Assembly: GCF_014836875.1 (NCBI RefSeq) | Contig: NZ_JACSQC010000003.1 | Span: 232,619 to 296,618 of the forward strand | DNA: 64,000 nucleotides | Reading direction: 5' to 3' | Source of the DNA: Arthrobacter pullicola | Lineage (GTDB): Bacteria > Actinomycetota > Actinomycetes > Actinomycetales > Micrococcaceae | In this document: in pieces, positions 1-64,000 of the stretch | Layout: each line of letters starts with the position of its first letter | Numbering within the stretch: the stretch's first letter is position 1 | The notes under the pieces: model-generated | Seen by the model: only the letters and a program-made list of their open reading frames with translations | Told to the model about the DNA's origin: nothing | The model's database searches: none | Position numbers and translations under genes: made by a program

Positions 1-720
1 TCCGTTGGTAATCGGCTCCACGCTCCACGAAAGCTGCTCGTCGCGGACTACCGCAGACCCGGAGATGGTCAGCGAGGTCTCGGTGGCCTCGCCCTCCTGG
101 GGGGTGATGATCCAGATGGGAGCGGGCAGGGAAGCATCGCGCACCAGTGGCTGTTCCAGGCTCTCGTGCCCGAACGCCTGGTAGCCGGCCTTTCCGTCCA
201 CCAGGACCACAACGCTCGCGCTGAACCCGGCGGTTGTCAGCCCGGCGTTGGCGGCGGCCGCGGTGGCCGTGTAGACCAGCTGCTGGACAGCACGGTGCGC
301 CATGCCGGCATCCAGGGACGCTTTGAATGCATCGGAAGTGATGTCCACCGTGATGACATTCTTGCTGGAAATCGATGCAGTCACGTTCGACGCCGGATGC
401 CAGGGAGTGAAGTAGTCGCCATCCCGCGGGGTTTCGACGGTCATCGCCCTGACGGCTTCACCGATCGGGTCACCCAGATTGTCCGAGGGCAGGAACTCAC
501 GGTAAAGCTGCACGTCAGATTCGTTGAGCCCGAGCCAGTAAACCGGCATCACCACTTTGGACGCGGTGGCTTCCGCCGGAGCGGAGACCGCCATGGGGCG
601 TCCCTCCGCGCTGGCGCTTCCGCTGAAGGAATTCGGCATGCTGGTGGTGGGAAGCTCGGCGACGACGCCGCAGCTGCCCAGCATCAGGGGCGCGGCTGCT
701 GCCAGGAGCAACAGGGACAT
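1..720 (-). CDS. GerMN/Gmad2-domain lipoprotein (3' end cut by window)
   Basis: The minus-strand reading frame stays open from about 720 to the window edge, so the C-terminus is missing. The start at 720 gives a short hydrophobic signal peptide ending in the lipobox LGSC (residues 15-18), so the product is probably a lipoprotein. The middle (from VVMPVYWLG) resembles the GerMN fold, and the last visible part (from APIWIITPQEGE) resembles the Gmad2 immunoglobulin-like domain that often follows GerMN. The frame stays open upstream of 720, and an N-terminal extension with a GTG at 843 is possible; neither start has a clear ribosome site. In non-sporulating actinobacteria the role of such proteins at the envelope is unknown. 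Confidence 0.7.
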   Translation of the reverse strand, partial: MSLLLLAAAAPLMLGSCGVVAELPTTSMPNSFSGSASAEGRPMAVSAPAEATASKVVMPVYWLGLNESDVQLYREFLPSDNLGDPIGEAVRAMTVETPRDGDYFTPWHPASNVTASISSKNVITVDITSDAFKASLDAGMAHRAVQQLVYTATAAAANAGLTTAGFSASVVVLVDGKAGYQAFGHESLEQPLVRDASLPAPIWIITPQEGEATETSLTISGSAVVRDEQLSWSVEPITNG

Positions 721-1141
721 GCGGCGGCCGGGACCGAAATTGCGGTGCGGTGAGATGAACGGTCCCTGCCTTCCTCTGTCTTTGCTGCGGCCCGGAGACC
801 GCGTCTGTGGTGGGGGTTCTGCCGGGGCGGGAACCGGCAGCACGCAATCCAGCTTGGCATACCGCCTGGCCGCAAACCGGGGGCTTAACTGTTCTGCGAC
901 GGGACTGAAACCCGATTGAGACCCAGCCGATGCCAAGCCGAGACAATGGGTGTAACAGAGGTCACGAACACCAGCTGGCCGTGCGGCGGCTGCCTGCTTC
1001 TGGTAGGCATGCCGGAGGCACAGCCCCTTGGACATCAAGTAACATTAACCAGGGTGTGTGTAAGGCCGGTCAGGCCCTTGCCCACCCGGACTGCAACCCA
1101 ACTTCCTAAAAGGGGCGATGAGAGGCCGAGGGGCCGTATAT

Positions 1142-2175
<1,034 letters not shown>

Positions 2176-2179
<4 letters not shown>

Positions 2180-2649
2180 GCATTGAAGTAAACAACGAAT
2201 CCGCTCTGCCCGCGGATGAGGAAGCCCTGGCCCGGCTGGGCCGCTTCCTGCTGGATGCGCTGTACGTCCATCCCGAAGCTGAGCTGTCCATCATCCTGGT
2301 GGACGAAGACGCGATCGAGAAGCTCCACATCGAGTGGATGGACCTCCCCGGGCCGACAGACGTTCTGTCCTTCCCGATGGACGAACTGCGTCCCGGGTCT
2401 CCGGGCCGGCCGACACCGGCCGGTGTCCTGGGTGACATCGTGCTCTGCCCGCAGGTCGCAGCCCAGCAGGCGGAAACCGCCGGCCACAGCATGGAAGAGG
2501 AACTGCTCCTGCTGACCACCCACGGAGTCCTCCATCTGCTCGGCTACGACCACGCCGAGCCGGAGGAGGAAGCCGAAATGTTCGGCCTCCAGCGTCACCT
2601 GCTCTCCGACTTCCTGGGCAAGGATGCCCCGAAGGAGACGCGCAGTTGA
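2176..2649 (+). CDS. ybeY: Endoribonuclease YbeY (16S rRNA maturation)
   Basis: Single-domain metal-dependent RNase of 157 aa that processes the 3' end of 16S rRNA and takes part in 70S quality control. The diagnostic zinc motif H-x3-H-x5-H is present as [11 protein letters not shown] near residues 115-125, and [10 protein letters not shown] near residues 60-69 matches the conserved family segment. Length is normal for the family. Its ATGA start overlaps the phoH stop, and its own stop overlaps the TTG start of the next gene, so translation is probably coupled through the cluster. Confidence 0.95.
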
Positions 2650-3980
2650 GCATAGGCATTCTGGTAGTCATGGCCTTGGCCTTTATGGTCCTGGCCGGAT
2701 TACTCACTGCCGCTGAGGCTGCCTACGGCTACCTGCCCCGCCACGAAGCCGAGGGGCTGCTTAACGGCCGGGCGGGAAAACCGCTGAAAAGGATCCTGCA
2801 GCACCCTGTGGCGCACATGCACGCCCTCCGGTTCTGGCGGGTGTGGTTCGAGATGGCCATGGCAGTGTCCGTGGCCATGGCCTTCCAGCTGCTGGTCCAG
2901 AACCTCTGGCTGGCCGGCCTGCTGGCGACTGTGACGATGGCCGCCGTGGGCTTCGTGCTCGTCGGTGTCTCACCCCGGCAGATCGGCCGGAAACACGTCA
3001 CCGGCGTCGTGGTCCTCACCGCCGGGCTGGTCAGTGTCCTGCGCACCGTCCTGGGGCCCATCCCGGGCTGGCTGGTAAAGGTCGGCTCCGCCGTCGCGCC
3101 GGGCAGCCACGGCGTGGACGCCGCGTTCTTTACCGAGGAGGAGTTCCGGGAACTGCTGGACCGGGCCTCCGAAGCGGACATGATCGAAAACACCGAGGCA
3201 GAGCTGATCCACTCAGTGTTCGAGCTGGGGGACACCAAGGTGCGCTCTGTTATGGTCCCGCGCACCGACATGGTCTGCCTGGAATCGGGTTCCACCCTGG
3301 GTCAGGCCATGTCCCTGTTCCTGCGCTCGGGGTACTCCCGCGTGCCGGTCATCCGGGACAGCGCCGACCAGATCCGCGGCATTCTTTATCTCAAGGACGT
3401 CGCGGCACAGCTGCACGGCCGGGCAGCGGATGCAGCCACCCAGACGGTGGATGGCCTCTGCCGTCCGGTCCGCTACGTGCCCGAATCCAAGGCCGTCGAT
3501 GAGCTGCTGCAGGAACTGCAGCGTGAATCAACGCATCTTGCGATCGTGATTGACGAATATGGCGGAACCGCGGGACTGGTCACCCTGGAGGACCTCATTG
3601 AGGAAATCGTGGGCGAAATCGTTGACGAATACGACTCCGAACGCCCCGAGATAGAAGACCTGGGCGGGGGCCGCTACCGGATCAGCTCCAAAGCCGGCAT
3701 CGATGACCTCGGCGAATTGTTCGACACCACCCTCGAGGACGACGAGGTCGACACAGTCGGCGGTCTGCTGGCCAAAGCACTGGGCCGCGTTCCGATTGTC
3801 GGCAGCGAAGTGGTTGTCGAAGGAATCGTCCTCCACGCCGAGCGGCTCGAAGGCCGCCGCAACCGGGTTTCCCACGTACTGGCCTGGAAACAAGCCACAG
3901 GCGATGAAACCGACACCCACGACGACGCCGAATCCCGCCGCCGTACGAAATCAACAGAATTGGTACCCCGAAATGACTGA
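2646..3980 (+). CDS. CNNM/CorC-type transporter-associated membrane protein (DUF21-CBS-CorC_HlyC)
   Basis: Protein of 444 aa, often labelled hemolysin family protein but more likely tied to divalent-metal homeostasis. Domains in order: a DUF21 membrane region (about residues 1-150, several hydrophobic helices), a CBS pair (about 195-325, including VMVPRTDM and [24 protein letters not shown]), and a C-terminal CorC_HlyC domain (about 340-420). The start is TTG at 2646, inside the ybeY stop (TTGA). Its 3' end overlaps the era start by 8 bases. The same order (ybeY, CBS/CorC, era) occurs widely in bacteria. Confidence 0.92.
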
Positions 3981-4902
3981 GCCCACGTTCCGCGCCGGAT
4001 TTGTGTCCCTGGTGGGCCGGCCCAACGCCGGCAAGTCCACCCTGACCAACGCCCTGGTAGGCCAGAAAGTGGCCATCACCTCCGCCAAGCCGCAGACCAC
4101 CCGGCACACCATCCGCGGGATCGTCCACCGGGAGGACTCCCAGCTGATCCTGGTCGACACCCCGGGGCTGCACCGTCCGCGTACCCTGCTGGGCCAGCGG
4201 CTCAACGACCTTGTTGCCGACACCCTCGCCGAAGTCGACGCGATTGGATTCTGCCTGCCTGCCAACGAGGCCGTTGGCCCCGGCGACCGCTACATCGCAA
4301 ACCAGCTCGCAGCACTAAGGCGCAAGCCCGTGATCGCGCTGGTCACCAAGACGGATCTGGTGGACCGCGCCGCACTGGCCAAGCAGCTGATGTCCGTGAC
4401 CGCGCTGGGTACGGAAGTCCTTGGCGAAACCGGTTGGGCCGACGTCGTACCGGTTTCAGCTGCGGACGGTTTCCAGGTTGATACGGTCGCCGATGTTCTG
4501 GCCTCCCACATGCCGGCCTCGCCGCCGCTTTACCCTGACGGTGAGCTCACTGATGAGCCGGAAGCCGTGATGGTCGCCGAACTGGTCCGGGAGGCTGCCC
4601 TGGAAGGCGTGCGAGACGAGCTTCCGCATTCCCTGGCCGTGGTCGTGGATGAGATTGTGCCCCGCGAAGGCCGCAGCGAGGACAATCCGCTGCTCGACGT
4701 GCGGGTGAACCTCTATGTTGAACGGTCTTCGCAGAAAGCGATTATTATTGGCCGGGGCGGAGCGCGCCTGCGCGAGGTGGGAACCAACGCCCGCCGAGGC
4801 ATTGAGGCACTGCTGGGCACCCGGGTTTACCTGGACCTGCATGTCAAAATCGCCAAGGACTGGCAGCGTGACCCCAAGCAGCTGGTAAAACTGGGCTTCT
4901 AG
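3973..4902 (+). CDS. era: GTPase Era
   Basis: Essential GTPase of 309 aa that binds 16S rRNA during 30S assembly. GTPase motifs are visible: G1 GRPNAGKS near residues 14-21, G3 DTPG near 61-64 and a G4 motif in the variant form TKTD near 123. The C-terminal KH RNA-binding domain carries IIGRGGARLREV and ends in the typical KDWQRDPKQLVKLGF. The reading frame is open further upstream, but ATG 3973, which overlaps the stop of the CBS gene, gives the normal Era N-terminus ([22 protein letters not shown] begins the GTPase domain at once). Confidence 0.96.
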   Translation: MTEPTFRAGFVSLVGRPNAGKSTLTNALVGQKVAITSAKPQTTRHTIRGIVHREDSQLILVDTPGLHRPRTLLGQRLNDLVADTLAEVDAIGFCLPANEAVGPGDRYIANQLAALRRKPVIALVTKTDLVDRAALAKQLMSVTALGTEVLGETGWADVVPVSAADGFQVDTVADVLASHMPASPPLYPDGELTDEPEAVMVAELVREAALEGVRDELPHSLAVVVDEIVPREGRSEDNPLLDVRVNLYVERSSQKAIIIGRGGARLREVGTNARRGIEALLGTRVYLDLHVKIAKDWQRDPKQLVKLGF

Positions 4903-5013
4903 CACCCGGGCCACCGCCAGCGCACCCCAAGCTTCTTCACAGGAGCAACCCGTACACTTTGTACATCCATTTTCGCCTGCTCGATTTTCACTGACTCATG
5001 GGAAGGACCGGCC

Positions 5014-6534
5014 ATGCCATCACGCCGTGCCGCAACAGGTCCTGGTCCCTCCGGGTCAGCCACACGGGCAGGCCGCCGCGGCACCGCTGTCCCCGGCAGC
5101 CGCCATCTCGGCAACGGCGCGGCCAGGGGAGGGCACCCGGTGCTTGCGGGACTGGCCGTCCTGCTCTCCCTGACGCTGGTCTCCGGATTGGTTTTTGCCG
5201 GGGTGCAGCTGATGCGCCTGCAGAGCAACTTTGAAACCAAACCGCTGAACATCGGCCAGGACCAGGACGAATTCCCGGCAGACTCCAACAAGGACTCCAT
5301 GCAGATCCTGGTGCTGGGCACGGATAACCGGGACGGCCAGGACTCCAACAACTCCGACGTGATGATGCTCGTCAACATGGCGGCGGACAGGTCCCACGTC
5401 ACGGTCGTCAGCTTCCCGCGTGACCTCCTGGTTCCGCTGCCGGCCTGCACCGACCCGGAATCCGGAATGCAGTACCAGGCGATGGACCTTGGGCAGCTCA
5501 ACGGAGCGCTGGGCAACGGCGGCCCCGGCTGCACGGTGGCAGCGATCAACGAGGTCACGGGGCTGAACATCGACCACTTCATGATGGCCGACTTCAACGC
5601 CGTCGAAGAGCTGTCCAATACCCTCGGCGGCGTGGAGGTCTGCGTCAACCAGCCCATCGACGATCCGCTCTCCGGCCTAAATATCCCCGCAGGTGTCTCC
5701 AGCATCCAGGGCGATCAGGCGCTGGCCTTCCTGCGCACCCGGCACGGTTTCGGCAACGGCGGTGACGAAGGCCGGATCGCGGCCCAGCAGAGCTTCCTCG
5801 CCTCCATGTTCCGCAAGGTCCAGGGCGAAGGCACGCTGAATAACCTGCCGCGGCTCTACTCCATCGCAGAGACCGTAACCAGGAACCTGACCGTGGACGA
5901 GGGGCTCACGGACATTCCGACGCTGATCGCTTTGGCGGGCCGGCTCAAGGACGTTGACCTGGGCAGCGTGGCATTCGTGACGGTTCCGGTGGCGCCGTAT
6001 GAGCTGGATCCCAACCGGCTGGTGCTCGACGAGGCAGCAGCCCAGCCCCTGTTCGACACGCTGGTTTCGGACCAGCCGGTGACGGGGGAGGAAGAACCCG
6101 TTGCGCCGGCGGCAGAAGCCACCGAAGGCACGGAAACACCCCAGGCCACTGAGCCTGCCGTGGATCCTGCCGCCATTCCGGTGACGTTCCTTGACGGCAT
6201 CAGCTCAGAGGCCAGCGGACGGGACGCCGAACTTGCGCGCTACCTCCTCAGTGAGGGGTTCACGCAGGCCATCGCAGGCGGACTCTCCCAGTCCACCACA
6301 CCGGGAACTCAGGTCTTCTTCACCCCCGGCTACGACACCATGGCGCAGCAGGTTGCTGAAGCGCTTAACATTCCCTCCTCGCAGGTGAGTGCCAGCGCTG
6401 CCGTGAGCGGCGTCGTCGTGCAGGTGGGCGCCGACTTCCGGACCGGCAACACCATGAAGGATTCCGGTGACCTGGGCAGCCTGACGGGGCAGACCGCAGC
6501 GCAGGTTACGTGCCAGTCGGCCTTCGGTTACTAA
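5014..6534 (+). CDS. LytR-CpsA-Psr (LCP) family cell-wall glycopolymer ligase
   Basis: Type II membrane protein of 506 aa expected to transfer lipid-linked glycopolymers onto peptidoglycan. A polar, Arg-rich N-terminus (1-45) precedes one transmembrane helix (about 48-70). The extracellular LCP domain follows, with conserved pieces LVLGTDNRDGQ, NSDVMMLVNM, VSFPRDLLVPLP and FLRTRHGFGNGGDEGRIAAQQ, holding the Arg/Asp residues that bind the polyprenyl pyrophosphate. A Glu/Thr/Pro/Ala-rich linker (about 350-390) leads to a C-terminal LytR_C domain. GGAAGGA precedes ATG 5014 by 6 bases. It stands alone between era and the leu leader. Confidence 0.9.
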   Translation: MPSRRAATGPGPSGSATRAGRRGTAVPGSRHLGNGAARGGHPVLAGLAVLLSLTLVSGLVFAGVQLMRLQSNFETKPLNIGQDQDEFPADSNKDSMQILVLGTDNRDGQDSNNSDVMMLVNMAADRSHVTVVSFPRDLLVPLPACTDPESGMQYQAMDLGQLNGALGNGGPGCTVAAINEVTGLNIDHFMMADFNAVEELSNTLGGVEVCVNQPIDDPLSGLNIPAGVSSIQGDQALAFLRTRHGFGNGGDEGRIAAQQSFLASMFRKVQGEGTLNNLPRLYSIAETVTRNLTVDEGLTDIPTLIALAGRLKDVDLGSVAFVTVPVAPYELDPNRLVLDEAAAQPLFDTLVSDQPVTGEEEPVAPAAEATEGTETPQATEPAVDPAAIPVTFLDGISSEASGRDAELARYLLSEGFTQAIAGGLSQSTTPGTQVFFTPGYDTMAQQVAEALNIPSSQVSASAAVSGVVVQVGADFRTGNTMKDSGDLGSLTGQTAAQVTCQSAFGY

Positions 6535-6563
6535 CGCTTTCCGGCAGCCCGTAACCTGCGTGC

Positions 6564-6575
6564 TAGTCTGAGCAG
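6564..6575 (+). promoter_or_regulatory. Promoter -10 of the leuA leader transcript
   Basis: TAGTCT at 6564-6569 lies 6 bases before GTG 6576, the spacing expected when transcription starts on the first base of the start codon. No convincing -35 box is visible (17 bases upstream reads CCGGCA). Confidence 0.55.
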
Positions 6576-6635
6576 GTGCGCGCAGAGAACCTCCTTCTTA
6601 GCTGCCGCGGCGAGGCCTCACAATCCACTGATTAG
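6576..6635 (+). CDS. leuA leader peptide (attenuator, 19 aa)
   Basis: A 19-codon open frame starting with GTG and ending TAG reads MRAENLLLSCRGEASQSTD. Three consecutive leucine codons (CTC CTT CTT, 6591-6599) stand five bases before a strong hairpin. The -10 position suggests a leaderless mRNA, so the peptide would be translated from the first base. Leucine-rich leader peptides before leuA are known in Actinobacteria as LEU-type attenuation elements; a ribosome stalled at the Leu codons when charged Leu-tRNA is scarce would open the hairpin and allow leuA expression. The function is inferred from architecture only. Confidence 0.72.
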   Translation: MRAENLLLSCRGEASQSTD

Positions 6636-6653
6636 GCCGAACCCTCGCTGCGG
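6605..6653 (+). promoter_or_regulatory. leuA attenuator hairpin
   Basis: CCGCGGCGAG (6605-6614) can pair with CTCGCTGCGG (6644-6653) with one G-U pair, and inside it GGCCT (6614-6618) can pair with AGGCC (6634-6638). The shared G at 6614 means that one of the two end pairs gives way. The stem contains the leader stop codon and begins directly after the leucine codons. No U-tract follows, so it may act on translation or through a competing structure rather than as a simple intrinsic terminator. Confidence 0.6.
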
Positions 6654-6682
6654 AGTTTGTGTTGCCCGGCCACCATTTCTGA

Positions 6683-8470
<1,788 letters not shown>

Positions 8471-8491
8471 CGGTTCCGTACCAAAACGGCT

Positions 8492-8517
8492 CGCCCGGCT
8501 GCCTCCGCGGCCGGGCG
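8492..8517. terminator. Hairpin after leuA
   Basis: CGCCCGGC (8492-8499) and GCCGGGCG (8510-8517) form an 8-bp GC stem with a 10-base loop, 22 bases after the leuA stop. There is no U-tract, so a termination role is weakly supported. Confidence 0.35.
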
Positions 8518-8542
8518 CTGCCGTTCATGGGAAAATGGAACC

Positions 8543-9295
8543 GTGGCCACTAAGTCTTTCGCGTCGCGGACGTACCGCGACGAGGGTGTTGTCCTGCGCA
8601 CCCATAAGCTCGGCGAAGCAGACCGGATCGTGATCCTACTGACCCGCAATCACGGCCAGGTGCGTGCCGTGGCCAAAGGCGTGCGCCGGACCTCCAGCAA
8701 ATTCGGTGCCCGGCTGGAGCCCTTCATGGTTGTTGACCTGCAGCTCAGCCATGGACGAACCCTGGATATTGTGACTCAGGTACAGACGAAAGGCGCCTAC
8801 GGGGCGGGCATCGCCGCTGACTATGCCAGCTACACCGCTGCCGCCGCCATCGCGGAAACTGCCGAGCGCCTGACCGACGTCGACGGGGAATCAGCCAATG
8901 CCCACTACCACCTGGTGATCGGTGCGCTGGCGGCGCTTAGCCGGTCCGCGCATGCGCCCGAGCTGATCCTCGATTCCTATCTCCTCCGGGCGCTGGCCAC
9001 GGCAGGCTGGGCCCCCACCTTCACGGACTGCGCCCGCTGCAATGCACCCGGACCGCACAGCGCGTTTTCGGCGCCGCTGGGCGGGGCGGTGTGTCCGTCC
9101 TGCCGTCCACCGGGTTCGGCCTCGCCGTCGGCGGAAACGATGCTGCTGCTCGCCGCGCTGCTCACCGGCGACTGGGAAACGGCGGACGCAACCGGTCCCC
9201 AGCCGCGGCGGGAATCAGCCGGCCTGGTGGCCAGCTACCTGCAGTGGCATCTGGAACGAGTCATTAGATCCCTTCAACATGTGGAGCGTGTATAG
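8543..9295 (+). CDS. recO: DNA repair protein RecO
   Basis: Recombination mediator of 250 aa that works with RecR to load RecA on SSB-coated single-stranded DNA. The N-terminal OB fold (about 1-80) begins with the family pattern [21 protein letters not shown] helical core follows, and a zinc-binding arrangement CARC (about 157-160) with CPSC (about 179-182) is intact. The start is GTG 8543. The uppS start follows its stop by only two bases, so the two genes are probably co-transcribed, as is common in actinobacteria. Confidence 0.94.
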
Positions 9296-9297
9296 CT

Positions 9298-10098
9298 TTG
9301 TTCTCCTCCCGAACCACCCCGGTCAGCGCGCCCTGGCCGCACCCGTCAGGTGCCGTGCCGCCGCCGGTGCCCAAGGATCTTGTGCCGGCGCACGTGGCTA
9401 TTGTGATGGACGGCAACGGACGCTGGGCCAACCAGCGCGGACTCCCGCGCACCGAAGGGCACCGTGCCGGGGAAGCTGCACTGCTCGATGTGATGGCCGG
9501 GGCAGTCGAGATCGGGATCAGGCATGTCTCCGTCTACGCCTTCTCCACGGAAAACTGGAAGCGTTCCCCGGAAGAAGTCCGCTTCCTCATGGGTTTCAGC
9601 CGCGACGTGCTCCGGCGCCAGCGGGACCAGCTCGATGAGTGGGGTGTGCGGATCCGCTGGTCCGGACGGCGTCCCCGGCTCTGGCAGACCGTGGTCCGCG
9701 AGCTTGAGATCGCCGAGGAACAAACCAAGGACAACACCACCTGCACCCTGAACATGTGCGTCAACTATGGTGGCCGGGCGGAAATTACGGACGCGGTCAG
9801 CGCGATCGCCGAGGATGTGAAGAACGGCAAGCTGCGCCCCGGCAGCATTACCGAGAAGACAATCCAGCGCTACCTTGACGAACCCGACCTGCCCGACGTG
9901 GATCTGTTCCTCCGCACCTCCGGCGAGCAGCGGCTCTCCAACTTCATGCTCTGGCAATCCGCCTACGCGGAAATGGTCTTCATGGATACACTCTGGCCGG
10001 ATGTTGACCGCCGAACCCTCTGGGAAGCAGTTGAAATCTATGCCCGCCGGGACCGCCGCTACGGGGGTGCGGTGGACCAGTCCGCCGCCGGAGCCTAG
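9298..10098 (+). CDS. uppS: Isoprenyl transferase (cis-prenyl diphosphate synthase)
   Basis: Synthesises the long-chain cis-polyprenyl diphosphate that carries cell-wall precursors. Protein of 266 aa. The catalytic motif [10 protein letters not shown] near residues 36-45, [11 protein letters not shown] near 80, and the C-terminal [20 protein letters not shown] with the conserved Arg and Ser that bind substrate pyrophosphate are all present. The start is TTG 9298, two bases after the recO stop and without a clear ribosome site, so translation is likely coupled to recO. The product links to the LCP ligase and the polyprenol-phosphate mannosyltransferase elsewhere in the window. Confidence 0.94.
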
Positions 10099-10125
10099 CC
10101 CGCGCAGCCGGTGCCACCAGAACTG

Positions 10126-11169
10126 TCAGTTCAGCAGGTACGCGGAGGACCACCGGTCCAGCTGGCTGTAGACCCGCCGGCGGACCGGCTTGGCGGATAG
10201 CAGGATGTCATGCAGCGCTCCGTCAAAGCGCAGTACCGTAACGCCGGGTCCCAGTAACAGACCCCGCTGGACCATCAGGGTGACGTCAAGGACACTGTCC
10301 GAAGTCATCATCGACTCATTCCAGGTTGCCCCGATGGTGGACCGGGCGGAGGCCATCAGCAGGATCGGGGCCGTGATGTCGAGCCCGCGGGCCACCTGGG
10401 CATGGCCTGCCAGCACCGCGGTGACCCATCCGGCCCGGACCGGCCAGCTTCCCCGTGGTTTCCATTCCGGGTGGAGCTCCCATTCGCCGTCAGCCTCGGC
10501 GCTGACGCTCCGCCAGTAAAAGTCCAGCTCCGGGATCTTGAGCCTGGTCTTCGGCCGGGTCCTGGCCAGCGGCTCCAAAATGCCGGCGGCGGCATTCCGC
10601 GCCAGGGACGAGCCCCGCAGCTCCAGCCACGGACTGTTCAGGATGAGTGTTTCGATCCGGCCCGGGTTCCGGTGGGCCCACAGCGACGCCACCAGGCCTC
10701 CGGTGGAATGAGCCATTAAGGATATCCGCACCGGCGTATCCCCGCCGCGGACCGTACGGATATCCTCCGCTGCCGCTGCCAGCGCCGCTTCAATATCGGC
10801 GTCGTAGTCAGCCAGGTCCGTAATGAAGCCCTCCGACTGGCCCGGGCGCAGGCTGCGCCCATATTTACGCAGGTCCAGGGCATAGAACACCACGCCGCGG
10901 TCAGCCCAGAAAGTGGCCAGTTCGGTCTGGAAGAAATAGTCCGTCCAGCCGTGGATATAAATGACGGCGTGAACAGGCTCCGGTACCACCGGGGCCGGAG
11001 TCCGGGAGAGCGCGGACCGGAGCCTGCCCATGAACGACGGCGGGGGAGGGGGTTCGGCGGTATAGGAGACCAGGGTGGCCACAACCGGTCCTTCGTCGTC
11101 TTCGCCGAGGTCGAGTGTGAGGTAACGGTAGCCGTCGCCGAGTCTGTCAGGTTGCCAGTTTTGCCCCAT
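10126..11169 (-). CDS. Alpha/beta hydrolase (lysophospholipase-like)
   Basis: Predicted serine hydrolase of 347 aa without a signal peptide. The oxyanion region reads HAVIYIHGWTDYFFQTELA, followed by FYALDLRKYGRSLRPGQ, both typical of the monoacylglycerol lipase/lysophospholipase group. The nucleophile elbow is AHSTGG with the Ser near residue 173, and a C-terminal His is in GALHDILLS. Substrate unknown. A -10 hexamer TAACCT (11176-11181) stands 6 bases before ATG 11169, so the mRNA is probably leaderless. It is divergent from pyrD and convergent with uppS. Confidence 0.85.
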   Translation of the reverse strand: MGQNWQPDRLGDGYRYLTLDLGEDDEGPVVATLVSYTAEPPPPPSFMGRLRSALSRTPAPVVPEPVHAVIYIHGWTDYFFQTELATFWADRGVVFYALDLRKYGRSLRPGQSEGFITDLADYDADIEAALAAAAEDIRTVRGGDTPVRISLMAHSTGGLVASLWAHRNPGRIETLILNSPWLELRGSSLARNAAAGILEPLARTRPKTRLKIPELDFYWRSVSAEADGEWELHPEWKPRGSWPVRAGWVTAVLAGHAQVARGLDITAPILLMASARSTIGATWNESMMTSDSVLDVTLMVQRGLLLGPGVTVLRFDGALHDILLSAKPVRRRVYSQLDRWSSAYLLN

Positions 11170-11181
11170 ACACCGAGGTTA
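11170..11181 (-). promoter_or_regulatory. -10 element of a predicted leaderless promoter (hydrolase)
   Basis: TAACCT (read on the minus strand, 11176-11181) is separated by 6 bases from ATG 11169. Confidence 0.5.
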
Positions 11182-11260
11182 CTGCACGGCACAGCGTCAT
11201 CGGCGGGTGCCGGGCGGCCACGGATTTGGTCCCGGGGACGCGGAATGGAAGCATTAAACC

Positions 11261-12337
11261 ATGCGCGTCTACCCCACGTTCTTCCGGATTGTCTTCTCCG
11301 GCATGGACCCAGAAAAAGCCCACAAATTCGGCTACCAAATGATCCGTGCAGCGGCCTGCACACCGGCGGCACCGGTTATGCGGGCACTCATGCGGCCCGC
11401 CCCGGAACTTGCCACCGAAGCACTTGGCCTGTCCTTCCCCTCACCCTTCGGCGTCGCCGCCGGCTTCGACAAGGAAGGCGCTGCCATTGTGGCGCTGAGC
11501 AACCTTGGGTTTGGCCATGTGGAGATTGGCACCGTCACGGCGCAGGCCCAGCCGGGCAACGCCAAGCCCCGTTTGTTCCGCCTGGTCGAGGACCGTGCGG
11601 TGATCAACCGGATGGGCTTCAACAACGACGGCGCTGCTGCGGTGGCCCCCCGGATCCGGAAGGCTGTGGACGGACTGCACCGGCGCTGGGGCCGCAGCCG
11701 GCCCATCGTGGGGGTCAACATTGGCAAGACCAAGAAGGTGGATCTCGCCGATGCCGTTGAGGACTATCTCGCCAGTACCAGGCTGCTTGCCGCTGACGCG
11801 GACTATCTGGTGGTGAACGTCAGTTCCCCCAACACCCCCGGCCTTCGCCAGCTGCAGAACATCGATTCGCTGCGGCCCCTGCTGTCCAGCGTGGGCCGGA
11901 CTGCAGACGAAGCTGCCGGCCGGCACGTTCCGCTGCTGGTCAAGATCGCCCCGGACCTTACGGATGAAGATATTGACGACGTCGCGCGGCTGGCCCTGGA
12001 CCTGAAGCTCGACGGTGTGGTCGCCACCAATACCACTGTGCGGCGCGACGGCCTGGTCACGGACCCGGAAACCGTCATCGCCGCCGGTGTGGGCGGGCTC
12101 AGCGGCGCCCCCCTGAAGGAACGGTCGCTGCAGGTGCTCCGCCGCCTGCGTGCCGCACTGGGGGAGGGGCCGGTCATCATTTCCGTTGGCGGCGTGGAAT
12201 CCGGAAACGACGTGCAGCAGCGCCTCGACGCCGGGGCGAACCTGGTCCAGGGCTACACCGCCTTCCTCTATGAGGGGCCGTTCTGGGCCGCCAGGATCAA
12301 CCGGCAGCTGCGCCGGCTGCGGCAGGGAAAGAGCTAA
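11261..12337 (+). CDS. pyrD: Dihydroorotate dehydrogenase (quinone), class 2
   Basis: Membrane-associated flavoenzyme that oxidises dihydroorotate to orotate in pyrimidine synthesis and gives electrons to quinone. Length is 358 aa. The N-terminal extension of class 2 enzymes (first ~45 residues, including FRIVFSGMDPEKAHKFGY) is present. FMN-barrel motifs include FPSPFGVAAGFDKEG, NRMGFNNDG, VVNVSSPNTPGLRQLQ with the catalytic Ser (class 1 has Cys), and SVGGVESGNDVQQRLDAGANLVQGYT. It stands alone and ends before a strong bidirectional terminator. Confidence 0.96.
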   Translation: MRVYPTFFRIVFSGMDPEKAHKFGYQMIRAAACTPAAPVMRALMRPAPELATEALGLSFPSPFGVAAGFDKEGAAIVALSNLGFGHVEIGTVTAQAQPGNAKPRLFRLVEDRAVINRMGFNNDGAAAVAPRIRKAVDGLHRRWGRSRPIVGVNIGKTKKVDLADAVEDYLASTRLLAADADYLVVNVSSPNTPGLRQLQNIDSLRPLLSSVGRTADEAAGRHVPLLVKIAPDLTDEDIDDVARLALDLKLDGVVATNTTVRRDGLVTDPETVIAAGVGGLSGAPLKERSLQVLRRLRAALGEGPVIISVGGVESGNDVQQRLDAGANLVQGYTAFLYEGPFWAARINRQLRRLRQGKS

Positions 12338-12383
12338 CCACTGCCGTCGGCGGCAACACCGTCCGGGCTTTGAGCAGGCAGAT

Positions 12384-12418
12384 AAAAGGGAGGGACCGCG
12401 GTGCGGTCCCTCCCTTTT
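12384..12418. terminator. Bidirectional intrinsic terminator
   Basis: A perfect 16-bp stem (12384-12399 with 12403-12418) and a 3-base loop. A-tract and T-tract flank the GC stem, so it can stop pyrD from the left and the DUF3043 gene from the right. Confidence 0.9.
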
Positions 12419-12470
12419 GGGGCTTTATTGAAATGCCGGCGCTCCGTTGCCGCCGGACAGGGATCAGGTG

Positions 12471-13079
12471 TTAGGAGATTTTGTCGCCGCGGCGTACCTG
12501 CGGCTTCGGCAGGCGGAAGCGGCGCAGCTGCAGTGCCCGGGAGACGCCATACCAGACATCGCCCTGGTTCGGGGAACCGAATTTCTCCGTGAGCCGGCGC
12601 CGCAGGACGAACCGGATCCGGATGCTGTCAGCAATGACGAGGAGAATCAGGACCCAGAAAGCCATCAGGATAAAGCTCTGAACTGCGAGGTTCTGGATGA
12701 AGCTGGCCACCACGAAGACGGCGGCGGCGATCATCACGAACTCGCCAACATTCCAGCGGGCATCCACGACGTCGCGGACGAACCTGCGGTTCGGCCCCTT
12801 GTCACGCAGCGGCAGGTAGCGCTCGTCACCGGTGTCGAGAGCCGCGCGGGTCTTCAGGCGCTCTTCGCGCATGGCAGCACGGTTCGAATCGCGTGCCGCC
12901 TTGCGGTCATTGGGCACCAGCGGGCGCTGCCGGGCTGCCACCTGGTCCTTGCGGCGCGGTGTGGGAGCTCCCTTGCCAGCAGACGGGGAAGCAGCTCTCC
13001 GCGCCTCTTCCGCTTGGGCCGAGGCTGCCAGGTCCACAGTTTCCTGCGCGGTGGGCGCTTCTTTCTTTCGTCCGAACAC
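12471..13079 (-). CDS. DUF3043 membrane protein
   Basis: Actinobacterial protein of 202 aa. A long charged, Ala/Arg-rich cytosolic N-terminus (1-110) contains the family stretch YLPLRDKGPNRRFVRDVVDARWNVGEF. Two transmembrane helices follow (about 115-133 and 138-157), then a basic C-terminal tail with RRRLTEKFGS. Function unknown. The start is GTG 13079, with TATCCT (13086-13091) 6 bases upstream, so the transcript is predicted to be leaderless. It is divergent from the M20 peptidase gene, with a perfect 17-bp inverted repeat between the two. Confidence 0.85.
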   Translation of the reverse strand: MFGRKKEAPTAQETVDLAASAQAEEARRAASPSAGKGAPTPRRKDQVAARQRPLVPNDRKAARDSNRAAMREERLKTRAALDTGDERYLPLRDKGPNRRFVRDVVDARWNVGEFVMIAAAVFVVASFIQNLAVQSFILMAFWVLILLVIADSIRIRFVLRRRLTEKFGSPNQGDVWYGVSRALQLRRFRLPKPQVRRGDKIS

Positions 13080-13091
13080 TCATCAAGGATA
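13080..13091 (-). promoter_or_regulatory. -10 element of a predicted leaderless promoter (DUF3043)
   Basis: TATCCT on the minus strand (13086-13091), 6 bases before GTG 13079. The upstream inverted repeat would cover the -35 region. Confidence 0.5.
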
Positions 13092-13095
13092 CCCT

Positions 13096-13135
13096 GAACC
13101 GCGCCGCGTGCGGGTGTGCGCACGCGGCGCGGTTC
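13096..13135. repeat. Perfect 17-bp inverted repeat in a divergent intergenic region
   Basis: GAACCGCGCCGCGTGCG (13096-13112) and its exact reverse complement (13119-13135) flank the 6-base loop GGTGTG. It lies next to the -10 of the DUF3043 promoter and 79 bases before the M20 gene. No gene ends here, so a terminator role is unlikely; a protein-binding or extrusion site is possible. Confidence 0.75.
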
Positions 13136-13200
13136 ACGCCTGGAACGGGAGCTGCCCGCCCCTGATCAGCCCGGACATGGGGGAGCAGCAGGCTCGGTTG

Positions 13201-13213
13201 TAGGGTTTGCCCT
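13201..13213 (+). promoter_or_regulatory. -10 element of a predicted leaderless promoter (M20 peptidase)
   Basis: TAGGGT (13201-13206) lies 7 bases before ATG 13214. Confidence 0.5.
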
Positions 13214-14620
13214 ATGACTTCTACACCCGAATCCTCCAGCGCCCTGCCGGACGAAGCGGCGCTGCGCGCCAGCGTAGCGGCAGCCTTCCCCCGCACCCTG
13301 GAAGACCTGACCAGCCTTGTGGCCATCCCCGGCATCGCCTGGGATTCCTTCGATCCGGTGCACCTGGACCATTCCGCTGAGGCCGTGGCGGAACTGCTCC
13401 GCGGCGCCGGACTCCGCGACGTGCAGATCCTTCGGGGGGAGCAGGACGGAAAGCCCGGCGGCCCCGCCGTCGTTGCCCGCCGCCCTGCCCAGGAGGGCAA
13501 GCCGACGGTCCTGCTCTACGCGCACCATGACGTACAGCCGCCCGGCGACCCGGAGCTGTGGGAGACCGAGCCGTTCACCGCAACGGAACGCAACGGCCGG
13601 CTGTACGGACGCGGCGCCGCGGACGACAAAGCCGGGATCCTGGTGCACGTGGGCGCGCTCCGTGCCCTCGACGATGTCCTTGGCGCTGATTCAGGCGTGG
13701 GGATCACCTTCTTCATCGAGGGGGAGGAGGAAGCGGGGTCGCCCACCTTCCGGAACTTCCTCGAAACACACCGGGACCTGCTGCAGGCGGATGTGATCGT
13801 CGTCGCGGATTCAGGGAACTGGAAGGTCGGCACCCCTGCCCTGACCACCAGCCTGCGCGGACTGGTGGACGGTACATTCGAAGTGCGTGTCCTTGGCCAC
13901 GCGGTCCACTCCGGCATGTTTGGGGGGCCGGTGCTGGATGCTCCGACCCTGCTGGCCAGGCTGATCAGCACCTTCCATGATGACCAGGGCAACCTGGCAA
14001 TCGACGGCCTCACCGGTTTCGATGACTCCGGGGTGGACTACCCGGAGCGGGATTTCCGTGAAGACTCCTCGGTCCTGGACTCGGTGCGGCTGGCGGGCAG
14101 CGGCACCATCGCCTCGCGCCTGTGGACCAAGCCTGCCCTTTCGATCATCGGTATCGATGTGCCGTCCGTGGCGATGGCCTCCAACACGATCCAGCCGGCC
14201 GCGAAGGCGAAGTTCAGCGTCCGGCTGGCTCCGGGACAGGACCCGGCGGCAGCCATGGATGCCATGGCCAGGCATCTCGAGGCGCACCGGCCGTTTGGGG
14301 CCGAAGTGATCTTCACGCCGGGGGAGAGCGGCAACGCTTTCGCCACTGACACCTCTGCCCCTGCTGCGCAGACCGCGCTCTGGGCGCTGGAAACAGCGTG
14401 GGGCACTGCCCCCGTGGAAATGGGCGTCGGAGGGTCCATCCCGTTCATCGCTGACCTTGTTGAGGTCTTTCCGGCAGCGCAGATCCTGATAACCGGGGTT
14501 GAAGATCCGGACTCCCGCGCGCACTCGGCCAATGAATCCCTGAACCTCGCGGACTTCGAGAACGCCATCCTCGCGGAGGCGCTCCTCTTGGCGCGCCTGG
14601 GAATACAGGAAACCCCCTAG
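13214..14620 (+). CDS. M20/M25/M40 family metallo-dipeptidase
   Basis: Zinc dipeptidase-like protein of 468 aa, cytosolic (no signal peptide). Metal ligands and catalytic residues are visible: LLYAHHDVQP near residues 98-107 (first His and the Asp-x-Gln pattern), RGAADDKAG near 136 (bridging Asp), EGEEEAGSP near 171 (general base Glu), and the late His in SRAHSANES near 439. The lid/dimerisation domain includes the LRGLVDGTFEVRVLGHAVHSGMFGG stretch. It probably cleaves dipeptides or N-acylated amino acids; exact substrate unknown. It has its own predicted leaderless promoter. Confidence 0.9.
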   Translation: MTSTPESSSALPDEAALRASVAAAFPRTLEDLTSLVAIPGIAWDSFDPVHLDHSAEAVAELLRGAGLRDVQILRGEQDGKPGGPAVVARRPAQEGKPTVLLYAHHDVQPPGDPELWETEPFTATERNGRLYGRGAADDKAGILVHVGALRALDDVLGADSGVGITFFIEGEEEAGSPTFRNFLETHRDLLQADVIVVADSGNWKVGTPALTTSLRGLVDGTFEVRVLGHAVHSGMFGGPVLDAPTLLARLISTFHDDQGNLAIDGLTGFDDSGVDYPERDFREDSSVLDSVRLAGSGTIASRLWTKPALSIIGIDVPSVAMASNTIQPAAKAKFSVRLAPGQDPAAAMDAMARHLEAHRPFGAEVIFTPGESGNAFATDTSAPAAQTALWALETAWGTAPVEMGVGGSIPFIADLVEVFPAAQILITGVEDPDSRAHSANESLNLADFENAILAEALLLARLGIQETP

Positions 14621-14765
14621 ACGGTTACGGGACCGGGGGTACCCCGACGTACCATGGAGTGAACTGGCTCCCGGTCCCGCAGTTTCAAGAATGACGGCCC
14701 ACGAATGATCGACATTCGGACGTTACTGCCGGCAGGCCGGGTGCCCGGACGGAAAGAGAGAAGCA

Positions 14766-15158
14766 ATGAGTACTTCCACGAGTGAGAATGCCGCCGGCCT
14801 GAGCGGGACGGAAGCGGAAGCAGAACTGCCGATCCATGACGTAGCGCTGTCCGACGTGGCAGCCGGCAAAGTTCGTTCCCTCCTGGAGCAGGAGGGCCGC
14901 ACTGACCTTCGCCTGCGTGTGGCCGTACAGCCGGGCGGCTGCTCGGGCCTGATCTACCAGCTCTACTTCGATGAGCGGGTGCTGGACGGGGATGCAGTAC
15001 GCGATTTCGACGGTGTCGAAGTCATTGTCGACAAGATGAGCGTGCCGTACCTGTCCGGGGCCTCCATTGATTTCGAGGACACCATTTCCAAGCAGGGCTT
15101 CACCATCGACAATCCCAACGCCGGTGGCTCCTGTGCCTGTGGAGACTCCTTCCACTAG
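14766..15158 (+). CDS. erpA: A-type iron-sulfur carrier (HesB/IscA/ErpA family)
   Basis: Small protein of 130 aa that delivers Fe-S clusters to apo-proteins. The three conserved cysteines are present: one in VAVQPGGCSGLIYQLYF and two in the C-terminal CACGDSFH. A 25-residue polar N-terminal extension precedes the fold. GGAAAGAGAGAAG lies just before ATG 14766. It precedes the cytochrome oxidase genes on the same strand, which suggests supply of clusters to respiratory or biosynthetic enzymes; the specific name ErpA rather than a generic HesB protein is by similarity only. Confidence 0.88.
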   Translation: MSTSTSENAAGLSGTEAEAELPIHDVALSDVAAGKVRSLLEQEGRTDLRLRVAVQPGGCSGLIYQLYFDERVLDGDAVRDFDGVEVIVDKMSVPYLSGASIDFEDTISKQGFTIDNPNAGGSCACGDSFH

Positions 15159-15341
15159 GCCCAGCACGGTCCCCGGACCGTAATAGAGGGTATTCTGCCC
15201 GGCACGCGGTGCCGTCTGTCACTGGACAGCACCGCGTCCGGGGTAAGCTCTACACGTAGTAGTAAAACTGATCGTGCGCAGCTGGGGGTTTTTTTATGTC
15301 CGCTGTGCCGCACTTGCACGTAACAAGAGGAAGGGCCGTCT

Positions 15342-16187
15342 GTGAGTTCGCAGGACCGAACCAGCAGCCGACGCGCCAGGATCTTAAAGATCTCAGCCGT
15401 AACGTCGGCCGGCGCGTTGTTTTTATCGGGATGTTCGTCGGATGTCCAAAGGGGCTGGTTGCCCACGGAACACGACACGACCAACCACACCGGCCGCATC
15501 ATGGACCTCTGGGTCAATTCATGGATCGCAGCTCTGGCCGTTGGTATCCTCACCTGGGGCCTGCTCCTCTGGTGCATCATCGCTTACCGGCGCCGCAAGG
15601 GTGAGACGGGCTACCCCCGCCAGCTGAGCTACAACCTCCCGCTGGAAATCTTCTACACGGCCATCCCGCTGTTCATGGTCCTGGTGCTGTTCTTCTTCAC
15701 CGACCAGGACATCCGGGCACTTGAGGCCCGCGATGACAACCCGGACGTCGTCGTCGATGTCCGCGGTAAGCAGTGGTCTTGGGACTTCAACTATGTCAAC
15801 GAAGACAAGTACTACAGCGGAGTCCAGGTCAACCTCGACGGCCAGGAGAAGGCCGAATCAGAGATGCCGACCCTGTACCTGCCGGTGAACAAGTCGGTTG
15901 AACTGCAGCTGAACGCCCGCGACGTCATCCACTCCTTCTGGGTCCCCGCGTTCCTGCAGAAGAAGGACATGATCCCGGGCCGCACCAACTACATCACTCT
16001 TACCCCGCAGCAGGAAGGCACCTTCGAAGGAAAGTGCGCTGAGCTCTGCGGCGAGTACCACTCCGAGATGCTCTTCAACGTGAAGGTTGTTTCCGAGGCC
16101 GAGTACGAGGCCTACCTGGCCACCCTCAATGATGGCCAGCTGGGTGCGGAGTACGACCGCAACACCAACCTGAATCCGACGAAGTAA
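15342..16187 (+). CDS. ctaC: Cytochrome c oxidase subunit II
   Basis: Subunit II of the aa3 oxidase, 281 aa. The signal peptide ends in a lipobox (LSGC, residues 27-30), so it is probably a lipoprotein. Two transmembrane helices (about 60-80 and 100-122) anchor the cupredoxin domain. The CuA ligands are present: His in DVIHSFWVP, and the cluster CAELCGEYHSEM near residue 225. The start is GTG 15342, after AGAGGAAGGG. It begins the ctaC-ctaD-ctaF set, all on the plus strand and tightly spaced. The 183-base gap before it holds a small hairpin (CGGTCC/GGACCG near 15168) after erpA. Confidence 0.95.
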   Translation: MSSQDRTSSRRARILKISAVTSAGALFLSGCSSDVQRGWLPTEHDTTNHTGRIMDLWVNSWIAALAVGILTWGLLLWCIIAYRRRKGETGYPRQLSYNLPLEIFYTAIPLFMVLVLFFFTDQDIRALEARDDNPDVVVDVRGKQWSWDFNYVNEDKYYSGVQVNLDGQEKAESEMPTLYLPVNKSVELQLNARDVIHSFWVPAFLQKKDMIPGRTNYITLTPQQEGTFEGKCAELCGEYHSEMLFNVKVVSEAEYEAYLATLNDGQLGAEYDRNTNLNPTK

Positions 16188-16205
16188 GGAGGTAGGAGGA
16201 AAGCA

Positions 16206-17933
16206 ATGACTACCCTGGAATACACTTCGGAGGAATCACGCACGCAGGTCACCCCGCGCGTTGTGCCGGTCTCCAAGGGACGCATCGTCGTCAACTGGAT
16301 CACCTCCACTGACCACAAGACCATCGGGTACATGTACCTGATCGCCTCATTCATTTTCTTCTGCCTCGGCGGCGTGATGGCCCTGGTCATCCGTGCCGAG
16401 CTGTTTGAACCCGGTATGCAGATCCTGCAGACCAAGGAGCAGTACAACCAGCTGTTCACCATGCACGGCACGGTGATGCTGCTGATGTTCGCCACCCCGC
16501 TGTTCGCCGGGTTCGCCAACGTCATCATGCCGTTGCAGATCGGTGCACCCGACGTCGCGTTCCCGCGGCTCAATGCCCTTGCCTTCTGGTTCTTCCTCTT
16601 TGGCAGCGTCATCGCAGTCTCCGGCTTCATCACCCCGCAGGGCGCAGCGTCCTTCGGCTGGTTTGCCTACGCACCGTTGTCGAATACAACGTTCTCGCCA
16701 GGTGTGGGCGGTGACCTCTGGGTCTTCGGCCTCGCGCTCTCCGGCTTCGGCACCATCCTGGGCGGCGTCAACTTCATCACCACGATCATCTGCATGCGTG
16801 CCCCGGGCATGACCATGTGGCGGATGCCGATCTTCACCTGGAACACCCTGGTCACGGCCATCCTGATCCTGATGGCCTTCCCGCCGCTGGCGGCCGCACT
16901 GTTCGCCCTCGGCGCTGACCGCCGTTTCGGTGCTCATATATTTGATCCGGAGAACGGCGGTGCCATCCTCTGGCAGCACCTGTTCTGGTTCTTCGGGCAC
17001 CCTGAGGTGTACATCATCGCGCTGCCGTTCTTCGGTATCGTTTCGGAGATCTTCCCGGTCTTCAGCCGCAAGCCGATCTTCGGCTACAAGGGCCTGGTAT
17101 ACGCCACCATTGCCATCGCAGCTCTGTCCGTGACCGTGTGGGCACACCACATGTACGTCACCGGCGGCGTCCTGCTTCCGTTCTTCGCCTTCATGACGAT
17201 GCTGATTGCGGTACCAACAGGTGTGAAGTTCTTCAACTGGATCGGCACGATGTGGCGGGGATCGATTACGTTCGAGACTCCCATGCTCTGGAGCATCGGC
17301 TTCCTGATCACCTTCCTGTTCGGTGGACTGACCGGCATCATCCTCTCCTCCCCGCCGCTGGACTTCCACGTCTCGGATACGTACTTCGTGGTCGCCCACT
17401 TCCACTACGTTGTCTTCGGAACCGTCGTCTTCGCGATGTTCGCCGGCTTCTACTTCTGGTGGCCGAAGTGGACCGGCAAGATGCTCAACGAACGCCTCGG
17501 CAAGATCCACTTCTGGCTGCTGTTCCTGGGCTTCCACGGCACGTTCATGATCCAGCACTGGCTGGGTGTCATCGGCATGCCGCGCCGTTACGCGGACTAC
17601 CTGGTGGAAGACAACTTCACCGCTATGAACCAGTTCTCCACCATCGCCTCCTTCGTCCTGGGTGCCTCGCTGATTCCGTTCTTCTGGAACGTGTACATCA
17701 CCTGGCGCCATGGCAAGAAGGTCGAAGTTGATGATCCCTGGGGCTTCGGCGCCTCGCTCGAGTGGGCTACGTCCTGCCCGCCGCCGCGTCACAACTTCAC
17801 GTCACTGCCGCGTATCCGTTCGGAGCGTCCGGCACTGGACCTGCACCACCCGGAACTTCAGCAGACCGTGACGAACGAGTCCGCGCCGGGCAAGGTCTAC
17901 GGTTCCGCTGACCGCCAGGAGGCCGCAAAGTGA
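16206..17933 (+). CDS. ctaD: Cytochrome c oxidase subunit I
   Basis: Catalytic subunit I of the aa3-type haem-copper oxidase, 575 aa, with 12 predicted transmembrane helices. Haem a ligand His is in [10 protein letters not shown], the CuB/Tyr cross-link motif is [10 protein letters not shown], the two CuB histidines are in VWAHHMY, and the haem a/a3 ligands are in [26 protein letters not shown] precedes ATG 16206, an unusually strong double ribosome site. The next gene starts inside its stop codon. It works with QcrCAB encoded about 2 kb downstream in the bc1-aa3 supercomplex typical of actinobacteria. Confidence 0.97.
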
Positions 17934-18331
17934 AAATCGAGTCCAAGCTCTTCCTGCTGATGGCTCCGTTCTTCCTCCTGGTAGGCGTCGTGTACGGCTA
18001 CCTCGTGGAGTGGATGGAACCGGTTGGTTTCCTGGCGCTCTTCCTGACGGCCGGCATGTCCCTGATGGTGGGCTACTACCTGGCCTTCACCGCACGCCGG
18101 ATCGGCATGCGGCCGGAGGACCGGCTGGATGCGGAAATCCACGAAGGCTCCGGCGAGCAGGGCTTCTTCAGCCCGTGGAGCTGGTGGCCCCTGGTCCTGG
18201 CTACCGCCTGCGCAGCCGGTTTCCTCGGCCTGGCAGTCGGCTGGTGGGTCTTCTACATCGGTGCAGGCCTTGCCGTCATTGCCCTCATCGGCTGGGTTTT
18301 CGAGTACAGCCGCGGGAGCCACGCCCACTAG
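17930..18331 (+). CDS. ctaF: Cytochrome c oxidase subunit IV (actinobacterial CtaF)
   Basis: Small membrane subunit of 133 aa found only with actinobacterial aa3 oxidases. Four transmembrane helices are predicted: a pair in the first 60 residues ([22 protein letters not shown], then [20 protein letters not shown]) and a pair near residues 85-125. The start is GTG 17930, overlapping the ctaD stop by 4 bases. A strong terminator follows 30 bases after the stop, closing the ctaCDF operon. Confidence 0.93.
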
Positions 18332-18361
18332 GGCGTCTGCCGCTGGTTAGCTTCAGCTAAG

Positions 18362-18393
18362 GGGAGGATCCGCACTGCGGATCCTCCCTTTTT
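18362..18393 (+). terminator. Intrinsic terminator of the ctaCDF operon
   Basis: A 12-bp stem, GGGAGGATCCGC (18362-18373) with GCGGATCCTCCC (18377-18388), with a 3-base loop, followed by five T residues. Confidence 0.9.
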
Positions 18394-18453
18394 GCTTCGC
18401 CGGCCGCGTTTTGACCGGGGCACCGGATGCGCTGAGGGGTTCCTGCCTGGCGG

Positions 18454-18466
18454 TATCCTAAAGACA
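18454..18466 (+). promoter_or_regulatory. Promoter -10 upstream of the GntR gene
   Basis: TATCCT (18454-18459) lies 7 bases before a GTG at 18467 and 77 bases before the GntR start. A transcript starting at 18467 could begin with a short open frame that overlaps the regulator start in another frame. Confidence 0.45.
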
Positions 18467-18536
18467 GTGCCGCATTATCCTCTACAGGGGGTTCCCTCCG
18501 AATGTTTGCCGTGTCCGCCCCTGCCCAGGTCCTCTT

Positions 18537-19334
18537 GTGATTGCGAGGGCCCTGCGGGACTTTCCCGAATCCATTGACGCCGCCTCCGGCGTCCCAAAAC
18601 ACCGACAGCTGGAGAGCATTCTCCGCCGCTTCGTGGACCAGCATGCACCGGCAGGGGCAGCCCTGCCGTCGGAAAGGGAACTTTCCAGCCACTTCGGTGT
18701 GGCCCGGATGACCATCCGCCAGGCCATCGATGCACTCGTTGCAGACGAGGTCCTGGAACGCGTTGTGGGCGTGGGCACGTTCGTGGCACGGCCAAAGCTC
18801 GACCTGCAGATCAAACTGACGTCCTACAGCGAGGAAATGCACCGCCGCGGTATGGTTCCTGACGCGCGCGTACTGACCTTTGAACAAGTCCCAGCCTCGC
18901 ATCTGGTGGCACGGGAGCTGCAGATCGACCCGGGACAGCCCGTGGTGCGTTTCCGCCGCCAGCTGCTCGCCGACGGCGAGCCCATGAGCGTCGACGAAAA
19001 TTTCATCCCTGCGTGGCAGGTGCCGGGCATGCTCGACGAAGAGCCGCCCACCTCGCTCTACCGGGTACTCAGCGAGCGGTACGGGATGGTCATTGAATGG
19101 GGTGAGGACACCATTGAAGCAACCGCCGCCTCAGCCTCCATTGCCCGCCTGCTCAACGTTGAGCTTGGCGCCCCGCTGCTGAAGATCCAGCGCCATGCGT
19201 ACGTATCACGCTCCATGGTGGACTATTCCGTTTCCTATTACCGTGCCGACCGGTACAAGCTCTGGGTGCCTCTCCAGCGCCCCGGCATCCGGACACCGCG
19301 CAGTTACCACCCCGGACGCCACCAGGCGACCTGA
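18537..19334 (+). CDS. GntR/HutC family transcriptional regulator
   Basis: Regulator of 265 aa. An N-terminal winged helix-turn-helix (about 22-85: PSERELSSHFGVARMTIRQAIDALVADEVLERVVGVGTFV) is followed by a UTRA ligand-binding domain (about 100-245) with the family signature VVRFRRQLLADGEPMSVDENFIP and a C-terminal MVDYSVSYYRADRYKLWV. UTRA regulators sense small metabolites such as sugar phosphates or amino-acid derivatives. No ROK or sugar gene is next to it, so the target is not evident. The GTG start has no clear ribosome site. The orphan gene downstream follows after 22 bases. Confidence 0.9.
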   Translation: MIARALRDFPESIDAASGVPKHRQLESILRRFVDQHAPAGAALPSERELSSHFGVARMTIRQAIDALVADEVLERVVGVGTFVARPKLDLQIKLTSYSEEMHRRGMVPDARVLTFEQVPASHLVARELQIDPGQPVVRFRRQLLADGEPMSVDENFIPAWQVPGMLDEEPPTSLYRVLSERYGMVIEWGEDTIEATAASASIARLLNVELGAPLLKIQRHAYVSRSMVDYSVSYYRADRYKLWVPLQRPGIRTPRSYHPGRHQAT

Positions 19335-19356
19335 CAAAGAATGGAGGGATCGCCGA

Positions 19357-19914
19357 ATGGAGATCCTGAGGATGTACAAGCAGGACCCGCCCCGCGGGAT
19401 GTTGTTCAAGGAAGCCGTCTACGAGCCCGAGGACGGATCGTTCATGACGACGAAGGGGAGGGTGGGGCACGAAGGCACAGTAGCTGTCCGCGAAGACGTT
19501 GACGCCGATGCCGCCGCGGCCCTGCTGGCGAAATTTGGCGAAGCGGCGGCAGCCGAGGGCTATGCCGAGATCCCGGAAGAGGAACAGCACTGGGTGATCG
19601 CCCAGTACCGGCTGAAGTCCCGTGAGGGCACCGAACGGGACCGGTACCTCGAACATAAGGCGGCGACCGCCATCGGGACTTACTTCTCCTGGCGGGGCCT
19701 CGGATCGGTGGAGGAAACCGCCTTCGGTCCCTACAAGCTGAACATCCTGTGCCTGGTTCCGGACGTCAAGCTGGCGGTGAGGGGCATCCAGGTGGTCATC
19801 CGGGAATCCCGGCTGGATTTCACGAAACTGAGCATCGGGGCTGCCCCGTACGACGGTTTGGACCACCCCGAGCGGAAGCATCCTCTGCCGTCCCGGGAGC
19901 CCTTCGAGCTTTAG
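19357..19914 (+). CDS. Conserved hypothetical protein (185 aa)
   Basis: Not recognised. The reading frame is open upstream, but ATG 19357 has GGAGGGA (19343-19349) 7 bases before it, so the start is firm. The protein is soluble, acidic to neutral, without signal peptide or membrane helix. It has an Ala/Glu-rich helical segment (about 45-70), followed by WVIAQYRLKSREGTERDRYLEHKAATAIGTY and a beta-rich second half with KLNILCLVPDVKLAVRGIQVVI. It follows the GntR gene by 22 bases and may be co-transcribed. No functional call is offered. Confidence 0.7.
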   Translation: MEILRMYKQDPPRGMLFKEAVYEPEDGSFMTTKGRVGHEGTVAVREDVDADAAAALLAKFGEAAAAEGYAEIPEEEQHWVIAQYRLKSREGTERDRYLEHKAATAIGTYFSWRGLGSVEETAFGPYKLNILCLVPDVKLAVRGIQVVIRESRLDFTKLSIGAAPYDGLDHPERKHPLPSREPFEL

Positions 19915-19957
19915 GCCTTTCACAGCTGTGCGCAGCCGCTGTGGAATCCCGGACGCA

Positions 19958-19996
19958 AAAAAGCTCCCGGCCAGCAATGCTGGCCGGGAGCTTTTT
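19958..19996. terminator. Bidirectional intrinsic terminator
   Basis: Perfect 18-bp arms (19958-19975 with 19979-19996), a 3-base loop, and A- and T-tracts on the two sides, between convergent genes (the orphan gene and qcrB). Confidence 0.92.
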
Positions 19997-20007
19997 GTGG
20001 GGAAAGG

Positions 20008-21702
20008 CTAGTGCTTCTCGATGGAAGCGGAAGCCTGGTCCTCTTCGCTTGCCTCAACTTCGGCAGGCGCTTCGTGATGGTGTGCGGCTTCAAGTTCAGC
20101 CGGCGTCACCGGAGCGACACGGTCCTCGAAGAAGAACCGGGAGACGGCGCCGCGGCGCTTCTCCGAGCGGCTCACCTTGCCCTTGGCATCCGGCTGGGCC
20201 GGCAGGACCTGGGGCGAGTCGAAAGCAACCAGCTTGTAGCGCTTGAACTCGTCGACCGGTTCGTGGACCTCGATGTACTCACCGTGCGGAAGGCGGACAA
20301 TGCGTCCGCTTTCCACGCCGTGCAGGACGATTTCGCGGTCCTTGCGCTGCAGCGCCAGGGCGATGCGGCGGGTCACGATGAAGCCGATGATCGGGCCGAA
20401 GAAGAACAGGAAGCGCAGCCAGTAGGTGACATCGTTCAGCGACACATGGAAGTGCGTGGCGACGAGGTCGGAGCTGGCAGCAGCCCACATAACGCAGTAG
20501 AAGATAACGCCGGCAACGCCGATGGCGGTGCGGGTCGGCGCGTTGCGCGGACGGTCAAGCAGGTTGTGGATTCGCTTGTCCTTGGTGACCCAGGCTTCGA
20601 TCCACGGCCACGTGAAGAGCAGCGTGAAGACGATGCCCGCAGGAACCAGCGCCGGCAGGAGCACGTTCAGGGACAGCGTGTTGACGCCCCAGGGGAACGG
20701 AATGTTCCATTCGAACGGGAAGCCGAACAGCCAGCCCGGCATCAGGCGCAGTGCACCGTCGACCCAGCCGATGTACCAGTCAGGCTGGGTGCCTGCCGAA
20801 ACGGGGGAGGGGTCGTAGGGACCATAGTTCCAGATCGGGTTGACCGTAAACACCGCGGAGATGAACGCCACGATGCCGAAGACGATGAAGAAGAATCCAC
20901 CGGCCTTGGCTGCGTAGACAGGTCCGACAGGGAAGCCGACAACGTTGTTGTTGGTGCGTCCCGGGCCGCGCCACTGGGTGTGCTTGTGGATAACGACCAT
21001 AAACAGGTGGATGGCAATCATCAGCAGGATGAGCGCCGGAACCAGCAGGATGTGCAGCACATACAGGCGGCCGATCACAGCAGTACCGGGGAACTCTCCG
21101 CCGAAGAGGAAGAAGCTGATGTAGGTGCCAACGACGGGGACTGCCTTGATGACGCCGTCAATGATGCGCAGGCCGTTGCCGGACAGCAGATCATCCGGCA
21201 GGGAGTAACCGGTGAAGCCGGCAGCGAGGGCCAGGATCAGCAGTACGCCGCCGACAACCCAGTTGAGCTCACGGGGCTTGCGGAACGCGCCGGTGAAGAA
21301 CACGCGCAGCATGTGGACGGAGACCGATGCCACGAACAGCAGGGCCGACCAGTGGTGTACCTGGCGCATGAAGAGGCCGCCGCGGATATCGAAGGAAATG
21401 TCCAGCGACGAGGCGTACGCCACGGACATCTCCACACCCTTGAGCGGCACATAACTGCCGTTGTAGTGGGTTTCCGCCATCGACGGATCGAAGAAGAACG
21501 TCAGGAACGTTCCGGAGAGAAGCAGGATGACGAAGGTGTAGAGCGCCACTTCGCCGAACATAAAGGACCAGTGGTCAGGAAAGACCTTGCGGCCGAACTC
21601 CTTGACCATCATGGATCCGCTGACGCGGGAATCCACGAAGTTGGTGATACGTCCGAGCTTCGTCTTCGGCTCGTACGTGCTGGTTGCAGAGGTAGCAGTC
21701 AT
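20008..21702 (-). CDS. qcrB: Cytochrome bc1 complex cytochrome b subunit
   Basis: Cytochrome b of the menaquinol:cytochrome c reductase, 564 aa. The eight-helix core carries the four haem-b histidines, in VHHWSALLFVASVSVHMLRVF and LLMIAIHLFMVVIHKH. The Qo-site loop contains the PDW variant (TQPDWYIGW) seen in actinobacteria. Compared with mitochondrial cytochrome b it has a long cytosolic C-terminal extension, rich in Glu and Ala (about 500-564). It starts 2 bases after the qcrA stop and is the last gene of ctaE-qcrC-qcrA-qcrB. Confidence 0.96.
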   Translation of the reverse strand: MTATSATSTYEPKTKLGRITNFVDSRVSGSMMVKEFGRKVFPDHWSFMFGEVALYTFVILLLSGTFLTFFFDPSMAETHYNGSYVPLKGVEMSVAYASSLDISFDIRGGLFMRQVHHWSALLFVASVSVHMLRVFFTGAFRKPRELNWVVGGVLLILALAAGFTGYSLPDDLLSGNGLRIIDGVIKAVPVVGTYISFFLFGGEFPGTAVIGRLYVLHILLVPALILLMIAIHLFMVVIHKHTQWRGPGRTNNNVVGFPVGPVYAAKAGGFFFIVFGIVAFISAVFTVNPIWNYGPYDPSPVSAGTQPDWYIGWVDGALRLMPGWLFGFPFEWNIPFPWGVNTLSLNVLLPALVPAGIVFTLLFTWPWIEAWVTKDKRIHNLLDRPRNAPTRTAIGVAGVIFYCVMWAAASSDLVATHFHVSLNDVTYWLRFLFFFGPIIGFIVTRRIALALQRKDREIVLHGVESGRIVRLPHGEYIEVHEPVDEFKRYKLVAFDSPQVLPAQPDAKGKVSRSEKRRGAVSRFFFEDRVAPVTPAELEAAHHHEAPAEVEASEEDQASASIEKH

Positions 21703-21704
21703 GA

Positions 21705-22730
21705 TCAGCCACGCTCCCAGTAGCTCGGTCCAACGGGTTCGGTGAAGTCGCTGGTCGCGATGAGGTAGCCCTCATCGTCAACGGCGATCGGCAGCTGAGG
21801 CAGCGGCCGGACGGCCGGTCCGAAGATGACCGCGCATTCCTGCGTCAGGTCGAACGTGGACTGGTGGCACGGGCAAAGCAGGTGGTGCGTGTGCTGCTCG
21901 TACAGGGCAACCGGGCAGCCAACGTGCGTGCAGATCTTCGAGTAGGCGACAATGCCGTCCACCGACCAGTCTTCACGGCCGGGGGAGGGGTTGAGCTTGG
22001 AAGGATCCAGGCGCATCAGCAGGACAACAGCCTTGGCCTTCTCCTCCAGCTTGTGCTCGGCGTCGTTCAGGCCTTCGGGGATCACGTGGAACGCGGAACC
22101 AAGGGTGACATCCGATGCCTTGATCGGGGTGCCGCTCGGATCGCGGGTCAGGCGCACGCCGTTGTCCCACATGGTGTGACGCAGGACGTCGCCCGGAAGC
22201 GGACCCAGGTCGCGGAACATTGCGATGGCGGGAAGCGGTGCCAGTGCCACCGCACCCAGGAGGGTGTTGCGGATGAGCGGGCGGCGCTTGATCCCGGTCT
22301 CCTCGATGATGTCGCCGATCATCTTTTCGGCGACAACGCGGTCTTCCTCCGGACGGACCTCGTGGCGTTCCTCAATGACTTCGTGGTCCGGCATGAGGGT
22401 CTTGGCCCAATGCACGATACCGACGCCGATGCCAAGCATCGCGAATGCGGTGCCGAGACCGAGGAAGAGGTTCTGCACCCGCAGGGTGCCGATGGTCTCG
22501 TCCAGCCGGATAAAGAAATACGCGTAGAAAAAGAGCAGCGTTCCGATGACCGAGATGGCGAAGAGAATCGCCACCTGCTTTTCGGCGCGCTTCTCTGCCC
22601 GGGGATCCGTGTCGGCCAGGCGAGGACGGTGCGGGGGAAGTCCAGGATTCTGGAATTCCCCTTCTACGCCCTGGCCAGCCGTAGCAACGGTGCCCGAGGT
22701 GTTCGGACTGCCGTGACTATGGTCGCCCAT
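21705..22730 (-). CDS. qcrA: Rieske iron-sulfur protein of the bc1 complex
   Basis: Protein of 341 aa. Three transmembrane helices are typical of actinobacterial QcrA (about 50-70, 85-110 and 155-180) and precede the Rieske domain. The 2Fe-2S ligands are in CTHVGCP and CPCHQS, with the two flanking cysteines also available for the stabilising disulfide. I chose ATG 22730 (MGDHSHGSP) because AGGGGG lies just upstream; an ATG at 22742 would add four residues. The 85-base gap to qcrC holds no gene. Confidence 0.94.
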   Translation of the reverse strand: MGDHSHGSPNTSGTVATAGQGVEGEFQNPGLPPHRPRLADTDPRAEKRAEKQVAILFAISVIGTLLFFYAYFFIRLDETIGTLRVQNLFLGLGTAFAMLGIGVGIVHWAKTLMPDHEVIEERHEVRPEEDRVVAEKMIGDIIEETGIKRRPLIRNTLLGAVALAPLPAIAMFRDLGPLPGDVLRHTMWDNGVRLTRDPSGTPIKASDVTLGSAFHVIPEGLNDAEHKLEEKAKAVVLLMRLDPSKLNPSPGREDWSVDGIVAYSKICTHVGCPVALYEQHTHHLLCPCHQSTFDLTQECAVIFGPAVRPLPQLPIAVDDEGYLIATSDFTEPVGPSYWERG

Positions 22731-22815
22731 GATCCCCCTCATCCTTCTCTTGAAACTGCATTAGTAGACCTATGTGTAACTGTGATGTCACCCCGTGGGG
22801 TGAGCGCGGCGATGG

Positions 22816-23601
22816 TTAGGAAGACCGGGAGGTCAACCAGATGGTGAAAGCAATGATCAGGCCAAGTCCGGCCGTCCAGATGAACAGGCCTTCGGAAACC
22901 GGACCGAGTGAACCGAGTTCGGCGCCACCGGGAGAGCCGTTGGCTTCGACGGTCTTCAGGAAGGTGATGATGTCCTGCTTCTCCTCGGGGGAGATGTTGG
23001 CATCGGAGAAGACGGGCATGTTCTGCGGGCCGGTGACCATGGCCTCGTAGATGTGCTCTTCGCTGACGCCTTCAAGGGCAGGGGCGAACTTGCCGCGGGT
23101 CAGGGCGCCGCCGGCGCCTGCTGCGTTGTGGCACATGGCGCAGTTGACCCGGAACAGCTCGCCGCCGGCAGCTGCGTCGCCGGTGGTCTCCAGGTACTGC
23201 TCTTCAGGAACGGAGGGACCTGCGCCGAGGGAGGCTACATAAGCAGCCAGCTGCGCGGTCTGGTCCTCGTTGAACTGCGCCGGCTTCTGCTGGGCCTGCG
23301 GGCCCTGCATAGCCATCGGCATACGGCCGGTGCCGACCTGGAAGTCGACCGATGCCGCACCGACGCCTACAAGGGAGGGTCCGTTCTCGGTTCCGGTGGA
23401 CTCCATGCCGTGGCAGGTTGCGCAGTTGGCAATGAAAAGCTTCTCGCCCTGCTGCACATCATCGGCAGTGTAGGTAGTGGCGGCCTGTGCCTCGTTCGCT
23501 CCGCTGGCGGCTGCATAGATGCCACCGGTAACGATGAGGCCCAGCAGCAGCAGTACTACTGCTGCCAAGGGGTGACGTCGCCTTTGCGATAGTGCCTTCA
23601 C
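22816..23601 (-). CDS. qcrC: Diheme cytochrome c subunit of the bc1 complex
   Basis: Actinobacterial fused cytochrome cc of 261 aa, which replaces separate cytochromes c1 and c. An N-terminal signal-anchor helix (about 12-30), two class I cytochrome c domains with CATCH (about 58-62) and CAMCH (about 155-159), distal methionines in the MPMAMQGP and NMPVFSD regions, and a C-terminal transmembrane helix (about 235-258). It passes electrons straight to the CuA centre of CtaC in the supercomplex. The start is GTG 23601, with AGGA 9 bases upstream. Confidence 0.95.
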   Translation of the reverse strand: MKALSQRRRHPLAAVVLLLLGLIVTGGIYAAASGANEAQAATTYTADDVQQGEKLFIANCATCHGMESTGTENGPSLVGVGAASVDFQVGTGRMPMAMQGPQAQQKPAQFNEDQTAQLAAYVASLGAGPSVPEEQYLETTGDAAAGGELFRVNCAMCHNAAGAGGALTRGKFAPALEGVSEEHIYEAMVTGPQNMPVFSDANISPEEKQDIITFLKTVEANGSPGGAELGSLGPVSEGLFIWTAGLGLIIAFTIWLTSRSS

Positions 23602-23680
23602 TTAGTGGTTCCTAACTTGTGTGGTCTTTTGGTTGCTCGTGCCACTTTGGATCTTGGTGTGGTGATGCCCAGCTGGCGGG

Positions 23681-24319
23681 CTACTTGAGGAAGTAGATGA
23701 TGACGAAGAGGGCAATCCAGACCACGTCAACGAAGTGCCAGTAGTAGGACGTCACGATCGCCGAGGTTGCCTCGAAGTGGCCGAACCGCTTGGCGGCGTA
23801 GGCACGTCCGATGATGAACAGGAAGGCGATCAGGCCGCCGGCCACGTGCAGGCCGTGGAAGCCGGTGGTGATGTAGAAGGAGGATCCGTACGCGTTCGAG
23901 GAGAGCGAGATGCCGTGGGACACAAGCTCGGCGTACTCGTATGCCTGTACGGCAACGAAGATTGCTCCGAGGAGGAAGGTCAGGAAGAACCACTCGACCA
24001 TTCCCCAACGTGCGATCTGGAAGAAGCCGCCGGTACGGCGCGGCTGGAGCCGCTCGGCGGCAAAGACACCGAACTGGCAGCTAAAGGAGCTGGAAACAAG
24101 GATCACCGTGTTCACGAAGGCGAAGGGCACGTTCAGCTTGGCTGTTTCGATCTCCCACATCTCGCCCGAGGTGGAGCGGAGAGTGAAGTACATCGCAAAC
24201 AGCGCAGCAAAGAACATGAGCTCGCTCGAGAGCCACACCACGGTCCCTACGGAGACCATATTGGGGCGGTTCAGCGTGGGGTGAGCCGGGGTACTGGGGG
24301 CATGGGTCGCTGTTGTCAC
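23681..24319 (-). CDS. ctaE: Cytochrome c oxidase subunit III
   Basis: Subunit III of the aa3 oxidase, 212 aa, with five predicted transmembrane helices. Family segments visible: [47 protein letters not shown] and [29 protein letters not shown]. The gene begins with GTG 24319, preceded at 6 bases by the -10 hexamer CATAAT (24326-24331), so the transcript is probably leaderless. It heads the ctaE-qcrCAB operon on the minus strand and is divergent from trpD, an arrangement shared by many actinobacteria. Confidence 0.95.
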
Positions 24320-24331
24320 ATAGACATTATG
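24320..24331 (-). promoter_or_regulatory. -10 element of a predicted leaderless promoter (ctaE-qcrCAB)
   Basis: CATAAT on the minus strand (24326-24331), 6 bases before GTG 24319. Confidence 0.5.
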
Positions 24332-24465
24332 GCCGCAAAACTCCCCACTTCACCAACAGAACGGCACGAACGGCGAGTCCGATTCGTTCCCAAACCGCCC
24401 GCTTCCCAATAACGGCGCGGAACTGACGCTCCGGAAACAAATCAGCATTTTCTACAATTCGTAGA

Positions 24466-24478
24466 TAACCTAGGTTGT
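24466..24478 (+). promoter_or_regulatory. -10 element of a predicted leaderless promoter (trpD)
   Basis: TAACCT (24466-24471), 7 bases before GTG 24479. Confidence 0.5.
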
Positions 24479-25525
24479 GTGAGTACGTTTCCGAGTTCCA
24501 AGCACACCTGGCCGACGCTGATCAACGCTCTCATTGCGGGAGAGGACCTGAGTACCGAACAGACCTGGTGGGCCATGAACACGATCATGGCCGGAGAGGC
24601 GACGGACGCCCAGATCGCCGGGTTCCTGGTGTCCCTGCGGGCCAAGGGCGAAAGTGTTGAAGAGCTCACCGGCCTGGTCGAGGCGATGCTGGAGAACGCC
24701 CGGCCCATCTCCATTCCCGGCGAAACACTGGACATCGTTGGAACCGGCGGAGACCGCCACAACACCGTGAACATTTCGTCGATGGCTGCCCTCGTGTGTG
24801 CCGGCGCCGGGGCCAAGGTGGTTAAGCATGGCAACCGCGCGGCGTCGTCGTCCTCCGGTTCCGCCGATGTCATTGAAGCCCTGGGTGTCCGCCTGGATCT
24901 ACCGGTGGAGCGCGTTGCGGAAGCCGCCGTGGAGGCGGGAATCACGTTCTGCTTCGCCCAGGTGTTCCACCCGTCGATGCGCTTCGCTGCCGTCGCCCGG
25001 CGCGACATGGGCGTACCCACCGCCTTTAACTTCATGGGACCGCTGACCAATCCTTCGCGCCCGTCCGCATCCGCGATTGGCGTTGCCGACGAGCGCCTTG
25101 CGCCGCTTATCGCCGGAGTGCTGGCAGCCCGGGGTGTCCGGGCGCTGGTGTTCCGCGGCGGAGACGGCCTGGATGAACTGACGACGACGGGTCCCTCCAC
25201 TGTCTGGGAGGTGCGTAACGGCACCGTGGAGCGCTCCGTGGTGGATCCCCTGGATATCGGGATCAGCAGGGCTACGCTGGACGATCTGCGCGGGGGCAAC
25301 GCCGCGGCCAACGCCGCCGTCGTACTAAGCGTCCTCGCCGGAGACAAGGGTCCGGTACGGGACGCGGTGCTGCTGAACGCGGCGGCCGCGCTGGTGGCCC
25401 TGGATACTTCCGCCCACGGCACGCTGCCGGAGCGCCTCAGTGCAGCCCTGCGGCGTGCTGAGGAGTCAGTGGACAGCGGACAGGCGCGGGCTGCGCTGGA
25501 CCGGTGGGTGGAGGTTACGCAGTAG
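24479..25525 (+). CDS. trpD: Anthranilate phosphoribosyltransferase
   Basis: Transfers phosphoribose from PRPP to anthranilate in tryptophan synthesis. 348 aa. The glycine-rich PRPP site [16 protein letters not shown] (near residues 82-97), [23 protein letters not shown], and [12 protein letters not shown] are all intact. It is not in a trp operon here; a stand-alone trpD beside the respiratory genes is usual for actinobacteria. The start is GTG 24479 on a predicted leaderless mRNA, with no attenuator visible in the short upstream region. Confidence 0.95.
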
Positions 25526-25554
25526 TCCTGCGGACTCCGGCGTTCCAGATGCCG

Positions 25555-25591
25555 AAAAAAGAGGCAGGCCACGGTGGCCTGCCTCTTTTTT
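25555..25591. terminator. Bidirectional intrinsic terminator
   Basis: 17-bp arms (25555-25571 with 25575-25591), loop of 3, flanked by A6 and T6; it follows trpD and faces the Lrp-domain gene. Confidence 0.92.
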
Positions 25592-25687
25592 GTGCCCGTT
25601 TTGGCGTGGATCACAGCAAAGTTCGTTATCCAAACGTTGTAGCTGGTGCTGCGTTAGGCTGGCGAACTATCTGTTTTGCCAGCCTAA

Positions 25688-25969
25688 CTAGCTGTCGAAC
25701 CCGAGTGAAAAAGCGGCGTCAAGGTCGTGTTTGGAGTAAGCCCGGAAGGCGATCTGGGTAGTGGTGCCGATCACGCCGGAGACCTTTGAAAGCCGGTTGG
25801 CGATCGTGTCGGCAAGGTCCTCGTGGCGGCGGACGCGCGCGACGGCGATGAGGTCCCACTCACCCGTGACGGAGTAGACCTCGCTGATGCCCTCGATTTC
25901 GGAGATTTCCTCGGCGCATTCGGGGATCCGGGCGGAATCGGTCTGAATGAGGACGAAAGCGGTGATCAT
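25688..25969 (-). CDS. Stand-alone Lrp/AsnC ligand-binding (RAM) domain protein
   Basis: Protein of 93 aa consisting only of the alpha/beta ligand-binding domain of Lrp/AsnC regulators, without a DNA-binding part. The full-length domain pattern is visible: AFVLIQTD, the helix with PECAEEISEIEGISEVYSVTGEWDLIAVARV, and a final GTTTQIAFRAYSK. Such single-domain proteins form oligomers and may bind amino acids or modulate full Lrp proteins. AAAGG lies 9 bases before ATG 25969. The gene stands beside trpD, but a functional link to tryptophan is only a possibility. Confidence 0.85.
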   Translation of the reverse strand: MITAFVLIQTDSARIPECAEEISEIEGISEVYSVTGEWDLIAVARVRRHEDLADTIANRLSKVSGVIGTTTQIAFRAYSKHDLDAAFSLGFDS

Positions 25970-26005
25970 GGATTGCCTTTCGAAGGTGCTGCAGGGCGCG
26001 GAGTG

Positions 26006-26413
26006 TCAGGCCCTGTCCTTGAGCCTAGTGGAATCCCGGCGGGCGCGCCCGCGCGTAACGGCGGAGCAGACCGCGCGGGGAAGCAGGAGGAAGGCTGCCA
26101 GCACGCCGAAAGTCACCAGCTGGAAGCTCAGGGCGGTTCCGCCTCCGGCAAGGCTTCGGATGGCTAGTCCGGCGCCCGCTGTCACCAGCCAAAGACAGAC
26201 GCCGGTGGGCCACAGCGCCGCCGGACGGCGCCAGGCACGCAGCGCGAGCCAGCCGCCCAGGCAGGCGGCGATGAACGGTGAGGCCGTGAGCAGCACGCCG
26301 GCCGGGTCCAGCCCGTGGGCATGCGTGTCCCGGCCGAGTGCGGCGAAGGTAATGATGAGTACGACGTCGGCGGCCAGGAACGCGGGCCAGAAACGGGAGA
26401 GCGGGGTCTTCAC
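26006..26413 (-). CDS. DUF3054 membrane protein
   Basis: Small integral membrane protein of 135 aa with four hydrophobic helices (about 9-27, 38-58, 66-86 and 97-115). The starting helix, WPAFLAADVVLIITFAALGRDTHAHG, and PLLLTASPF-like second helix match the DUF3054 family of actinobacteria. Function unknown. It sits between the Lrp-domain gene and a TetR regulator, all on the minus strand and spaced by about 30 bases, so co-transcription with the regulator is possible. Confidence 0.82.
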   Translation of the reverse strand: MKTPLSRFWPAFLAADVVLIITFAALGRDTHAHGLDPAGVLLTASPFIAACLGGWLALRAWRRPAALWPTGVCLWLVTAGAGLAIRSLAGGGTALSFQLVTFGVLAAFLLLPRAVCSAVTRGRARRDSTRLKDRA

Positions 26414-26426
26414 AGGGCTGATGTCC

Positions 26427-26447
26427 TTAGTGCTTAGTGCTTAGTGC
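26427..26447. repeat. Tandem repeat, 3 x 7 bp
   Basis: Three perfect copies of TTAGTGC at 26427-26433, 26434-26440 and 26441-26447. The last copy contains the TAA stop of the TetR gene. A slip of one unit would not change the regulator, because the stop is met first. Confidence 0.85.
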
Positions 26448-27055
26448 TTTGGATGTCCGCCATGGGCCTGGACGTAGGGACCCAGCAGTTCGTAAACGCG
26501 TGCGCGCACCTGTTCGTGCGGGATGCCGGCTTCGAGCAGGCGGGTCCCGGTGTGGACTATTGCGTTAATGAGTGCGGCGGTGCTGGCGGCATCGGCGGCA
26601 CCCATTTCCTCAAGCGTGCTGACCAGGGGATCGAGGAGCTGCTGGTGCATCCGGTTGCTTTGGGCATCCAGTTCCTCGCTCGGCGCCACGGCGGCGAGGG
26701 CGCTGCCGACTGCATGCTCACCCTCGGCCACCAGGGCAATGTTGGTCAGCACATAGGCGAGGATCCTGTCGGCCGGCTGTTCCTCGGCGGCCATGGCATC
26801 TTCCACCCGCCGCGCCCAGCGCGGAAAGACATCGAGCACCAGGGCGTTCAGCAGGTCGGTGCGGGACTTGTAGTACTGGTAGGCGCTGGGGCGGGCGAGG
26901 CCCGCCAGTGCGGCAACTTCGGCCATGCTGGGGGCCTCACCCGTTTTGGCGAGGAGGGTCCTGGCGGCGTCCAGGAGTGCCCTTTGCTGTGCCGCCCGGT
27001 GCTCGGCGACCGTCGGGGCAGTGATGCGGGGCAACGGGCCCTCCTGTTCTTGCAT
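26441..27055 (-). CDS. TetR family transcriptional regulator
   Basis: Regulator of 204 aa. The N-terminal helix-turn-helix (about 20-65) reads LLDAARTLLAKTGEAPSMAEVAALAGLARPSAYQYYKSRTDLLNALV, typical of TetR proteins. The all-helical C-terminal domain is a dimer/ligand domain of unknown specificity. Immediately upstream on the same strand lies the C-terminal stub of an ABC ATPase, so it probably once controlled, and was co-transcribed with, an exporter that has been lost. Confidence 0.9.
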   Translation of the reverse strand: MQEQEGPLPRITAPTVAEHRAAQQRALLDAARTLLAKTGEAPSMAEVAALAGLARPSAYQYYKSRTDLLNALVLDVFPRWARRVEDAMAAEEQPADRILAYVLTNIALVAEGEHAVGSALAAVAPSEELDAQSNRMHQQLLDPLVSTLEEMGAADAASTAALINAIVHTGTRLLEAGIPHEQVRARVYELLGPYVQAHGGHPKH

Positions 27056-27058
27056 TCT

Positions 27059-27172
27059 CTAGCAGGCCAGCCGGCCGTCCACCATCTCAACAACCCTGTC
27101 GCAGTGATGGAGGACATCGTGATCGTGGGTAACCATAACTGTAGCAACGCCATGCCCATGGGTTTCCCTGGC
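27059..27172 (-). pseudogene. C-terminal remnant of an ABC transporter ATPase (LolD/MacB type)
   Basis: The minus-strand frame ending at 27059 encodes ARETHGHGVATVMVTHDHDV, then LHHCDRVVEMVDGRLAC: the H-loop (VMVTHD) and the final strand of an ABC ATPase of the LolD/MacB subfamily. Walker A, the signature motif and Walker B are missing. Homology stops near 27172, where the plus-strand UPF0104 gene region begins. The stub is 3 bases upstream of the TetR gene. It looks like the scar of a deletion that removed most of an exporter operon. Confidence 0.75.
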
Positions 27173-27213
27173 GTAATCTGGCACGCAGGCGCGGGCTCTG
27201 CTGTGCTTGAGGA

Positions 27214-28347
27214 ATGACCGTGCTGCGCGAAATCTGGCTCCGTCTGCGCGGCTCCAGGACAGCGCGCTGGCTGGCTGGCGCCGTCGTGCTGCTGCTGATC
27301 GTCGAGTATGTGGTCCTGCCGCAGCTTGTGGGTTCGGACAATGTGTTCCGGGCGCTGACGGGACTCTCACCGGTGCTCCTCGGTGCGGCTGCCGGCCTGG
27401 AAATCCTGTCCCTGTGCGCCTACAGCGCCCTGACCCGGGTGGTGCTGCCCGGATCGCGGCGCCCGCGCTACTTCACCCTGCTGCGGATAGACCTCAGCGA
27501 CCTGGCGGTAAACCACGTCGTGCCCGGAGGGGGCACCACCTCAGCGGCCGTGCGGTACAGCCTCCTGACGCGGGCAGGTGTACGGCCCCAGGATGCACTG
27601 AGTGCCGCGATGGTTCAGGTGGTAGGCGCGAACCTGGTGCTCGGCGCACTTTTTGCCGTTGGGATGCTGAGCGCACTGGGCGAGGTTCGGGTGAACCGGT
27701 ATTTCGTCACTGCCGGCGTCGTCGTCCTGCTCCTGCTGGCGGTGAGCGGACTGGTGCTCTCTGTCCTGGACCGCCGCCTGACCGGAGCAGTGCGGGCGGC
27801 GCGCCGGGTTGCCGGCTGGGTCAAGGTGGTCAAGCCGGACTCGGCGGAGAATTTCGTCCGGACCATGGCGGCGGAGACAGCGATGTTCCGCCAGGACCCG
27901 GGGCGGCTGGCCCGGGCATTGGTGCTGGCCGTCAGCTACTGGGGTTTCGACGCCGCGTGCCTGTGGACCTTTGTGGCCGCCTTTGGGCATGTGCTCGCAC
28001 CGGGGGAACTGCTGATCGCCTATGCGCTGGGCAACCTGGTGGCCCTGGCACCGTTGACTCCCGGCGGGCTTGGGCTGGTCGAAGGGGTCCTGGTGCCTGT
28101 CCTGGTGGGATTCGGCGCCCCGAATTCTGCCGCCGTCCTGGGTGTGCTGTCCTGGCGGATCTTCAACTTTTGGCTCCCGATACCGGCTGGCGGCCTGGCG
28201 TGGCTGTGGCTGCGGATGGGGCCGCTGCGCCGGACGTCCCCGCAGGGACGCCGGGCGGCCGGTGCACCCAGGGCAGCCGGTACACCCAACGGAGCGGATC
28301 CATCTGGTGATGCCGGTACAGCTAGTGCAGCAGGCTCATCCAGTTAG
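27214..28347 (+). CDS. UPF0104/lysylphosphatidylglycerol synthase-like membrane protein
   Basis: Integral membrane protein of 377 aa with about eight hydrophobic helices, related to the flippase domain of MprF/AglD (no synthase domain present). Family motifs: DLSDLAVNHVVPGGGTTSAAVRYSLL near residues 92-117 and NLVALAPLTPGGLGLVEGVLVP near 275. Likely substrate is a lipid or polyprenyl-linked molecule, but this is not shown by the sequence. The C-terminal 45 residues are a low-complexity Ala/Gly/Ser tail with AAGAPRAAGTP-type repeats. Its last 26 bases overlap the convergent zinc-finger gene. Confidence 0.85.
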   Translation: MTVLREIWLRLRGSRTARWLAGAVVLLLIVEYVVLPQLVGSDNVFRALTGLSPVLLGAAAGLEILSLCAYSALTRVVLPGSRRPRYFTLLRIDLSDLAVNHVVPGGGTTSAAVRYSLLTRAGVRPQDALSAAMVQVVGANLVLGALFAVGMLSALGEVRVNRYFVTAGVVVLLLLAVSGLVLSVLDRRLTGAVRAARRVAGWVKVVKPDSAENFVRTMAAETAMFRQDPGRLARALVLAVSYWGFDAACLWTFVAAFGHVLAPGELLIAYALGNLVALAPLTPGGLGLVEGVLVPVLVGFGAPNSAAVLGVLSWRIFNFWLPIPAGGLAWLWLRMGPLRRTSPQGRRAAGAPRAAGTPNGADPSGDAGTASAAGSSS

Positions 28348-28669
28348 GCGGTACACGCCCGGCTGGACCGGGCACCGGCTGGCTGTCAGGGTGTGCCTGC
28401 GGCGGGGCGAGGTCCGGGCCCTCGAACATGGCCTGCTCCGGATAGCTGTAGAACCAGTCCTCACCGGGTTCGAAACTGCGGACCACCGGATGCCCTGTTG
28501 CCCGTTCATGCGCCGACGCATGCTGCGAGGGGCTCGAATCGCAGCAGCCCACGTGCCCGCACTCGGCACACCGGCGCAGGTGGAACCACCAGCCGTCCTG
28601 CCCCAGGCACTCGGCGCAGCCGGGTCCGCTGGGCGGCACAGCCGGATTGATGCCTTGAATGGATTCCAT
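28322..28669 (-). CDS. UBP-type zinc finger protein
   Basis: Small protein of 115 aa made mostly of one ZnF-UBP domain. Zinc ligands are visible in CAECLGQDGWWFHLRRCAECGHVGCCDSS, followed by HASAHERATGHPVVRSFEPGEDWFYSYPE. ATG 28669 is supported by GAGGAG 5-6 bases upstream; the longer open frame to 28825 is not needed. In eukaryotes the fold binds ubiquitin tails; the bacterial stand-alone form is of unknown function. The 253 bases between this start and the next gene on the plus strand hold no other recognisable gene. Confidence 0.87.
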   Translation of the reverse strand: MESIQGINPAVPPSGPGCAECLGQDGWWFHLRRCAECGHVGCCDSSPSQHASAHERATGHPVVRSFEPGEDWFYSYPEQAMFEGPDLAPPQAHPDSQPVPGPAGRVPPNWMSLLH

Positions 28670-28909
28670 CTGTGGCTCCTCAGGGATATCAGACGCAGCC
28701 GCAGCCGTGGAAGGCGGCGCGGTGACTTGTCCCCACGCTATCGACTCTGCGCCGGGCGCTGAAGGGTGCCGGGATAAAACTGCCCGCACCGTCCTGCAGC
28801 GCCAGGAAGTTGTCTGCTGCGGCACATCGGTCCGTGAACCTCCCCACCCGGAGCCGCTGCCTCCCGCCCGGGGCCGCGGGAGAGCCCGCAGGGTGACTTC
28901 CGCCGCGTC

Positions 28910-28922
28910 CTACCCTGAAAAT
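28910..28922 (+). promoter_or_regulatory. -10 element of a predicted leaderless promoter (alpha/beta hydrolase)
   Basis: TACCCT (28911-28916 region) lies 6-7 bases before ATG 28923. Confidence 0.45.
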
Positions 28923-29978
28923 ATGAGGAACCTGCCTTTCGCGGCAGCGGGGTTCATGGCCGGAGCTGTGGCCGCAGCCGGCACGCTTGCCGCAGCTGTT
29001 ATCCACAAAGACCCACGACCGTCGGCTTTCTTCATCCGCGGGGTGTTTTCCAGCGGGGGAAGGGTCCGGCTGAGCACCCTGCGCAGGCACGTTCGGGCCG
29101 GGGGAGTCAGGGCCCACCGCGGCCTGCCCTATCTCGGCAGATCCAAACGTCCCACCCTTGATGTTTTCCTGCCCGAGAATGCCGGCGGCGGTCCGCTTCC
29201 CGTTGTTGTCTGGGTGCATGGGGGCGCCTGGATTTCAGGTTCCAAGGAGAATGTGGCCCCCTATCTGCAGATCCTGGCCGCGCATGGGTACGCGGTGGTG
29301 GGCGCCGGTTACTCAATATCCCCGGAGGCGAACTATCCCCAGGCCGTGACCGAGCTGAACAGCGCGCTGGCCTACCTGCGCGAACATGCGTCGGATTACG
29401 GCATCGATCCCGACCGGATAGTGCTGGCCGGGGACTCGGCGGGAGCGCAGCTGGCGGCGCAGCTGGCGCTGATGATTACTGACCCGGAGTATGCCCGGCG
29501 TACCGGCGTCGTTCCAGCCGCCGCGCGGGAGCATCTGCTCGGAACACTGCTGTTCTGCGGAGTCTACGATCTCAAAGCGATGGCACGGCTGAAAGGCGCC
29601 GTGGGCTGGGGATTCCGGACCGCGTTGTGGGCATATACCGGCAAGAAGGACTGGGCACGCACCCCTGCCGCGGAGCACATGTCCATCCTGGACCACGTGA
29701 ATCCGGATTTTCCGCCGACGTTTATCTCCGGCGGCAACGCCGACTACCTTACCGAGCAGCAGTCCAAGCCGCTGGCAGACAGGCTGGAGGAGCTGGGTGT
29801 GCAGGTGGTCCGCCGGTTCTGGCCGAAGGACCACAAGCCGTCTCTGGGACACGAGTATCAGTTCAAGCTGGAGCTCAAGGATTCCCGCATGGTGCTGGCG
29901 GACACCCTGAGGTTCCTGGATACCGTGACGGGAGGGCAATCGGTCCCGGTACGCTCCGAGCTGGAGGCCGCGGCGTAG
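28923..29978 (+). CDS. Alpha/beta hydrolase, esterase/lipase (HSL-like)
   Basis: Predicted esterase of 351 aa. The N-terminal hydrophobic segment (about 7-24) may be a signal anchor. The oxyanion motif is VVWVHGGAW near residue 97, the nucleophile motif is AGDSAGAQLAA with the Ser near residue 170, and the acid/His pair is suggested by FISGGNADYL and WPKDHKPSLGHEYQ near the C-terminus. It belongs to the hormone-sensitive-lipase-like/carboxylesterase group; substrate unknown. A further in-frame extension upstream exists, but ATG 28923 follows a good -10 and gives the natural N-terminus. Confidence 0.87.
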   Translation: MRNLPFAAAGFMAGAVAAAGTLAAAVIHKDPRPSAFFIRGVFSSGGRVRLSTLRRHVRAGGVRAHRGLPYLGRSKRPTLDVFLPENAGGGPLPVVVWVHGGAWISGSKENVAPYLQILAAHGYAVVGAGYSISPEANYPQAVTELNSALAYLREHASDYGIDPDRIVLAGDSAGAQLAAQLALMITDPEYARRTGVVPAAAREHLLGTLLFCGVYDLKAMARLKGAVGWGFRTALWAYTGKKDWARTPAAEHMSILDHVNPDFPPTFISGGNADYLTEQQSKPLADRLEELGVQVVRRFWPKDHKPSLGHEYQFKLELKDSRMVLADTLRFLDTVTGGQSVPVRSELEAAA

Positions 29979-30037
29979 GCCTGCGAATTGTCCTCGTGTC
30001 TGCCGACGGGACACAGCACCGGTTCCGGGAGTGCTTA

Positions 30038-30085
30038 AACGCTGCGGCGGCCGCACTCCCGTGGAGATGCGGCCGCCGCAGCGTT
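30038..30085. terminator. Long GC hairpin between convergent genes
   Basis: 18-bp perfect arms (30038-30055 and 30068-30085), loop of 12, between the hydrolase and the SDR gene. It has no clear U-tract but is well placed for bidirectional termination. Confidence 0.65.
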
Positions 30086-30089
30086 GTAT

Positions 30090-30878
30090 CTAGGACCAGA
30101 TGTCGTCGCCGCGCAGGGAGGCATCAGCGCCGCCGTCGCAGTAGATCGTCTGTCCGGCAAGGTGGGTGTTCTCTTCGCTGGCCAGCCAGGCGAGCAGGCG
30201 GGCGATTACCACCGGTTCCGAGTGCCCGTTCAGGGGCATGGGGACGTTTTCATCCACCATCTTGGCGCCTTCCGGCGCAGCCAGCAGTTCACGGGTCATC
30301 GCGGTGAGGACGGTGCCCGGTGCGACGGCGTTGAGCGGAATCCCGTTGCCGGCATACCGTTCACCGATGGATTCCCGGCGTACCCAGCGGCTGAGGGCGC
30401 GCTTGCTGGAGGGATAGTTCAGGTAGCCGATCTGGGGGCCCTGGTCAGCCAGCTTCTGGCCGATCTGCCGCGCCATGGCTTCGTCGCCGGCGAGCATGGC
30501 ATCCACGAGTTCGGGGGAGTTCGGCTGCAGGGAGGCCATGGAGCTGACGACGACGGCGCGCGGCGCCTCGCTGCGGGCCAGCACGGGAGCCAGCCGGTCC
30601 AGGAACTCGGTGACGCCAAAGAAGTTCACGGACACGGTCAGGGGGATGGGCGCGGAGATACCGGCGCAGGCAATAACGGCGTCAACCGAGCCGCCGGCGG
30701 CCTCCACTGCCCGGTCGGCGGCGGTCTGCCGTCCTTCGGGAGTGCTGAGGTCCGCCTCAACGTCTGCGTTGCGCAGATCGACGCCGATGACTTTGTGGCC
30801 GCGTTCCCTGAGCAGTTCAGCGGTGGCTGACCCGATGCCGGAAGCGGACCCTGTGACGATATAAGTACGTGTTGTCAT
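30090..30878 (-). CDS. Short-chain dehydrogenase/reductase (SDR)
   Basis: NAD(P)-dependent oxidoreductase of 262 aa. The cofactor loop TGSASGIG is at residues 9-16, ACAGIS near 90, catalytic Ser in VVSSMAS, and the active-site Tyr-x3-Lys as YPSSK near 158. The long insertion between Ser and Tyr (QPNSPELVDAMLAGDE) is as in the 3-alpha-hydroxysteroid dehydrogenase/carbonyl reductase subgroup. The C-terminal CDGGADASLRG is typical. Substrate not known. TAGGCT (30885-30890) 6 bases before ATG 30878 predicts a leaderless mRNA. Confidence 0.9.
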   Translation of the reverse strand: MTTRTYIVTGSASGIGSATAELLRERGHKVIGVDLRNADVEADLSTPEGRQTAADRAVEAAGGSVDAVIACAGISAPIPLTVSVNFFGVTEFLDRLAPVLARSEAPRAVVVSSMASLQPNSPELVDAMLAGDEAMARQIGQKLADQGPQIGYLNYPSSKRALSRWVRRESIGERYAGNGIPLNAVAPGTVLTAMTRELLAAPEGAKMVDENVPMPLNGHSEPVVIARLLAWLASEENTHLAGQTIYCDGGADASLRGDDIWS

Positions 30879-30890
30879 ACTTCGAGCCTA
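30879..30890 (-). promoter_or_regulatory. -10 element of a predicted leaderless promoter (SDR)
   Basis: TAGGCT on the minus strand (30885-30890), 6 bases before ATG 30878. Confidence 0.5.
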
Positions 30891-30960
30891 CTCCCGCCCC
30901 GGCTGTGGTATACGGGGGGTTTGTGGCTGTTGCCGTGGTGCGCGGGTCCATGATCAGGTG

Positions 30961-31902
30961 CTACCCGGAAGCAGCCAGCGGCAGGTCCGCGGCGGCCGGG
31001 ATGCGGGTGGAGCCGATGAGTGCCGCGCCAACGGCGGCGGCGGGAAAGCTGCGCGGCAGCAGCTGGACGTGACGCGGTAACTCGAGGGATGCGATAAATC
31101 TGGACTCTGAGGCGGTTTTGTCCAGGCTCCGCCGTATACCCGTCAGGAGCGGAGTCCCCAGGGCGGTCAGCCCACCGCCCACAACCACCGTTCGGACGCC
31201 TGTGGTGAGGGCCAGTATCCGGACGGCGGCGGCAGCGCCCTCGTAGAGATCGTCGAGTGCCCGGGCTGCTGCGGGGTCGCGTCCTGCCGCGGAAAGGAGT
31301 GCATGGGCGGGGAGGGACACGGGCCACGTGCGGGCAACTGCCGAACCGGATGCGAGTGTTTCGAGGCATCCCCGCTGTCCGCAGGCGCAGAGCACGCCGT
31401 TGGGACGAACCGGGATATGCCCAATTTCGCCGGCCACTCCGTTGCTTCCACGCCAGATTGTGCCATCCCGCACCAGGCCGGCCGCCAGACCGGTTCCGAG
31501 GTTGAGGTAGGCCAGGAGGTCAGTGCTCTGCCCGGTGGCGATCCCCACCCATCTGTGCGCCCCCAGGGCGGCAGCGTTTACATCGTTGTCGATGTGCACG
31601 ACGGCGCCCATGCGGGCGGCCAGCAGCGCTCCGAGGTCCAGTTCCTCGAATCCGAGGTTTACTGCATGCGAGACTGTGCCGGTGTGATGATCAACATGCC
31701 CGGGGATGCCCGCGCCGATCGAAGCGAAGGCATCAAACGGTTGACCACACGAGGCGCGCACCTTTTCGGCGGCGTCCATGACGGATCGCACCACCGCTTC
31801 TGCGCCATGGCCGGTGGGCACGGTGAACCGGTGCAGGATTTCACCCCCGGCCATTGCTACGGCTTCGGTCTTGGTACCGCCGATATCTATTCCGAGTCTC
31901 AT
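30961..31902 (-). CDS. ROK family sugar kinase
   Basis: Cytosolic sugar kinase of 313 aa, last gene of the sugar-salvage operon. The ATP-binding start GIDIGGTKTE, the sugar-binding HIDNDVNAAALGAHR with its catalytic Asp, and the ROK zinc motif CACGQRGCLE are all present. There is no DNA-binding domain, so it is an enzyme and not a repressor. Beside a NagZ-like enzyme the likely substrates are N-acetylglucosamine, N-acetylmuramate or glucose. Its start overlaps the GH3 stop by 4 bases. Confidence 0.88.
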   Translation of the reverse strand: MRLGIDIGGTKTEAVAMAGGEILHRFTVPTGHGAEAVVRSVMDAAEKVRASCGQPFDAFASIGAGIPGHVDHHTGTVSHAVNLGFEELDLGALLAARMGAVVHIDNDVNAAALGAHRWVGIATGQSTDLLAYLNLGTGLAAGLVRDGTIWRGSNGVAGEIGHIPVRPNGVLCACGQRGCLETLASGSAVARTWPVSLPAHALLSAAGRDPAAARALDDLYEGAAAAVRILALTTGVRTVVVGGGLTALGTPLLTGIRRSLDKTASESRFIASLELPRHVQLLPRSFPAAAVGAALIGSTRIPAAADLPLAASG

Positions 31903-33413
31903 TCCACCCCCTGCGGAAGCCTGCCCGTGAGCAGCTGCATCAGCGCTGTACTCACGAGACGGGAAGCGCCGAAGGTGCAGGCATCAGCAATACCCGGGTC
32001 GGCGGAGGGCCACCCCATCTCAACGACGATCAGGTCCACGTCCTGCCGGCGCAGGTTGCTGATCAGCTCCATGCTCTGCCGATGCAGGTGGAGATTCCGC
32101 CCTACCAGAGCTATCCGGGTGCCGGCTCGATGGGCCGGCAACCGGTGGCCGGGATCAACGATCCGCACGGCAATTGCCGGATTCCAGTCCGGTTCAAGCG
32201 ACGCGGGACCCCACGGGACGCTGCCCACGGCCTGGTTGGCGGTGCTGGAAAGCTGGTGAAGCTCGAAGGGGTGTGCACTGCTGCGCAGCCACTTCCGTGC
32301 CCGGGTATTCAGGCGGAACGCGGCAGCGGCCCGGGCAGGGTTCACCGGTAACCCGGAAGGGTGTCCGGACAGTTCTTCAGCGGGCCGGATATCCCGGGGG
32401 AGGAGGTTCAAAAGCCCGGCGGACCTGGTTCTGGCTTCTTCAACCCGCCGGAGCGGAAGTTCCCCCGAGCGCAGGGCCTCAGCAACTGCGGTGATCACGG
32501 CGTTGAACTGAGCTTCGCCCGTATCCGAGCCCAGGCACAGCAGATCGCACCCGGCTGCCAGGGCGCGGACCGCAGCTGCGGGGATGCCGATACCGCCGCT
32601 GGCTCCCTTCATGTCCAGGGCATCGGTGACGATGACACCGGTGAAGCCGAGCTGTTCCCGCAGCAGACCCTGGAGAATTGCCGTAGAGAACGTGGCGGGA
32701 TTGTCCGGGTCCAGGGCAGGCACCAGAATGTGGGACGTCATGATGGACGCGGTTCCGGCTGCGATGGCGGCTTTGAACGGTTCCAGCTCACGTTCAGCCA
32801 GAACACCCGGTGTTGCCTCGACGGTTGGGAGCATCAGGTGCGAGTCCTGGGCAGTGTCTCCATGGCCTGGAAAGTGCTTGGCACAGGCGGCGACGCCGGT
32901 GGATTGCAGTCCCTGTACCCAGGCCGCTGCATGGCTGGCGGCCAGCGGCGCGTTGTCCCCGAAGCTGCGAACCCCAATGACAGGATTGCCGGGGTTGGAA
33001 TTGATGTCCACCGACGGTGCCAGATCCAGGGTGCAGCCGGCGCGGCGGAGTTCATTGCCTATCGCGGCCGCCGAGGCAAACGTCATGCCGGGGTCGTCCA
33101 GGCGGCCGAGGACCGCGTTGCCGGGGTGCGGCGATCCGGTGTTGTAATGAAGCCGCGTGACGTCCCCGCCCTCTTCATCGATGGCGATGACCGCAGCGGG
33201 GTTCGCGCGGCGGATCGCGCTGGTAAGTTCCTGAAGCTGGGTGCCCGATTCGATATTGCTGCCGAAGAGACAGACTCCGGCAAGTCCTGACTTGAGTTCC
33301 CCGGCAACCCAGTCCGGCAGCCGGGACCCGGCAAAACCGGGAAGCAGGGAACCGGCCACCAGGGCGCGGATGTTCCGGGGTTCCAGGGCTTGGAGGTTCG
33401 CGGTGGCGCTCAT
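31899..33413 (-). CDS. Glycoside hydrolase family 3, NagZ-like beta-N-acetylhexosaminidase
   Basis: Protein of 504 aa without signal peptide, so it acts in the cytosol on imported sugars. The NagZ hallmark KHFPGHGDTAQDSH (flexible loop with the Asp/His acid-base dyad) is near residues 186-199, and the nucleophile Asp is in VIVTDALDMKGAS. Substrate contacts include AIDEEGGDVTRL and the SFGDN loop. A C-terminal alpha/beta domain (about 350-504) makes it a two-domain enzyme like that of Bacillus. It removes GlcNAc from muropeptides or chitin-type oligomers. Start and stop both overlap neighbours (ATGA). Confidence 0.88.
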   Translation of the reverse strand: MSATANLQALEPRNIRALVAGSLLPGFAGSRLPDWVAGELKSGLAGVCLFGSNIESGTQLQELTSAIRRANPAAVIAIDEEGGDVTRLHYNTGSPHPGNAVLGRLDDPGMTFASAAAIGNELRRAGCTLDLAPSVDINSNPGNPVIGVRSFGDNAPLAASHAAAWVQGLQSTGVAACAKHFPGHGDTAQDSHLMLPTVEATPGVLAERELEPFKAAIAAGTASIMTSHILVPALDPDNPATFSTAILQGLLREQLGFTGVIVTDALDMKGASGGIGIPAAAVRALAAGCDLLCLGSDTGEAQFNAVITAVAEALRSGELPLRRVEEARTRSAGLLNLLPRDIRPAEELSGHPSGLPVNPARAAAAFRLNTRARKWLRSSAHPFELHQLSSTANQAVGSVPWGPASLEPDWNPAIAVRIVDPGHRLPAHRAGTRIALVGRNLHLHRQSMELISNLRRQDVDLIVVEMGWPSADPGIADACTFGASRLVSTALMQLLTGRLPQGVE

Positions 33414-34276
33414 CCTTTAACCGCTCCTCCGACCAAACCGCTGCTCATCCTGCCCTGGACAAGCAGGAAGAAAATGATTACCGGGACGGCAACCAGTGTG
33501 GACGCCGCCATGACCTGGCCCCAATCCGTCTCCCGGCTCGCACTGGACTGCAGGAACCCCCGGAGCCAGAGCGGGATGGTCTTGGACGAATCGCTGGTCA
33601 TCACCACAAGGGCCACCGTGAACTCGTTCCAGGCCTGCAGGAACGCATACACGCCCGAGGCAATAAGGCCAGGAGCCAGCAGGGGGAAGGTGATCCGGAG
33701 GAACGCCTGGGTCCGGGTTAGTCCATCCACCATCGCGGCTTCCTCAAGCTCCACCGGAATACCGGTGACGAAGCCCCGAAGCATCCAGATGGTGAATGGA
33801 ACAACAGCGGCGATGTAGAGGACGCTGATTCCGATCACCGAATTAAGCAGGTCCGCAGTTGCCATCATCTTGTACTGCGCAATGAAGAGCCCTTCCGCCG
33901 GGAGCATCTGGACCAGCAGCAGTGCCAGGACAAAGCCCTTCCTGCCGCAGAACCGGAACCGGCTGATGGCTAAGGCGCCAAAGAACGCGAAAAGCAGGCA
34001 GCAAACCACGGTGATGGAGGTGACGGCCAGGCTGATCCCGAGGGCTGAGAAGAAAGTCCCGGAGGCGGTCACCGCCAAAAAGTTGTCCAAGGAGCCGCCA
34101 AACGGGGTGAATGTCGGGGTGGCGGACTGCAGGGTCACGTTCGGAAGGAATGCGGAGTTGAGCATCCAGTAGACGGGGAAGGCCCAGCACGCAGCTGCGA
34201 ACACCGCTACCGTGCCCCAGAGCCACGATGCGATTGCCGGTGGCCGGCGGCGGCGGGTTCCGGGGAGCACGCTCAT
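33410..34276 (-). CDS. Carbohydrate ABC transporter permease (CUT1, MalG-like)
   Basis: Inner-membrane permease of 288 aa with six transmembrane helices. The EAA loop that contacts the ATPase reads ELEEAAMVDGLTRTQAFLRITFPLLAPGL near residue 195. The upstream frame is open, but ATG 34276 overlaps the stop of the other permease and starts a normal basic N-terminus (MSVLPGTRRRRPP). It is the second of two permeases; no ATPase gene is nearby, as is usual where a shared MsiK-type ATPase energises several importers. Confidence 0.92.
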   Translation of the reverse strand: MSVLPGTRRRRPPAIASWLWGTVAVFAAACWAFPVYWMLNSAFLPNVTLQSATPTFTPFGGSLDNFLAVTASGTFFSALGISLAVTSITVVCCLLFAFFGALAISRFRFCGRKGFVLALLLVQMLPAEGLFIAQYKMMATADLLNSVIGISVLYIAAVVPFTIWMLRGFVTGIPVELEEAAMVDGLTRTQAFLRITFPLLAPGLIASGVYAFLQAWNEFTVALVVMTSDSSKTIPLWLRGFLQSSASRETDWGQVMAASTLVAVPVIIFFLLVQGRMSSGLVGGAVKG

Positions 34277-35250
34277 GCTGCACCGTCCTCTCGAATCATT
34301 CTGCGAACGTAGAACCAGCTGATGCTGAGTGTCAGCACCAGCATGAAAATTGAGACTGCGCTGGACATGCCGAAATCTCCTGATCCGGTTCCCAATTGAT
34401 GGATGTAGGTGCCCAGGAGATTGGTTTCGCTGGGAACGGATCCCACGTCCTGGAGGATTCTGATCTGCGTAAAAACCCTGAGGTCCCAAATGACCTGCAG
34501 GAGCATGACGATGGCCAGGACCGGCCGGATCATGGGGAGCATGATGTGGATAAGCCGCTGCCAGCCGGTGGCCCCGTCCAGCTGAGCTGCTTCCACTACC
34601 TCGTCTGAGACCTGGGTCAGGCCGGCGTAGACGCTGAAGGCAACGAACGGCACGCTCATCCAGATCACGATGATGGCCGCGACCAGGTAGAAGGTGAGGG
34701 GAGCGGCCAGCCAGTTGTAGCCCTGGAAGTCCAGCCCGGCCTGGGTGAGGAGCCAGTTCACGATGCTGCGCCGCCAGTCAAAGAGCCAGATCCAAACCGT
34801 CATGGCAGCGACGACGGGCATGGCCCAGGCCAGCAGCAAAGCGATCTGCAGAATGTTCCGAATAACTTTGGTGACCCGTTTCATCAGCAGGGCCAGCGCT
34901 ATGCCGACCGCCATGGTGGCGCCGGCACAGACCAGACAGAAGATGAGTGAACGGGCAACAACGGCCCAGGTATAGCTGTCAGTCAAGAGCTGGATGTAGT
35001 TCTGCAGACCAACGAATTCCGGCGGTTGGCCGAACTGCTGGGCCAGGCCGAACTCCTGCAGAGAGGTGATGACCTGCCAGGTCAGGGGGTATCCCAATGC
35101 TGCGGCCAAGACAAGAACCGCCGGGATCAGGAGAATATACGGCGCGGACCAGCCACGGCGGATCCTGCGGCGGGAGCGCCGCCCGGGACCTGCATCAGGT
35201 CCAGCTGCAGCATTCGATCTGGCAACAGGCGGGGTATGGACAGCCGTCAC
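34273..35250 (-). CDS. Carbohydrate ABC transporter permease (CUT1, MalF-like)
   Basis: Permease of 325 aa with six transmembrane helices after a 45-residue cytosolic Arg-rich N-terminus. The EAA loop is EVVEAAQLDGATGWQRLIHIMLPMIRPVL. I chose GTG 35250 since AGAAGGAGG stands 8-9 bases before it; a start at 35322 lies upstream of that site and is unlikely. It pairs with the MalG-like protein, and the 3' end overlaps it by 4 bases. Confidence 0.92.
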   Translation of the reverse strand: MTAVHTPPVARSNAAAGPDAGPGRRSRRRIRRGWSAPYILLIPAVLVLAAALGYPLTWQVITSLQEFGLAQQFGQPPEFVGLQNYIQLLTDSYTWAVVARSLIFCLVCAGATMAVGIALALLMKRVTKVIRNILQIALLLAWAMPVVAAMTVWIWLFDWRRSIVNWLLTQAGLDFQGYNWLAAPLTFYLVAAIIVIWMSVPFVAFSVYAGLTQVSDEVVEAAQLDGATGWQRLIHIMLPMIRPVLAIVMLLQVIWDLRVFTQIRILQDVGSVPSETNLLGTYIHQLGTGSGDFGMSSAVSIFMLVLTLSISWFYVRRMIREDGAA

Positions 35251-35339
35251 AAACCTGCCTCCTTCTGAGTTTGAGCCGGGTTCGACAGAAAGGGTGTGCG
35301 GTGCCAGGCTACAGCCCGGCACCGCACACTGAACTCTTG

Positions 35340-36695
35340 TCAGCCCTTGGCGTTCAGCATGGGAGTGATTTTCGCGTCGTACTCCTCGGCCAGGGACTTG
35401 AGGTCGTCTGTGGCGGCGATCTTGCCGAAGAACTCTTCGAGAATCGATGCGCCTTCCACTGCCGCCCAGCCCGGGGCCGCGGGGGTTAGCTTGGAATTCG
35501 ATGCCGCCTCCACCGCAATCTTGGCGAACTGATCGTCGCCGAGGCTGGACATGTAGTTCTGGTTGGCGGGGCCGAGTCCCGCACCACCGAGCATCGTCTG
35601 GTATTCCTCGGAGAAGATGATCCGCAGGAGATCCTTTGACAGGTCCTGGTTCTTTGATGCTGCGGAAATTCCGATGTTCGAGCCGCCGGCGAAGACCGGA
35701 GCGGGCTTGCCGTCATTGCCGGGAAGTGCAAAGGCGCCGAATTTTTCATCGTTCCAAATGCGGGCAGGCTTGCCGTCTTCGCCGGTTCCCAGATCGCCGA
35801 TGGAACCGTTGGCCCACCCCGGAGCCATGATGGTGGCAGCGGCAAGGGAAGTGCTGCCGGTGGGATTCCCATCGTCGTCGAGGATCTCATCGGCGTCATT
35901 GATGTAGAGCCAGGGGGTGACGTCCTTGGCATCGGCGGGTGCCTTCGACGCGTTCCGGTAGATTTCCTGCAGCTGCGTCAGGCCGGTGATGGTGTTGGGG
36001 TCAGCGAGAGCGGACACCCACTGGTCGCCGTCCTTGCGTGCCAGCTCGCCGCCGTTGGCGAAGACCCAGGAGATGCCGTTGCGCCAGTCCTGGCCGCCCA
36101 GGAAGAAGCCGGAGAAGTTGTCGATTCCGCGGGGGTTGGCGGCGGCCAGTGCCTGGACAGCCGCATTGAATTCGTCCAGGGTTTTAGGCTGCTCTATTCC
36201 GGCTTCGCTCCACAGGTCCTTCCGCTGGAACATATAGCGGGAGCCGAAGTAGTAAGGCAGGGTGTAGTTGGCGCCTTCCACCGCTCCGACCTCGACGAAT
36301 GACTGAAGCAGGTCGTCTCCGCCGAGCTCGTCGTACATGTCCGAGATATCGGCGAACGCGCCGACGTTGGTAAAGGTGGGGGACTGGGTGTTGCCCAGTT
36401 CGACGACGTCGGGAGTGTTGTTCGCGTCGGGCAGGGAGGTCGTGAGCTTGGTGACGACGTCACCCCAGGATTGTTCCTCAATGACCAGCGTGGCTCCTGT
36501 TTCTTCCTTGAAGGTTGTCTTCAAGTACTCACGGAGTTCATCGTTGGTGTCGCCGCCCGCCAGCCACAGCGTGATTTCCTGGCTGCTGTCAGCGGCGGCG
36601 TCGTTCGAGTCGGTTTCTGCGGCTCCCGAGCTGCACGCCGAGAGCATCAGCGCGGATGCCGTGGCGAGTGCCAGAGCCTTGTAGGTTCTTTTCAT
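35340..36695 (-). CDS. Extracellular sugar-binding lipoprotein (ABC importer)
   Basis: Solute-binding protein of 451 aa, family 1 (MalE-like). The signal peptide MKRTYKALALATASALMLSAC ends in the lipobox LSAC, so it is anchored outside the membrane. The mature part shows the fold typical of oligosaccharide binders, with EITLWLAGGDTNDELREYLKTTFKEETG at the start and VVELGNTQSP in the first hinge. ATG 36695 is chosen over 36731, since it gives a normal signal peptide. It lies between the ROK repressor gene and the two permeases in one operon. Confidence 0.93.
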   Translation of the reverse strand: MKRTYKALALATASALMLSACSSGAAETDSNDAAADSSQEITLWLAGGDTNDELREYLKTTFKEETGATLVIEEQSWGDVVTKLTTSLPDANNTPDVVELGNTQSPTFTNVGAFADISDMYDELGGDDLLQSFVEVGAVEGANYTLPYYFGSRYMFQRKDLWSEAGIEQPKTLDEFNAAVQALAAANPRGIDNFSGFFLGGQDWRNGISWVFANGGELARKDGDQWVSALADPNTITGLTQLQEIYRNASKAPADAKDVTPWLYINDADEILDDDGNPTGSTSLAAATIMAPGWANGSIGDLGTGEDGKPARIWNDEKFGAFALPGNDGKPAPVFAGGSNIGISAASKNQDLSKDLLRIIFSEEYQTMLGGAGLGPANQNYMSSLGDDQFAKIAVEAASNSKLTPAAPGWAAVEGASILEEFFGKIAATDDLKSLAEEYDAKITPMLNAKG

Positions 36696-36752
36696 GTGAA
36701 GCTTCCCTTTCGTCATTGAAATACCGGGCATGCGTTCGTTGCGGGGCCCGGG

Positions 36753-37928
36753 TCAGGCAACTCCAAGTTGCGCTGAAAGGACCATCACTGCGGCTCCGCG
36801 CAGGACGATGTCCTGGCCTTGGGTGGATCTCCGGAAACTGACGCCGCTGGTGAATTCGGCCAGCGTCCGCTCCTGGAGTGTTTGTGCGGCCGCGTCGAGC
36901 AGCGGGCCGTCAACAAGGTGGGGTGGCCCGTTGAGGACAACCTCGGAGAGGTTCAGCGCTCCGACTATCGGCGCAAGGGCAATGCCCAGCCGTTGGCCCG
37001 CTGCGGCCAGGACTGTCTGGCGCTGCGCGCCGTCTTTGCCGGAGAGTGCGGTTTCCAGGTTCGGGACGGACAGCCATGTTTCGAGGCAGCCCGTCTTCCC
37101 ACAGACACAGCGGGCTCCGCCGTCGGTGCCAACGGTGACGTGCCCGATCTCTCCGGCTGCGAAACGGCTGCCCAGCAGCGGCCGGCCGCCGACCACCAGC
37201 CCTGAACCGACACCGTGGCCAATTTTGATCAGCATCAGGTCATTCGAGGAGTTGGAAACAGCGCTTTCAGCCAGCACCGCCGCGTTCGCATCGTTGCCCA
37301 CCGTGACCGGCAGGCCGGAAACGCCGGAGAGAACTGCCCGCAGGTCAACGCCGAACCAGCCCAGGTTCGGTGCGGACTGGACGACTCCGTCGGCGTCGAC
37401 AACTCCCGGGGAACCGACCCCGACTCCCAGAACGGGTGCGGTAGCCAGCTGAAGGGTCTGGCTAAGAAGCGAAATGGTTTCTTCGAGGGTGCCTTCCCCC
37501 GGGCCGGCGGCCCGATGGACCTCGCAGCGTTTAAGTACGTTGCCGTCCAGATCCAGGAGCGCGCCCCGGAATACCGAGTGCTCGGCGAGGTCGAGGCTGA
37601 CAATCTGCAGCCCGCTTCGATTGATGTCCACCAGCATCGCCGGTTTCCCGGGCCGGGCTTCCTCACGGTGTCCGCGTTCGACGACATACCCGTTGGCGAT
37701 GAGTTCCGCGACGAGATCCGAAGCAGTCACCCGGGTGAAACCAAGTTCCCGGGCAAGGTCAGCGCGGCTGAGTTCCCCGTCCCGGTAGAGGGTTTGGAGC
37801 ACCAGTGCCAGGTTGTGGCTCCGCGCATGACCTGGCAGTGCCCTGGACTCTGGCTGGAACCCGGGCCGGGTGAGCCGTGAGCGCGTAGGTGCCGCGGGGG
37901 AGCCGGCCGGGAATTCTGGGAGCAACAT
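36753..37928 (-). CDS. ROK family transcriptional repressor (NagC/XylR type)
   Basis: Regulator of 391 aa. An N-terminal winged helix (about 38-90: LVLQTLYRDGELSRADLARELGFTRVTASDLVAELIANGYV) is joined to a ROK sugar-binding domain with VTVGNDANAAVLAESA, EIGHVTVGTDGG and the zinc motif CVCGKTGCLE. It heads the operon and probably represses it until the sugar or sugar phosphate is present. The promoter, -35 TTGTCA and -10 CATACT with 7 bases to ATG 37928, predicts a leaderless mRNA, and a palindrome in the spacer is a likely operator for its own product. Confidence 0.9.
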   Translation of the reverse strand: MLLPEFPAGSPAAPTRSRLTRPGFQPESRALPGHARSHNLALVLQTLYRDGELSRADLARELGFTRVTASDLVAELIANGYVVERGHREEARPGKPAMLVDINRSGLQIVSLDLAEHSVFRGALLDLDGNVLKRCEVHRAAGPGEGTLEETISLLSQTLQLATAPVLGVGVGSPGVVDADGVVQSAPNLGWFGVDLRAVLSGVSGLPVTVGNDANAAVLAESAVSNSSNDLMLIKIGHGVGSGLVVGGRPLLGSRFAAGEIGHVTVGTDGGARCVCGKTGCLETWLSVPNLETALSGKDGAQRQTVLAAAGQRLGIALAPIVGALNLSEVVLNGPPHLVDGPLLDAAAQTLQERTLAEFTSGVSFRRSTQGQDIVLRGAAVMVLSAQLGVA

Positions 37929-37964
37929 GTTTGAAAGTATGGTTTACAAACAAACTCCTGACAA
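37929..37964 (-). promoter_or_regulatory. Promoter and putative ROK operator of the sugar operon
   Basis: Reading the minus strand: -35 TTGTCA (37959-37964), a 17-base spacer (37942-37958), -10 CATACT (37936-37941), 7 bases, then ATG 37928. The spacer contains GTTTGTAAAC (37942-37951), an inverted repeat GTTT/AAAC, preceded by a second GTTT. A repressor bound there would block RNA polymerase. No other promoter is evident before the sugar-binding lipoprotein gene. Confidence 0.65.
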
Positions 37965-38089
37965 GGGTTTCCGGCAGGAGATTCTGATTCAGCGTGACGG
38001 GAGAGGGTGGGGTGCTGTGACCCTGGGAGTCCCTCCGTGCACATTCAGCGGGGAAACGGGCGCTACGTGGGTGGATAGGCGCGCCAACC

Positions 38090-38124
38090 ATTAGCTTAGA
38101 GCTAATACAAAGCTGACTATTAGC
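38090..38124. repeat. Overlapping palindromes after the SatD operon
   Basis: ATTAGCT-TAG-AGCTAAT (38090-38106) is a perfect 7-3-7 palindrome; its right arm also pairs with TATTAGC (38118-38124), across the stop codon of the membrane gene. Two mutually exclusive hairpins can form. There is no U-tract. Confidence 0.6.
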
Positions 38125-38974
38125 CGTTGTGGACGAGAGCCAGGTAGAGCACGGCGAGGGCCGACAGTGTCCAGCTGGCAAGACTGCCCACGAGGAATTC
38201 CTCCGCTTTGGAGCCCGTTCCCCGGTCTTCTGCAATTTCCGGGAACCGCACAACGCCCTTCGCGGCTGCGAGTGCGGCAATGATCTGTGGTGCTCCGGCG
38301 AAAGCCAGGACGACAATGAGCAGGCGTTCGATCGGACCAATGAGACGGCCGCCCTTGAGAGCTGGACCACGGGCAGGTTTTTCGCCGGCGCGGACGCTGG
38401 CCACCTGCCTGCTGCGGATAACCAACTCCCAGACGTTGGGCTGTTGTGTTGCCGCAGGGCTCGCTTCACCTCTCCCGCTATTCCCAGGGCGGGTGTCGTC
38501 CTGGTGGGCGCGGCCCAGTGCGGCAAGGGCGACGATGTTTGCGCTTCTGGTCAGGAAGACGGCAACAGCAGCAGCGGCTACGACGGTTTCCACGGAGACG
38601 GACGACGCAGATTCCAGGGCCGTGAGGGAGTAGGCATCCAGGAGGAAACCTGATGCCGACTGGGCCGTCCGGTCAAAAGCGGTGATTCCGAAAACCAGGA
38701 CAAACAGCACGATGACAGGCCAGAGCCGGGGGACGGCGGGGGAGGGGCCGTCCAGCCGGCCTTCCGTCGGTTTTGGTGCAGGCATGCTGAGTGTCCAGCC
38801 AAAGGCAAGGGCTCCACAGGCCGCTGCGGCAAGGAAGGGGATGCCAAGCCCGGTCATGACCAGCACCGACACGGCAGCGAGGAACAGCAGCCTGCCGGGC
38901 AAGGTGCGGCCAAGGCGCAGCCCGCCGGCGATATCCACCAGGCCGACCATCAGCAAAAGGGTTGAGCCGATCAC
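38120..38974 (-). CDS. Membrane protein, SatD operon partner
   Basis: Protein of 284 aa with about eight hydrophobic helices and a polar middle loop (about 175-205). The C-terminal module GRLIGPIERLLIVVLAFAG, then AALAAAKGVVRF and AEEFLVGSLASWTLSA, resembles, from memory, the C-terminal part of membrane proteins encoded beside satD in other phyla (DUF3307 group); the N-terminus does not. The start is GTG 38974, overlapping the satD stop by 4 bases. Function unknown. Confidence 0.75.
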   Translation of the reverse strand: MIGSTLLLMVGLVDIAGGLRLGRTLPGRLLFLAAVSVLVMTGLGIPFLAAAACGALAFGWTLSMPAPKPTEGRLDGPSPAVPRLWPVIVLFVLVFGITAFDRTAQSASGFLLDAYSLTALESASSVSVETVVAAAAVAVFLTRSANIVALAALGRAHQDDTRPGNSGRGEASPAATQQPNVWELVIRSRQVASVRAGEKPARGPALKGGRLIGPIERLLIVVLAFAGAPQIIAALAAAKGVVRFPEIAEDRGTGSKAEEFLVGSLASWTLSALAVLYLALVHNG

Positions 38975-39618
38975 CGCAGCATGCCCTTTGCCAGTTCCTG
39001 ATGCGCCGCCAGAAGCGCCGATGCACCCGAGCGCCGCAGGCTCTGCGAAACAGCCGACTGGGTAATCTTCTCCCGCCGCGCAAGTTCCGTTTGGGACACC
39101 CCGAGCAGGACACCGGCAGTTATGCGGCGGTCGCGCGGACGCATCGAACTGATTGACGCGTCCCGGAGCAGCAGAAAACCGTTGACCAGCGACACCTCAC
39201 CGGCGGCTCCAGCATCATCCGAAGCGAACCAGGACCGCAGATAGGGGTCCGCGCCATGCTCGCGGCGATGCGTTTCTTCAATGGCTTCCCGGGCATTCCA
39301 CCACGCTGGCCCGTCCTGAATAGCTCCCGGAGCCTGTTCGTCGACGTCAGACGTGATTCCTCGTCCCAGTCCAAATCTGCAGTCCACACCCTCCGGAAGA
39401 AGGAGGCGTACCAGCGTGGTTGTCAGCAGGGCATCACCCAGGGTGTGGAATACGGCTTGGAACTCGTCGCCGACGGTGGGCCAGAGCGGGCGGTATATCG
39501 GCCGGGCGCCGTGCGCCTGCCCGAACGCCTCGCGGATGGAGCGCTGCGCGCCGACCCGGTCGCTGAGTTCGCGCGATTTCACAATGTCGACGATGAGTGC
39601 GATCACGGAGTCCGGCAT
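38971..39618 (-). CDS. satD: SatD family protein
   Basis: Protein of 215 aa. The N-terminal part, ALIVDIVKSRELSDRVGAQRSIREAFGQ followed by PTVGDEFQAVF and CRFGLGRGIT, matches the SatD family; its Asp and Gly-Asp-Glu-Phe pattern recalls nucleotide-cyclase/GGDEF-like folds. The C-terminus has a helix-turn-helix, GVLLGVSQTELARREKITQSAVSQSLRR, so it probably binds DNA. The upstream frame is open, but ATG 39618 has -10 TATGCT 6 bases before it and starts with the conserved part. A 17-bp palindrome overlaps that promoter, which suggests autoregulation. Confidence 0.85.
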   Translation of the reverse strand: MPDSVIALIVDIVKSRELSDRVGAQRSIREAFGQAHGARPIYRPLWPTVGDEFQAVFHTLGDALLTTTLVRLLLPEGVDCRFGLGRGITSDVDEQAPGAIQDGPAWWNAREAIEETHRREHGADPYLRSWFASDDAGAAGEVSLVNGFLLLRDASISSMRPRDRRITAGVLLGVSQTELARREKITQSAVSQSLRRSGASALLAAHQELAKGMLR

Positions 39619-39638
39619 CGCATAAGCATATAGCTTAT
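39619..39638 (-). promoter_or_regulatory. satD promoter with palindromic operator-like site
   Basis: TATGCT (minus strand, 39625-39630) lies 6 bases before ATG 39618. The palindrome ATAAGC-ATATA-GCTTAT (39622-39638) straddles it, well placed for repression by the HTH domain of SatD. Confidence 0.55.
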
Positions 39639-39767
39639 TTGGGCACAAATATAAGCGTTTCTGCGCAAGTTTCTGATGAAACCTTCCGGTGTGCAGCGCC
39701 CGGCGAGAGCGGCGGACACTGTTACATGGAGCCCCCGCAGTCACTCAGGGGAGGCTTCCAGAATGTT

Positions 39768-39795
39768 AGTTGACATAATGTAGATTATCGGCGCA
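39768..39795 (-). other. dif: Chromosome dimer resolution site dif (XerC/XerD target)
   Basis: On the minus strand the site reads TGCGCCGATAA (XerC arm, 39785-39795), TCTACA (centre, 39779-39784), TTATGTCAACT (XerD arm, 39768-39778): the 11-6-11 layout of dif. The XerD arm and the GATAAT/ACATTATGTCAA core match the actinobacterial dif consensus as I remember it, and the E. coli site aligns in the same register. The site is intergenic, as expected. It implies that the replication terminus lies here. Confidence 0.88.
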
Positions 39796-39796
39796 A

Positions 39797-40280
39797 CGGA
39801 ATGCTGCCTGAAAGTGGCTCAGGCCACCCCCGGCTGCCGTTTGTACCAACCTTTCCGCAGCTCTGGTTTTCGCTCTCCGGACGCCTGTCAGTAAAGCCTG
39901 GGAACACTCCAGCCACCCTCTGCCGGACAGCACTGCCTGGCAGACCGTTTCCAGGCGGCGGAATCCGCGTGAGGACCTCACGTGTTTTTGCTCTCGCCCG
40001 AGACTGCGCTCCCTATCGATTTGAGTTGACATAACGTCCCCCGCCGCAGGTTGGGTGCGGTTTGCAGCTTTACATAATGCACACCATCCCCTGCGGGAAC
40101 ATTTCGGTGTGCCGGGCCGTTATACCGGGCGTTGACCTGCGGCTGGAGAGAGTCGTACCGCGGAACGACACCGTGGCCAGCTCCCCGGCAAGCCGTCCGG
40201 CGGCACCGCCGGACGCACCCGGCAGGCAGCTTGGTCACAGGCAGGCCTTATTCGGACGAATATGGCTCACAGAGAGTCGC
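39797..40280. other. Gene-poor interval next to dif
   Basis: Nearly 500 bases without a convincing gene. Two minus-strand open frames (39766-40032 and 39978-40238) have no recognisable domains or ribosome sites. The region contains the second XerD arm (40024-40034) and a weaker TTTACATAATGC similarity near 40069. It may be a scar of Xer-mediated integration or simply terminus-associated filler. Confidence 0.5.
40024..40034. repeat. Second perfect XerD arm (half dif site)
   Basis: AGTTGACATAA is identical to the 11-bp XerD arm of the dif site 256 bp to the left, in the same orientation. The next two bases after one mismatch (GT) also agree. The XerC arm is not recognisable. Confidence 0.7.
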
Positions 40281-40283
40281 CGT

Positions 40284-40314
40284 TTGGTGTGATCGGCAGC
40301 TTCACCTATATGAT
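40284..40314 (+). promoter_or_regulatory. Promoter of the DUF4193 gene
   Basis: TTGGTG (40284-40289) and TATATG (40307-40312) with a 17-base spacer; TATGAT (40309-40314) is an alternative -10. The transcript would have a leader of about 40 bases with GGAGATAA before the start. Confidence 0.5.
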
Positions 40315-40357
40315 CTACGCTCGAACCCCCCACAAATTCAGGAGATAAGCACTACAA

Positions 40358-40660
40358 ATGGCTACCGATTACGATGCCCCGCGCGTCAAGGAAGAAGACC
40401 AGCCCACCGACTCGCTGGAGGGACTGAAAGCCCAGCAGCGCGGCGGAGCGATGACGGCGGTTATCGATGTCGAAGAGTCTGACGCCATCGATGGCTTCGA
40501 CCTGCCGGGCGCTGACCTTTCCGGTGAAGAACTGCTGATCAAGGTCGTTCCGGCCCAGGCTGACGAATTCACCTGCATGTCCTGCTTCCTCGTCCGTCAC
40601 CGTTCGCAGGTGGCACGGGAGAAGAACGGCGATAAGTACTGCGTGGACTGCGAAGGCTAG
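40358..40660 (+). CDS. DUF4193 protein
   Basis: Small acidic protein of 100 aa conserved in actinobacteria. The N-terminus (MATDYDAPRVKEEDQPTDSLEGLK) and a C-terminal pair of CxxC motifs, CMSC near residue 74 and CVDC near 95, define the family; four cysteines suggest a zinc ribbon. Function unknown. The ribosome site GGAG is 14 bases upstream. It is monocistronic, with its own promoter and a strong terminator downstream. Confidence 0.9.
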   Translation: MATDYDAPRVKEEDQPTDSLEGLKAQQRGGAMTAVIDVEESDAIDGFDLPGADLSGEELLIKVVPAQADEFTCMSCFLVRHRSQVAREKNGDKYCVDCEG

Positions 40661-40685
40661 CGGCACTCCCCCGCACACAGTGCAC

Positions 40686-40723
40686 AAAACAGGCCCGGGC
40701 AGAAATGCCCGGGCCTGTTTTTT
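40686..40723. terminator. Intrinsic terminator after the DUF4193 gene
   Basis: A 16-bp stem (40686-40701 with 40706-40721), GAAA tetraloop, and a run of T residues. Confidence 0.92.
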
Positions 40724-40798
40724 CCGGTCCGCTTTGGGCCAGTCTCCCCTGGGGTACTGCGTCCGAAGAAGTCCAGCAGCAGGAAACCCGGCGGCCAT

Positions 40799-40810
40799 TA
40801 GGATGGATCC
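40799..40810 (+). promoter_or_regulatory. -10 element of a predicted leaderless promoter (def)
   Basis: TAGGAT (40799-40804), 6 bases before GTG 40811. Confidence 0.5.
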
Positions 40811-41452
40811 GTGATCTTTGAACCCGGCCCAGCCGAATCTGCTGCCGCCATCCGCAGCCTTGTCCTGCCCATGCTGGAGCAGGAACTAGTTCCCATCGTC
40901 CAATTGGGACACCCGGCGCTCCGCCGCCCGGCCGTCCCCTTCGACGGCCAGCTGGAGACGGATGAGCTCGCCGCCCTGGTGGAACTGATGCGGCGGATTA
41001 TGCACGACGCGCCCGGAGTGGGGCTGGCGGCCCCGCAGATCGGTATCCCGCTGCGGCTTGCAGTGCTGGAAGACGGGTTCGTTCCGGACCCGGAGTCAGC
41101 CGAAATCCGGGAGCGTACTCCCCTTCCGTTCTTCACCATCGTGAACCCCCGCTACGAGCCACTGGATGACCGTACGGCCTCGTTCTACGAGGGATGCCTT
41201 TCCTTCGAGGGGTACCAGGGCGTGGTGGTCCGCCACCGTTCCGTCGGGCTGGATTACGACGACGAAGCCGGCACCGCCCGCCGGCGCGAGTTCCACGGGT
41301 GGCCGGCCAGGATCGTCCAGCACGAGACCGACCACCTCAACGGCATTGTCTATGTGGACAAGGTCCTTACACGGTCCCTGTGTTCCAATGCCGAGTATGC
41401 GCGCTGGGCGGCGCCGGGAATCAGCGAAGCCCGGCGCGTCCTGGGCTTCTAG
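40811..41452 (+). CDS. def: Peptide deformylase
   Basis: Metalloenzyme that removes the formyl group from new proteins. 213 aa. All three motifs are present: GVGLAAPQIG near residue 69, EGCLS near 130 (Cys ligand), and QHETDHLNG near 175 (HExxH-type with Thr). There is a roughly 20-residue N-terminal extension before the normal fold. It is not linked to fmt here. The gene has a predicted leaderless promoter with TAGGAT, the same hexamer as at the rlmA-like gene. Confidence 0.95.
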   Translation: MIFEPGPAESAAAIRSLVLPMLEQELVPIVQLGHPALRRPAVPFDGQLETDELAALVELMRRIMHDAPGVGLAAPQIGIPLRLAVLEDGFVPDPESAEIRERTPLPFFTIVNPRYEPLDDRTASFYEGCLSFEGYQGVVVRHRSVGLDYDDEAGTARRREFHGWPARIVQHETDHLNGIVYVDKVLTRSLCSNAEYARWAAPGISEARRVLGF

Positions 41453-41496
41453 CCCAGCACGCACCGGGCTGCGGGAGGCGCCGGGAACGGCTCTGG

Positions 41497-43578
41497 CTAG
41501 ACGCCCGCCGTGGCCGGTTCGCCGTCGTCGGCCGTTGACTCTTCCGTGCTGTTCGCTGCGGTGGGCAGCCAGCGCGCCCACCACGCCAGAATGTGTTCGA
41601 AACGCTGGCGGCGGTGCCAGGGAGTCCCGGTCCGGGAAAGCTCGTGGTTCTCCCCCGGAAACAGCAACAGTCCAGTGGGAACATTCCGGAGTTTCAAAGC
41701 CGTGTAATACCGCTGCGCCTGCTCCACGGGACACCGCAGGTCCTCTTCGGAGTGGATGACCAGCGCCGGGGTCTTGACCTTGTCAACCTGTGCGAACGGA
41801 CTCTGTGCCAGCACCCGCTCCGGATCTGCTCCGGTGTAGGCCTCGGAGAAGAACCAGCCAATGTCCGAGGAGCCAATGAAGGAGAGCGGGTCCAGGAATC
41901 CGCGCTCGACAATCGCGGCGGTGAACCGGTGGTCCTGGGCGATGGTCCAGGCGGTCAGGTAGCCGCCGTAGGACCCGCCCATCACGCCCAGGCGCCCGGC
42001 ATTAAGTTCCGGGTGCGACGCAAGCACACCCTCCAGGAAGCCCAGCACATCCTGCAGGTCGAGGGTGCCCATGGCCTCCTTGATGGCGCGGCCGTGCTCC
42101 TGGCCGTAACCGGAGGACCCGCGTGGATTGCACATCACCACGGCATAGCCGGCAGCGGCATAAACCTGGGCCTCGTCAAAGAGCCCCCAACCGTACTGGG
42201 AGAACGGGCCACCGTGGATATTGAGCAGCACCGGATGCGGGCCTTCGCCCTCCGGAAGCACCACCCAGCCGTGGACCGGATAGCCGTCCGCGGAGAGGTG
42301 GGTTTCCTCCTGCGGCGGCCGCACCGTTGTCCGGCTGCGCAGCGCGGCGGAGAAATCGGTCAGCTTCCGAAGATTTCCGGGTGCCGCGGGATCAAGGGCG
42401 GCAACGTCGCCGGCCGTGCTTGGATCCGTGAAGGTCACGACGACGGTGCCCGAATCCGCCGCTGCGGCGCCGGTGACCACCCGGGGCCCTGAGACCAGCG
42501 TGCTGACCGCGCCGCGGGCATTCACCCGCAGGAGTTCGCTGCTGCCCCGGCTGAGGTTCAGGACCAGGGCGGCATCAGCGCCGTCCGGAACAATTCCGCC
42601 GCCGGCCAGGTCCACCGTAGAGGGATCTGTCAGCCGGACCGGGGACGCCGGGTCCAGGACAGGTGCGGCGTAGAGGGCGGTGTTGCGGGCCACGAAGTCA
42701 CGGCCGGTTTCCGCCAGGTCCTGGCCCAGATAGAAGAGCCACTTTCCGTCCAGGCTCTGAACCGGATCGGATACGGAAAGCCGTGTACCCGTGCCGAGGT
42801 TGCTCAGGCGCCGGGGCCCGGCTCCGCCGCCGGCCGGAATGGCGTACACATCCGTCACCAGATCGGTGTCAGCCTCCGCGTGCAGGGCTGCGCTGAACAA
42901 CACGTGCGTGCCGTCGGCTGTGAACACCGGGTTCAGGGCATCTGCGTCGCAGTCGGTCAGCTGGAGCACCTCGGGAAGACCAGTTCGGCCGCTGGTGCCG
43001 GGAGCGCCGTCGGCTGCCGCGGCCCGGCCAGCCGGTTTGATGAAGGGCTCATCGGTGAGATCCGGCAGGGTCAGCACGAACGCCTGTACGCGTTTGTCCC
43101 GCGAGTACCCGGCACCGTTCATCCGATAATTGAAGGTGGTGATGAGCCGGGGGTCCTCCGAGCCCGGGGGAACGCCGTCGACCGTGCCGTAGCGGCCGTG
43201 CTCCGGGTCCCGGGAGGAGAAGACGATCCGGGCCGAGTCGGGCGAAAACCGGAACCAGGAGACGCCGAGCCGCCGATCGGTCAGCTGCAGCGGCTCGCCG
43301 CCTCCCGCCGGCATGGCGAAGAGCTGCGGACGGCCGCCCGGATCGGACCGCAGGAAGGCTAGGACCGTTCCGTCGGGGGAAAAGCGCGGCGCAGCGTCGT
43401 TGAAACCGCGGGATATCCGCTGCGGTTCCCCGCCGGCCAGGCTGACGTTCCACAGCTGCCCCACATAGGCATCTGCGGAGAAGTCAGGCCGCTGGACGGA
43501 GACGACGGCGCGGCTTCCGTCAGGGTGGATTGCCGGTTCGGAGACGGAGTTCAGGAGATCCAGGTCACTTGGTTTCAC
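41497..43578 (-). CDS. S9 family prolyl oligopeptidase-like peptidase
   Basis: Serine peptidase of about 693 aa. The N-terminal two-thirds is a WD40-like beta-propeller (PDGSRAVVSVQRP and similar blades), and the C-terminal alpha/beta hydrolase domain has the nucleophile motif GVMGGSYGGYLTAW with the Ser near residue 555. The catalytic His is in GENHELSRTG, near 665. It resembles acylaminoacyl peptidase/dipeptidyl peptidase IV proteins; no signal peptide. I chose GTG 43578, with TAAGCT 7 bases upstream, over the ATG at 43623. Confidence 0.9.
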   Translation of the reverse strand: MKPSDLDLLNSVSEPAIHPDGSRAVVSVQRPDFSADAYVGQLWNVSLAGGEPQRISRGFNDAAPRFSPDGTVLAFLRSDPGGRPQLFAMPAGGGEPLQLTDRRLGVSWFRFSPDSARIVFSSRDPEHGRYGTVDGVPPGSEDPRLITTFNYRMNGAGYSRDKRVQAFVLTLPDLTDEPFIKPAGRAAAADGAPGTSGRTGLPEVLQLTDCDADALNPVFTADGTHVLFSAALHAEADTDLVTDVYAIPAGGGAGPRRLSNLGTGTRLSVSDPVQSLDGKWLFYLGQDLAETGRDFVARNTALYAAPVLDPASPVRLTDPSTVDLAGGGIVPDGADAALVLNLSRGSSELLRVNARGAVSTLVSGPRVVTGAAAADSGTVVVTFTDPSTAGDVAALDPAAPGNLRKLTDFSAALRSRTTVRPPQEETHLSADGYPVHGWVVLPEGEGPHPVLLNIHGGPFSQYGWGLFDEAQVYAAAGYAVVMCNPRGSSGYGQEHGRAIKEAMGTLDLQDVLGFLEGVLASHPELNAGRLGVMGGSYGGYLTAWTIAQDHRFTAAIVERGFLDPLSFIGSSDIGWFFSEAYTGADPERVLAQSPFAQVDKVKTPALVIHSEEDLRCPVEQAQRYYTALKLRNVPTGLLLFPGENHELSRTGTPWHRRQRFEHILAWWARWLPTAANSTEESTADDGEPATAGV

Positions 43579-43663
43579 GGTTCCGAGCTTAGCAAGCTGC
43601 CCATGGTGCTTCGGAGCCGGCACCGGAGCGCGCGGGGAGGAGTCCGCGGCCTAGGATTGGGTT
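43579..43663. promoter_or_regulatory. Divergent predicted leaderless promoters (S9 peptidase / RlmA-like)
   Basis: Minus strand: TAAGCT (43586-43591), 7 bases before GTG 43578. Plus strand: TAGGAT (43652-43657), 6 bases before ATG 43664. The two -10 elements are about 60 bases apart, so the promoters share their upstream DNA. Confidence 0.5.
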
Positions 43664-44551
43664 ATGCCCTCCGCAAACAACGCCCTGCTGACCTGCCCTG
43701 TTTGTCAGGAGGCACTACTTCCCCACCGGGAGCGGCGTCAGCTGGGCTGCCCTTCCGGGCACCGGTTCGACGCGGCACGCCAGGGGTACTTCAACCTCCT
43801 GACCGGGGCGGGAACCAAGTTTCAGGCAGACAGCGCCGGGATGGTGCAGGCCCGGGCGGACTTCCTGACAGCCGGGCACTACCGTCCGCTGGCGCAAGGG
43901 GTGGCTGCCATGGCGGAGGCGGCTGGACCCAGCCCGGTGCTCGTCGATGCCGGGGCCGGAACCGGCTATTACCTCGCTGAAACCGCGCACGCCGTGGATG
44001 CATCAGCCACGGTTGCGCTGGACATTTCGAAGTTCGCCCTTCGCCGGGCCGCCAAGGCTCTGCCCCGCGGGTACGCGCTGGTGTGGGACGTCTGGCGCCG
44101 GCTTCCGCTTGCCGACGGCGCAGCGGACGCCGTGCTCAACATTTTTGCTCCGCGGAACCCGGCCGAGTTCCGCCGCGTGCTGCGCCCCGGGGGGATCCTC
44201 GTCGTCGTCACTCCCCTGCCCGGGCACCTGAGCGAAATCAGGTCGCTGGGCGGACTGCTCGGCATCGGGCCGGAAAAAGAGGAGCGGGTTGCCGGTTCCC
44301 TCGGTGACGGCTTCGCACCGGACGGCAGTCAGCACGTGGAATACAGCATGGCCCTCTCACGGACCGATGTGCGCAATGCGGCGCTGATGGGTCCTTCCGC
44401 CCACCACCTCGATCCGGCCGCCTTGGAGGCGGCGCTCGATGGTGCAGCGTTCCCCTGGAACGTCAGCGCGGCTTTCGCGCTCCAGCGTTTCCGGGCCGTG
44501 GAGTCCGGCGGTGCGCAGTTGACGAGGGATGACACCGGCCCCAGCAACTGA
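43664..44551 (+). CDS. 23S rRNA guanine-N1 methyltransferase, RlmA family
   Basis: SAM-dependent methyltransferase of 295 aa. An N-terminal zinc finger (CPVCQ ... LGCPSGHRFD, residues 11-36) is diagnostic of the RlmA family, and QGYFNLL is the conserved link to the catalytic domain. The SAM site is VLVDAGAGTGYYL near residue 93, and NIFAPRNPAEFRRVLRPGG follows. Members methylate G745 or G748 of 23S rRNA, and the Gram-positive G748 enzymes can give tylosin resistance; which base is used here is not known. Confidence 0.87.
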   Translation: MPSANNALLTCPVCQEALLPHRERRQLGCPSGHRFDAARQGYFNLLTGAGTKFQADSAGMVQARADFLTAGHYRPLAQGVAAMAEAAGPSPVLVDAGAGTGYYLAETAHAVDASATVALDISKFALRRAAKALPRGYALVWDVWRRLPLADGAADAVLNIFAPRNPAEFRRVLRPGGILVVVTPLPGHLSEIRSLGGLLGIGPEKEERVAGSLGDGFAPDGSQHVEYSMALSRTDVRNAALMGPSAHHLDPAALEAALDGAAFPWNVSAAFALQRFRAVESGGAQLTRDDTGPSN

Positions 44552-44689
44552 CGCGCCGTTGCCGGGCCGCCTAGGTAATGTGCCCAAGATCAGGCACAAT
44601 AAGCCAAAAGCCTGCATATACTCCTCCGCCCGCAGCCGGTCGGCCAGCAACTCCCGGCACGGGAATGGGTGGAGCCGGAGGGAAGCATC

Positions 44690-45208
44690 ATGCAAGAAGT
44701 GTACGAATGGCTCGTGGCTTACGGCTGGGTGGTCTGGCTGGTTCTTTTCCTCGGCCTCGCTGCCATAGAGACCCTCACCCTGGATCTCTTCTTCGCCATG
44801 CTCTCGGCAGGCGCCCTGGCCGCCATGCTTGCGGCAATCCTGTCCGCACCCCTGTTCCTTCAAGTGGTCGTTTTCTCTGTCGTGGCACTGCTCATGATTG
44901 TCCTGGTCCGCCCGGTCGCCCTCAAACACCTGAATATGGGCACCCGCGACCAGCGCTCCAACATCGACCGCCTCATCGGCGAGGCTGCTGTGACGCTGGA
45001 ACCCGTCGGTTCCCGCACCGGAACCGTCAAGATCGGCGGGGATACGTGGACGGCCCGGTCGGGCGACGGCTCACTCCTGCCGGCGGGTGAACAGGTCTCG
45101 GTAACGAGGATCGAGGGGGCCACGGCAGTCGTGGAGCCCCTGCGTCCCGCGGGCGGCTCCGAAGCCGCCGGCCCCTTTGGCCAGGACGACGGGCTGACCG
45201 GACGCTGA
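44690..45208 (+). CDS. NfeD family membrane protein
   Basis: Short NfeD protein of 172 aa. Two or three transmembrane helices (about 10-30, 35-55 and 60-78) precede a C-terminal OB-fold domain (about 115-160: RIGEAAVTLEPVGSRTGTVKIGGDTWTAR-like strand pattern). ATG 44690 has GGAGGG 7 bases upstream; a GTG at 44669 is less likely. It forms a pair with the SPFH gene downstream, the usual partner of NfeD in membrane microdomain organisation. Confidence 0.88.
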   Translation: MQEVYEWLVAYGWVVWLVLFLGLAAIETLTLDLFFAMLSAGALAAMLAAILSAPLFLQVVVFSVVALLMIVLVRPVALKHLNMGTRDQRSNIDRLIGEAAVTLEPVGSRTGTVKIGGDTWTARSGDGSLLPAGEQVSVTRIEGATAVVEPLRPAGGSEAAGPFGQDDGLTGR

Positions 45209-45320
45209 CAAACCTAACCTGTCCGGAAGGTGCAGCCTGCCGGACGCAGGCCGCCGGTTTCGACCGGAGGCAAATATCAGGCAGGACCTCTGAGGATCCG
45301 GCCGCAATGCAAGGGGGAAT

Positions 45321-46331
45321 ATGAACAACACCATCGTTCTGCTGATTATCCTGGCCGTCCTGGTCATCTTTGTCCTGGTCGTCCTGGTGAAGTCCATCCG
45401 GATCATTCCGCAGGCGCGCGCCGGAGTTGTCGAACGCCTCGGTAAATACCTGCGCACCCTGAATCCGGGCCTGAACATCCTCATACCCTTTGTGGACCGG
45501 CTGCTGCCGCTGCTGGACCTGCGCGAGCAGGTGGTCTCCTTCCCTCCGCAGCAGGTTATTACCGAGGACAGCCTGGTGGTGTCCATCGATACGGTGGTCT
45601 ACTTCCAGGTGACCGATGCCCGTGCGGCGACCTATGAGATCGCCAATTACATCCACGCAGTAGAGCAGCTCACCACCACCACGCTGCGCAACGTCGTCGG
45701 TGGGTTGAACCTCGAAGAGGCGCTCACCTCCCGCGACCGGATCAACGGCCAGCTCCGCGGTGTCCTCGACGAGGCCACCGGCCGCTGGGGCATCCGTGTC
45801 TCGCGGGTGGAACTGAAGGCAATTGAGCCGCCCCTGTCCATCCAGGATTCTATGGAGAAGCAGATGCGCGCCGAGCGTGAACGCCGCGCCACCATCCTGA
45901 CGGCCGAGGGCACCAAGCAGTCACAGATCCTCACCGCGGAAGGCCGCCGGCAGGCGGCCATCCTGGCTGCCGAAGGTGATGCCAAGGCAGCGATCCTGCG
46001 CGCCGACGGCGAATCCCAGGCGATCCAGAAAGTCTTCGATGCCATTCACAAGGGCAACCCGGACCAGAAGCTCCTCGCTTATCAGTACCTCCAGACCCTG
46101 CCGAAGCTGGCAGAAGGCAGTTCCAACAAGGTCTGGATCATTCCGAGCGAGCTCGGCGAGGCACTTCGCGGGGTGGGTTCCGCGCTCGGCGACTTCCTGC
46201 CGGACACCAGAGGCGGCGCGGAACGCACACCGGCCGCGCCGGCGGGAGGCGCAGAGGCTGACGCCCGCGCCACCGGAGCTGTTTCTCCCGTGGACGGACA
46301 CCAGCGCCAAGGTGAAGCGCCCGCCTCTTAG
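45321..46331 (+). CDS. SPFH/Band 7 (paraslipin/QmcA-like) membrane protein
   Basis: Protein of 336 aa. One N-terminal transmembrane helix (about 5-25), the SPFH domain (about 28-190; QARAGVVERLGKYLRTLNPGLNILIPF), and a long Ala/Glu/Arg-rich coiled coil (about 185-245) with repeats such as ILTAEGTKQSQILTAEGRRQA. A Pro/Ala-rich tail follows. It forms oligomeric rings or scaffolds in the membrane and probably works with NfeD 112 bases upstream. GGGGGAA precedes ATG 45321. Confidence 0.92.
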   Translation: MNNTIVLLIILAVLVIFVLVVLVKSIRIIPQARAGVVERLGKYLRTLNPGLNILIPFVDRLLPLLDLREQVVSFPPQQVITEDSLVVSIDTVVYFQVTDARAATYEIANYIHAVEQLTTTTLRNVVGGLNLEEALTSRDRINGQLRGVLDEATGRWGIRVSRVELKAIEPPLSIQDSMEKQMRAERERRATILTAEGTKQSQILTAEGRRQAAILAAEGDAKAAILRADGESQAIQKVFDAIHKGNPDQKLLAYQYLQTLPKLAEGSSNKVWIIPSELGEALRGVGSALGDFLPDTRGGAERTPAAPAGGAEADARATGAVSPVDGHQRQGEAPAS

Positions 46332-46424
46332 GTTCGGTACTGCAGCCTGCAGCGGTCACGGATGATGCGTGGTCCCGGTATAATTGACTGTTTGCCGGGT
46401 TCGGGCGGTTGATCCGCTGTGCCG

Positions 46425-46450
46425 GGAACAGGATCTGCGGCGAAGGCGTT
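46425..46450 (+). promoter_or_regulatory. SigR/SigH-type promoter of rbpA
   Basis: GGAAC (46425-46429), exactly 18 bases, then GTT (46448-46450). This fits the GGAAT-N18-GTT pattern of the thiol-oxidative stress sigma factors SigR/SigH at four of five and three of three positions. The rbpA gene of Streptomyces is a known SigR target. A TATAAT at 46378-46383 may serve a second, housekeeping promoter. Confidence 0.65.
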
Positions 46451-46562
46451 GTACCTGACGGGCCTGAATGTGCGGCAAGAGACTTTAGCAGCTGTGTTCA
46501 CGCGCAGCGGGCACTATGGATGGATCTTCACGGGTCCTTCGAAACTGATTTAGGGAGAGAAA

Positions 46563-46910
46563 ATGAGCGATCGTAGCCTGCGGGGTATGCGTCTGGGTGC
46601 GCAGAGCATGGAGACGGAATCCGGTGTGGAGCCGGCTCCCCGCCAGCGTGTCGAGTACCGCTGCGAAGACGGCGAACGCGTGTTCGTGACCTTCGCCGCG
46701 GAAGCGGAGGTTCCTCCGGTCTGGGTATCCAAGACCGGGAAGGAAGCACTGCTGGTGGACGGCGAGAAGCCGGACACAAGCAACGACAAGCCTGTCCGCA
46801 CCCACTGGGACATGCTGCTCGAACGCCGCAGCATTGAAGAACTCGAAGTTATCCTCCAGGACCGTCTGGACAAGCTGCGGGAGCGCCGGGGCGAGCGTAC
46901 CGCTTCCTAG
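46563..46910 (+). CDS. rbpA: RNA polymerase-binding protein RbpA
   Basis: Actinobacterial transcription factor of 115 aa that binds group 1 sigma factors and stabilises the open complex. Parts are visible in order: the N-terminal tail (SLRGMRLGAQSMETE), the core domain with YRCEDGERVFVTFAAEAEVPPVWV, the basic linker, and the sigma-interaction domain KPVRTHWDMLLERRSIEELEVIL. The core has only one Cys of the zinc-like set, as in many RbpA proteins. AGGGAGA lies close before ATG 46563. A long 5' leader and a SigR-type promoter suggest stress induction. Confidence 0.95.
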   Translation: MSDRSLRGMRLGAQSMETESGVEPAPRQRVEYRCEDGERVFVTFAAEAEVPPVWVSKTGKEALLVDGEKPDTSNDKPVRTHWDMLLERRSIEELEVILQDRLDKLRERRGERTAS

Positions 46911-46970
46911 CCACGGCGCCGGACCCGGTCTCCGGACAGGGACTGCGGCGCGGTAGGACCGGATGGACGG

Positions 46971-47010
46971 AAAAAGGGCCGGCTGCCAGAAATGGCAGCC
47001 GGCCCTTTTT
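46971..47010. terminator. Bidirectional intrinsic terminator
   Basis: Perfect 18-bp arms (46971-46988 with 46993-47010) with a GAAA tetraloop and A5/T5 tracts, between convergent rbpA and the mannosyltransferase gene. Confidence 0.95.
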
Positions 47011-47018
47011 CATGTCCG

Positions 47019-47747
47019 TTAACCGCGGCCGGTCAGCTTCTGCCACCGGGCGGACAGACCCCACTTGGTAACGTTCGCGATGGCCTCGAAAACGATGTTC
47101 CCGCTCATCTTGGACGCGCCGAACTCGCGTTCTACGAAGGTGATGGGCACTTCCACAATGGTCATGCCCAGACGCGCGACCCGGAAAGTCATGTCGACCT
47201 GGAAGCCGTAGCCGACGGATTCGACAGCTGCCAGATCCAGCCGTTCCAGCGTGCTTCTGCGGAAGGCACGGTAGCCGGCAGTAATGTCCCGGGTGCGGAT
47301 TCCCAGCATCAGCCGGGAGTAGGTGCTTCCGGCGCGGGAGAGCAGTTTGCGGTGCAGCGGCCAGTTGACGACCGAGCCGCCCGGAACCCACCGGGACCCA
47401 ATGACCAGGTCAGCTCCGGCCTTGGAAGCTTCCAGCAGGAGCGGCAGCTGCTCCGGCTTATGGGAGCCGTCCGCGTCCATTTCCACCAGGATGTCGTAGC
47501 CGTTCTCCAGACCCCACCGGAATCCGGCGATGTAGGCCGCACCCAGGCCTTCCTTGCCCTTGCGGTGCAGGACGTGGACCCGGGGATCGCGTGCCGCCTG
47601 CTCGTCCGCGTAGTCCCCGGTGCCGTCCGGGCTGTTGTCGTCCGCAATCAGTACATCGGAGTCGGGGACGGCCGCCCGCAGCCGCTGGAGGGTCTTGGGC
47701 AGCGACTCGATCTCGTTGTAAGTGGGGATGATGGTCAGAACGCGCAC
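47019..47747 (-). CDS. Polyprenol monophosphomannose synthase
   Basis: GT2 glycosyltransferase of 242 aa that makes polyprenyl-phosphate mannose for lipoglycans and protein mannosylation. The start [15 protein letters not shown], the metal motif [13 protein letters not shown] (near residues 90-102), and [15 protein letters not shown] with the conserved catalytic region are as in actinobacterial Ppm1. It lacks the apolipoprotein N-acyltransferase domain found fused in Mycobacterium tuberculosis. The start is GTG 47747. Its lipid substrate comes from the prenyltransferase pathway (uppS). Confidence 0.92.
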
Positions 47748-48199
47748 GCAAAGGGCCTTTCAACGAACACGAGCCGCGCTGCTCGCGGCTCGGAGGGCTG
47801 CCGCATGGGCGGCAGAATAACCAGTATATGGGACCCCGTGCGGGCGGGGGTTCCGGCCTCCGGAACGGGCCAGGAGCGGGCAGGCAAAGGGGCGGGCTCC
47901 GCCGTCTTCGGGCCAGTTCCGGGAATCCCGGACCTGTTTTCTACTGACGGTTGAACCCACCCCAGTGTGTTGCAACTGATGACCCCGCACCAAAATGGGC
48001 GGAAGGCCCATCAACCCCCCACGCACGCGTGCTCGGGCCGCGGCAGCCCGACGCCGGCCTGGGCCGGTTCGGTCTGCGGTCCCCCTAGACTACGTGCTGA
48101 GCGGGAAGTGTCAACACGCCGCTGACTAGGTAAAACTGCGTTTCTGCAGGTCAGAGGCACAATTGGGCTTCTCGCCCAGGGAAAATATTTTTCGGGTCC
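47748..48199. other. Intergenic region before the mannosyltransferase gene
   Basis: Holds no convincing gene. A candidate -10 TATACT (minus strand, 47823-47828) would give a leader of about 70 bases before the mannosyltransferase start, containing an 8-bp hairpin GAGCCGCG/CGCGGCTC (47771-47778 and 47784-47791). Further left from the amidohydrolase stop, a small hairpin TGGGC-TTCTC-GCCCA near 48163-48177 is followed by an A/T-rich stretch. Confidence 0.45.
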
Positions 48200-49840
48200 C
48201 TAACTGAAATCCGGCGCGCGGTAGAGTTCAGCCCCGTGGTGAACCGTCTGCAGGCAGCGGGGCAGATTATCCGTATCCAGGGCGGGCAGCAGAGGCGTTC
48301 CGGCCCGCGGATCCGTGCTCCAGGAAGCCACGGAGGCATCGGGGGTCTGGACCATCAGCTCGTCAGCCTCCCACACGGCGAAAGATGCCGGGGTGCCCGG
48401 TGCCAGCTGGCCAAGCATCGGGTTCCCAGTCCCCGCGGCACGCCATCCGGCCCGGGTGTGGGCGATGAAAGCCGCCCGGGCAGAGATCCGCTCCTGCGCA
48501 GTTGAATGCATGACTGCGGCCTGTACCGCGCGCCAGGGGTCCAGCGGAGTGACGGGAGCGTCGGAGCCGAAGACTACCGGGACGCCCGCCGAGAGCAGCG
48601 AGGCGAACCGGTTCATTCCGCCGCCGCGGGAGCCAAGCCGCTGGGAATACATCTGGCCGGGGCCGCCCCACATGGCGTCAAAAACAGGCTGCATGCTGGC
48701 CGTGACACCGAAGCGGACCAGGTCGGCGATGGCTGCATCGTCACTGAGCTCCACATGCTCCAAGCGGTGGTGCGCGGCTCGTACGGCAGACTCCCCCACT
48801 GCGTCGGCTGCGAACCTCAGGGCACTGATGGCGGCATCCAGGCCGGCGTCACCGATCACATGGAAACCGGCCTGGAGGCCGGCCCGGGTGGCGAGTTCGA
48901 TGTGGCGTCCTGCCTCGTCAACGCTGAGGTACAGGCTGCCGGAAGTCTCGGGAGCATCCGTGTACGGTTCGCGCAGCGCTGCGGTTCTGGCGCCAATGGA
49001 GCCGTCGATGTTCAGGTCCCCGCCCAGTCCAAGCAGGCGGCCGCCGAACATATCGGTCACCTCGGAGAGCTCAGTTTCACTGCGCACCAGCTGCCCCCAG
49101 TAGGGAAGCACCTGTGGCACCGGCCCCGCTCCGAGGCTGCCTTCCAGGCCCAGCAGCTGCCGCAGGTCCTCCGGCGGGACGATGTGCGGTGCTGCCATTT
49201 CCGCCACGGCAACGATTCCGCGGGAGGCAGCCCGGTCCAGGGCTGCCCGCTGGTACCTGGCCCGTTCGGAGAGGCTCAGGTTCCGGGAGACGGTGCGGGC
49301 GGCGTCGTGGGCGGCCCGGATCACAAAACCGTTGTCCCAGCCGTCCATCCCGGCCAGTTGGAGCTCCGCTGCCAGCGTCGCGGAGACCACCGCACAATGC
49401 ACGTCAGCACGGGCCAGATAGACGCGGCGCTGTCCGGACGCGGCGTCCAGCTCCGCAGCGGTCGGCACCCGGCCCTCCGGCCAGCCTGTCTCGTCCCAGC
49501 CGTGCCCGGTGATCAGGCCGGATGTGGCGCGGGCTGCGGCAGCGACGGCGTCGAGCAGTTCCGCGAGTGACCGTGCCCCGGAGAGATCCAGTGAGGATTC
49601 GGCAAGGCCGGCTTCCGTCAGGTGGACGTGGGAATCCACGAACCCCGGTGCGGCCAGTGCGCCCTGCAGGTCCACCACGCGCATGGTGGAGTCCTGGATG
49701 GAGGTGGCAGCGTGTTCCGAGCCCACCCAGGCGATGGTGTCACCGTCCACCAGCATGGCGGTCGCGAAGGGATCGGCGGCGCTGTAGACAGAACCGTTGC
49801 GGTAAAGGGTCAGGCTTTTAGCCGGGGCCGTGGTGTTCAA
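48200..49840 (-). CDS. Amidohydrolase family protein (YtcJ-like)
   Basis: Metal-dependent hydrolase of 546 aa, amidohydrolase_3 group. Metal ligands: FVDSHVHLTE near residue 68, the later His in GFHVIGDAGLDAAI and HHRLEHVELSDD, and the Asp in VVFGSDAPVTPLDPW. The start is TTG 49840, with AGGTGAG 4-5 bases upstream. Family members act on varied amides and cyclic compounds, so the substrate cannot be stated. It is flanked by the helicase gene on the same strand. Confidence 0.88.
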   Translation of the reverse strand: MNTTAPAKSLTLYRNGSVYSAADPFATAMLVDGDTIAWVGSEHAATSIQDSTMRVVDLQGALAAPGFVDSHVHLTEAGLAESSLDLSGARSLAELLDAVAAAARATSGLITGHGWDETGWPEGRVPTAAELDAASGQRRVYLARADVHCAVVSATLAAELQLAGMDGWDNGFVIRAAHDAARTVSRNLSLSERARYQRAALDRAASRGIVAVAEMAAPHIVPPEDLRQLLGLEGSLGAGPVPQVLPYWGQLVRSETELSEVTDMFGGRLLGLGGDLNIDGSIGARTAALREPYTDAPETSGSLYLSVDEAGRHIELATRAGLQAGFHVIGDAGLDAAISALRFAADAVGESAVRAAHHRLEHVELSDDAAIADLVRFGVTASMQPVFDAMWGGPGQMYSQRLGSRGGGMNRFASLLSAGVPVVFGSDAPVTPLDPWRAVQAAVMHSTAQERISARAAFIAHTRAGWRAAGTGNPMLGQLAPGTPASFAVWEADELMVQTPDASVASWSTDPRAGTPLLPALDTDNLPRCLQTVHHGAELYRAPDFS

Positions 49841-49955
49841 GGACTCACCTGTTCTTCAATTCGTGCAGTTGGAACCGCCCTCATGGACGGAGCCGGAAAA
49901 GGCCAGCAGCTGCTGGCGGGATTATGCGCCGGTTGGGCTATTCACTGACGGCAGA

Positions 49956-52805
49956 TCATTCACTGACAGCGGAGTACGCGACGACGCCGCGTCGGATCAG
50001 CTCGATGGCCTCACGGCAGCGCCGGCGGAGTGCATCAGGAATATCCGGCACCTTCGCCAGCTGGTCGATCAGGTCAATGACCTGCTTGGACCAGCGGACG
50101 AAATCTCCGGCCGCCAGCTCTGTGCCGTTGAGGGCCACCTGGAGGTGCTTGCCGTTGACCCATTTGTACATCGGCCAGACAAGCCCGAGCTCTGGCTCAC
50201 CGGTCAGCGGCAGCTTCTCTGCCTCCTCGATGTCCGTGAGCTCGGACCACTGGCGGATGAGGATGTCGACGGCGCCGTCCAGCACTGCGCTCGGCATCCG
50301 CGGGCGGAGACCCCGTTCCTCCCGCTTGGGCTGGTAGACCAGCGCGGTGGCAAGGCAGGCAAGCTCAACGGCGTCGACGTCGTCAAAGGCGCCGCGTTCC
50401 AGTCCGAGGGCTGTCAGCAGGTCCTTTTCGCCATAGATCCGGCGCAGCTTGGTTCCTGCCGGGGTAACCCGGGGAACGCCGTCGGCATCTGCGGCGACGT
50501 AGCCGTAGTGGGACAGGACGCTGCTCACCCGGTCGAACGTTTTGGCGATGGTGTTGGTGCGTCCCCGGATCTGGGCAGAGAGGTTGTCGGTCTCGCGCCG
50601 CAGCTTCCACCAGCGCTCAGCCCAGCGGGCGTGGTCCTCCCGGTCGCTGCAGCCATGGCAGGGATGGGCCCGCAGGCGACGCCGGAGGTCGGCGATGGCC
50701 TGCTCCTGGGCCTCGCTGCCGGCCGTATGCAGCGACGCGCCGCGCCCGCCGGCAGGCCGGGGCGGGCGGTGCTCGCGGAGCGCGTTGCGCAGGGAGGACG
50801 TGAGGTCCCGGCGGTCCTTGGGAGTGCGGGCGTTGAAGGATTTGGGGATGCGGATCTGGGAGACAACGTTCACGGGGCCATCCAGGTCCTGCACAAACAG
50901 GCGGCGGATCTGTTTGTCCTCGGTCAGGATGGACGGGGCGGGTTCGCGGCCGTTGGTGTCGGTGCTGAGCACCACGGCATAACCGGGGCTGCGGCCTCCG
51001 GGGACGTCAACGATGTCCCCGGGACGCAGCGTCTCCAGCGACGCGGCGGCGGCACTGCGCCGGTTGCGTGCCTTGGACCGGGAGGCAGTGTGTTCCAGGT
51101 CGGACAGCTGGCGGCGGAGCGCGGCGTATTCGCTGAAGTCGCCGAGGTGGCACGTCATGGCTTTTTCATATCCCGCCAGTGACTCTTCGCGCGAGCGGAC
51201 CTGGCGGGCCAGGCCCACGACAGAGCGGTCGGCCTGGAACTGGGCGAAGGAGGATTCCAGGATCTCCCGGGCACGGCTGCGCCCGAACTGGGCAATGAGG
51301 TTGATACTCATGTTGTAGGTCGGCCGGAAGGAGGAGTTCAGCGGGTAGGTCCGCCGTGACGCCAGTCCAGCAACTGCAGCCGGATCGGTCCCCGGCTGCC
51401 ACAGGACCACGGCATGGCCTTCGACGTCGATGCCGCGCCGGCCGGCGCGGCCGGTCAGCTGGGTGTACTCCCCTGCCGTCACATCCACGTGGGCTTCGCC
51501 GTTGAACTTGTCCAGCTTCTCCAGCACCACGGAACGGGCGGGCATGTTTACACCAAGTGCGAGGGTTTCGGTGGCGAACACGGCACGGACCAGTCCGGCA
51601 GCGAACAGCTTTTCCACCACTTCCTTGAAGGTGGGCAGCATGCCGGCGTGGTGGGCGGCGAAACCCCGGATCAGGCCCTCACGCCAGGTCCAGAACCCGA
51701 GCACCTCCAGATCGTCCTCGGGAATGTCCTGGCTGGCTTCGTCCACCATCCGGGCGATGACACTGCGCTCTGACTCGCTGGTCAGCGTCAGGCCGGCGTC
51801 GACGCACTGCCGGACCGCGGCGTCGCATCCGTTGCGGGAGAAGATGAAGGTGATGGCGGGCAGCAGCCCGCGTTTGTCGAGCTGGGCGATCACCTGCGGA
51901 CGGGATGCCCGCGGCGTGCGGGTCAGGGGTCCGCCCGCGGGTGCCCCGCCGCGGCTCCGTGACTGATTGCGGCCGCCGGAGCCGGGGCGCCCGCCGCCCC
52001 ACCGGCCGCGCTGGTTCAGGCGGGACTCGGCGCGGGCAAGTTCCTGCAGCTCGGGATTGACCTTGAACCGGTCCTTGATCCCGGCGGATCCGTCAGATTC
52101 CTCGGCCGCTTCGTCGAAGGAGACGTCGGTGGCGAAGAGGTCGAGGATTTCGCGGCCCACCATTACGTGCTGCCAGAGCGGCACCGGCCGGTGTTCGGTG
52201 ACCACCACGTCGGTGTCGCCCCGGACGGTGTCCAGCCAGGCGCCGAACTCCTCGGCGTTGGAGACTGTGGCGCTGAGGGAAACCAGCTGCACGTCTGAGC
52301 GCAGGTGGATGATGACTTCTTCCCAGACCGCTCCGCGGAACCGGTCCGCCAGATAGTGGACCTCATCCATCACCACGTAACCGAGGTCATCCAGGGTTTC
52401 AGAGTTTGAATACAGCATGTTCCGCAGGACTTCGGTGGTCATTACCACCACCGGGGCGTCCGGGTTGATGCTGGTATCCCCCGTCAGCAGCCCCACGTTT
52501 TCCGAACCGTAGGAGGCGGAGAGCTCCACGAACTTCTGGTTGCTGAGGGCTTTGATGGGTGTGGTGTAGAACGCTTTGAGGCCGCGCTCCAGGGCCATGT
52601 AGACGGCGAACTCACCGACAACGGTCTTGCCGGCACCGGTAGGTGCGGCGACCAGGACACCGCGGCCCGCTTCCACGGAGCGGCAGGCTTCCAGCTGGAA
52701 GGGATCGAGGTCGAACCCGAGGGACTGTTCAAAGACTCCCAGTCGGGTCCGCGCGTGGCCGGTTCGTTCTTTGGCGGCAAGGTACCGCTCAGACGGGGAA
52801 GTCAT
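49956..52805 (-). CDS. helY: SKI2/MTR4-like superfamily 2 helicase (HelY type)
   Basis: DExH helicase of 949 aa. Motifs in order: Q-like FDLDPFQLEACRSVEAG, Walker A APTGAGKT (near residue 58), DEVH (MDEVHYLADRFRG), SATVSN, then in RecA2 ATETLALGVNMPAR and QLTGRAGRRGID. An Arg/Gly/Ser-rich insert (about 265-300) lies between the RecA domains. The C-terminal half has a KOW/stalk-like domain and a DSHCT domain. It is probably an RNA helicase in RNA processing or decay. TAGGCT 6 bases before ATG 52805 predicts a leaderless mRNA. Confidence 0.92.
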   Translation of the reverse strand: MTSPSERYLAAKERTGHARTRLGVFEQSLGFDLDPFQLEACRSVEAGRGVLVAAPTGAGKTVVGEFAVYMALERGLKAFYTTPIKALSNQKFVELSASYGSENVGLLTGDTSINPDAPVVVMTTEVLRNMLYSNSETLDDLGYVVMDEVHYLADRFRGAVWEEVIIHLRSDVQLVSLSATVSNAEEFGAWLDTVRGDTDVVVTEHRPVPLWQHVMVGREILDLFATDVSFDEAAEESDGSAGIKDRFKVNPELQELARAESRLNQRGRWGGGRPGSGGRNQSRSRGGAPAGGPLTRTPRASRPQVIAQLDKRGLLPAITFIFSRNGCDAAVRQCVDAGLTLTSESERSVIARMVDEASQDIPEDDLEVLGFWTWREGLIRGFAAHHAGMLPTFKEVVEKLFAAGLVRAVFATETLALGVNMPARSVVLEKLDKFNGEAHVDVTAGEYTQLTGRAGRRGIDVEGHAVVLWQPGTDPAAVAGLASRRTYPLNSSFRPTYNMSINLIAQFGRSRAREILESSFAQFQADRSVVGLARQVRSREESLAGYEKAMTCHLGDFSEYAALRRQLSDLEHTASRSKARNRRSAAAASLETLRPGDIVDVPGGRSPGYAVVLSTDTNGREPAPSILTEDKQIRRLFVQDLDGPVNVVSQIRIPKSFNARTPKDRRDLTSSLRNALREHRPPRPAGGRGASLHTAGSEAQEQAIADLRRRLRAHPCHGCSDREDHARWAERWWKLRRETDNLSAQIRGRTNTIAKTFDRVSSVLSHYGYVAADADGVPRVTPAGTKLRRIYGEKDLLTALGLERGAFDDVDAVELACLATALVYQPKREERGLRPRMPSAVLDGAVDILIRQWSELTDIEEAEKLPLTGEPELGLVWPMYKWVNGKHLQVALNGTELAAGDFVRWSKQVIDLIDQLAKVPDIPDALRRRCREAIELIRRGVVAYSAVSE

Positions 52806-52817
52806 ATATCCAGCCTA
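52806..52817 (-). promoter_or_regulatory. -10 element of a predicted leaderless promoter (helicase)
   Basis: TAGGCT on the minus strand (52812-52817), 6 bases before ATG 52805. Confidence 0.5.
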
Positions 52818-52850
52818 GACGCTGTGGAGTCGATGGACTGCCTCGCCTGA

Positions 52851-52886
52851 TCCTGGCTCCTGTCCGGCCGCGGGCGGGAGCCAGGA
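52851..52886. terminator. Hairpin after tatC
   Basis: TCCTGGCTCC (52851-52860) pairs with GGAGCCAGGA (52877-52886), loop of 16. It is just downstream of tatC and just upstream of the helicase promoter; no clear U-tract. Confidence 0.45.
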
Positions 52887-52893
52887 GCCAGGG

Positions 52894-53727
52894 CTACAAA
52901 TCCTCGAGGGTTGAGGCCTTGTCCGCCTGCGCCTCCACGGCGGCTTCCCTCGCGGCATTCCGCCGGGCCCGCCGTTTGTCGTTGAGGAAGCACAGCCCGA
53001 CGGCCACCGCGAAGAGCACCAGCAGCGGAGCTGCGAGGTAGAACATGCTCAGCGCATCTCCACCAGGTGCTGCCATGGCGGCGAACAGGCAGATGATGAA
53101 TACCGTGATCCGCCAGTACTTCAGGATGGTCTTGCCGGACAGGAGCCCCAGCAGGTTCAGGCCCACCATGACCACCGGGATCAGGAACGCAATGCCGAAA
53201 GCCAGCAGCAGCCGCAGGACGAAGGCCAGGTAGACAGAGGCCGTGATAACGTTCGCGGCGCCTTCAGGCGTGAAGTCGGTGAGGACTCCGACGGCGTTGG
53301 GCAGAATCAGCCACGCAAGCCAGACTCCGGCGAGGAAGAGCGGCACGGCGGCCGCGAGGAAACCCAGCGCGGCGCGCCGTTCCTTGGTCTTCAAGCCGGG
53401 CGTGATGAAAGCCCAGAGCTGGTAGAGCCAAAAAGGGCTGGAAACCAGCAGGCCGATAAAGACCGAGACCTGGATCATCTGGTCGAAGGAGGTAGCCACG
53501 CCGTCGAAGTTGATTGTGGCGAGGCGGCCTTCCTGCTCCGACAGCTCCTGAACCGGACGGGTCAGTTCGTTGAAGACGGGCATGTAGAGGAAAAATCCGC
53601 CTACAGTGCCCAGAATGACGGCGATGGCCGCCTTGAAGAGCCGGTTGCGGAATTCCCTCAAATGATCCTTGAGGGCCATCCGCCCTTCAGGGTTGGATTT
53701 GCGCCCTCGTGTCAGCGCCACTGCCAC
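52894..53727 (-). CDS. tatC: Sec-independent protein translocase TatC
   Basis: Receptor subunit of the twin-arginine translocase, 277 aa, with six transmembrane helices. The conserved N-terminal LKDHLREFRNRLFKA (Glu replaced by Asp in the usual HL.ELR start is partly kept), FGIAFLIPVVMVGLN and the PGGDALSMF end loop are visible. The GTG start at 53727 uses the last base of the tatA stop, so the two are coupled. A C-terminal cytosolic tail is rich in Ala and Arg. Confidence 0.94.
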   Translation of the reverse strand: MAVALTRGRKSNPEGRMALKDHLREFRNRLFKAAIAVILGTVGGFFLYMPVFNELTRPVQELSEQEGRLATINFDGVATSFDQMIQVSVFIGLLVSSPFWLYQLWAFITPGLKTKERRAALGFLAAAVPLFLAGVWLAWLILPNAVGVLTDFTPEGAANVITASVYLAFVLRLLLAFGIAFLIPVVMVGLNLLGLLSGKTILKYWRITVFIICLFAAMAAPGGDALSMFYLAAPLLVLFAVAVGLCFLNDKRRARRNAAREAAVEAQADKASTLEDL

Positions 53728-54026
53728 TACGGGTTGGTGGGCGGATTACCGGTGCCGGAACTGGTCCCTGACGGCGGGGTCTGTCCGGTCTCGGGGCCGT
53801 GGTTCCGGGTGGGCGAAGCCTGCGCCGGGTTGTTCACGACCCGGCCCTCGACGGGTTCCCCGTCGGCGTTGCCGGACGGATTCTCGTCCTTCATCTGACG
53901 TACCTCGGACTTGAAAATCCGGAGGGACTGTCCGACGCTGCGGGCGAGCCCGGGCAGCTTGGGCGCACCAAAAAGCAGGATCGCAATAACAATGATGATG
54001 ACAATGTGCCAGCCTTCTAAGCGCAT
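53727..54026 (-). CDS. tatA: Sec-independent protein translocase TatA
   Basis: Pore-forming Tat subunit of 99 aa. A single N-terminal helix with GWHIVIIIVIAILLFGAPKLPGLARSVG has the conserved FGxxKLP hinge, followed by an amphipathic helix (SLRIFKSEVRQMKDE) and a disordered Pro/Thr/Gly-rich tail. GAAAGGA stands 8 bases before ATG 54026. It is the first gene of the tatAC pair; no tatB is found here. Confidence 0.95.
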   Translation of the reverse strand: MRLEGWHIVIIIVIAILLFGAPKLPGLARSVGQSLRIFKSEVRQMKDENPSGNADGEPVEGRVVNNPAQASPTRNHGPETGQTPPSGTSSGTGNPPTNP

Positions 54027-54058
54027 GCCGGTGTCCTTTCGTTTGAGGTCATTTTATG

Positions 54059-54397
54059 TCAGAGCCCGGGGATATCGCGCCACGCGCGCGGTTGTCCCCG
54101 CAGGCGCCGGCGTTCCACCCGGCGTTCGCGCCGGGCGTCCTTGCGCGCTGCCTTGCCGTCTTCATACCGGCGGCGTGCTGCCTCCGGGTCTTCGAAGATG
54201 GCCGGCCCGCGGGTGCCTGCATCCTCCGGGGCTGCCGGGACTGCGGCGGGGGGAAAGGACAGCCGGGATCCGGCAGCCTGGACTTCGCGGAGCACTGCCA
54301 TGAACTGGCGGAAGATCCGGTAGCCGATCAGGGCATAGAAGAGCAGGGCCACCGCTGTGAGGGCAACCCATATCAATATCCACGACCACCAAGGCAT
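54059..54397 (-). CDS. Hypothetical single-pass membrane protein
   Basis: Protein of 112 aa: one N-terminal transmembrane helix (WWSWILIWVALTAVALLFYALIGY), a short amphipathic region, then an Ala/Pro-rich and strongly basic Arg/Lys/Glu-rich C-terminus (KAARKDARRERRVERRRLRG) that may be helical. I do not recognise a family. TATGCT (54404-54409) lies 6 bases before ATG 54397, so the mRNA is probably leaderless. It may be co-transcribed with tatA, 32 bases further on. Confidence 0.7.
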   Translation of the reverse strand: MPWWSWILIWVALTAVALLFYALIGYRIFRQFMAVLREVQAAGSRLSFPPAAVPAAPEDAGTRGPAIFEDPEAARRRYEDGKAARKDARRERRVERRRLRGQPRAWRDIPGL

Positions 54398-54471
54398 GGT
54401 TCCAGCATAGATGAGGTAAGCAAGGCTGCGGTGCCGGTTCAGCTTGGCGGAGACGGGGTTTCACCGGCTGT

Positions 54472-56469
54472 TCATTCGTAGTTCTCCAGGGCTGCCTTTA
54501 GCCAGGCGGTGGTTTCTGCCCGCAGCTCCGGGGGTTGCGTCACAGCCCCTGCACCGCCCAGACGTGCGATGAAACCGGGAATCCAGCCGGTTGAGGGTGT
54601 CCGCAGGACTACCGCCTGTCCACCGCCGGGCAGGGCGCTGCGCAGTTCGGCGTGGTAGGCATCTGCCACCCACCCCGCTTCGGGTTCAAGGCGGATTGTG
54701 ACGGATTCATCGCTGTCCCCGGGGGTGAAGAGACTCGCGGGGAAGTGCTGATCCGGTTCCGGCACGCCCTCCGGGAACGGTCCAGCGTCCTGCCAGCTCA
54801 CAATCCGGTCCACCCGGAAGAAGCGGGTTGCCCCGGCCTTGTGGCACCAGGCATCCAGGTACCACGTGTCGTTCTCGGAAAAGATGCGGCGCGGATCAAT
54901 GATGCGCTCAGAGACTTCGTCCCGGCTGGGAACCACGTAGCGGATCGCCAGGCGCCTGCGTCCGACGCTGCGGCGCAGTTCTTCCAGGACTGACGGAGCC
55001 GCACCCGCGGGAACCAGGGTGGCCGCGAGGGTGGTCCCGGCGGCACCGGCGGTTCCAGCCGCCTCGCTGAGCTTCGCGTGGGCACTGGAAATTGCGTCCG
55101 GAGGAGCGATGCCCGGCAAGGCGGCGAGCGTATCGAGTCCCACAATCAGGGCTGCCGCTTCGTCCATGGCCAGGCGCACCGGCTCAGAGAGGTTGTCAGC
55201 GTTGTCGATGAAGATCTCGCCGGTCTCGAAGTTAACGTCCATCAGCCCATTGGGATAGTAGCGGGGACCGCTGACGAACAGCAGATTCAGGTCCGCTGCC
55301 AGCTGGTCCCGGCTGATGCCGAACTTCCGGGCTGTTTCGTCCATGTCCGCTCCCTGGTTGGCCAGGATGTAAGGGACAAGGTCCAAGAGGCGGCTCAGGT
55401 GTTCCTGCGCACCGGAAACCTTCGTTGACCGCGTCCGGGGCGCAGCCGGTGCGCGGTGGTCGGGGACCGGCAGATCCTGTGCTGCCAGCGCGCGGGCCAG
55501 CGCACTGCGGACCGCGCTGCGCAGGTCCGCGGGATGGATGGCCTCCGCCGCGGGTCCCAGGGCGGCGGTGTCCGCGGCCAGGGCGTCGAGGTCGGTGACT
55601 GAGAAGCACAGACGGTCCCGTCCGGCCGCTGGTTCGGGAAGGCCGGCCGGTGCAGTACCGGGACCGGAGACGCGAAGGCGGAGTTCCGCCCCGGCTCCGG
55701 CACTGACGTCAACAACAGCGGTCTGCGGGGCGAAGACGGTATCCAGTGACGCCAGGGACGTGTGAATGTCGAAGCCGGCTGGGACAGTGAATGCCGCCTT
55801 ACCCGTTTTGACCGGGGTGGTCATGCGGGAAAGCCGGAAAAACCGTTCTGCCTGGCGGTCCAGATCCCAGCCCACAACGTACCAGCGGCCGTAGCGCGAG
55901 CCCATTCCCCAGGGTTGCAGGCGCCGCGTGCTTTCCGCTCCCCCGGAATCGCGGTAGCCGAAGCTAATCGGCAGCCGGTCGGAGGCTGCCCGGAAAACTG
56001 CCGTGAAATTGGGATCCGAGGTGCGGATGCCGGGCTGCACAGGGCTGGCCGCGGCGTCCTCCGCGATCACACCGCGGGCACGGAGTTTTCGCAGGGCCCG
56101 TGCAGCGGCTGACCCGAGTGCGGCCTGCTCCCACATTTGGGCGGCCAGGGCCAGCACGGCGGACTCAGCGGCGGTGAAGGCTACCTCGGGCAGCCGGTAC
56201 TCTTCGCTACGGATACGGTAGCGCTGCGCGGAGTTGTCCTGTTCGTAGAGCTGGTCATCGCTGTAGGACTCCACCGGGATGCCCTGTTCGCGCAGGAATG
56301 CCTTGTCCCGGTCGAAGAGTTTTTCCCGGGCCTCCGGGGTGGCTGCCTCCGAATAGAGCTCGATCTCGTCGAAGAGCTCGTGCTTGGTAAAGCCACGCCG
56401 GCTGGAGAGCAGGGCGATGACAAGGTTCAGCAGGCGTTCGGTTCGCTTCTCGGCAGGTTGCGGGCTCAC
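54472..56469 (-). CDS. pafBC: PafBC, fused WYL-domain DNA-damage transcriptional activator
   Basis: One protein of 665 aa that joins PafB and PafC. The PafB half has a winged HTH (about 8-60, LNLVIALLSSRRGFTKHELFDEIE), a WYL domain with GMGSRYGRWYVVGWD, and a C-terminal extension. The PafC half begins near 350 (LSRLLDLVPYILANQGADMDETARKFGISRDQLAADLNLLF) and has a second WYL domain with DTWYLDAWCHK and its own extension. In mycobacteria PafB and PafC are separate and together activate LexA/RecA-independent DNA repair genes; a natural fusion is known in Arthrobacter. The GTG start has TAGATT 6 bases upstream. Confidence 0.93.
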   Translation of the reverse strand: MSPQPAEKRTERLLNLVIALLSSRRGFTKHELFDEIELYSEAATPEAREKLFDRDKAFLREQGIPVESYSDDQLYEQDNSAQRYRIRSEEYRLPEVAFTAAESAVLALAAQMWEQAALGSAAARALRKLRARGVIAEDAAASPVQPGIRTSDPNFTAVFRAASDRLPISFGYRDSGGAESTRRLQPWGMGSRYGRWYVVGWDLDRQAERFFRLSRMTTPVKTGKAAFTVPAGFDIHTSLASLDTVFAPQTAVVDVSAGAGAELRLRVSGPGTAPAGLPEPAAGRDRLCFSVTDLDALAADTAALGPAAEAIHPADLRSAVRSALARALAAQDLPVPDHRAPAAPRTRSTKVSGAQEHLSRLLDLVPYILANQGADMDETARKFGISRDQLAADLNLLFVSGPRYYPNGLMDVNFETGEIFIDNADNLSEPVRLAMDEAAALIVGLDTLAALPGIAPPDAISSAHAKLSEAAGTAGAAGTTLAATLVPAGAAPSVLEELRRSVGRRRLAIRYVVPSRDEVSERIIDPRRIFSENDTWYLDAWCHKAGATRFFRVDRIVSWQDAGPFPEGVPEPDQHFPASLFTPGDSDESVTIRLEPEAGWVADAYHAELRSALPGGGQAVVLRTPSTGWIPGFIARLGGAGAVTQPPELRAETTAWLKAALENYE

Positions 56470-56481
56470 ACGGCTAATCTA
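56470..56481 (-). promoter_or_regulatory. -10 element of a predicted leaderless promoter (pafBC)
   Basis: TAGATT on the minus strand (56476-56481), 6 bases before GTG 56469. It allows pafBC to be expressed apart from the proteasome operon. Confidence 0.5.
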
Positions 56482-56506
56482 CCGCCCGTCTGCGGGCAAA
56501 CGCGCA

Positions 56507-56547
56507 AAGGGCGGACAGCCAGCACAAACGGCTGGCTGTCCGCCCTT
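56507..56547. terminator. Terminator hairpin after the FKBP gene
   Basis: Perfect 16-bp arms (56507-56522 and 56532-56547) with a 9-base loop, 20 bases after the FKBP stop. A short T-tract is present on the minus strand. It separates the FKBP gene from pafBC. Confidence 0.75.
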
Positions 56548-56567
56548 CGCAGCGGCGGGAGAACGTC

Positions 56568-56963
56568 CTACCGGACGCCGAGCAGGTCAACCACGAAAAT
56601 CAGGGACTCGCCCGGAGCAATCGCAGAACCAGCGCCGCGGTCACCGTAAGCAAGGTGCGCGGGAATCTCGAGGCGGCGGCGTCCGCCGACCTTCATGCCC
56701 AGCAGGCCCTGGTCCCAGCCTTCGATGACCTGGCCAATTCCGACCTTGAAGTCCAGCGGCGCACCGCGGTTCCAGGAAGCGTCGAATTCTTCTCCGGTGG
56801 AGAACGCCACACCGACGTAGTGGGTGGAGACCGTGTCTCCGGGCTTCGCTTCCGCCCCGTCACCGACAACAATGTCTTCGATGACGAGTTCGGTCGGAGC
56901 GTCGTGCTCCGGGAAATCAATTTCCGGCTTCTGGCGGTCGTATTCGCGCTTTCCGAATGACAT
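56568..56963 (-). CDS. FKBP-type peptidyl-prolyl isomerase
   Basis: Cytosolic prolyl isomerase of 131 aa with a single complete FKBP domain (about 20-131). Active-site pattern: VSTHYVGVAFSTGEEFDASWNRG, FKVGIGQVIEGWDQGLLGMKVGGRRRLEIP, AYGDRGAG and SLIFVVDLLGV. GAAGGAG stands 6-7 bases before ATG 56963. It follows the lipoprotein FKBP by about 65 bases on the same strand. General folding role; no sign of a special link to the proteasome beyond position. Confidence 0.93.
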   Translation of the reverse strand: MSFGKREYDRQKPEIDFPEHDAPTELVIEDIVVGDGAEAKPGDTVSTHYVGVAFSTGEEFDASWNRGAPLDFKVGIGQVIEGWDQGLLGMKVGGRRRLEIPAHLAYGDRGAGSAIAPGESLIFVVDLLGVR

Positions 56964-57028
56964 GTTGCTCCTTCGTTGTGGGACTGCCTGCCATCTTATC
57001 CGGATCTAACCGGCTGCTTGGCGTGGCC

Positions 57029-57910
57029 CTACTTGGCTTCGAGGATGTCGACCACGAACACCAGGGTTTCGTTCTGGAGCTCGTTGCCCTCGGAGGCACC
57101 GTAGGCAGTGGCAGGGGGCGCAACAATCAGAACCTGGGATCCGACCTTCTTGCCGGCCAGCCCGTCGGTCCAAGCGGAGATCACCTGGTCCAGGCCGAAG
57201 GAGGTGGAGCTTCCGCGCTCCCAGCTGGAGTCAAAGACGGTTCCGTCGGAGTACTTCACGCCGTGGTACTGCACAGTCACGGTGTCGTCGGCTTCCACAA
57301 CGGCGCCGTCGCCGGTCTTGAGTTCCTGGGCCACCAGTTCCGTGGGAGCTTCCCCTTCGGGAATGGTGATGGTCGGCTTGCCGTCCTCGGCGAGGGTCAC
57401 CGTCGGCAGGCCGTCCACGGGTGCGACGTCGGTGCCCCAGGCGCGGGTGGGGACGTCACGGGCTCCGGAGAGGGTGAAGACGATGAACTGTGCAGCGCTC
57501 CCGGAAGTCTCGTTGGCAGGCACGTAGTAAGCGAAGTCGGAGCCGATGGGCGCACCGACCAGTGCGCTGTACATCTGCTCGTTGCCCTGCTTCAGGGTCT
57601 CGTCCACGGCAATATCTTCGGCTGTTTCAGCGGTGTACGTCTCCTGGCCGGCTTCTCCGCTTTCCGGATCGAGCACCACGAGGCGGACAGAAGCAGTCTG
57701 CCCCTCCGTGAGTTCTTCGCCGTCGCCGTCGTTCACCCGCACCAGGGTGGGCTCATCGACGCTCAGCGGTGCGTCGAACTCGACGGTCGGGACCGTGTTC
57801 TCACCGTTGGAACTGACCTTCACGGAGGACAGCGGCTCGGAACTGCTGCTGCCGGAACAGGCGGTGAGCAGCAAAAGGGCGGGCAGGAGCAGAGCTAGTA
57901 CTTTTCGCAC
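57029..57910 (-). CDS. FKBP-type peptidyl-prolyl isomerase, lipoprotein
   Basis: Exported prolyl isomerase of 293 aa. Signal peptide RKVLALLLPALLLLTACSG with lipobox LTAC, a Ser-rich linker, then two FKBP-like domains. The second (about 195-293) is complete, with VTVQYHGVKYSDGTVFDSSW, FGLDQVISAWTDGLAGKKVGSQVLIV, AYGASEGNEL and TLVFVVDIL. The first (about 60-165) has only the skeleton of the fold and lacks the usual active-site residues. GTG 57910 is chosen over a start at 57997, because it begins the signal peptide. Confidence 0.9.
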   Translation of the reverse strand: MRKVLALLLPALLLLTACSGSSSSEPLSSVKVSSNGENTVPTVEFDAPLSVDEPTLVRVNDGDGEELTEGQTASVRLVVLDPESGEAGQETYTAETAEDIAVDETLKQGNEQMYSALVGAPIGSDFAYYVPANETSGSAAQFIVFTLSGARDVPTRAWGTDVAPVDGLPTVTLAEDGKPTITIPEGEAPTELVAQELKTGDGAVVEADDTVTVQYHGVKYSDGTVFDSSWERGSSTSFGLDQVISAWTDGLAGKKVGSQVLIVAPPATAYGASEGNELQNETLVFVVDILEAK

Positions 57911-58045
57911 CGTACTTCTTTCAGTGGTGGGCAATGACACGGCCGCCGGGGTCAGCACGGCCGGAAGCCCCGCCAGCCCCAGGGCAGCAAGACCCACCCT
58001 AACGCGTGGACCTGAAAGGAGCCTAGATCAGGGGCCCCTGGCAGC

Positions 58046-59407
58046 CTACAAGGTGGACAGCAAAGCTTCGACCCGCTCATCGACGGCAGCAAAGGGGTCT
58101 TTGCACAGCACAGTCTGCTGGGCCCTGTCGTTCAGTTTGAGATGGACCCAGTCCACGGTGAAGTCCCGGTTGGCGGCTTTGGCCCGCCGGACGAAGTCAC
58201 CCCTCAGCTTGGCACGGGTGCTCTGCGGCGGAACGTCGACCGCCTCCTTGACCTCCCGGTCATCAACCACCCGGGCGGTCTCTCCCCGGGACTGCAGGAG
58301 GTAGAAGAGACCACGCCGGCGCGAGATGTCATGGTACGTGAGGTCGATCTGGGCGAGGCGGGGAGAGCCTATGTCCAGGCCGGCGCGCTCTGCGTAACGG
58401 TCCACGAGCTTCTTCTTGATGGCCCAGTCGATTTCGGTATCGATTCCGGAGGTATCCCCCGACTCCACCGCGTTCAGGGTGCGTTCCCACAGGTCGAGGA
58501 CCCGCGGGACATGCCGGTTGTGTGAGCCGTTGGCCACAACGAAATCCTGCACCCGCTCCAGGTAGATGTGCTGGAGTTCAAGGGCAGTCATGGTGGAGCC
58601 GTTGGCAAGCTTCAGGGGCGCGGATCCCGTGAGGTCGTGGGAGATTTCCCGGATGCTGCGGATCGGATTCTCCAGCCGCAGGTCGCGCATGATCACACCG
58701 GCTTCAATCATCCGCAGCATCAGGTCCACGGATCCGACCTTCAGCATGGACGTGGTCTCAGACATGTTGGAGTCGCCTGCGATCACGTGGAGCCGCCGGT
58801 AGTGTTCGGCATCCGCGTGCGGTTCGTCGCGGGTATTGATGATGGGCCGGGAACGCGTGGTGGCGGAGGAGACACCTTCCCAGATGTGGTCTGCACGCTG
58901 TGAGAAGGCATACAGGGCACCGGACTGGGTGCGCAGGACCTTGCCCGCGCCGACCAGCAGCTGCCGGGTGACCAGGAAGGGAATCAGAATGTCTGCCAGC
59001 CGGGAGAATTCCAGCCGGCGGGGAATCAGATAGTTCTCATGGCTGCCGTAGGAGTTGCCGGCCGAGTCGGTATTGTTTTTGAACAGGTAGACGCTGCCGT
59101 TGAAGCCCTCTGCCTTCAGCCGCTCTTCTGCCTCATCCACCAGGTCTTCCAGGATGAGTTCCCCGGCCCGGTCATGGGCGATGAGCTGGGCCAGGTCATC
59201 GCATTCCGCGGTGGCGTATTCCGGATGCGATCCAACGTCCAGGTACAGGCGGGAGCCGTTCGTGAGGAACACGTTGGAGGACCTTCCCCAGCTCACGACC
59301 TTGCGGAAGAGGTACCGTGCCACCTCCTCCGGGGAGAGCGGGCGCGAATCGGGCCCGGAATAGGCGATCCCGAATTCTGTTTCGATCCCGAAGATCCTGC
59401 GGTCCAT
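58046..59407 (-). CDS. pafA: Pup--protein ligase PafA
   Basis: Attaches the C-terminal Glu of Pup to lysines of target proteins, using ATP. 453 aa, glutamine-synthetase-like fold. The N-terminus [18 protein letters not shown] holds the metal-binding Glu; the catalytic Asp is in the [17 protein letters not shown] region; and [16 protein letters not shown] is the conserved nucleotide/Pup contact. It overlaps the prcA stop by one base (TGATG). It ends the arc-dop-pup-prcB-prcA-pafA operon. Confidence 0.96.
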
Positions 59408-60168
59408 CAGTCTCCCTCCGCGCTGGCCAGGAAACGGTCCAGCTCCACGGTGCCGATTCGGCGGAAAGCGCGGACGCTTCCCCGGGCGGACTGCGGATCG
59501 CGGTCCAGCACGGCTACCTCCAGCAGGCCAGCCCCGAGGAGCTCGGTGCTCTGGTCCGCGCCGGCAGGTTCACCGTTGGAGGACGCTTCCGGAGCCTGCC
59601 GGGTCGACGAGAGGGCCCTGACCGCCACCAGGATTGCCTCGCTGAACGATGTGTCCGGTGACCAGGAACGGGCGAGTGAATCGTTGACGATGTCGGCCTG
59701 GCCGCCCATGACCACGTAGTTGCTCTCATCTGCGATGGAACCGTCAAACGTCAGCCGGTACAGGTGGTCGTTGAACGGTTCGGCGCCGACTTCGGCGACG
59801 GCCAGCTCCACTTCGAAGGGCTTGCCCTCGGTGGTGAACACCGAACCGAGGCTCTGGGCGTAGACGCTCGCCAGTCCCCTGGCTGAGACGTCCTCCCGGG
59901 CGTAGGAATAACCGCGGACATCGGCGTAACGCACCCCGGCCTGGCGCAGGCTTTCGAACTCGTTGTATTTGCCCACTGCGGCGAAGCCGATGCGGTCGTA
60001 GATTTCCCCAAGTTTGTACAGCGACGGCGAGGGGTTCTCTGCCACCAGGGCAATACCGTCGCGGCAGGTCAGGACGACGACGGACCGGCCGCGGGCGATT
60101 CCTTTCCGGGCAAAATCTGCCCGGTCCTTCATGAGCTGTTCAGGGGATACGTAGAACTGCTGCGTCAT
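59407..60168 (-). CDS. prcA: Proteasome subunit alpha
   Basis: Outer-ring subunit of the 20S proteasome, 253 aa. The N-terminal [28 protein letters not shown] is the gate helix of actinobacterial PrcA, followed by the Ntn-hydrolase sandwich ([28 protein letters not shown]). As expected for alpha it has no catalytic Thr. A variable, Ser/Ala-rich loop lies at about 190-215. ATG 60168 is 3 bases after the prcB stop, with TAGGAG just upstream. Confidence 0.96.
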
Positions 60169-60171
60169 CTC

Positions 60172-60996
60172 CTATGCCTCCAGTCCGGCGGCGGTACGGC
60201 GCTCCACGAGTTCCAGGGCGAGCTGGTGCAGTTCACGCTCTGGGATTTCCCGCATTCCGGCGGAGTTGACCACGTAGACCACCGGCCACAGCTGGCGGAC
60301 CAGGTCCGGCCCGCCCGTGGCCGAATCGTCGTCGGCCGCGTCGTACAGGGACTCAACGGCTACGCGGACTGCTTCGTCCTCGTCCAGCCCGGGACGCCAC
60401 AGCTTCTTCAGCGCACCGCGGGCGAAAACCGAGCCGGAACCGACACTGTGATGTTCGTACTCTTCGTACCGGCCCCCGGTGACGTCGAAGGAGAACAGGC
60501 GGCCCACATGCTTCTCCGTGTCATAACCGGCGAACAGCGGGATGACGGCGAGTCCCTGGAGCGCCAGCGGAAGGTTTTGCCGCACCATGGCCGCGAGCCG
60601 GTTGGACTTGCCGTCCAGACTCATCGCCGTGCCTTCGATTTTCTCGTAGTGCTCAAGCTCCACCTGGAACAGCCGGATCATGTCCAGGGCAAGGCCGGCC
60701 GTTCCGGCGATGCCGAGGACTGAGTAGGTGTCCGCCGGGAAAACCTTGCGGATATGGCGGCTGGCGATCATGTTGCCCATGGTCGCGCGCCGGTCCCCGG
60801 CTACAAGGACGCCGCCGGCATAAGTGAGGGAGACGATGGTGGTGGCCTGCGGCGCGGCCGCGGCGGCCGATCCTGCTGGAGCCGTTCCGAGGCTGCGTGC
60901 CGAGGGCAGCAGCTCGGGGTGGTGGCGGCTGAGGTGCTCGGTAAAGGACGAGCCCGCAGCGGCGGCCACGGCCCGGGCAGGATCTGTGTGCGTCAT
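60172..60996 (-). CDS. prcB: Proteasome subunit beta
   Basis: Catalytic inner-ring subunit, 274 aa. A 51-residue propeptide (rich in Ala, ending PQA) is removed to expose the nucleophile Thr52 in [26 protein letters not shown], with the conserved Asp and Lys of the active site (GDRRA and RKVFPAD). [17 protein letters not shown] is the characteristic C-terminal motif. The stop is 3 bases before the prcA start, and its start 3 bases after the pup stop. Confidence 0.96.
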
Positions 60997-60999
60997 CCG

Positions 61000-61209
61000 C
61001 TACTGACCACCCTTCTGGATGAAACCCCTTACGAATTCCTCAGCGTTGTTTTCCAGCACACCGTCGATCTCATCCAGGAGATCGTCCACCCCCTCGGTTT
61101 GAGCTGTGGACTGCTCGGTGGGTTCTGCGGCTGGGGGCGGAGTAACCTCGTCGGTTTCTTCGACCTCCTGCGGACGTGATCCGGTGTTCCTGCGATCCTG
61201 GGTTGCCAT
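61000..61209 (-). CDS. pup: Prokaryotic ubiquitin-like protein Pup
   Basis: Small disordered protein of 69 aa that tags targets for the proteasome. The C-terminal half holds the helix bound by the ATPase coiled coil (VDDLLDEIDGVLENNAEEFVRGFIQKGGQ). It ends in GGQ; the final Gln must be converted to Glu by Dop before ligation. GCAAGAAAGG precedes ATG 61209. A gap of about 39 bases separates it from dop. Confidence 0.97.
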   Translation of the reverse strand: MATQDRRNTGSRPQEVEETDEVTPPPAAEPTEQSTAQTEGVDDLLDEIDGVLENNAEEFVRGFIQKGGQ

Positions 61210-61248
61210 GCTGGTGCCCTTTCTTGCTGAGCCGATGTGTCCTACGTC

Positions 61249-62859
61249 CTATGGTGCCACGGTAGGTTCCGGACCGGTCAGGAGTCGGGTCACAAAATCC
61301 TCTGCATCTGCGGAATCCTCAAAGAGTTTGCCGGTGAGCTCCTTGGTTCCGCGCAGCGGTTCACGCGTGGGCACCCGCTGCAGCCGGCGCCGGGACGGCA
61401 GCTCGAAGATGATCGAGTCCCAGCTCGCACCGATCACCTCGTCCGGGAACCGGGTTACGCACCGTCCCCGGAAATAGGCGCGGGTATCTTCGGGCGGGTG
61501 GCTCACGGCCGCGGCAATTTCCGAATCCGTGAGGATGCGTTCCATCTGGCCGCGTGCCGCCAGCCGGTAGTACAGCCCTTTTTCCGGACGCATATCCGAG
61601 TACTGCAGGTCGATCAGGTTCAGGCGGGCGTCATTCCACGCCAGCCCGTCACGGTCCCGGTAGGCCTGCAGAAGCTTGAGTTTGGCTACCCAGTCAACCT
61701 GGGCGGCGGCGGCCATCGGATCCCGTTTCAGCGTTCCCACCACGGACGTCCAGCGGGTCAGGAGATCCTCGGTGGCGGCGTCCGCACCCCCGCGTCCCCG
61801 CGCGTGGTCGGCAGCGGCCTCAAGATAGATCTCCTGCAGGTCCAGCCCGGTGACCATCCGGCCGTCCTTGAGCTCGACCAGCTGGCCCAGGGACGGGTCA
61901 TGGCTGATGGCCTGGAGCGCGCCGATGGGATCGCGCAGTTCCAGCACCGGAGCCGTTCCATCCTCGATCATGGAGAGGACGGCCGAAGCCGTGCCCATTT
62001 TCAAAAAGGCCGATACTTCGCTGAGGTTGGCGTCGCCGATGATCACGTGCAGCCGCCGGTACTTCTCAGCGACGGCGTGCGGCTCGTCCCGGGTATTGAT
62101 GATGGGCCGGCGGATGGTGGTTTCCAGGCCCACCTCGGTTTCGAAGAAGTCGGCGCGCTGGCTCAGCTGGTAACCCTGCCGCTGATTGCTGGTTCCTATC
62201 CCCACGCGGCCGGAGCCGCAGATCACCTGGCGGGAGACAAAGAACGGCAGCAGCCCGGCGACCAGGCGGGTGAAGGGCACACTGCGCGGGACCAGATAGT
62301 TCTCATGGGCGCCGTAGGAAACGCCCTTGTTATCGGTGTTGTTTTTGTACAGGTGGACCGGCGCGAAGCCAGGCGTCGCCGCGATGTGGCGCATCGCTGC
62401 GAGCACGACGGCGTCGCCCGCCTTGTCCCACAGGACAGCGTCCCTGGGGTTGGTCACCTCGGGCGAGGAATACTCCGGGTGGGCATGATCGACGTAGAGG
62501 CGCGCTCCGTTGCCCAGGACCATGTTCATCAGCACCGCGTTGTCCTCGGTGTCGCCGTACAGGGCAGACGGTCCCCCGCCTTCCATGGCGATCTGTTCGG
62601 CATCCATCACCGGGGGTGCGTCGGTGAGCTGGGACGGGTCGGCGGCGGTCCGCGGAACCGTGTACCCGCGGGCATCGTTCAGGGGCGCCTCGTCCGTGTA
62701 GTCCCAGCGGGTACCGGTGAGGTTGCCCATCCCGGTGCGCACCGTGGCGGCGTAGGCGTTGACGATCTGGCTGGAGAGCACGGTGGCGTTGGCGTTCGGC
62801 AGGGCCGGAGCGAGTACGCCGTACTCGGTCTCCGTCCCCATCACCCTGCGGACCGTCAC
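61249..62859 (-). CDS. dop: Pup deamidase/depupylase Dop
   Basis: Deamidates Pup-Gln to Pup-Glu and removes Pup from tagged proteins. 536 aa, homologous to PafA. Motifs: [11 protein letters not shown] at the N-terminus with the metal-binding Glu, [17 protein letters not shown] with the catalytic Asp, and [20 protein letters not shown]. The Dop-specific loop (about residues 40-80) is present. The GTG start at 62859 overlaps the arc stop by 4 bases. Confidence 0.95.
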
Positions 62860-64000
62860 AGATACTGTCCCGGATTGGCCGTCGTTTCAATGGTCCGGCC
62901 GGGCTCCTGGCCGGCCTTGCCCTGGATGATCGTCCGGATATAGGTGATGCGTTCGCCCTTCTTGCCGGAGATGCGTGCCCAGTCATCGGGATTGGTGGTG
63001 TTGGGCATGTCTTCGTGCTCGCGGAACTCGTCTACGACGGCGCGCATCAGGTGCTCGATCCGCAGTCCGCGCTGGCGCAGCGTCAGGAAGTCCTTGATGG
63101 CGTACTTCTTGGCGCGGTCCACGACGTTCTGGATCACGGCTCCGGAGTTGAAGTCCTTGAAGTAGAGCATTTCCGTGTCCCCGTTGGCGTAGGTCACTTC
63201 CAGGTACTCGTTGGACTTGTCCTCGGCGTACATCTTTTCGACCGTCCTCCGGATCATCTCGCCGACGGTGGCGACCGGATCGTAACCATGTTCGGCGAGG
63301 TCGTCACGGTGCAGCGGAAGGTCCGGTGTGAGGTACTTCGCGAAGATCTCCCCTGCACCTTCGGAGTCGGGCCGCATGATCTTGATCTTCACGTCCAGCC
63401 GGCCGGGGCGCAGGATGGCCGGATCGATCATGTCCTCGCGGTTGGAGGCACCGATGACGATCACGTTCTCCAGCTTCTCCACGCCGTCGATCTCGCTGAG
63501 CAGCTGCGGAACAATGGTGGTCTCGACGTCGGAGGAGACGCCGGTTCCGCGGGTCCGGAAAAGTGAATCCATCTCATCGAAGAACACCACCACCGGGCTG
63601 CCGTCGGACGCCTTCTCCCGGGCGCGGGCAAAAATGAGCCGGATATGGCGTTCCGTTTCGCCGACGTACTTGTCCAGCAGCTCGGGTCCCTTGATGTTCA
63701 GGAAGTAGCTGCGGGTCCCGAGGGAGCCCGTCTGTTCCATCACCCGGGCTGCCAGGGAATGCGCAACGGCCTTGGCGATCAGGGTCTTGCCGCAGCCGGG
63801 AGGGCCGTAGAGCAGAAGGCCCTTGGGGGCCTTCAGCCCGTGTTCGCGGTACAGGTCCGGATGCATAAAGGGCAGTTCGACGGCGTCGCGGATCGCCTCG
63901 ATCTGAGGACCCAGCCCGCCGATATCCGAATACGAAATATCCGGAACTTCCTCCAGGACCAGGTTCTCGACTTCGCTGCGCGGGATCTTCTCCAGGGCGT
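62856..64000 (-). CDS. arc: Proteasome-associated ATPase ARC/Mpa (5' end cut by window)
   Basis: AAA unfoldase that captures pupylated proteins and feeds them to the 20S core. The visible part (about 381 residues) runs off the right edge, so the coiled-coil N-terminus and most of the OB domains are missing. The AAA domain shows Walker A GPPGCGKT, Walker [13 protein letters not shown], the sensor [18 protein letters not shown], and the pore-loop region [11 protein letters not shown]. The C-terminus ends in GQYL, the tail that docks into the alpha ring. It is the first visible gene of the Pup-proteasome operon. Confidence 0.96.

Follow-up and report, generated by a model that had tools for sequence, protein, structure and literature searches.

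A chromosomal dif site accompanied by a one-sided array of XerD-type half-sites in Arthrobacter pullicola

Introduction

XerC and XerD, controlled by FtsK, resolve chromosome dimers at dif. Two terminus functions of XerD are known, namely this recombination and the unloading of SMC, the latter in Bacillus subtilis. From papers citing the 2021 work of Karaboja et al., B. subtilis XerD is said to unload SMC near the terminus at XerD sites. As far as these partial accounts go, the locus shares with the B. subtilis sites a XerD-type recognition sequence outside a full site and a terminus-region location, and SMC is encoded here too; unlike them, the half-sites here are crowded 235-477 bp from dif and in a single orientation. 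The plasmid sites cer and psi likewise pair a core Xer site with accessory DNA nearby, but in the accessible part of the source the accessory DNA of cer binds ArgR and PepA (PMC5357621), whereas here it repeats the XerD arm.

The closest described system is the actinobacterial chromosomal dif/XerCD system (Kono et al. 2011, PMC3025954), with which our locus, judged against the accessible part of that paper, has in common a length of 28 bp, an 11-6-11 layout, a single copy, an intergenic and origin-opposite position and the convergence of polar motifs. That part of the paper treats the 28-mer alone and describes no flanking half-sites, and in this the array here differs.

Here, we propose, with a probability of roughly 0.8, that the locus is a dif site with an accessory array of XerD-only half-sites, probably forming a non-recombining XerD platform at the terminus. 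The sequence establishes dif, the convergence of polar motifs there, the array, its polarity and its conservation; the assignment of a function to the array is argued from these. XerD half-site arrays beside a chromosomal dif were unreported in the open-access literature that we searched (most subscription papers lay outside the search).

Results and discussion

A chromosomal dif site of the known kind

The 28-mer at 39768..39795 of the window (the whole 64,000-nucleotide stretch of DNA analysed), read on the minus strand as XerC arm, centre and XerD arm, is by its sequence a chromosomal dif site, at which linked chromosome copies of this soil bacterium would be separated. The first-pass annotation had described a 28-bp XerC/XerD site with an 11-6-11 layout, and sequence, coordinates and layout all proved exact: the minus strand reads TGCGCCGATAA TCTACA TTATGTCAACT and the plus strand AGTTGACATAA TGTAGA TTATCGGCGCA. 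Following the usual dif convention, we take TGCGCCGATAA (39785..39795, minus strand) to be the XerC arm and AGTTGACATAA (39768..39778, plus strand; TTATGTCAACT on the minus strand) to be the XerD arm, both delimited by the 11-6-11 layout. The claimed likeness to actinobacterial dif, with arms resembling known ones, was borne out: 23 of the 28 positions are the same as in the dif of Frankia alni and 5 differ, going by the part of Kono et al. 2011 (PMC3025954) that was available, in which the XerD arm is also the more conserved of the two. The site is intergenic, as had been stated, lying between a SatD-domain open reading frame (38971..39744, minus strand), whose uncertain start codon is no further right than 39744, and, to the right, the nearest conserved frame, ending at 40352.

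When the arms and their spacing were searched with the centre left free and up to three mismatches, the window held one match, against a mean of 0.00 in 100 dinucleotide shuffles. The suggested copy-number check gave the same answer genome-wide (3,624,836 bases in 15 contigs, 99.99% complete), where the 28-mer is single at up to three mismatches and its reversed-pattern control has no match. It recurs once, at the same threshold, in 27 of the 29 genomes of the genus (the present one included), and the other two (G008 and G024) carry the dif variant TTTACATAATGTAGATTATCGG, so that the comparison with related Arthrobacter genomes, also proposed earlier, upheld the site; no second dif at up to three mismatches was found among the 29. 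Across the family, a 22-base dif core is present at up to one mismatch in 231/245 genomes.

The first-pass annotation had expected the site to lie opposite the origin and near a GC-skew extreme, and the first part of this was upheld in congeners. We found dnaA in 14/14 genomes searched, the present one among them; it opens the chromosome contig in 12 congeners and lies elsewhere in G003, and in all 13 congeners with a one-contig chromosome the distance of dif from dnaA is 0.47-0.56 of the chromosome. The GC skew of the window, weak and noisy, changes sign near 20 kb and not at 39.8 kb. As proof of a terminus GC skew was rejected, being about zero along the genome's own contig (16 sampled stretches) and weak in the congener G028 (20 sampled stretches). 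A change of gene orientation at the site had also been claimed, but long open reading frames do not switch strand at dif: those on the minus strand lie at 20-25.6 and 31-43.6 kb, those on the plus strand at 25.8-30 and 43.7-48 kb. Both arguments are weak and add little to the dif call. What supports a chromosomal dif at the terminus is its single copy, its recurrence in genus and family, its place opposite dnaA in congeners and the polar-motif switch described below. The dif itself is ordinary, of a known and predicted kind.

Other family genera also showed second dif-like sites with a changed central 6 bp, the majority of them on small contigs (L305-L317, from G179, G167, G228, G183, G145, G195, G172, G046, G129, G050, G144 and G109); these are probably plasmid or mobile-element Xer sites.

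Polar motifs converge on dif

An independent test of dif as the terminus came from another genome. Octamers of the congener G028 were ranked by strand bias in the origin-to-terminus direction, and the highest, CGGGGGAG, had a strand ratio of 34:1 along one chromosome arm and of 22:0 along the second. It was then tested in the contig that carries the window, which had played no part in its discovery (16 stretches, 320 of 560 kb), and there it lies on the plus strand in 29/29 cases left of dif and on the minus strand in 19/19 right of it (48/48). The interval in which the strand switches, C9:271355-273284, contains dif at 272386, and all 75 copies in 13 congener flanks obey the same polarity. 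Dif is thus a point on which KOPS-like polar motifs converge.

The shorter form RGGGGAG behaves likewise. Its 30 sites in the window, spanning 1681-63348, all point to dif, with 21/21 on the plus strand to the left and 9/9 on the minus strand to the right; the nearest on the left is at 39747..39753 (plus strand), and the first beyond dif and the array, pointing back, is at 40666..40672 (minus strand). Among the 6906 7-mers counted at least 30 times in the own contig, GGGGGAG (71:0) and AGGGGAG (31:0) take the top two places for polarity; in G028 they stand at 96:3 and 31:4. Around the dif loci of the 29 genus genomes, GGGGGAG points toward dif 61 times and away once (RGGGGAG: 90 and 2), and around 84 dif loci of other genera of the family GGGGGAG does so 219 times and never points away. 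Among the matches listed, RGGGGAG is directed toward dif 83 times and away 3 times at 18 named family loci, and 374 and 9 times at 62 named loci outside the family, where its two forms head 5084 7-mers.

We infer that RGGGGAG is the motif read by FtsK, a candidate KOPS. In the partial descriptions that we compared, KOPS and AIMS are also strand-polar toward dif and switch there, but the sequence of RGGGGAG differs from GGGNAGGG, the KOPS of Vibrio cholerae and enterobacteria. The counts outside the family (374:9, among the matches listed) would make it a strong candidate FtsK guide sequence for Actinomycetota. No report of RGGGGAG was found in the open-access literature (most subscription papers were outside the search).

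A one-sided array of XerD half-sites

The first-pass annotation made no mention of the XerD half-sites that stand 256-310 bp to the right of dif in the window. Satellite 1 (40024..40034, plus strand) reproduces the XerD arm letter for letter but lacks a XerC arm, and is followed by CGTCCCCC; satellite 2, GCTTTACATAA (40067..40077, plus strand), lies 43 bp after satellite 1, and relatives use its core, TTTACATAA, in their dif arms too. The 3.62-Mb genome has two exact matches to the XerD arm AGTTGACATAA, one in dif and one at 40024-40034. Its generalised form GTTGACATAAY occurs exactly at four places, two at the dif locus and two on other contigs, and at one mismatch there are 17 more matches against 9 for the reversed control. 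Like XDS-type sites, the satellites are a XerD-type recognition sequence without a full dif.

Extra XerD arms lacking a XerC arm are present in 29/29 genus genomes at +235 to +477 from dif, all in dif orientation and all on the XerC-arm side, with the first at +235 to +320 in every genome. Exact satellites number one in 1 genome, two in 16, three in 3 and four in 9; with one mismatch allowed there are two in 10 genomes and four in 19, never one or three. Within pairs, the spacing is 42-46 bp in 34/48. A 29-locus alignment has dif and the first two satellites as its main conserved blocks, satellites 3 and 4 aligning poorly, with weaker patches immediately to the left of dif and close to the following gene. 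The spacings of the satellites give a mean vector of 0.46 at period 11 (20 distinct, non-independent spacings), which is no more than suggestive of helical phasing. An array of XerC half-sites was looked for and rejected, matches resembling the XerC arm being scattered over both strands and sides.

Could this be an ordinary dif with half-sites lying nearby by chance? The motif is short, and some genera show just one exact copy near dif. The counts contradict chance, however. At 200-700 bp from dif in the 29 genomes, 78 copies of TTKACATAA stand on the XerC side in dif orientation and none on the other strand or side; with one mismatch the figures are 96 and 0, and the reversed motif gives single hits in three of the four combinations of side and strand. 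Flanks of 20 kb from 13 congeners hold 36 copies of the core at +200 to +500, against 0 for the reversed-motif control, and not one in the other 256,087 bases per strand with dif excluded. The 29 whole genomes together contain GTTGACATAAC 60 times; 43 of these copies lie within 0.6 kb of dif, and the reversed pattern is found 3 times. We therefore consider chance placement next to inconceivable.

Shared gene order could explain part of the shared position of the array, but not the keeping of its letters in diverged DNA. To the right, in the dif frame, come a 148-aa open reading frame (40352..40798, minus strand, its 3' end facing the array; no Pfam or NCBIfam match), which adjoins the array in 13/13 congener flanks, and then an S9 peptidase, an RlmA-like methyltransferase and a Band-7 protein, a flank found in the same 13/13 and recurring in part in 3/5 flanks from other genera. 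Relative to dnaA, dif and the array face one way in 6/13 congeners and the other way in 7/13, and the place of the array is thus tied to dif and its right-hand neighbours and not to a replichore. On the left, the SatD-domain frame has no match in the 13 congener flanks (about +-10 kb), 8/13 have the frame at 30090-30878, placed at -4 to -8 kb, 1/13 has that at 28659-29978, and no other left-hand frame recurs. The XerD-side flank (28000-39744 in the window) varies among congeners, whereas conservation on the XerC side extends for some 10 kb.

A variable flank on the XerD side might be expected if the half-sites were scars of Xer-mediated, IMEX-like insertions whose XerC arms had been lost, and the second dif-like sites with changed centres in other family genera show that such material exists. 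We nevertheless hold this origin to be very improbable, for the letters, number and rough position of the satellites are kept in 29 species while the DNA between them diverges, and no second dif at up to three mismatches occurs in the 29 genomes.

The letters of the satellites themselves bear on which protein reads them. In a set of 111 satellites collected at up to one mismatch (96 from the genus and 15 from other genera), conservation spans the 11-bp XerD arm and largely stops there, save for a C/T preference one base further on. The cores are TTGACATAA (78), TTTACATAA (15), TTGTCATAA (8), CTGACATAA (5), ATGACATAA (3), CTTACATAA (1) and TTAACATAA (1), and the last five core bases are invariant in all 111, though a mismatch was allowed anywhere. 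Dif cores at 113 loci, where ACATAA was fixed in the search pattern, are TTGACATAA (78), TTTACATAA (30), CTGACATAA (3) and TTAACATAA (2); a freer search of the family adds, among the matches listed, ATGACATAA (G094 and G175) and one TTGACGTAA (G031). The satellite variants TTT, CTG, ATG and TTA (for TTG) thus also serve as dif arms in the family, and TTGTCATAA, with 8/111 satellites, was not found as a dif arm among the matches listed, a comparison limited by the near fixation of ACATAA in the collected dif loci.

A different DNA-binding protein, for instance a transcription factor or one acting at the terminus, might recognise GTTGACATAAC, its likeness to the XerD arm then being accidental or borrowed, but we judge this improbable. 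Two observations would suit such a protein. Directly after the core, 77% of satellites have C, and dif loci have T (which was fixed in the search); and TTGACATAAC recurs at a conserved locus of promoter-like character well away from dif, in which TTGACA could act as a -35 box. That locus emerged from a search for STTGACATAAY in 40 genomes of other genera, 32 of which had a match; the copies beyond dif are single and mostly hundreds of kb away, the near ones including those of G184 (+1.3 kb) and G183 (+3.6 kb). Fifteen of 18 far stretches (L322-L327, L329-L332 and L335-L339) represent a single homologous locus; there the 11-mer begins a sequence like that of a promoter or operator, of the type TTGACATAAC..AACC.TCAA..TTGAGGGTTAAGG, which may be a MerR/SoxR-like operator. 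The other three far stretches and the two far copies in the present genome are unrelated to this locus and to each other. A spread of XerD sites through the terminus of other genera was rejected, the far copies being single and 15 of 18 belonging to the one promoter-like locus.

Against another reader of the satellites stand their sharing of an arm with a dif some 250 bp away, the confinement of conservation essentially to that arm, and variants that are largely common to both; the operator-like sequence of the far locus is missing after the satellites. Nor does the array look like a promoter: TANNNT was not found 15-19 bp after TTGACA in any of the 111 satellites, a test blind to promoters without such a box, and on this the promoter reading of TTGACA was rejected. 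There is no conserved divergent gene and no Rfam match in 39500-40700. The array has no conserved promoter: the gene on the right is convergent and that on the left is not conserved.

What might the array do?

The genome encodes XerD, above the model cut-off, a XerC-like protein (best model TIGR02224, 317 bits, just under its cut-off of 335), an FtsK gamma domain and SMC. The likeness of the satellites to the XerD arm of dif argues that XerD is very probably what binds them. At dif, XerC and XerD would act together in FtsK-controlled dimer resolution, and beside it, on the XerC-arm side, would stand an accessory array of half-sites, two here and two or four in the genus. The satellites should be unable to recombine because they are without a XerC arm; XerD alone would occupy them, giving a non-recombining XerD platform at the terminus that is close in principle to the B. 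subtilis sites at which XerD unloads SMC. Such XerD-only docking sites may unload SMC or guide FtsK, and of these, that the platform serves SMC unloading is a tentative suggestion to which we give a little under even odds.

Control of FtsK and Xer by the platform is somewhat less likely. In that case the array would be an accessory element of the FtsK/Xer system in which FtsK, arriving from the XerC side, meets XerD-bound satellites before dif, XerD thus being offered on this side as well. Satellite 1, which in most cases runs straight into a GGGGGA-type motif directed toward dif, would then carry an FtsK loading signal next to XerD. The usual continuation of satellite 1 is YGTCCCCC, with TCCCCC next in 22/27 distinct sequences, and at L009, L014, L016 and L017 the tail is the polar motif itself, CTCCCCC; the array keeps to the XerC side throughout the genus though dif faces either way relative to dnaA (6/13 and 7/13); and FtsK gamma, in the accessible part of the source, uses the same surface for KOPS and XerD (PMC5052618). 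On the other hand, the same part of that source has FtsK gamma unable to hold KOPS and XerD simultaneously (PMC5052618), the tail seen most often, GGGGGAC, has just a mild polarity (23:8 and 38:10), and most other family loci have the polar motif without an array.

Returning to the XerD platform, we offer, with confidence well short of even, a more complete picture of a terminus module composed of inward-pointing FtsK signals, dif and one-sided paired XerD half-sites, the first fused to a GGGGGA-type motif, in which XerD would be held on the XerC side for SMC unloading and for a handover of FtsK from DNA to XerD. If true, the array would be an accessory element of a new type in chromosomal Xer recombination. 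A compact natural array beside dif in a non-model phylum would also allow the two jobs of XerD to be separated by deleting a few hundred bases.

Distribution beyond the genus

Half-sites near dif thin out beyond the genus, and the array is a lineage trait that is fullest in the genus of the window. From 228 family genomes of other genera, 84 loci were examined. An exact core lies 200-700 bp from dif in 22 of them: in 15 it is on the XerC side and oriented like dif, in 3 it is on the XerD side, and in 3 and 1 the orientation is opposite. One genus (g23) has the array core in 4/4; in another (g13) the half-site is inverted in 3/3 (L211-L213; also G131); and a third (g7, L249-L251) has one half-site, with TCGAC after it, at -195 to -206 on the XerD side. 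Thirteen of the second dif-like sites were also examined, and an array on them was rejected: 10 have no other core in their stretch, and the remaining cores are inverted, abutting the site in L306 and single at +978 and +697 in L309 and L310.

A further 80 named loci were taken from at least 119 stretches found. Among the matches listed, a core lies no more than 2 kb from dif in 10/18 of those in the family, several others being short-flanked, and Arthrobacter sp. zg-Y769 (L090) seems by its array to be close to the genus of the window. Outside the family, among the matches listed, 0/62 have a core within 1 kb (46/62 have both flanks of at least 1 kb, 16/62 a flank below 1 kb), and only three Jiangella loci have one within 2 kb: L067 at +1182, L086 at +1062 and L112 at +1604, each with a single core on the XerC side in dif orientation, possibly an independent case. 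Two Nocardiopsis loci carry a one-mismatch form on the other side of dif. As a separate observation, a locus labelled Bacillus sp. AZ43 (L064, flagged UNVERIFIED_ORG) has an actinobacterial dif and the polar motif, and its label looks wrong.
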